IMG/VR virus record: IMGVR_UViG_3300021138_000177
Location: 1-23,422 of that record
From: a virus
Strand: one strand, 5' to 3'
DNA length: 23,422 nucleotides
Each line of letters starts with the position of its first letter. Positions within the stretch are counted from its first letter, which is position 1. Of the stretch, positions 1-23,422 are shown piece by piece. The notes beneath the pieces are model-generated. The model saw nothing but the letters and a program-made list of their open reading frames with translations. It had not been told where the DNA came from and made no database searches. The position numbers were made by a program, and so were the translations under genes.

Positions 1-855
1 GCTGCAGTTCATCTGGACGGTGATACTGTATTAGCCAAAAATAGAGATAGAGGCTATACTGCTAAAATACGTATTGTTCATGAATTAATGGACGGTGTTG
101 AAGTAGTATACTGGTTAGATGAAGATACAGACTGGTGTGAAGGTATGAATGAACATGGTATTGGTATTGTAAATTCAAGTCTACTAGTAGATAAAGATGA
201 AAAAGAAAGTGATAAGATAGAAAAGAAGCAAAAGGGTAATCACGATGCTACTGAGAAGAAGATTACATCAACTGATGGTCTTAAGATTAGACATGCATTA
301 AAACAAAACTCTATTAGAGAGGCTATTAAATCTATTGTATCCTTTGTAGGTAAAGATAAAAAAGACGTAGGTGTAAAGGGACATGTGATGGTAGCTACAC
401 CAAAAGTTAGTTATAATGTTGAATCTACAAGTAAGAATACACCTATTATAACTAAGTTAGACAGAGAAGAGAAAGCTCACACAAGATCAAACCATGGAAT
501 AAAGCATGAGGATGCAGGTTATACTCAAGGTGTTAAAAGAAGATCATCATTATCAAGAAGAGATTTAGCTGCAAGAAACCTAGATGAAATAGAAGATTGG
601 AACGAAGTACTAGATGCAATGGCTAAACAAACTGAATCAGATCCTTTTATGAATCCATTCAGACATGATAATATTCATAAAATGCGTACTATAGGTCAAA
701 TCATGATGAACTTAAACAAACTTAAATTCGTATATAGAGGCACATCAGCACACTCTGAATTTAAAGGATATGATAATAGATTACCAGACGATTACGAACC
801 AAAGATAGAAGTAATAATTTTAGACTCCGTTAAACCAAGAGATTCAGATGATTAA
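1..855 (+). CDS. Ntn-hydrolase-like protein (C45/AAT type), 5'-truncated
   Basis: The reading frame is open from base 1, so the true start lies outside the window; the ATG at 88 is internal. Visible pieces follow the layout of the acyl-CoA:6-APA acyltransferase / choloylglycine-hydrolase type of Ntn hydrolases: an LAKNRDR segment, a GMNEHGIGIVNSS segment, a helix EAIKSIVSF, then SNHG and SSLSRRD segments like the TNH and SSxxR motifs of peptidase C45 relatives. Such enzymes use an autocatalytically exposed N-terminal Cys to cut linear amide bonds; that residue would be upstream and cannot be checked. The middle is Lys-rich and shows no membrane segment. The 3' end overlaps the next gene by 8 bases, so the two are probably cotranscribed. 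The family call rests on remembered motif patterns; the substrate and the role in the phage are unknown. The 5' truncation is caused by the window edge, not by decay. Confidence 0.55.
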   Translation, partial: AAVHLDGDTVLAKNRDRGYTAKIRIVHELMDGVEVVYWLDEDTDWCEGMNEHGIGIVNSSLLVDKDEKESDKIEKKQKGNHDATEKKITSTDGLKIRHALKQNSIREAIKSIVSFVGKDKKDVGVKGHVMVATPKVSYNVESTSKNTPIITKLDREEKAHTRSNHGIKHEDAGYTQGVKRRSSLSRRDLAARNLDEIEDWNEVLDAMAKQTESDPFMNPFRHDNIHKMRTIGQIMMNLNKLKFVYRGTSAHSEFKGYDNRLPDDYEPKIEVIILDSVKPRDSDD

Positions 856-1573
856 ATTAAAACAAGTACTAACAGAAGTACTATTAGAACAAGACATATT
901 AAATAAGTATCCTGAGTTAAATGAAAATAAAGCATTAAAAGCAGGAGCTATGGCATTTATGTCGGCATGTCTAGTAGGACACTCCTACGGACAATGTTCT
1001 CAACAGCTACAAGCAGCAATGCAAAATCCAAACGACCCTAAGAATGCTAAACTATTAGCCGGATCTCAAGTTGATCTAGATAAAAAAATTAGCGGAGCTA
1101 ACTATCAGATGATATCACCTGAAGATAGAGCGTTAATGAAAAAACAGTCAAAAGAAGATGCTGAAGCTGCTAGACAATCTGCTAAACAAGAAAATCGTGA
1201 TTTTAATGATAAGTTTAATCCTAAATTAAATTTACAAGGTGAAAAACTAAGTAAAGAAGAAAGACAGGCATTTACATCTAACTTTAATAATTTTATTAGT
1301 AGAAATCCTCAATTTAAAATAGATCCAAGTAGATATACAGTGGAAGAAAGATATGCTTTCCTTACTAAGGTAGTACAGGAACAATCAGCAGTAAGAAAAT
1401 TAAACGTATTATTTAATAGACCTAATCCGTATGAAAATACTAGAACATCTGCAGATGAACTATACAAACTTATTCAAGATCCTAAAATAAATGGGTTTGA
1501 TAATTTTACTGAAATGTACAAAGCAGGGTTTCCTGGAGTACAATTCCCAGATAATCCACATAAATTTGACTAA
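848..1573 (+). CDS. Tagged hypothetical protein, candidate internal head protein
   Basis: This 241-aa protein is not one I recognise. It begins with MIKLKQVLTE, the same kind of short amphipathic N-terminus as the next two genes, ending in LTE, which fits the [L/I]xE cleavage rule of T4 gp21. A second LxE (LLE) ends at residue 14. Residues 30-44 form a modestly hydrophobic Ala/Met stretch that is too short and weak to call a membrane helix. The rest is charged and Gln/Asn/Lys-rich, with residues 90-160 predicted largely helical and no enzyme motif visible. The ATG lies inside the end of the upstream Ntn-hydrolase-like gene (8-base overlap), and the stop directly touches the GTG of the next gene, so translational coupling is likely. 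I infer a virion or internal head protein from the tag only. Confidence 0.75.
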   Translation: MIKLKQVLTEVLLEQDILNKYPELNENKALKAGAMAFMSACLVGHSYGQCSQQLQAAMQNPNDPKNAKLLAGSQVDLDKKISGANYQMISPEDRALMKKQSKEDAEAARQSAKQENRDFNDKFNPKLNLQGEKLSKEERQAFTSNFNNFISRNPQFKIDPSRYTVEERYAFLTKVVQEQSAVRKLNVLFNRPNPYENTRTSADELYKLIQDPKINGFDNFTEMYKAGFPGVQFPDNPHKFD

Positions 1574-2002
1574 GTGATTAAATTACTAGACATATTAAAA
1601 GAATCGGCTGAACCTAATATTTTTTATTTCGCTTATGGCTCTAATATGGAACACGAGAGAATAAAACATAGATGTCCAGATGCTAAAAAATACTCTAATG
1701 GTATTTTACATGGATGGCAAAGAGGAGTAAATAGAGAGGGGGTTGATACAATAATAAGAGACGGTAAACATTCTCACGTAAAGGGAGTTGTGTGGAAAAT
1801 ATCCAAATCCGATATAGATACCTTAGATAAAAGAGAGGGTGTTGATATAGGTGATTATACCGAGCACTATATGAGTATAGAAACTCCTCACGGAACTAAA
1901 AAATGTTTGACTTACGTTGCTATAGATAGGAAGAGAGGTAAACCAAGACCTGAATACAAGCAAATAGTAAATAAAGGAAAAAAAGAAAATAATATTAAAT
2001 AA
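1574..2002 (+). CDS. Gamma-glutamylcyclotransferase-like protein with N-terminal tag
   Basis: This 142-aa protein carries the gamma-glutamylcyclotransferase (GGCT) fold signature: strand and loop YFAYGSNM at residues 18-25, an Arg-containing helix after it, and LDKREG at residues 84-89, whose Glu88 sits where the family's catalytic acid is found, followed by the usual Tyr-rich strand. GGCTs cyclise gamma-glutamyl amines or peptides, releasing 5-oxoproline. The family domain normally starts almost at the N-terminus. Here residues 1-10 (MIKLLDILKE) form an added tag, and only about five residues separate it from the first strand. The start is GTG, directly abutting the upstream stop; it is supported because the tag matches those of both neighbours. 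The C-terminus is basic (Lys/Arg-rich). The GGCT-like fold call is strong; the true substrate and whether the enzyme is packaged are inference. Confidence 0.8.
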   Translation: MIKLLDILKESAEPNIFYFAYGSNMEHERIKHRCPDAKKYSNGILHGWQRGVNREGVDTIIRDGKHSHVKGVVWKISKSDIDTLDKREGVDIGDYTEHYMSIETPHGTKKCLTYVAIDRKRGKPRPEYKQIVNKGKKENNIK

Positions 2003-2010
2003 ATATAAAC

Positions 2011-2940
2011 ATGATAAAGCTAACCGATTTATTAGTAGAAGCTAAAAAAGTTCCTTCTGCAGGTTTAACCAAGAAGCAAAAAACTAGTATTGAAAAAAAA
2101 ATACACAAGGGTGAGAAGGTAGGACATGGTGGATTTGATAAAGTTGCAAAAGCAGCTGAAAAACAATATGGTTCGAAAGAAGCTGGTCAAAAAGTAGCTG
2201 CTGCTGCAATGTGGAAAAGTAAGGCTAAAAAGATGCATGAATCCGAGGAGCCTCTAACCAACTGGCAAAAGACTGTAAAAGATTCATATGAGCAAGGCTA
2301 TAGAGACGCAAAAGCAGGTAAACCAAACAAGTTTGCACACCTAGAGGAGTGCGACGGATGCGAAAGAAACCCAACTGACTGGAATCCAGGAGAAGAGCAC
2401 ATGGACCACGAAGCATCTATGGCAGATGGTGAACTGAGAGATTTAGTTTCTAATGCATCTAAACTAATAAACACAATTCAACCAGGAGATGATTTACCAG
2501 GTTGGGTATCTGCTTACATTACTCTAGCATCCGACTACATTCACTCCGTACAAGAATTTATGCATGAACAGCAAGCTGAGATGCAAGGGCAGGAGGAACT
2601 ACCAGCGTATGCAGTATTTGAAGCAGAACAAAAACTATTAATGAGAACTGATGCGGGTATTTTTGTTTACAACTTCGGTGGTAAGGAGAACTTTGAAAAA
2701 GCTCAAGAAGCACTTAAGCAAGCAAACGAAGATGGAAAGTACAAAGGACTAGTTTCTTTTGAGAAAAAGACAATTAAAAAAGGAGATAAAATGATTACAG
2801 GATTAGTTATACCAGCAACAATCTGTCCTCCAAATACAACAGCTAAAAGTCAAAAAGCTAAAAATACAGTAGAAGCATTAAAGACAAGAGTACTATCTTC
2901 AATGCCTCAATTAAAGTACGAAGATTACAAGATACACTAA
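2011..2940 (+). CDS. Tagged virion-associated protein, conserved modules
   Basis: This 309-aa protein starts with MIKLTDLLVE, again ending in an [L/I]xE site. Residues 15-72 form a basic, helical module with GGFDKVAKAAEKQYGSKEAG and AAAAMWK, a pattern I associate with small modules recurring in marine T4-like phage structural proteins. Residues 114-133 contain Cys114, Cys117, His130 and His133, a possible zinc site. Residues 158-185 (DDLPGWVSAYITLASDYIHS) resemble another module common in marine phage proteins, a Trp-containing helix pair. The C-terminal half (about 200-309) looks like a separate alpha/beta domain. It is preceded by an A/T-rich 8-base gap without a Shine-Dalgarno site. Enzyme activity cannot be assigned; a head or virion role is inferred from the tag and the modules. 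Confidence 0.8.
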   Translation: MIKLTDLLVEAKKVPSAGLTKKQKTSIEKKIHKGEKVGHGGFDKVAKAAEKQYGSKEAGQKVAAAAMWKSKAKKMHESEEPLTNWQKTVKDSYEQGYRDAKAGKPNKFAHLEECDGCERNPTDWNPGEEHMDHEASMADGELRDLVSNASKLINTIQPGDDLPGWVSAYITLASDYIHSVQEFMHEQQAEMQGQEELPAYAVFEAEQKLLMRTDAGIFVYNFGGKENFEKAQEALKQANEDGKYKGLVSFEKKTIKKGDKMITGLVIPATICPPNTTAKSQKAKNTVEALKTRVLSSMPQLKYEDYKIH

Positions 2941-2949
2941 TAAGTAAAC

Positions 2950-2956
2950 TATTTAT
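2950..2956 (+). promoter_or_regulatory. TATTTAT late-promoter-like motif before the endolysin
   Basis: The context is aaaCTATTTATAtaa, ending 16 bases before the endolysin ATG. It is one of eight exact copies of this 7-mer in short intergenic gaps. No conserved -35 partner is visible, as expected for a gp55-type late promoter. The promoter role is inferred. Confidence 0.5.
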
Positions 2957-2972
2957 ATAAAACAAATTAAAC

Positions 2973-3596
2973 ATGGATTTAAGTAAATTAAAGGGTAAAA
3001 TCCCTCAAGCAGTTTTAGATATACTGCCTCCTGCATTTGAAAAGTATGGTGTAAACACTAACCTTAGAGCAGCACATTTTCTAGCTCAAATAGCTCATGA
3101 GAGTGGTGATTTCACAATCAAGACAGAAAGTATGAACTATCCAACTCCTGCAAGATTAGTAGAAATTTGGCCATCAAGATTTAGTTTAGATGGAGCTGGC
3201 GGTAAGAAAAATGCTCATGACTATGTAAAAAACCAAGAAAAACTTGCTGAAGCAGTTTACGGTGGTAGAATGGGTAATAACAATCCTGGTGATGGTTTCC
3301 GTTTCCGTGGAGGTGGCTGGTTACAGTTAACTGGTAAAGATGCTTATAAAGGATATGCTGCTTATCTAGGTAAGACAGTAGAAGAAACAGCTGATCTATT
3401 ACGTTCAGATAACCATTATGCATTAGATGCTGCTTGTTGGGAGTATACAATCAACATGAAACTGAATCCAGTAGCAGATCAAGGTGCAACTGATGATGTT
3501 GTAAAAGTAATTACTAAAAAAGTTAATGGAGGTTATATTGGATTAGCAGATAGAACTGCTCATTTTCATAAATTCTATAATGCTTTAACTGCCTAA
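2973..3596 (+). CDS. GH19 family endolysin (chitinase/lysozyme-like)
   Basis: This 207-aa protein has the length and motifs of single-domain phage endolysins of glycoside hydrolase family 19, which cut the glycan strands of peptidoglycan. Residues 37-44 (LAQIAHES) carry the probable catalytic acid Glu43, and Glu52 in TESMNY fits the second acid. GDGFRFRGGGWLQLTG at residues 106-121 is the family's substrate-groove signature, followed by NGGYIGL at 185-191. No signal peptide, membrane segment or wall-binding domain is present, so a holin elsewhere would be needed for release unless the protein is virion-borne. Unlike its upstream neighbours it lacks the MIKL tag. It has its own promoter-like motif about 20 bases upstream and no clear Shine-Dalgarno site. 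Confidence 0.92.
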   Translation: MDLSKLKGKIPQAVLDILPPAFEKYGVNTNLRAAHFLAQIAHESGDFTIKTESMNYPTPARLVEIWPSRFSLDGAGGKKNAHDYVKNQEKLAEAVYGGRMGNNNPGDGFRFRGGGWLQLTGKDAYKGYAAYLGKTVEETADLLRSDNHYALDAACWEYTINMKLNPVADQGATDDVVKVITKKVNGGYIGLADRTAHFHKFYNALTA

Positions 3597-3599
3597 GTC

Positions 3600-3606
3600 T
3601 ATTTAT
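3600..3606 (+). promoter_or_regulatory. TATTTAT late-promoter-like motif before the 159-aa gene
   Basis: The context is gtCTATTTATTAaa, right after the endolysin stop and ending 10 bases before the next ATG. It is the same 7-mer as at seven other gene starts. The promoter role is inferred. Confidence 0.45.
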
Positions 3607-3616
3607 TAAAAAGAAC

Positions 3617-4096
3617 ATGATGACTAATAGAGATATTATAAAAAGATTAATTTTAAAGGAGGTTGAAATGATGGAACCGAAAGTTCAAACATTTGAAGAC
3701 GATCCTATTGGATTTATTCTTAAGAAGTATCCCTCTATGACAGAAACCCTACAGATGCTAATGTCAAGTGCCTACAAAGACTATATCACAGGCATTTATA
3801 TTACAGCACCAAAGCCAACAACTTTTAAAATCGTACTACACAACGATCAAGATTTTTACCTAACCTATTTAGGAAAAGCCTACGAAGCAAGTGTTGCTGG
3901 AAAGAAATTCTACTTACAAACTGTAGGAGAGAAAGAAAGGTGTATGAAAGCTATTGCAAGGTTGCTGTCTCTAGGAAATCCAATCCACAATAAAGGACCT
4001 GAAGGAGGAGAAGAAGCTGCCGAAGGATCAGAACCGAAAGGAGCTCCAGAAACACCTTCCCCAGCAGAAGAGAAAGCTGGTGAAACTGAATCATAA
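3617..4096 (+). CDS. Hypothetical protein with tag-like N-terminus and acidic, Pro-rich tail
   Basis: This 159-aa protein is not recognised. The N-terminus (MMTNRDIIKRLILKE) is an amphipathic helix ending in ILKE, again matching the [L/I]xE cleavage pattern. Residues 25-120 look like a compact alpha/beta domain with strands around FKIVLHN and FYLTYLG. Residues 121-159 are a low-complexity, Glu/Pro/Gly/Ala-rich acidic tail that is probably disordered. Two adjacent ATGs (3617 and 3620) could serve as the start; neither has a Shine-Dalgarno site. It closes the first gene group: an intrinsic terminator begins about 10 bases after its stop. A structural or internal head role is only suggested by the N-terminus and the position. 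Confidence 0.75.
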   Translation: MMTNRDIIKRLILKEVEMMEPKVQTFEDDPIGFILKKYPSMTETLQMLMSSAYKDYITGIYITAPKPTTFKIVLHNDQDFYLTYLGKAYEASVAGKKFYLQTVGEKERCMKAIARLLSLGNPIHNKGPEGGEEAAEGSEPKGAPETPSPAEEKAGETES

Positions 4097-4105
4097 AAAA
4101 CTAAG

Positions 4106-4131
4106 CCCTTCCAAACCAGGAAGGGTTTTTT
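4106..4131 (+). terminator. Rho-independent terminator
   Basis: A perfect 7-bp stem, CCCTTCC/GGAAGGG (4106-4112 with 4119-4125), has a 6-base loop and is followed by six T residues. It lies directly after the acidic-tailed 159-aa gene and ends the first gene group. Confidence 0.93.
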
Positions 4132-4182
4132 GTTGCTTGTTACATTTTAATTTAGTATGTTAGGTAAAAACAGATATAAAAT

Positions 4183-4431
4183 ATGGAAAAGACATGTGCC
4201 ACAAAGACAATTAGTACGGTTTGCGGAAAAACAATTAGCTACTTTCAAGAACCAGGCAAGAATGCTAAAATGCACTCTGTAGTAGGACCTGCTTTAGTGC
4301 ATGCAAAGGACGATAAAAAGGCTCCTGAGTATTACATCTTTGGAATCAAGTATTCAAAATCAGTATGGGATCAGTTAGTAAACCAATACAAAGAAGTTAC
4401 TCTGGAGGAGTTAACAAAGTTAGAATACTAA
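4183..4431 (+). CDS. Small hypothetical protein (82 aa)
   Basis: This small protein stands between a terminator and the packaging module. The segment KMHSVVGPALVHAKDD followed by PEYYIFGIKYSKSVW resembles the 'HR-DGPA ... YY-nG' repeat seen in many small phage and bacterial hypothetical proteins; one copy is visible, ending in a Trp/Gln helix. There is no membrane segment and no tag. It contains two N-terminal Cys (residues 5 and 14). The TATTTAT motif is absent from the roughly 50 bases between the terminator and the ATG, so how it is expressed is unclear: read-through of the terminator or a different, earlier promoter class. Function unknown. Confidence 0.65.
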   Translation: MEKTCATKTISTVCGKTISYFQEPGKNAKMHSVVGPALVHAKDDKKAPEYYIFGIKYSKSVWDQLVNQYKEVTLEELTKLEY

Positions 4432-4438
4432 TTGTAGC

Positions 4439-4445
4439 TATTTAT
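4439..4445 (+). promoter_or_regulatory. TATTTAT late-promoter-like motif before the packaging module
   Basis: The context is tagCTATTTATTAg, starting 8 bases after the 82-aa gene and ending 15 bases before the ATG at 4461. It would drive the acidic protein, terminase and portal genes. The promoter role is inferred. Confidence 0.5.
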
Positions 4446-4460
4446 TAGAAATATAACATC

Positions 4461-4877
4461 ATGAGCTTCGACTTAACAAAGTTCTTATTAGAGAATAAAT
4501 TAACAAACAGGGGTAAACTAAACGAAGACCTTGATCTAGACAATACCCCAGACGAAGAGTATGCTGACTCTGACGGAGATTATGAAGATGACTCCGAGGA
4601 TGAAGACTACTCAGATGATTCAGAAAATGAACCAACAGCAAAGGATGTAAAATCAGCAGAGGTACCTACCGATGACCTTGGCCAAACTAATCAAGAGCTA
4701 AGTACTCTGGAAGCTAAAAAGGATAAACTTATAATGCAACTTCGTGCAAATGTTATTGACTTGGATCAATATAAGCATCTTATTAACGGTATCCCAGAAA
4801 GAATTAAAATACTAAGAAGTAAACTTAGTCAAGGAATGACCTTAGACTCTGAAGATGAGGATGATCTTGAGGGATAG
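4461..4877 (+). CDS. Acidic coiled-coil protein, positional small-terminase candidate
   Basis: This 138-aa protein lies directly before the large terminase, where T4 has small terminase gene 16, but I see no sequence motif that proves this. The N-terminus MSFDLTKFLLE resembles the tag of other proteins here and ends in LLE. Residues 22-65 are an extremely acidic Asp/Glu/Ser run and are probably disordered. Residues 78-122 are heptad-like and likely form a coiled coil (LSTLEAKKDKLIMQL and following). A short acidic C-terminus follows. Coiled coils are typical of small terminases, whereas the acidic run and tag fit a prohead-core or internal protein better. The spacing to the terminase start is 22 bases. 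Confidence 0.7.
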   Translation: MSFDLTKFLLENKLTNRGKLNEDLDLDNTPDEEYADSDGDYEDDSEDEDYSDDSENEPTAKDVKSAEVPTDDLGQTNQELSTLEAKKDKLIMQLRANVIDLDQYKHLINGIPERIKILRSKLSQGMTLDSEDEDDLEG

Positions 4878-4899
4878 TTTAAATTAAATAGGTTTTATT

Positions 4900-6477
4900 A
4901 TGGCTAGTATAAGCGAAGCAATTAAGAGTGAACTCATAAAATGCAAGGAGGATCCGATTTACTTCATGAAGAAGTATTACACAATCCAGCATCCAACCAA
5001 AGGTAGAATGAGCTTTGCTCTCTATCCTTTTCAGGAAAAAGTTTTGAAACTCTTAGTAAAGTATGACTATACGATCATAAACAAATCAAGGCAGCTTGGT
5101 ATATCAACCTTATCATCAGCTCTTGCCTTATGGTTAATGCTGTTTGAACGAGATAAAAATATTCTTGTACTTGCAACAACTCAAGCAACTGCCAAGAATA
5201 TGGTAACGAAGGTAAGGTTTGCATACGACAACCTACCAGCCTGGATGAAACTTCCAGTAACGGAGCATAACCGTCTAAGTCTAAGACTTAAAAATGGTTC
5301 TCAAATTAAGGCAGTGTCAGCAGCAATCGACTCTGCACGTTCTGAGGCAGTATCCTTGTTAATAATAGATGAAGCAGCCTTCATTGATAAGATCGAAGAT
5401 ATCTTCATAGCTGCTCAACAAACCCTTGCAACGGGTGGTAAATGTATAGCTTTATCAACTCCAAACGGGGTTGGTAACTGGTTTCACAAAGAGTTTTCAA
5501 GAGCTCAAATAGCTGAAAATAAGTTTACTCCAATAAGTTTACCTTGGACAGTTCATCCTGAAAGAACCCAAGAATGGAGAGACGAACAAACAAAACAGTT
5601 AGGAGTAAGAGGAGCGGCACAGGAATGTGACTGTGACTTCAGTACGTCAGGGGATACTGTAATTGAACCAGAAACTCTTACCTATTATGAAAAGACAACA
5701 ATAGAAGAACCTATTGAAAGAAGAGGCATAGGGGGACACTACTGGCTATGGAATCAACCAGATCCAACTAGGAATTATATGGTTGTAGCTGACGTAGCAA
5801 GAGGAGACGGAAAAGACTTTTCAACTTGTCATGTAGTTGATATTGAAACTATGACACAGGTAGCAGAGTATAAAGATCAAATACCAACAAAGCAATTTGC
5901 AAGGTTTCTAGTGTCTGTAGCAGTGGAGTGGAATGAAGCACTACTTGTAGTGGAAAATTCTGGAATAGGTTGGGATGTGGTTACAACCATTGAAGAAATG
6001 GCTTATCGTAATTTATACTACTCTCCTAAGTCAGAGGTAGTAGGAACACAGATAGAGCAATACGTTTTAAAATTTGACAGAGGAGACGGAATGGTGCCAG
6101 GATTCAGTATGAATCTAAAAACAAGGCCGCTCGTTATTGAAAAAGCAAGATCCTTTGTTGAAGATAAAAGTGTTGTAATGAAGTCATCAAGATTGCTTGC
6201 AGAGTACAGGGTATTTATTTGGAAGAACCAAAAACCACAAGCCCTATCAGGCTATAATGACGACTTAGTAATGCCTTGGTGCATAGGATTATTCCTGAGA
6301 GATACTGCGCTACGGTTCAGACAAGCAGCCTACGATTTAACCTATGCAAGCTTGAGTAGTTTTTCGAAATCAACACAAGGTTTTCAAGTTTATACAACAG
6401 CAAACACATACGTAAATAACCCATTCTCAATGGATTTAGGCCAAGCAGGAGCTACCGATATTAGTTGGGTACTATAA
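4900..6477 (+). CDS. 17: Terminase large subunit, gp17-like
   Basis: This is the ATP-driven DNA-packaging motor and headful nuclease that docks on the portal. At 525 aa it is somewhat shorter than T4 gp17 (610). The ATPase domain shows a Walker A region KSRQLGIST at residues 62-70, Walker B LLIIDEAA at 153-160 (Asp157, Glu158) and coupling motif ALSTPNG at 184-190. The RNase-H-like nuclease domain shows ADVARGDG (Asp298), VVENS (Glu352) and YNDDLVMP (Asp454/Asp455), matching the three-acid site. The usual P-loop Lys position is Ile68; a Lys at 62 could replace it, as in the lambda gpA-type P-loop. All other motifs are intact, so this does not look like decay. The portal gene follows after 9 bases, and tail genes 18 and 19 do not intervene. 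Confidence 0.97.
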   Translation: MASISEAIKSELIKCKEDPIYFMKKYYTIQHPTKGRMSFALYPFQEKVLKLLVKYDYTIINKSRQLGISTLSSALALWLMLFERDKNILVLATTQATAKNMVTKVRFAYDNLPAWMKLPVTEHNRLSLRLKNGSQIKAVSAAIDSARSEAVSLLIIDEAAFIDKIEDIFIAAQQTLATGGKCIALSTPNGVGNWFHKEFSRAQIAENKFTPISLPWTVHPERTQEWRDEQTKQLGVRGAAQECDCDFSTSGDTVIEPETLTYYEKTTIEEPIERRGIGGHYWLWNQPDPTRNYMVVADVARGDGKDFSTCHVVDIETMTQVAEYKDQIPTKQFARFLVSVAVEWNEALLVVENSGIGWDVVTTIEEMAYRNLYYSPKSEVVGTQIEQYVLKFDRGDGMVPGFSMNLKTRPLVIEKARSFVEDKSVVMKSSRLLAEYRVFIWKNQKPQALSGYNDDLVMPWCIGLFLRDTALRFRQAAYDLTYASLSSFSKSTQGFQVYTTANTYVNNPFSMDLGQAGATDISWVL

Positions 6478-6486
6478 AAAAACAAC

Positions 6487-8412
6487 ATGGCAGAACAAAG
6501 AAATTTATTTTCAGCATTAAAAAGACTCTTTTCAACAGATGTAATTATCCGTAATGACGGAGGAGCTCTTAAGACAATTGATACAGAAAGAATACAAACG
6601 GATGGGGTGTTACAAACAAACTCCCTTATTGACCGTTTTAACCGTGTCTATACAACCTCAACTTCCTACGGAGTTAACCTAAATTTAGCACAAAACTATC
6701 AATCATCTCGTGTTCAAATTTATGCTGATTATGAAGCGATGGACACAGATCCAATCATTGCATCAGCTTTGGATATCATAGCAGATGAATGTACCTTAAA
6801 AAATGAGCAGGGAGATGTGATTCACATAAGATCTGCAGATGAAAACATCCAAAAAATACTTACAAATCTATTCTACGACGTACTTAATATCGAATTTAAC
6901 TTGTGGTTTTGGATAAGAAGTATGTGTAAGTACGGAGATTTCTATCTAAAATTAGAAATAGCTGAGAAGTTTGGAGTGTATAACGTAATTCCATTCTCAG
7001 CCTACAATATTGTAAGACTAGAAGGAACCAATCCACATAATCCATCTGAAGTTATCTTTAAATACGATCCAACTGCTGCCTTAGGTGCAACTGCTGGATA
7101 CTCTACATCCTACCAAAATACAGACCAGGGAATTACTTTCTACAATTATGAGATGGCTCACATGAGATTGATTGGAGATATTAACTATCTACCATACGGT
7201 CGTTCTTACTTAGAACCCGCTCGTAAATTGTTTAAGCAGTATATTTTAATGGAAGATGCGATGTTGATTCATAGAATTACACGTGCTCCGGAAAGAAGAA
7301 TTTTCTATGTAAATGTGGGAGCTATTCCACCAACTGAAGTAGAAAACTACATGCAAAGAATGATTAGCAAGATGAAGAAGACTCCTCTTGTTGATCCTCA
7401 AACAGGCAACTACAACGTTAAGTATAACGTACAAAACATGCTTGAGGATTTCTTTATTCCAGTTCGTGGGAATGACCAATCAACTAGAATAGACACTGCA
7501 AAGGCACTAGAGTATAACGGTATTGAGGATATTAACTACCTACTAAACAAATTATTTGCAGCACTTAAAATACCAAAAGCCTTCTTAGGATATGAGAAGG
7601 ATTTGACTGGTAAAGCAACTCTTGCAGCAGAAGATATTCGTTTTGCAAGAACGATAGAAAGACTACAACGTATTGTATTGAGTGAATTAACTAAGATTGC
7701 CTTAGTGCACCTATATGCAAACGGATACGATGACGAATCGGTATCTAATTTTGAGTTATCACTTACCACTCCTTCCATCATCTATGATCAAGAAAGGGTT
7801 GCTCTTATGAAGGAAAAGGTTGATCTAGCAGCTCAAATCTTAGAAAATAACCTACTTCCAACAGACTGGATCTACGATAAACTATTCCACTTTAGTGAAG
7901 ACGAGTTTGATGAGTACAGGGATTTAGTAGTAGAGGACAAGAAAAGAGCCTTCAGACTAACTCAGATTGAGGAAGAAGGAAATGACCCAGCAGAATCTGG
8001 ACAAGCATACGGAACACCACACCAAATAGCTTCTATGTATGGTGGATATGGTAATACTAACCTAGCCAACACAGAAGTACCACAAGGATACGATGAGATT
8101 AATCCAGATGAACCTGTTAAATTACCAGGTAGACCACAAGATAAAGTATCTCTTATTAATACTAGTGATGATCCACTAGGAACAGATAGAATGGGTACTT
8201 ACGATCTAAAAGCTAAGCCAAAGTCAGGAGAGGATGCCTTAAAGACAAAATATCAAGGAGGTTCTCCACTTGCAATGGAAGGTAGTTTGAGGACTAAGAT
8301 GGTGTATCAACAGAACAAGGCACTGTTAGAATCCTTTGGAAAACGAAAGGTAGGGTTGTTTAAAGAGAGTACTTTATTAAATGAAGATCAAATAAGACCT
8401 GACCAGGCATAA
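6487..8412 (+). CDS. 20: Portal vertex protein, gp20-like
   Basis: This is the dodecameric portal through which DNA enters the head and to which the terminase and then the neck attach. At 641 aa it is longer than T4 gp20 (524). Family landmarks include TDPIIASALDIIADE (88-102), the crown/clip region ending in RITRAPERRIFYVNVG (263-278), GNDQSTRID (328-336) and the conserved helix-rich segment LNKLFAALKIPKAFLGYEKD (353-372) with the following LTGKATLAAEDIRFARTIERLQ. The N-terminal region aligns with the T4-type wing start. The extra length is mainly a polar C-terminal extension from about residue 505, rich in Gly, Pro, Lys and Asp, containing QQNKALLESFG near the end. That tail is not part of the core fold as I know it. 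No Shine-Dalgarno site is present. Confidence 0.96.
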   Translation: MAEQRNLFSALKRLFSTDVIIRNDGGALKTIDTERIQTDGVLQTNSLIDRFNRVYTTSTSYGVNLNLAQNYQSSRVQIYADYEAMDTDPIIASALDIIADECTLKNEQGDVIHIRSADENIQKILTNLFYDVLNIEFNLWFWIRSMCKYGDFYLKLEIAEKFGVYNVIPFSAYNIVRLEGTNPHNPSEVIFKYDPTAALGATAGYSTSYQNTDQGITFYNYEMAHMRLIGDINYLPYGRSYLEPARKLFKQYILMEDAMLIHRITRAPERRIFYVNVGAIPPTEVENYMQRMISKMKKTPLVDPQTGNYNVKYNVQNMLEDFFIPVRGNDQSTRIDTAKALEYNGIEDINYLLNKLFAALKIPKAFLGYEKDLTGKATLAAEDIRFARTIERLQRIVLSELTKIALVHLYANGYDDESVSNFELSLTTPSIIYDQERVALMKEKVDLAAQILENNLLPTDWIYDKLFHFSEDEFDEYRDLVVEDKKRAFRLTQIEEEGNDPAESGQAYGTPHQIASMYGGYGNTNLANTEVPQGYDEINPDEPVKLPGRPQDKVSLINTSDDPLGTDRMGTYDLKAKPKSGEDALKTKYQGGSPLAMEGSLRTKMVYQQNKALLESFGKRKVGLFKESTLLNEDQIRPDQA

Positions 8413-8419
8413 ACCTTAC

Positions 8420-8426
8420 TATTTAT
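8420..8426 (+). promoter_or_regulatory. TATTTAT late-promoter-like motif after the portal gene
   Basis: The context is cttaCTATTTATTAat, ending 17 bases before the ATG at 8444. It partly overlaps a 10-base palindrome (TTATTAATAA). The promoter role is inferred. Confidence 0.5.
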
Positions 8427-8443
8427 TAATAAGCAAAATACGT

Positions 8444-9295
8444 ATGATTAAACATTCAAAGTATAGAAATACTGGAATCTTATTTGAACTATTAGTAAGA
8501 CAGGCAACCTCAGATCTAATGTCCAGAAAAGATCCTCAGGCAGTAAAAATATTTAAAAAGTATTTTACTGGCACTGAGCTTAGTAAGGAGTATAGTCTAT
8601 ATAATACGGTGTTGAATGCACCAAAACTGTCTGAAGGACAGGCAGATGTCTTAGTCTCAACCATCGTTGAGCAAGCTAAAAAACTTGATAGAGTACAGCT
8701 TAATAAAGAGAAGTATAATATTATTAAAGAGATTAAGAAGAGCTATGACTTGGATAATTTCTTTAAAGCAAAGATCCCAACCTACAAAGTATATGCAGCA
8801 GTGTATACAATAGTTGAGACTCAGCTAACCTCAAATTACGGAAACACTTCCCAACTTGTGGCAAGTAAGCTAACCTTATTAGAGCATGTAACCAAGGAAG
8901 GCTTAGCAGAGCGTAAAGTAGCTTCTCAAGCAGTTGAAGATTTCATGAAAGAGGATAAGGAGATCAGACAACTAGCCTATAAAATACTAATTGAAAAATT
9001 CAATACAAAGTATGCAGCTCTGTCAGAAGAGCAAAAAAGCCTACTGAAAGAGTACATTAACAACATATCGGATACTAAACAACTAAGAGAGTACTTAAAT
9101 CAAAAGCTAGACGAAGTAAAAAAGGAGCTGACAGCTCTAAAAGAGGCCTTAGCTGATCAAGTAACCAAGATAAAAATAGCAGAAGTCCTAAATTTTATCA
9201 AACCAATTGAATCAAAAGAGTCAGTTAAGGATGAAGTATTAATAGGATTAATGCAGTACTATCAATTAATATCTGAGCTTAAAGCCCTACAATAA
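8444..9295 (+). CDS. Conserved T4-like phage protein between portal and prohead genes
   Basis: This 283-aa, largely helical protein begins MIKHSKYRNTGILFELLVRQ, an N-terminus I recognise from a conserved, usually hypothetical or structural, protein of marine T4-like phages. Residues 1-60 hold the most conserved part (LFELLVRQATSDLM, KYFTGTELSKEYSLYN). Residues 165-245 are rich in Lys, Glu and Leu with coiled-coil character. No enzyme motif, Cys pair or membrane segment is seen. Its stop codon directly touches the next ATG at 9296. A role in the prohead core or head assembly is suggested by its place between portal and protease; the family name is from memory and not checked. Confidence 0.8.
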   Translation: MIKHSKYRNTGILFELLVRQATSDLMSRKDPQAVKIFKKYFTGTELSKEYSLYNTVLNAPKLSEGQADVLVSTIVEQAKKLDRVQLNKEKYNIIKEIKKSYDLDNFFKAKIPTYKVYAAVYTIVETQLTSNYGNTSQLVASKLTLLEHVTKEGLAERKVASQAVEDFMKEDKEIRQLAYKILIEKFNTKYAALSEEQKSLLKEYINNISDTKQLREYLNQKLDEVKKELTALKEALADQVTKIKIAEVLNFIKPIESKESVKDEVLIGLMQYYQLISELKALQ

Positions 9296-9979
9296 ATGAA
9301 TATACAATTTGCAACTCAGTTTTTAAGAGAAGAATTAGATGAATTTGATTCATTAAGAAGTGCATTATCTGAACTAGGTGCAAGCAAGGATACTATTGAT
9401 CTTTTAGTAAATGCAGTAGCAAAAGGACGTATTGAACCTTCAAAAGCAATAGAAATTGTTAAGAGTACTGTGGTTAGAGAGGACGGTGCAGCTGGTAGTA
9501 TGACTGGTGGTGGTACAACAGGTGGTGCTAGCTTTACTCCAGGAACTGGTGAACAGTATGCATCAACAAAAGCATTCAAAAGGGTAAAAGAGGATGCTCC
9601 AATCCTAGCAGGAGGCAAAGCGGATATTAGCACTTACACTCAGGACGGTTTCACAGGTGCTCCATCCATACCAAACCGCAAATCAAAAGCAATTGATTAT
9701 AAGAAATTATTTGAAGATGACTTAGTTTCTGAAAACTATTCACGTTTTAAAACAGAAACAAAGGTACGTCCAAAAGCAGAACAATACCACCAAGCCATAA
9801 AAGTGGCAAATAGAAAACTGGATGAGGTGAATAAGATTCTAGAATTTACATCAAGAATGAAAAATGAACTATCTGAAGGAGAACAAACATTGGAAGTAAA
9901 AGGACACACAGTAAAAGCAGCTGAAAAATTAAAAGCAAAAATAGCTGAGGCATATAAAAAAATCAAAACACTAAGTTAA
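9296..9979 (+). CDS. Prohead-core-like protein with capsid-type Gly-rich linker
   Basis: This 227-aa protein follows the preceding stop without a gap. Residues 1-62 are helical and acidic (N-terminus MNIQFATQFLREELDE, with LRE fitting the [L/I]xE rule). Residues 68-90 form a linker, TGGGTTGGASFTPGTGEQYA, nearly the same as residues 65-82 of the major capsid protein in this window. Residues 160-227 are a basic helical domain (KLDEVNKILEFTSRMKNELS to the Lys-rich end). No catalytic motif is visible. The split into an acidic helical N-part, a Gly-rich linker and a basic C-part suggests a processed head-core protein. I know no standard T4 gene name for it; gp67/gp68 sit in this place in T4, but I see no direct match. 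Confidence 0.78.
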   Translation: MNIQFATQFLREELDEFDSLRSALSELGASKDTIDLLVNAVAKGRIEPSKAIEIVKSTVVREDGAAGSMTGGGTTGGASFTPGTGEQYASTKAFKRVKEDAPILAGGKADISTYTQDGFTGAPSIPNRKSKAIDYKKLFEDDLVSENYSRFKTETKVRPKAEQYHQAIKVANRKLDEVNKILEFTSRMKNELSEGEQTLEVKGHTVKAAEKLKAKIAEAYKKIKTLS

Positions 9980-9982
9980 TCT

Positions 9983-10111
9983 ATGGCAGTAAAGGCAGGT
10001 TCATCGTCAAGCATTAAGCTGACTTTTGGGAAACGTAAAGAGGGAGCAGCGAAAAAATCATTTAACAAACACAGCAAAAGACCTAAAGCATACCGTGGTC
10101 AGGGAAGATAA
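9983..10111 (+). CDS. Small basic protein (42 aa)
   Basis: A 42-codon frame starts at ATG 9983, four bases after the preceding stop, and ends at TAA 10109-10111. The product is strongly basic (about 13 Lys/Arg plus one His, with a single Glu) and Ser/Gly-rich, with KLTFGKRKEG in the middle and RPKAYRGQGR at the end. A KxYRGQGR-like end is, from memory, a recurring feature of small head-region proteins in T4-like phages. It fills an otherwise unexplained 148-base gap between two conserved head-region genes, which supports it being real. It might bind DNA, the acidic scaffold or the portal; the function is unknown. Its short length makes it easy to miss in automated annotation. Confidence 0.7.
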   Translation: MAVKAGSSSSIKLTFGKRKEGAAKKSFNKHSKRPKAYRGQGR

Positions 10112-10115
10112 TTAA

Positions 10116-10122
10116 TATTTAT
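10116..10122 (+). promoter_or_regulatory. TATTTAT motif unusually close to the start codon
   Basis: The context is aatTATTTATAcaat before the ATG at 10128, with only 5 bases between motif and start codon. If it is a -10 element, transcription would begin at or just inside the start codon, giving a leaderless mRNA; otherwise it may be a chance match. It begins 5 bases after the 42-aa gene's stop codon. Confidence 0.35.
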
Positions 10123-10127
10123 ACAAT

Positions 10128-11543
10128 ATGAAGAACATCAATAGCCAATATAAGGACCTGAAAGAAGGTAAAATGTCTCAGGCAAACTTCATGCGTAACT
10201 TACGTATGTCATTACCTCAGTACATAGCTCCAACCACATCTTACATAGATGCGATTACTATCCTTAAAGGAAAGAGAATCTTAAGTGAGTCTCTACCGAC
10301 AGAGACTACTGTAAGTGAAGTAATTGAAGCTCTATTTGATGGTGACTTTGATAACGATCCAGGTAAGCTACTTGCTGCAAAAGAAGCAATTCAGGCTTCA
10401 AATCACTCAGATAAGAGTGTTGCTTTGGGATTACTAGATAAGAAGTTGAAAGAAGCGATGGATGCTGAGACAAGAGGTCAAGCAGCTCACGACGATGCTC
10501 AATGGAGACGTAAACGTGGATTAGAAGAAACCAAAAAGCCTCTTAAAGAAGCTAAAAAACAAAAAGAAGTACCGAGTATAAACCACGTTGATTACATTCA
10601 ATTAATGAAAGGTACAGTGTATGAGTTGGAAAAAATGCCAGCTGTAACAGATGAAAATGCAGCAAAAGCTAAAGAAAAAGCATACAAAGCTCTTACAAAA
10701 GATCCAAATGCTTATAGACACCTGCTTATAGCTAACTACAAAGAGATTGAAAAGAAGGACAAGGCTCAAAGAGCCGAACCAGCCAAGAAAGATAACTTAG
10801 TTAACAAGGCTAATGAGATGAAAACTGCTAAGAAAAACGAACAAGCTAACACTAAAACAACTTTAGGTAAGCAAGAAAAGGCTAGTAAAAATCCAGAAGG
10901 AGTTAAGCAACTGAAAGAAGCTCTAGGTTACTGGATGAATAAACCAGCCGATGCTGAGAAATATAAAATCAAGAAAGACGAAAAAGGAAGAATACTACAA
11001 GCTACCAACGATGAAGGTCAAACTTTTAGTAAAGGAGACGCTGCGACTGCTGTAGATAATGGCGAAAAGATTGCTATTAGTAGTTTCATAGAACAGCAAG
11101 GTAAGGTAAAAGCAGTCTATATGGTACGTGGAACAGCCTACACCATAGATATTGACGGATTAGAAAAAGGAACAACTAATGAAGCTGTCAAAGCATTAAA
11201 AGCAACCATCCTAAAAGAGTTCCAAGCGATACCTAAACCAGCTCCAATCTACGCAGCAGGACATGAGGTTGTAACTCCTGATGGTAAAAGAGGTACGATT
11301 GAAGAGCTTACGAAAGATAATACAGCTTATGTAAAGTTTAAAGATGGTAACATTCAACACTACCAAACAAACGTACTAAAGCCAGCCAGTGAAGTTGAGG
11401 ATATGGATGAGGTTTTAACAGCTAAAACTGGAGATGCAAGCCACGATGAAGCTAGCCTAACAAGAATAAATAAAATAGCAGACCCAACAGCAAAAGCAAG
11501 CATAAGCAAGGCTTTTACAAGCGGTCAAGCAGTAGACATTTAA
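10128..11543 (+). CDS. Conserved T4-like head-region protein upstream of the protease
   Basis: The 471-aa product begins with a conserved-looking block (residues 15-55: KMSQANFMRNLRMSLPQYI, then TSYIDAITILKGKRIL) that I recognise from uncharacterised proteins next to gene 21 in marine T4-like phages. Residues 95-275 are very rich in Lys, Ala and Glu with short helices and low complexity. Residues 378-418 (GHEVVTPDGKRGTIEEL through FKDGNIQHY) resemble a small KOW/SH3-like beta barrel. No catalytic motif is visible. Its stop is followed after one base by the protease ATG, so coupled translation is likely. A scaffold or core role is inferred from position and composition only. Confidence 0.8.
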   Translation: MKNINSQYKDLKEGKMSQANFMRNLRMSLPQYIAPTTSYIDAITILKGKRILSESLPTETTVSEVIEALFDGDFDNDPGKLLAAKEAIQASNHSDKSVALGLLDKKLKEAMDAETRGQAAHDDAQWRRKRGLEETKKPLKEAKKQKEVPSINHVDYIQLMKGTVYELEKMPAVTDENAAKAKEKAYKALTKDPNAYRHLLIANYKEIEKKDKAQRAEPAKKDNLVNKANEMKTAKKNEQANTKTTLGKQEKASKNPEGVKQLKEALGYWMNKPADAEKYKIKKDEKGRILQATNDEGQTFSKGDAATAVDNGEKIAISSFIEQQGKVKAVYMVRGTAYTIDIDGLEKGTTNEAVKALKATILKEFQAIPKPAPIYAAGHEVVTPDGKRGTIEELTKDNTAYVKFKDGNIQHYQTNVLKPASEVEDMDEVLTAKTGDASHDEASLTRINKIADPTAKASISKAFTSGQAVDI

Positions 11544-11544
11544 T

Positions 11545-12174
11545 ATGAATAAACAAACTCTTATAGAATATTTACCATTCCAACCTTTACCAAGACAACT
11601 TAGTGAAGCGAGGATGAGTCCAAATAAACCCTTCCTAGTATCTGGAAAGGTGCAGGCTGCTGATCAACCTAATGCTAATAAGAGGATTTACGATTTCGAT
11701 ACTCTAAGAAAGCAAGTAGACCTATACATACAAGGTCCGATCACAGAAAAGAGAGCTCTTGGAGAACTCGATCATCCAGAATCAAGTATCATAAACCTAA
11801 AGAATGTTTGTCATAATATTACAAGACTTTGGTGGGAAGGTAAGGAACTCTACGGAGAATTTGAAATATTACCAACCCCGTCTGGAAATATTCTGAGAGA
11901 GCTATTTCTTGCTGGAATTAATGTTGGGGTATCATCAAGAGCGATGGGATCTGTAACTCCAATAGGAGAAGGTCTTGTGCAAGTTGGAGAGGATCTTGAG
12001 CTAGTATGCTGGGATTTCGTTTCAACACCAAGCACTTATGGAGCTTACGTAAAGCCGGTAGGAGGATTACAGGAAGGCTACAATCCACAACAAACTAACA
12101 AAGAGCGTAGTTCAATTGACAGATTAATATCTGATATCATTTGTACGCAAGCAGGTACGTGTTGTCTTAGGTAA
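11545..12174 (+). CDS. 21: Prohead core protease, gp21-like
   Basis: This is the assembly protease that degrades the scaffold, trims the capsid protein and removes tags inside the prohead. At 209 aa it is close to T4 gp21 (212). The herpesvirus-assemblin-like serine protease features are visible: NKRIYDFDTL (45-54), GELDHPESS with probable catalytic His77, GVSSRAMGS (128-136) with the nucleophilic Ser130 or Ser131, and CWDFVSTPSTYGAYV (155-169) closing the fold. T4 gp21 cuts after [L/I]xE; such sites occur in the scaffold, the capsid protein and several N-termini in this window. The C-terminal Cys cluster (QAGTCC) is unusual. The gene ends just before a terminator. Confidence 0.95.
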   Translation: MNKQTLIEYLPFQPLPRQLSEARMSPNKPFLVSGKVQAADQPNANKRIYDFDTLRKQVDLYIQGPITEKRALGELDHPESSIINLKNVCHNITRLWWEGKELYGEFEILPTPSGNILRELFLAGINVGVSSRAMGSVTPIGEGLVQVGEDLELVCWDFVSTPSTYGAYVKPVGGLQEGYNPQQTNKERSSIDRLISDIICTQAGTCCLR

Positions 12175-12204
12175 ACTCCATTAAAAATAATATTTTAAAA
12201 AAAA

Positions 12205-12229
12205 GTCCGTAGAAATCCTACGGATTTTT
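12205..12229 (+). terminator. Rho-independent terminator after gene 21
   Basis: A stem TCCGTAG/CTACGGA (12206-12212 with 12218-12224), extendable by a G-T pair and flanking A/T pairs, has a 5-base loop and is followed by five T residues. It separates protease expression from the scaffold-capsid transcript. Confidence 0.92.
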
Positions 12230-12250
12230 CTGTTTTAGGGATCTACCTAC

Positions 12251-12257
12251 TATTTAT
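12251..12257 (+). promoter_or_regulatory. TATTTAT late-promoter-like motif for the scaffold-capsid unit
   Basis: The context is ctaCTATTTATGag, 21 bases after the T-run of a strong terminator and about 100 bases before the scaffold ATG. Its place just after a terminator, with no other promoter in sight for the most highly expressed head genes, is the best single argument that the motif is a promoter. Confidence 0.6.
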
Positions 12258-12266
12258 GAGGGTAAT

Positions 12267-12289
12267 ATGCTATCCATCTAATATAGCAT
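12267..12289 (+). promoter_or_regulatory. Hairpin 1 in the gene 22 leader
   Basis: A perfect 7-bp inverted repeat, ATGCTAT/ATAGCAT (12267-12273 with 12283-12289), has a 9-base loop and lies about 10 bases downstream of the promoter motif, so it would form at the extreme 5' end of the mRNA. No T-run follows, so it is not a terminator. A role in mRNA stability is inferred. Confidence 0.45.
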
Positions 12290-12312
12290 GCAAATAAATT
12301 TATACCCCATAT

Positions 12313-12337
12313 ATTGCTTCCAATCTTAATAAGCAAT
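12313..12337 (+). promoter_or_regulatory. Hairpin 2 in the gene 22 leader
   Basis: A second perfect 7-bp inverted repeat, ATTGCTT/AAGCAAT (12313-12319 with 12331-12337), has an 11-base loop. It is followed by an A-rich, probably unstructured stretch running into the scaffold ATG at 12361. Its function is unknown; it could protect the leader or shape ribosome access. Confidence 0.4.
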
Positions 12338-12360
12338 CAAACAACAAACAATTTAACAAA

Positions 12361-13476
12361 ATGACAAACCAAGATTTGTACAAACAAGCAATCCTTGATG
12401 CAAGAGCAGTGCGTGACACAGCAATGGCTGCAGCCAAAGAAACACTAGCAGAAGCTTTTGAACCAAGAATTAAAGAAGCGCTTCGTTTAAAACTAGCTGA
12501 AAACGACATGGAAGAAAGCAGTGAAATGGACGAAGATGAGATGGAGGAAGGTCTTAACGTAGCTGCCTCTAACAAAGCTGATGGTTACAAAAGAGATTTC
12601 AAAGGAACTGTTCACGAAGAATCTGACATGGAAGAAGCAACTTTAGATGAAATCCTAGCTGAATTAGATGCTATGGACGAAGCTAAGGATAAAAAAACTA
12701 GGTTAGGTAGCGGAGTGAAGGCTGCTGACAAAGAAATCAACTACAAAGCAGCTAAAAGCTCAATCAAAGAAGCCGAGGAAGATGGCGACGACGAGGAAAT
12801 GGAAATGGACGACGAAGAAGCTCCAGAAATGGATGGCGAAGAAGCTCCAGACGATGAACAAGTTGTTGACATTACAGTAGGCGAACTAAAAGACATCTTC
12901 CGTGATGTGTTCGCTCAACTACAAGGTGGTGCTCCAGAAGAAGCTCCAGAAGCAGGTGAAGAAGCGGGTGAAGAGGAAGAAATTTCTCTTGATGAAATCC
13001 TAGCTGAACTTGAAGATGAAAGCAGTATGGAAGAAAACCTTAATCCAGGAGCTGAGGTTGTTCACAAAAGAGTTCCAACAAAGTACGCACATGGTGAAAT
13101 CCAAGTTGACGAAGCTAAGAAGCTTAAAAAAGACCTAGAAGCAGCTAAGAAGGCAATCGAAGAAATGAGATCACAACTTCAAGAAACTAATCTACTAAAT
13201 GCAAAGCTTTTATATGTTAACAAACTTTGGAAAGGTAAGTCCCTTACAGAATCTCAAAAAGTAAAAGTTCTAAGTGCATTCGATAGAGCAACAACTGTTA
13301 GAGAGGCTGAAAACATTTACAAAACATTAAACGAATCTTTAACTGTTGCTAAAAAATCAACTATTAAAGAATCATTTGGCTACGCTTCAAAACCAATTGG
13401 TACAGCTCAGTCTAAACCAATAGTAGAAGTTGATGCAATGGTAACAAGATGGAAAACTCTTGCCGGTATCAAATAA
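12361..13476 (+). CDS. 22: Prohead scaffold protein, gp22-like
   Basis: This is the internal scaffold on which the capsid assembles, later digested by the prohead protease. The 371-aa protein is highly acidic and helical, longer than T4 gp22 (269). The N-terminal amphipathic helix (1-50) is followed by acidic runs (51-66, 137-168, 190-208), a coiled-coil region (250-285, AKKLKKDLEAAKKAIEEM) and a conserved C-terminal helix ending VTRWKTLAGIK, which fits the WxxLAG-type end of T4-like scaffolds. The octamer LDEILAEL occurs twice (95-102 and 210-217). Several [L/I]xE sites (LAE at 29-31, 45-47, 99-101 and 214-216) fit digestion by gp21. It is the first gene of the scaffold-capsid unit; its A-rich leader lacks a Shine-Dalgarno site. 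Confidence 0.93.
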   Translation: MTNQDLYKQAILDARAVRDTAMAAAKETLAEAFEPRIKEALRLKLAENDMEESSEMDEDEMEEGLNVAASNKADGYKRDFKGTVHEESDMEEATLDEILAELDAMDEAKDKKTRLGSGVKAADKEINYKAAKSSIKEAEEDGDDEEMEMDDEEAPEMDGEEAPDDEQVVDITVGELKDIFRDVFAQLQGGAPEEAPEAGEEAGEEEEISLDEILAELEDESSMEENLNPGAEVVHKRVPTKYAHGEIQVDEAKKLKKDLEAAKKAIEEMRSQLQETNLLNAKLLYVNKLWKGKSLTESQKVKVLSAFDRATTVREAENIYKTLNESLTVAKKSTIKESFGYASKPIGTAQSKPIVEVDAMVTRWKTLAGIK

Positions 13477-13511
13477 AAAATTAAACAAACAAAAACAAAA
13501 ACAATTAAACA

Positions 13512-15191
13512 ATGTCAAACTTAGTAAATTCACTATTAGAGAGTGCTAACCCATACCACGATCAAATGGGAGTATCTCAAAGATTAGCCAAGAAATGGGC
13601 TAAATCTGGCCTTTTAGAAGGTCTAACCGATTATAACCGTAACACTATGGCTATGATCCTTGAAAACCAAGCAAAGCAACTAGTAATCGAAGCTTCACAA
13701 TCAGGTGGAGGTTCTACTACAGGTGCAACTTTCACTCCAGGTGTTGGTGAACAATGGGCTGGTGTAGCTTTACCATTAGTTCGTAAGATCTTTGGTCAAA
13801 TCGCATCTAAAGAGTTCGTTTCAGTTCAACCAATGAACCTACCTGCAGGTTTAGTATTCTTCCTAGATTTCCAATATGGAAACAACAAGGATCCATTCAA
13901 CACTACTCCAGGAACTAACTCAGTATATGGTAACCAAACTATAGTAGGTGATTCTACTTTTGGTAACGATAAGGCTGGTGGTCTTTATGGTGCTGGTAGA
14001 TTTGGATACTCAATCAACCAATTCTCTGCATCTGTATCTAGCTCATTAGCTCTAAGCTCTTCAGCAGTATACTATGATGTTAATTTTAACGCTGATTACT
14101 CTGCATCCGTTGCAGCAAGCAAGATCACTAAGTTATCAATTCCTACAAGCTCTCTAGTTAACGCAGATCTAAATAGTATTCGTGGATTTATTGTAGTATC
14201 AGCTTCTGCTGTAACAGCTGCTAATAACATCCAATCTCTTACTGAAACTTCTGCAAGTGCTGGTGGTGCATATGTTAACTTCTACTTGGTAAACAACACA
14301 GCATTAGCTGCTAACGGTTCTTATGTAGTGGAGTATAACAAGGCGACTGATTTCAACAAACGTGGTGATTTCGAAGATGGATTTGGTGGTTCTAACTACG
14401 CTGTTCCAAACAATGCTTCAACTCAGTCAATCGTTATCCCTGAGATCAACGTTCAAATGAGAAGTGAAACAATTTCTGCTAAGACTCGTAAGTTAAAAGC
14501 ACAATGGACTCCTGAGTTTGCTCAAGATCTTAATGCTTACCACTCACTAGATGCTGAAGCTGAATTAACTGGTATGCTTTCTGAGTACATCTCTTTAGAA
14601 ATCGATCTTGAGATCTTAGATATGCTTATTCAAAATGCTCCAACTTCTGACTACTGGTCAGCTCAAATTGGTAACCAAATCAATGCAACTCAGTCTGGTT
14701 TCAATAGTAACACTGCAGGTGCATACTACAACCAAATGTCTTGGTTCCAAACAATTGGTATCAAGTTACAAAAACTTTCTAACATCATCCACCAAAGAAC
14801 TTTAAGAGGTGGTGCTAACTTTATGGTATGTTCTCCAACAGTAGCTACAATCCTTGAATCAATCCCAGGATTCGCAGCTGATACTGACGGTGCAGCAGAT
14901 ACAATGAAATATGCATTTGGTGTTCAGAAGATTGGTGCATTAAATAGCCGTTACAAAGTATACAAAAACCCATACATGACTGAAAACACAATCCTATTAG
15001 GTTTCCGTGGTAATCAGTTCCTTGAGTGTGGTGCTGTATACGCTCCTTACGTGCCATTGATCATGACTCCATTAATCTACGATCCTCAGACATTTACTCC
15101 GCGCAAGGGTATAATGACTAGATATGCGAAGAAAATGATCCGTCCAGAGTACTATGCAACACTATTAGTAGCAGATCTAAACGTAGTGTAA
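13512..15191 (+). CDS. 23: Major capsid protein, gp23-like
   Basis: This forms the hexameric head shell. At 559 aa it is close to T4 gp23 (521). After the precursor N-terminus (MSNLVNSLLESANPYHDQ) come a linker (GGGSTTGATFTPGVG, 65-79) and the HK97-fold shell: ALPLVRKIFGQIASKEFVSVQPM (86-108), the P-domain pattern LEIDLEILDML, and the C-terminal part with FRGNQFLECGAVYAPYVPLIMTPLIYDP and the basic GIMTRYAKKMIRPEYYA. T4 gp23 loses its first 65 residues to gp21; candidate cuts here are after Glu60 (VIE, atypical Val) or Glu51 (ILE). A Ser/Ala-rich insertion at about 165-285 probably forms a surface domain. An A-rich gap without a Shine-Dalgarno site precedes the start, and a terminator follows the gene. 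Confidence 0.97.
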   Translation: MSNLVNSLLESANPYHDQMGVSQRLAKKWAKSGLLEGLTDYNRNTMAMILENQAKQLVIEASQSGGGSTTGATFTPGVGEQWAGVALPLVRKIFGQIASKEFVSVQPMNLPAGLVFFLDFQYGNNKDPFNTTPGTNSVYGNQTIVGDSTFGNDKAGGLYGAGRFGYSINQFSASVSSSLALSSSAVYYDVNFNADYSASVAASKITKLSIPTSSLVNADLNSIRGFIVVSASAVTAANNIQSLTETSASAGGAYVNFYLVNNTALAANGSYVVEYNKATDFNKRGDFEDGFGGSNYAVPNNASTQSIVIPEINVQMRSETISAKTRKLKAQWTPEFAQDLNAYHSLDAEAELTGMLSEYISLEIDLEILDMLIQNAPTSDYWSAQIGNQINATQSGFNSNTAGAYYNQMSWFQTIGIKLQKLSNIIHQRTLRGGANFMVCSPTVATILESIPGFAADTDGAADTMKYAFGVQKIGALNSRYKVYKNPYMTENTILLGFRGNQFLECGAVYAPYVPLIMTPLIYDPQTFTPRKGIMTRYAKKMIRPEYYATLLVADLNVV

Positions 15192-15217
15192 CTATAACAC
15201 TTCGTAAAATAAAAAAG

Positions 15218-15245
15218 AAACTGGCCCTAAAAAGCCAGTTTTTTT
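15218..15245 (+). terminator. Rho-independent terminator after gene 23
   Basis: An 8-bp stem, AAACTGGC/GCCAGTTT (15218-15225 with 15234-15241), has an 8-base loop and runs into a T tract to 15245. It ends the scaffold-capsid transcript. Confidence 0.92.
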
Positions 15246-15267
15246 AGGTTTAACAATAGGGTCATGA

Positions 15268-15274
15268 TATTTAT
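15268..15274 (+). promoter_or_regulatory. TATTTAT late-promoter-like motif before the HNH-like gene
   Basis: The context is catgaTATTTATAat, 22 bases after the gene 23 terminator tract and 12 bases before the ATG at 15287. It is the second case of the motif placed just downstream of a terminator. A weak AAAGGA sequence lies between motif and start. The promoter role is inferred. Confidence 0.55.
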
Positions 15275-15286
15275 AATAAAGGAATT

Positions 15287-15841
15287 ATGGCAGATAAAAG
15301 ACAACACACGTGTACAAGCTGCGGAAAGAGCTTAGTTTACGATAATGTAGGCAGCTGGAGAAATGCTAAAACAAAGCTAGGTAGGACGGGCATTCTACGA
15401 TGTCCTCCCTGCGCTGGAAAAGAGGGTAGAGCAGCTAGCACCAAGAAAATACCAGGCAGACCTAAGGGAAGCAGAAATAGCTACAAAGTAAAAAAGGGCA
15501 GCGTGGTAGCTGAAAACATAGGTTGGCATCGGTTTGAAACCAGGATGCTACAAGTAGCTAGAAGAAACGGATACGAAACTTACGAAGACTATAGAAGTAG
15601 CTTAGATGCATGGAAAGCTTATAAATTAGATGTATGGAGAACCACCAACCAGCAGCCTTTACACTTATTAGAAAACTATGACAAGAGAGGGGTGAATGGA
15701 GAAGAAGGTGCTTATACGCTAGATCATATAGAAAGTATACGCAAAGGCTTCAATAACAACATACCCCCAGAACAAATAGGACAATTTTCAAATCTACAAA
15801 TGCTACCTTGGTTGGATAACATTACGAAGGGCTGGAAATGA
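15287..15841 (+). CDS. HNH-type nuclease-like protein with N-terminal zinc ribbon
   Basis: The 184-aa product has an N-terminal zinc-ribbon pattern (Cys9, Cys12, Cys39, Cys42), then an AT-hook-like KIPGRPKGSRN (54-64), a helical middle (80-125), and a C-terminal HNH-like block: TLDHIESIRKGF (144-155) with Asp146-His147, Asn169 in NLQMLPW, and DNITKGWK (177-184) with Asn178 and Lys181. This is the beta-beta-alpha-metal layout of HNH nucleases, which nick or cut DNA with one metal ion. Its unit is flanked by a terminator upstream and its own promoter motif, directly after the capsid gene, where T4 carries homing gene segD between genes 23 and 24. It may be a free-standing homing endonuclease or a transferred nuclease. 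By eye it uses AGC for Ser more than its neighbours, a weak sign of transfer. Confidence 0.75.
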   Translation: MADKRQHTCTSCGKSLVYDNVGSWRNAKTKLGRTGILRCPPCAGKEGRAASTKKIPGRPKGSRNSYKVKKGSVVAENIGWHRFETRMLQVARRNGYETYEDYRSSLDAWKAYKLDVWRTTNQQPLHLLENYDKRGVNGEEGAYTLDHIESIRKGFNNNIPPEQIGQFSNLQMLPWLDNITKGWK

Positions 15842-15863
15842 CGGGTGTTTATTCATAGGCTGA

Positions 15864-15884
15864 AACTATTTATATCAAATAGTT
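15864..15884 (+). promoter_or_regulatory. Late-promoter-like motif inside an inverted repeat upstream of phoH
   Basis: The TATTTAT copy at 15867-15873 lies within an 8-bp perfect inverted repeat, AACTATTT/AAATAGTT (15864-15871 with 15877-15884), with a 5-base loop. The motif ends 14 bases before the phoH ATG. The symmetry could be an operator-like site or a small 5' hairpin. The promoter role is inferred from the other copies. Confidence 0.45.
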
Positions 15885-15887
15885 CTA

Positions 15888-16574
15888 ATGACTCAAACAA
15901 CGGATCAAGCTTTTAGAGAAAAACGTAAGCCTAAGAATCCAATTAAGTTTACGATTCAATTAAACGAAGAGCAAAAACAGGCAAAAGCTCTCATAGTAGA
16001 TAACACTATAACGCTCCTAACAGGGCAGGCAGGGTCAGGTAAGACCCTAGTAGCATGTCAAGCGGCCTTAGATGCATTATTTAATCGTGAAATTGAAAAG
16101 ATAATCGTCGCAAGACCAGTAGTTACAGCAAAAGAGGAAATTGGATTTCTTCCTGGAGGATTGAAGGATAAGCTAGATCCTTTTGTAGCACCAGTCTTTG
16201 ATAACTTGTACAGGTTATATAACAAAGAAAAGATAGATTCTTTGATCTCAGAAAATGTTATTGAAGTTATTCCTATCGCTTTTATGAGAGGTAGAAACTT
16301 CTCAAATAGCTTTGCTATCCTAGATGAAGCACAGAATATCACAGACAGTCAATTAGAACTGATTATTGGAAGACTTTGTGTAGGTTCTAAGATGGTTATA
16401 GCAGGAGATGTATCTCAAATAGATTTAAAAAACAAAAAAGAGTCTGGTTTATTCTTTTTTAACAAAGCAATAGCTGGACAGGTGGAAGGAGTGGCCTCAA
16501 TGCACTTAAAAACAAATCACAGGCATCCAATCCTAGAACCAATACTAGAAATATACAAAACACTTAGAGACTAA
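15888..16574 (+). CDS. phoH: PhoH-like P-loop ATPase
   Basis: The 228-aa product is a single PhoH domain: Walker A LTGQAGSGKT (44-53), ARPVV and EIGFLPGGLKDKLDPF (75-99), Walker B FAILDEAQN (142-150), the sensor-like GDVSQIDL (173-180) and the terminal HRHPI region. PhoH is an ATPase related to helicase-type P-loop folds; its bacterial role is unsettled and linked to phosphate starvation and RNA. It is very common in marine phages, where it is used as a marker gene. The gene is only 2 bases from the neck gene that follows, so it is expressed with virion genes rather than in an early cluster. All motif residues are intact. Confidence 0.95.
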   Translation: MTQTTDQAFREKRKPKNPIKFTIQLNEEQKQAKALIVDNTITLLTGQAGSGKTLVACQAALDALFNREIEKIIVARPVVTAKEEIGFLPGGLKDKLDPFVAPVFDNLYRLYNKEKIDSLISENVIEVIPIAFMRGRNFSNSFAILDEAQNITDSQLELIIGRLCVGSKMVIAGDVSQIDLKNKKESGLFFFNKAIAGQVEGVASMHLKTNHRHPILEPILEIYKTLRD

Positions 16575-16576
16575 AT

Positions 16577-17740
16577 ATGGCAAACCCAATCATATACACA
16601 GGAAATCCAGGACCTATCTCAGGTTCAACTCCTTTTGGATTTTATGATAACGATCTACAATTCCAAGCAGATGGTCCTAGAATCGCAAATTACTGCGCAA
16701 ATAAGCTAGGCTATCCTGTAATGGAGGTTGAACTGCAAGACGTAAACTTTTATGCTGCATTTGAAGATGCAGTTTCTGTGTATGCTGAGGAAGTTTACCA
16801 ATCAAAAATTAAAGATAATTATCTATCCCTAGAAGGAGCTAGTACAGGATCAGCTTTAAACAATGTTGTTGTTTATCCAAATCTACAAAACGTAGTTAAT
16901 ATCTCAACAACTTACGGACAGCAAGCTGGAGTTGGGGGATTTGTTAACTGGCAAACTGGCTCTATTACGCTATCTCAAAACGTACAGCTATATGATTTAC
17001 AGGCTTGGGCAGTTAGTCAGGGAATGAATCCAACAGATAAACTAATCCTACAAAGGATTATGTACGAAGCTCCCCCAGCTCAGAACCAATACTACGATCC
17101 GTACATAGGAGGTTCTTTGAATTACCAGGGAGTATCTGAAAATTTTGGATGGGCTAGTTACTCTCCAGGAGTAAGCTATATGCTATTTCCAGTATTCTGG
17201 GATATTCAAAGAATTCAAGAAATTGAAATGTCAAACTATGTGCGTAGAGCTCACGCAACTTTCGAAGTAATAGGATCCATGTTAAGAATAATGCCAGTTC
17301 CTGAAAGCGACGGTGGACTTCTTTGGATACAGTATTCATACTTATCCCAAATGACAGACCTAATAGGCAACAGTCCTTACGGTAATAATACAGGATTGGT
17401 AGCAAATCCAGGGCTTGCTCCATACGGAAATATCACATATTTACAAATAAATCAACCAGGAAAGCAGTGGATTAGGGAATACACCATGGCAAATGCTATG
17501 GAAACTCTAGGAGATGTAAGAGGAAAGTACTCACAAGTACCAGTTCCAGGTGCAGAAGTCACGTTAAACGGTTCAGATTTAGTATCAAGAGCTCAAACTA
17601 CAAAGCAAGCTTTACGTGAAAAACTAAGAAATGATCTTGATGACATGACAAGAAAAGCGCAATTGGAGAGAAAGCAGTCAGAGAATCAATCGTTAAACAA
17701 CACATTAACTAATATACCACTTCAAATTTACATAGGATAA
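16577..17740 (+). CDS. 13: Neck protein, gp13-like
   Basis: The 387-aa product fits the head-completion/neck protein gp13 of marine T4-like phages, which closes the portal after packaging and joins head to tail (T4 gp13 is 309 aa). Supporting pieces are ANYCANKLGYPVMEVELQDV (37-56) followed by AAFEDAVSVYAEEV, the central aromatic segment around YDPYIGGSLNY, and the C-terminal ANAMETLGDVRGKYSQVPVPG with the Lys/Arg/Gln-rich helix after it (LREKLRNDLDDMTRKAQ). The N-terminal Gly/Pro/Ser stretch (1-30) is probably a flexible arm. The gene begins 2 bases after phoH, and its stop overlaps the next start by one base (TAATG). In T4 genes 13-15 precede 16-17; here they follow 23. Confidence 0.8.
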   Translation: MANPIIYTGNPGPISGSTPFGFYDNDLQFQADGPRIANYCANKLGYPVMEVELQDVNFYAAFEDAVSVYAEEVYQSKIKDNYLSLEGASTGSALNNVVVYPNLQNVVNISTTYGQQAGVGGFVNWQTGSITLSQNVQLYDLQAWAVSQGMNPTDKLILQRIMYEAPPAQNQYYDPYIGGSLNYQGVSENFGWASYSPGVSYMLFPVFWDIQRIQEIEMSNYVRRAHATFEVIGSMLRIMPVPESDGGLLWIQYSYLSQMTDLIGNSPYGNNTGLVANPGLAPYGNITYLQINQPGKQWIREYTMANAMETLGDVRGKYSQVPVPGAEVTLNGSDLVSRAQTTKQALREKLRNDLDDMTRKAQLERKQSENQSLNNTLTNIPLQIYIG

Positions 17741-18231
17741 TGGCATTATTTGGATCAACAAGAGACATAAACATGTTTAGAGGAGTAGCTAGAGAGGTTG
17801 TAGATAATATAATCACTCAGCAAATAGGGTATTATAAGATAATTTTACAAAAAACTCCTATAAACGTATACGGAGAAGCTCTTGTAAAGGATTACATAGG
17901 ACCAGTTTTAATAAATTGCTTGATTGTAAGAGGGGACTTCACGACTTTAAACGAGGACATGGGTCCAGACACAAGACGAGATGTTACATTTAGGTTCTTA
18001 CATGATAGTTTAGAAGATGCAAACATTGTTCCTGAGATTGGGGATATTGTAATGTACAATGAACTATACTACGAAGTGGATAACGTAAACGAAAATCAGC
18101 TAATCTTAGGTAAAGATCCGACCTACAGCTACTCTCCAGGACTTGAAAACTTCGGAAGAAGCTTCTCAATCTCCATAGATTGTCACTTTACCACACCGGA
18201 AAGATTAGGTATTACACAAGCAAGACTATAA
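17740..18231 (+). CDS. 14: Neck protein, gp14-like (tentative)
   Basis: This 163-aa protein starts in the TAATG overlap with the gp13-like gene. The body contains EALVKDYIGPVLINCLIVRGDF (46-67) and the stretch IVPEIGDIVMYNELYYEVDNVNEN, a beta-hairpin pattern I associate with gp14-type neck proteins of T4-like phages ('GDI--Y---YYEV---ENQ'), followed by LGKDPTYSY. T4 gp14 is longer (256 aa), so this may be a minimal form or a different head-tail joining protein in the same place. The order gp13-like, this gene, gp15-like reproduces the T4 order 13-14-15, which is the main support for the name. There is no membrane or enzyme motif. Confidence 0.62.
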   Translation: MALFGSTRDINMFRGVAREVVDNIITQQIGYYKIILQKTPINVYGEALVKDYIGPVLINCLIVRGDFTTLNEDMGPDTRRDVTFRFLHDSLEDANIVPEIGDIVMYNELYYEVDNVNENQLILGKDPTYSYSPGLENFGRSFSISIDCHFTTPERLGITQARL

Positions 18232-18233
18232 TT

Positions 18234-19091
18234 ATGACAGATATAAGACCCCAAAATAGAAGAGAATTCCTGGATAGCTTGGTGACTCCCTACGATACAG
18301 AGGTAGGAAACCCCAATATTATCTATTCAGAGCCGTTTAAACCAGGACAGCCTGAGTTTAATCGTGCTTATGAGGTCTCTATGAAAGATGTTGAGGATAA
18401 AAAGTTCTCAATTGGCATCAAAGATATAGATGAGGCCATCATGCACTATTTTACGGACGTCCTAAAGCTATCAGTTTTTCAAAATAACAACAAAGTAAAC
18501 GTACCAATCATATACGGATCTCCTGAAAAATGGAAATCTGTACAGAGAGATGGATACTATAGAGATGGTCAATCAAGGTTAATGTCTCCATTACTAATGT
18601 TTAAAAGAGAGTCTATGACTCAAAATAGGACTTTAGGTAATAAGTTGGATGGTAATAGAGTGCAAAACGTACAGTTATTTAAGAAGAACTTCTCAAAAAG
18701 AAACGTTTATGATAACTTTCACATCTTACAAGGTCAAAAACTAGAGGATGAGTATGTGGTTGTAGTAACTCCTGACTATGTTACCTTACAATATAAGTGC
18801 ATAGTATGGACAAATTTTGTAGAGCAGATGGACAAGCTAATAGAAGCGTTAAATTTCGCTTCCAATTCCTATTGGGGGGATCCTTCCAAATTCCAATTTC
18901 TAGCGAAAATTGAAAGCTTTGACGACAATTTAACCTATGAAACAGGACAGGATAGGCTAGTGAGAACAAACTTTACTTTAAATCTAAATGGATACTTGAT
19001 TCCAGACTCCATAAACGCATATCTAGCACAGCTGCAAATGAAGACTTACAGCCTATGTAAGATAGTATTTAACACAGAAACAGTAAATTAA
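18234..19091 (+). CDS. 15: Tail sheath stabiliser/completion protein, gp15-like
   Basis: The frame is open from an ATG at 18180, but I chose the ATG at 18234 (MTDIRPQNRREF). It lies 2 bases after the upstream stop, as at other junctions here, whereas the longer form would overlap the gp14-like gene by 52 bases. The 285-aa product matches gp15 (272 aa in T4), which caps the tail tube and sheath and links to the neck, in its visible layout: VPIIYGSPEKWKSVQRDG, a middle PLLMFKRESM region, VVVTPDYVTLQYKCIVWTNFVEQMDKLIEAL, and the closing VRTNFTLNLNGYLIPDS. The next gene starts in a TAATG overlap at 19091. The gp15 call is by pattern memory. Confidence 0.75.
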   Translation: MTDIRPQNRREFLDSLVTPYDTEVGNPNIIYSEPFKPGQPEFNRAYEVSMKDVEDKKFSIGIKDIDEAIMHYFTDVLKLSVFQNNNKVNVPIIYGSPEKWKSVQRDGYYRDGQSRLMSPLLMFKRESMTQNRTLGNKLDGNRVQNVQLFKKNFSKRNVYDNFHILQGQKLEDEYVVVVTPDYVTLQYKCIVWTNFVEQMDKLIEALNFASNSYWGDPSKFQFLAKIESFDDNLTYETGQDRLVRTNFTLNLNGYLIPDSINAYLAQLQMKTYSLCKIVFNTETVN

Positions 19092-21649
19092 TGAGTCAAT
19101 TAAGCACTATAATAAGTCAAATTAATAATCTTACAGGATATAACGTTCCTACGAGCAGTAACGTAGTGATTAGCCAAGGAGGAAACCCGGTTGGAAGCGG
19201 CTCTGTGAATCAAATTGTTGGCTATATTAATAGTCTGACTGGCTATAACATACCAAGCTCCTCAGTTCAGTTTATATCTGGAAGCAATGTAGCTGGGCCA
19301 GTGATTGTATACACTCCATATCCAACAGGAGGAACTATTCCAACTACAGGAATACAGCCAGGAGCGATCATTAAATCAGAGCACTTACTTCGAATAATTA
19401 ATGCTTTAAACGGTGTCAACGAGGACATTATAATCATATCAGGATCTCTTCTAACATCAGGATCTAATGTGTTTAATGGAAGTTTATCACTTCCATTTAT
19501 ACCGGATGGTAACTACTTATTTACTTCTGGTGGATTGGTAGTAGCTTCTACTCAAGTTCCAACTAGTGTAAGTGCTTCTCACGCCATCAACGCTGACACA
19601 GCTTCCTACGTTAATCCTCTGTATCAGGACGTATTCATATCTAGTTCTGGAAATAGTGCCTTATCAATTCACGGTGTTAACCAGGGTCCTTGGGCATTTC
19701 GAATATTTAATGATTCGCACTCAATAATCGATCCTGTTGGAGAGGCTTTTGGATGGGATAATGGAAACTTTGCAATAGGATCTGAGATAGATAATAGCAT
19801 TGAGATTAGCACAAACGGTAATTTTTATACTCCAACATTAGTAATATCAAGTAGTGGGGTGACTATCAACCCTTCACTAACTGTTGGGGCTGGAGGTATT
19901 ACAGGATCACTGTATGGCACTGCGTCAAACGCAATATCGAGCTCATATGCTCTAACTGCTTCTTATGCCTTAAACGGAGGAGGTGGAGTAGCTTTTCCTT
20001 ACAGTGGTTCAGCTGTTATTACAGGCTCATTACTAGTATCCGGAAGCGGAATAGCTGTCACAGGCTCACTTAGTGTATCAGGCAGTATTGCTATAGGCGC
20101 TCCGGCTGGTGGTTATAGTGGATTTTTTACGGATTTTACATCAACAACTGCCCTAGCAAGTGCTTTAAATGAAATAAGTACTGCGTTTAATCTAATAGTT
20201 CCTGCACAAGCTAACGCACTAACCAGCACTGCATTAGTTAACAGTAACAGTGCTAATGTTTTTACTGGCTATATAGCAGCTGGATTAAACCCAGAATGGT
20301 ACGTAGGCAATCTTGCAAACACACAAGTAACTAGCCTTACGACAAACCCAGCAATATCCTTAGTATCTAACCCAGGTACTGCAGGTTCTGCTAGCTATTT
20401 TAGAGCTGGTAGTAAGTTTACCGGTACCGATTACACTACTTTAGTGGGGGGTGTAACAGCTAGTCGAGCTGTAGGTACAGGGAGTTTCCTTAGTATAGAC
20501 GCAGCTTCACTAGCCAATGGCCCTAGTACTGGACCTAATAGCAAAATTACTATTAACAATATTGCTGTATATAATAACTTCTGGTCCATAGCTAAAGCCA
20601 CTTTATCAGATACTATGGCTACAGGATCATATAAGTACTATATGACAGCAGACAATACTGCAGGTACGTCCAATACAACTCAACTATACTACGTAGGAGG
20701 AGCTATAGATTTTCCAGCACCAACAGTTACTAACTTTAACGCTTCTTTAACTCCTGCTAGTTTTGTTTCAATGAGTGGCATTGCCTATGTAAATACAGGT
20801 ACCTTCACAGCATCTGTAACGGCTAGCAATTTATTCAACCCAGCATACTCAGGTCCAACTCCTTTATCGTTTACATCCCCTTACATTACTACGATCACAA
20901 CAGGAAGTGCAGCACCATCTGGAAGCGATGTAGTGAGATTGACGATAACAGCGCCACTGTTGGCTAGTAAAACCTCGGGACAATCCTTGCCTGTAGTAAG
21001 TGTTACTGGTAGTAAGCCAACTAAAGCTAATACAACCGCTGCCTATACTGTAGGTAGTGGCTATAATTATAGAATTAATTCATACGCTTCTCACCAATCA
21101 ACCCTACTATACGAACCCTTTTTAGATGAATACTATAGATACTCGAGTTTTACTGGAACTACCTGGTCTTCAGGAAGTGCATTAATTGACGGTAATTTAC
21201 AGGTTCAAAATGGAAGACTAGTAAACGGTAATGCAGCAGCTGGAGGAGACTACTCAGGATTTACTGCAGCTCAACAGTATTATTATAGATTCTTTAAGGG
21301 TACTTCTAACGCTACTAGTGGAGTATTCACATTTACTTCCCCATCCTCTATATCAATATCACCATGGGGGGGAAATACAGCAAATACTTTAGAAATAGCA
21401 TTTGTAAAATTTGGTGATCAAAATAATTATATATGGGATCTTGGTAGAGCCTTAAATAACAATACTGGAACAAACCCATCTATAAACGGTGTTTACCAAG
21501 GAGCAGCCCCAGTATGGAGTGCAGGTTCTTTGATTGTTAACTGGAGCCTTGGCTCAGTTACTGATATAGGTACTTTAGGAGTAGTATTAGTCGTAAAATA
21601 TAACGGAGCTAACTTAACTACTTCAATTACTTCCATCACTTATGCATAA
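19091..21649 (+). CDS. Fibre or virion-surface protein with repeat modules (852 aa)
   Basis: This long protein is rich in Gly, Ser, Thr, Ala and Asn. It begins with a twofold repeat (INNLTGYNVPTSS at 11-23 and INSLTGYNIPSSS at 46-58). Residues about 302-333 carry the beta-structured module FPYSGSAVITGSLLVSGSG, which recurs in the next gene, as expected for trimeric fibre shafts. The downstream half contains many short Ser/Thr/Tyr strands and an Asn/Gly-rich, lectin-like C-terminal region with WDLGRALNNNTG and GNTANTLEIAFVKFGDQNN. It starts in a TAATG overlap with the gp15-like gene. There is no chaperone or peptidase motif. I infer a tail fibre or receptor-binding protein; a head decoration is also possible. 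The compositional style is known from many uncultured marine phage fibre-type proteins. Confidence 0.72.
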   Translation: MSQLSTIISQINNLTGYNVPTSSNVVISQGGNPVGSGSVNQIVGYINSLTGYNIPSSSVQFISGSNVAGPVIVYTPYPTGGTIPTTGIQPGAIIKSEHLLRIINALNGVNEDIIIISGSLLTSGSNVFNGSLSLPFIPDGNYLFTSGGLVVASTQVPTSVSASHAINADTASYVNPLYQDVFISSSGNSALSIHGVNQGPWAFRIFNDSHSIIDPVGEAFGWDNGNFAIGSEIDNSIEISTNGNFYTPTLVISSSGVTINPSLTVGAGGITGSLYGTASNAISSSYALTASYALNGGGGVAFPYSGSAVITGSLLVSGSGIAVTGSLSVSGSIAIGAPAGGYSGFFTDFTSTTALASALNEISTAFNLIVPAQANALTSTALVNSNSANVFTGYIAAGLNPEWYVGNLANTQVTSLTTNPAISLVSNPGTAGSASYFRAGSKFTGTDYTTLVGGVTASRAVGTGSFLSIDAASLANGPSTGPNSKITINNIAVYNNFWSIAKATLSDTMATGSYKYYMTADNTAGTSNTTQLYYVGGAIDFPAPTVTNFNASLTPASFVSMSGIAYVNTGTFTASVTASNLFNPAYSGPTPLSFTSPYITTITTGSAAPSGSDVVRLTITAPLLASKTSGQSLPVVSVTGSKPTKANTTAAYTVGSGYNYRINSYASHQSTLLYEPFLDEYYRYSSFTGTTWSSGSALIDGNLQVQNGRLVNGNAAAGGDYSGFTAAQQYYYRFFKGTSNATSGVFTFTSPSSISISPWGGNTANTLEIAFVKFGDQNNYIWDLGRALNNNTGTNPSINGVYQGAAPVWSAGSLIVNWSLGSVTDIGTLGVVLVVKYNGANLTTSITSITYA
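19994..20089 (+). repeat. Fibre module copy A
   Basis: This segment encodes FPYSGSAVITGSLLVSGSG, then an ITGSLxVSGSI-type continuation. The same protein module occurs at 22226, 22451 and 23174 in the next gene. Codons differ between copies, so the similarity is mainly at protein level and old, not a recent DNA duplication. Confidence 0.85.
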
Positions 21650-21661
21650 TAAAATAGTAAA

Positions 21662-23422
21662 ATGGCACAAACATACCCAACATCATCGCAGATAGATAAA
21701 TCGTTTAAAACCCTTGTTAACAAAGAGTTTAGTTCAACTCTTAAGCAATTCTATGAAGAACAGGGCGCAAACACTGTCAATGTAACCTACGATGAAATAT
21801 GGTCTCAGACAGTGCCTTACAACGACACAGGCTCAGCACTGAGTAGCGGAGTTGCTACTAAATATACAAGCTTCGTATTAACTCCAATAGCAGGTCCTAC
21901 TGTAAGTCAATCTTTCTACGCATTATCTGGATCAGGATTTACTACTGCTGGAACCCCTATATCTAGAACAGCTATAAGCCAATCTTGGCTGCAGAGAAAT
22001 TTTATTAGTGATAAGTATGGAGCAAACTATTCTGTTCAATTAACAGATTTCAATAATACTCAAATTTTCACAACAGATCCTATAAACTGGTTCTTTGATT
22101 ATGTGACTGGTATTTTAGTTGTAGCAAATCCTGGCACGTATCAGTTACCGTATAAAATAACTGCATTCCAATATAAAGGACAGCTGCTAAGTGCCTCATT
22201 AGCAAATCTAGGAAGCGGAGCCGGTTTTCCGTACAGCGGTAGTGCAACAATAACAGGTTCACTACTCGTATCTGGAAGCGGAATTAGCATTACTGGATCC
22301 CTAACCGTGTCTGGAAGTATTGCCGGTTCATTATTTGGCACAGCATCAAATGCAACCACAGCCTCTTATTACAATGAAAAAGATCCAATATTTACTTCTG
22401 TAAGTGCATCACTAGCGACTACAGGATCGAATAGATTTAATGGAAATCAAACCATCAGTGGCTCCCTACTCGTATCAGGAAGTGGAGCAATTATTACTGG
22501 ATCTCTAAAGTTATCGGGCAGTCTTACCTTACTATCTAATTCAACAGATCCTACCGGTGTAACAGGGTCGATAGTATTGTACGCAAAGCCAGGAACTGCT
22601 GGATTTGATGTTCCTTACTACATAGGTAAAGATGGAAAACCTACTCAAATAGGAAACCAAATAATAATTCAGTTTCCAAATACAGGGACCTCTACAATTC
22701 CTTTAGGCACACCTATTTGTATCAACAGCTCTTCGGTTGTCACCACAGCTAGCGCAAACTTGCCCCAATATCCAGCTTTAGGCATAACTATCGAAGATGT
22801 ACCAGTAGGCTCTAGTGGTAGGTATGTGGTAAATGGATCGGTAAAAGGAATACCTTTAGGAGGGTACACTAATGGTGATATAGTTTATCTAGGAAATAAC
22901 GGAACTTTATCCAAAACAGTTCCATCTTCTGGATATACACAGTTTATCGGAGTAGTTGGTAATAATACAAACGATGCTAACAGTTCCTTATTAGTATTGA
23001 TGGGAACCCCAAACTTCACGTTGAATGGAAATGGATACGTATCTGCCTCAGGCAACGCCATCTATTACGATAATACAGTAATAAACGCATCTAAAACGGG
23101 CTCAATGTCTGTGGCAACAGCTAGTTATGCTACCACAGCTTCCTATGCCATAAACGCAGGAAGTGGAGCAGGCTTCCCTTTCAGTGGTTCGGCTGTGATT
23201 ACTGGTTCATTGTTAGTATCTGGAAGTGGATTGGTCGTCACAGGTTCATTGAATGTATTTGGAGGTGTAACAGGTTCACTACAAGGTACAGCATCTTATG
23301 CTGCTACAGCATCATATGCCCCTTTGTATGTATTAACTAGCACTACTGCTTCAATGCTTAGTCCATATGTATTAAGCAGTAATACCTCGTCATTTATAAC
23401 TGCTGCACAAACTAGTTCAATG
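21662..23422 (+). CDS. Second fibre-type protein, 3'-truncated by window end
   Basis: An ATG at 21662, 12 bases after the previous stop, opens a frame that stays open for 587 codons to the end of the window. The N-terminal part (MAQTYPTSSQIDKSF to about residue 175) is a non-repetitive domain with several aromatic residues (NWFFDYVTG at about 142-150), probably the attachment domain. From residue about 189 it carries three copies of the ITGSLLVSGSG module, interleaved with GTASNATTASY- and GTASYAATASYA-type linkers. A region at about 305-450 (GYTQFIGVVGNN, IGKDGKPTQIG) looks like a separate globular beta domain. Its paralogous modules with the previous gene make it likely to belong to the same fibre system. 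The C-terminus, where receptor specificity or a chaperone domain would sit, lies outside the window. Confidence 0.72.
   Translation, partial: MAQTYPTSSQIDKSFKTLVNKEFSSTLKQFYEEQGANTVNVTYDEIWSQTVPYNDTGSALSSGVATKYTSFVLTPIAGPTVSQSFYALSGSGFTTAGTPISRTAISQSWLQRNFISDKYGANYSVQLTDFNNTQIFTTDPINWFFDYVTGILVVANPGTYQLPYKITAFQYKGQLLSASLANLGSGAGFPYSGSATITGSLLVSGSGISITGSLTVSGSIAGSLFGTASNATTASYYNEKDPIFTSVSASLATTGSNRFNGNQTISGSLLVSGSGAIITGSLKLSGSLTLLSNSTDPTGVTGSIVLYAKPGTAGFDVPYYIGKDGKPTQIGNQIIIQFPNTGTSTIPLGTPICINSSSVVTTASANLPQYPALGITIEDVPVGSSGRYVVNGSVKGIPLGGYTNGDIVYLGNNGTLSKTVPSSGYTQFIGVVGNNTNDANSSLLVLMGTPNFTLNGNGYVSASGNAIYYDNTVINASKTGSMSVATASYATTASYAINAGSGAGFPFSGSAVITGSLLVSGSGLVVTGSLNVFGGVTGSLQGTASYAATASYAPLYVLTSTTASMLSPYVLSSNTSSFITAAQTSSM
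22226..22321 (+). repeat. Fibre module copy B
   Basis: This segment encodes FPYSGSATITGSLLVSGSG, then ISITGSLTVSGSI. It is closest to copy A in wording and is followed by GSLFGTASNATTASY. Confidence 0.85.
22451..22525 (+). repeat. Fibre module copy C (degenerate)
   Basis: This segment encodes TISGSLLVSGSGAIITGSL and then KLSGSL. It lacks the FPYSGSA lead-in and is the most diverged copy. Confidence 0.75.
23174..23269 (+). repeat. Fibre module copy D
   Basis: This segment encodes FPFSGSAVITGSLLVSGSG, then LVVTGSLNVFGGV. It is followed by GSLQGTASYAATASYA, so the linker is also repeated. Confidence 0.85.

What the first reader, a model, noticed from the sequence alone, without database searches (positions are those of the whole stretch)
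848..4500. Family of proteins sharing an N-terminal tag that looks like a T4 capsid-targeting sequence
Three consecutive unrelated proteins start MIKLKQVLTE, MIKLLDILKE and MIKLTDLLVE. Looser versions start the 159-aa protein (RLILKE), the acidic protein before the terminase (TKFLLE), the 227-aa core-like protein (QFLRE) and the capsid protein (VNSLLE). T4 internal proteins IPI-III start with the capsid-targeting sequence MKTYQEFIAE, cut by gp21 after [L/I]xE, and a gp21-like gene is present at 11545. I infer an internal-protein set that is packaged and then processed. The tag similarity is seen directly; the packaging role is inferred.
Basis: partly seen in the sequence, partly recalled or inferred. 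Interest (0 to 1): 0.85.

Follow-up and report, generated by a model that had tools for sequence, protein, structure and literature searches.

The report
Phage cargo tags for capsid loading
Three neighbouring, otherwise unrelated phage proteins carry the same ten-residue N-terminal tag, one of several such tags found on hundreds of different proteins of T4-type viruses, which most likely load these proteins into the virus head and are then cut off so that the proteins can be injected into the host.

Summary
The window is a 23.4-kb fragment of a far-T4 phage (closest isolate: Flavobacterium phage immuto). Genes 848, 1574 and 2011 begin MIKLxD[IL]LxE (or close to it) with unrelated bodies. A profile of the tag hits 36 of 2,067 genes in nine related genomes, 0 of 868 in T4, Syn9, P-SSM4 and HTVC008M, and 0 of 9,641 internal methionines. 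An IMG/VR scan found at least 120 stretches against 32 for a codon-scrambled control. In 255 tagged proteins the bodies fall into 98 families: ADP-ribosyltransferases, zeta-type kinases, NUDIX, exonuclease, nucleotidases and many unknowns. Two further tags, MKKSELxQIIxEEIxxxLNE and NFDLKKYLVENKLTxNSxLLxE, share the logic (at least 120 stretches each, controls 3 and 0). All three end in LxE, the gp21 prohead-protease motif, never followed by proline at the sites counted, and bodies swap tags. Most long tagged contigs encode gp21; control contigs rarely do. Applied blindly to T4, N-terminus sharing picks out the internal proteins and Alt. Packaging and processing are strongly supported but unproven: no virion proteomics was available. 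This works like T4's capsid-targeting sequence but is a different, much larger, multi-tag version, undescribed in the papers searched.

The parts
848..877 (+). T1 tag MIKLKQVLTE of the 241-aa protein (gene 848-1573); expected cut after E10
   Evidence: profile and controls
848..1573 (+). Tagged cargo candidate 1, body without relatives in the sets searched
1574..1603 (+). T1 tag MIKLLDILKE (GTG start) of the 142-aa protein
1574..2002 (+). Tagged cargo candidate 2, AIG2/GGACT gamma-glutamyl cyclotransferase-like
   Evidence: Pfam AIG2_2 5.9e-14; phrog_2520 8.9e-14
2011..2040 (+). T1 tag MIKLTDLLVE of the 309-aa protein
2011..2940 (+). Tagged cargo candidate 3; residues 7-68 are 62% identical to a segment behind LLSE inside a head-core protein of a relative
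3617..4096 (+). 159-aa protein beginning MMTNRDIIKRLILKE; weak tag candidate
   Evidence: not recovered by the profile
4461..4526 (+). T3 tag MSFDLTKFLLENKLTNRGKLNE of the acidic protein before the terminase (gene 4461-4877)
9296..9979 (+). 227-aa core-like protein with FLRE and VVRE sites; after the second a GGASFTPGTGEQYA stretch resembling the capsid protein's GATFTPGVGEQWA after its own site
10128..11543 (+). Head-core protein whose relative L024:6256-7917 contains the domain of the tagged 2011 protein
11545..12174 (+). gp21-type head maturation protease
   Evidence: phrog_207 2.4e-45
13512..15191 (+). gp23-type capsid protein; expected maturation cut LENQAKQLVIE|ASQ after E60 (codon 13689-13691)
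   Evidence: conserved across relatives

Best explanation
MIKLxD[IL]LxE is a capsid-targeting propeptide of far-T4 phages. An amphipathic N-terminal helix would dock a late-made cargo protein into the prohead core. The gp21-type protease would then cut after the LxE glutamate and leave the free cargo in the head with the DNA, to be injected at infection. The bodies are probably host-takeover or counter-defence proteins. It is one of at least three interchangeable tags: T1 MIKLxDILxE, T2 MKKSELxQIIxEEIxxxLNE, T3 NFDLKKYLVENKLTxNSxLLxE. Shown here: the tags, their modularity, the LxE ends, the link to T4-type head genes, tag swapping, and a domain shared with a head-core protein. Inferred: docking, cleavage, presence in virions, injection, and the function of each body.
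For: 98 unrelated body families behind one tag. Motif specific to N-termini and to natural codon order in IMG/VR (at least 120 against 32; T2 at least 120 against 3, T3 at least 120 against 0). LxE end unforced in T2: 78% in residues 13-25 against 9-15% later. No proline after the site: 0/237, 0/72, 0/101. gp21 in 22/36 and gp23 in 17/36 tagged contigs against 2/32 and 1/32 controls; 18/27 for T2/T3 contigs. The blind method recovers ipII/ipIII and Alt in T4. Tag swapping in 14 body clusters. Domain shared with a head-core protein. Late-type element before tagged and structural genes, not metabolic ones, in immuto. Pfam ART-PolyVal and NUDIX bodies match families already predicted to be packaged (PMC9503650, PMC5512222).
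Against: No virion proteomics. The tag does not match T4's CTS sequence and is absent from T4 and three other T4-like phages. It lies on enzymes that could act in the producing cell. Only 1-7 T1 genes per genome, and T1 genes are not always near the head genes. Some tagged contigs lack detectable head genes, probably because they are fragments.
Confidence: 0.83

Rival explanations
1. The tagged proteins enter the prohead core but serve only as scaffold filler: they are degraded or expelled during maturation like gp22, gp67 and gp68, and are not delivered to the host.
For: LxE motifs also occur in core proteins that T4's gp21 digests, and T2/T3 tags occur on genes inside the head module.
Against: Most bodies have one LxE at the tag and only background levels afterwards (about 10-20% per 13-residue window). 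Many are folded enzyme families, as expected for delivered proteins.
Confidence: 0.08
2. The tag is a localisation, partner-binding or turnover signal that works in the infected cell, and the proteins never enter the virion.
For: Enzymes carry it, and an N-terminal amphipathic helix could bind many partners; secretion signals in immuto also produce shared N-termini.
Against: Association with gp21 and gp23, the LxE ends with proline exclusion, several unrelated tags with the same ending on the same bodies, and the T4 positive control.
Confidence: 0.07
3. The shared start is a translation leader or a by-product of recombination that copies the 5' ends of genes, with no function as a peptide.
For: Codons 6-7 are biased at the nucleotide level (GAC 49% against 19%, ATA 91% against 47%).
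Against: Synonymous choices at I2, K3, L4, L8 and E10 follow the background of the bodies, so the peptide is what is kept. Different tags replace each other on the same body.
Confidence: 0.02

Closest known systems
T4 capsid-targeting sequence of internal proteins IPII and IPIII (Mullaney and Black 1996, as described in PMC9958956, PMC3012670, PMC9391042)
   Same: About 10-residue N-terminal peptide on unrelated injected proteins, ending in a gp21-type xE site, in a phage with a gp21 protease. M-x-x-[Y/L]-x-[E/D]-[F/I]-[I/L]-x-E spacing is the same.
   Different: Different sequence; about 100 body families for T1 alone, many of them enzymes; several interchangeable tags in one lineage; mostly uncultured phages.
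T4 Alt and gp24 propeptides
   Same: Short N-terminal peptides removed by gp21; Alt is an injected ADP-ribosyltransferase. gp24 begins MAKINELLRE, close to the T1 pattern.
   Different: In T4 each sits on one or two related proteins, not on a large set.
SPN3US/phiKZ inner-head propeptides (PMC5694885)
   Same: Cleaved N-terminal propeptides on ejected proteins; the paralogs gp53 and gp54 share an identical N-terminus.
   Different: Mostly over 100 residues long and on giant-phage paralogs.
Polyvalent proteins (PMC5512222) and the P1 DarB packaging signal (PMC9024508)
   Same: Virion-carried effectors with disparate domains; DarB's first 30 residues suffice to package a reporter.
   Different: Polyvalent proteins join many domains in one chain, whereas here the domains are mostly separate tagged proteins.

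Membership tests
T4-type capsid-targeting propeptide / internal proteins | Short N-terminal peptide shared by otherwise unrelated proteins | tested here: met
   98 body families, only the tag conserved
T4-type capsid-targeting propeptide / internal proteins | Ends in a gp21-type [L/I]xE site | tested here: met
   no proline after the site
T4-type capsid-targeting propeptide / internal proteins | Encoded with a gp21-family protease and gp23 capsid | tested here: met
   window 11545 and 13512; contig survey
T4-type capsid-targeting propeptide / internal proteins | Sequence relationship to T4's own MKTYQEFIAE | tested here: not met
   profile gives no T4 hit; only spacing and residue type agree
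T4-type capsid-targeting propeptide / internal proteins | Late expression with virion genes | tested here: inconclusive
   TATTTATA before 4/15 tagged, 10/28 structural and 0/40 metabolic genes of immuto (element chosen after inspection); strand agreement 46/47 but weak (p=0.02)
T4-type capsid-targeting propeptide / internal proteins | Protein present in virions and cleaved after the LxE | not testable with these tools
   no virion proteome of a far-T4 phage available here
T4-type capsid-targeting propeptide / internal proteins | Tag sufficient to package a foreign protein | not testable with these tools
   needs a fusion experiment

The most novel reading that the evidence does not exclude
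Far-T4 phages use an address code of several short, interchangeable, self-removing N-terminal tags (T1, T2, T3 and probably more), each perhaps docking to a different part of the prohead core, to load a large swappable arsenal of host-acting proteins (about 300 body clusters in this sample) into virions.
Probability: 0.5. Interest if true: 0.87.

Novelty: new variant of a known kind. Interest (0 to 1): 0.78.

Why it matters
If right, a ten-residue signature marks which of the many unknown proteins of uncultured T4-type phages are injected with the DNA, among them likely counter-defence and takeover enzymes. It would give a list of hundreds of candidate injected effectors, a new set of addressable packaging tags, and a handle on the open question of how the core selects its cargo.

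Tried and rejected
A TATTTATA element specific to tagged genes: rejected, because it precedes about 11% of all genes in the set and is not tag-specific, although in immuto it avoids metabolic genes. Recent DNA-level copying of the tag: mostly rejected, because synonymous codons follow background except at codons 6-7. The same motif in T4, two cyanophages and a pelagiphage: none. A literature description of the tag: not found; MKTYQEFIAE occurs in no held paper, and searches on packaged effectors gave only general work. The DctP and RST Pfam hits to window proteins were below their curated cut-offs and were ignored. Structure prediction was not used, because the window's untyped bodies lack deep alignments.

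Full report
What the window is. The 23,422-base record is an IMG/VR virus fragment. Its capsid protein is closest among isolates to Flavobacterium phage immuto (54.6% identity), then Microcystis phage Mel-JY01; Rhodothermus phage RM378 is more distant. It therefore belongs to the far-T4 group. From 4,900 on it carries terminase, portal, core genes, a gp21-type protease (phrog_207, 2.4e-45), a scaffold-like gene and the gp23 capsid gene. The finding lies directly upstream of this head module.

Observation. Genes 848, 1574 (GTG) and 2011 begin MIKLKQVLTE, MIKLLDILKE and MIKLTDLLVE. Only the middle one has a named body: AIG2/GGACT gamma-glutamyl cyclotransferase-like. The bodies are unrelated. 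In 2.7 Mb of related DNA the strict core sits two residues after a start codon in 27 genes, about 27 times the background rate, while the reversed motif occurs once. A position profile hits 1-7 genes in each of nine far-T4 genomes (36 of 2,067), none of 868 in T4, Syn9, P-SSM4 and HTVC008M, and none of 9,641 internal methionines. The profile was trained on tagged proteins that include many of those hits, so the zero counts are the informative part.

Scale. About a quarter of the listed stretches hold two to four tags; none of the control stretches does. In all, 255 tagged proteins fall into 98 body families at BLAST 1e-4. Aligning 103 representatives leaves MIKLxDILxE as essentially the only conserved stretch, with a mean column identity of 5%. 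Pfam finds ART-PolyVal, zeta toxin, AAA, NUDIX, RNase_T, phosphoribosyltransferase, cell-wall hydrolase, LRR, DUF6782 metallopeptidase and DUF5872; PHROGs adds 5'-3' deoxyribonucleotidase and polynucleotide kinase. Most bodies have no assigned function.

More than one tag. A blind search for N-termini shared within one genome found further tags. T2 is MKKSELxQIIxEEIxxxLNE and T3 is xNFDLKKYLVENKLTxNSxLLxE, to which the window's 4461 gene belongs. T1, T2, T3 and a small fourth type together mark 612 proteins in 305 body clusters, and 14 clusters carry more than one tag type. For example, the CPxPTQ family occurs behind T1 and T3, and a GTLYHFT family behind T1 and T2. The largest of these clusters may be joined by chaining.

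Why cleavage is likely. All three tags end in L-x-E, the gp21 site type. For T1 the glutamate is partly forced by the search, but among 132 N-termini where it was not forced 85 have E at position 10, and several exceptions place an LxE about one helical turn later. For T2 the LxE near residue 20 was not in the search pattern: 78% have [LIV]xE in residues 13-25 against 9-15% in later windows. The residue after the glutamate is never proline: 0/237 for T1 (8-21 prolines at positions 12-19), 0/72 for T2 and 0/101 for T3. Members of one body family are not independent, so these counts overstate the strength. The capsid proteins of the relatives keep LENQAKQLVVE|S at the expected maturation site, and T4's gp24 begins MAKINELLRE.

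Why packaging is likely. Tagged contigs of at least 22 kb, found by the tag alone, encode gp21 in 22 of 36 and gp23 in 17 of 36; all five above 150 kb have both. Control contigs have them in 2 and 1 of 32; with control contigs of at least 22 kb only, Fisher p is 0.0004 and 0.009. Two more tagged contigs have the T4 portal. T2/T3 contigs have both genes in 18 of 27. The blind method applied to T4 returns ipII with ipIII, and Alt with its neighbour, besides a few homologous families and a weak pair. In immuto, T2 and T3 genes sit inside the head module. Residues 7-68 of the window's 2011 protein occur at 62% identity behind LLSE inside L024:6256-7917, a relative of the window's own core protein 10128-11543. 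In immuto a TATTTATA element precedes 10/28 structural, 4/15 tagged and 0/40 replication, metabolism or glycosyltransferase genes; the gene lists were drawn up by hand and the element was chosen after inspection.

What is known. In T4 a capsid-targeting sequence of about 10 residues, conserved in IPII and IPIII, carries foreign proteins into the core, and gp21 removes short N-terminal peptides from the internal proteins and Alt (PMC9958956). T-even internal proteins are described as a highly diverse set of defence proteins with only the targeting sequence conserved (PMC3012670). IPI inhibits the GmrSD restriction system and IPIII is needed on some hosts (PMC9391042). Giant phage SPN3US paralogs share an N-terminus likened to this (PMC5694885). 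Head-packaged ARTs and NUDIX proteins have been predicted from gene neighbourhood (PMC9503650), and polyvalent proteins proposed as injected effectors (PMC5512222). The present case works like the T4 system. It is not the same sequence, it is far larger, and it uses several interchangeable tags.

Limits. No virion proteomics was available. Gene starts were chosen by rule, contig sets are not fully independent, collection scans stopped at 120 rows, and some residues were fixed by the search patterns. Docking, cleavage, packaging and injection are inferences.

Noticed in passing
window 2950, 10116, 15268, 15867; L085-L088 (immuto): A strongly oriented TATTTATA element lies 3-20 bases before many start codons of far-T4 phages (272 of 2,518 genes, against 38 for TATAAATA) and looks like a late promoter.
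   Followed up: partly
T1 tag codons 6-7 in all loci: D6 is GAC in 49% (background 19%) and I7 is ATA in 91% (background 47%), while the other tag codons follow background; unexplained.
   Followed up: partly
L316:18966-19130 (-), phage T4 genome: A 54-aa T4 open frame begins MKTFKEFIKED, close to the capsid-targeting sequence of IPII and IPIII, so it may be another packaged T4 protein.
   Followed up: no
window 9296-9979 and 13512-15191; L030:6336-7208, L041:5758-6246, L082:16454-16675: A TGTGASFTPGTGEQYATPKAF-like stretch follows the presumed cut in core proteins and resembles the stretch after the cut in the capsid protein.
   Followed up: partly
window 1-855: The truncated protein at the window edge looks like an Ntn-hydrolase by eye (NEHGIGIVNSSLL); its N-terminus, and so any tag, is outside the window. 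Pfam gave no hit.
   Followed up: no
window 15287-15841: A 184-aa protein between the capsid and PhoH genes looks like an HNH-type endonuclease by eye.
   Followed up: no
L003:5795-6091, L014:7871-8587, L082:4774-5238 and others: A fourth shared N-terminus, MKxQLNEVKRMQxLAGIxxE, occurs on several proteins, some of them inside the head module.
   Followed up: partly
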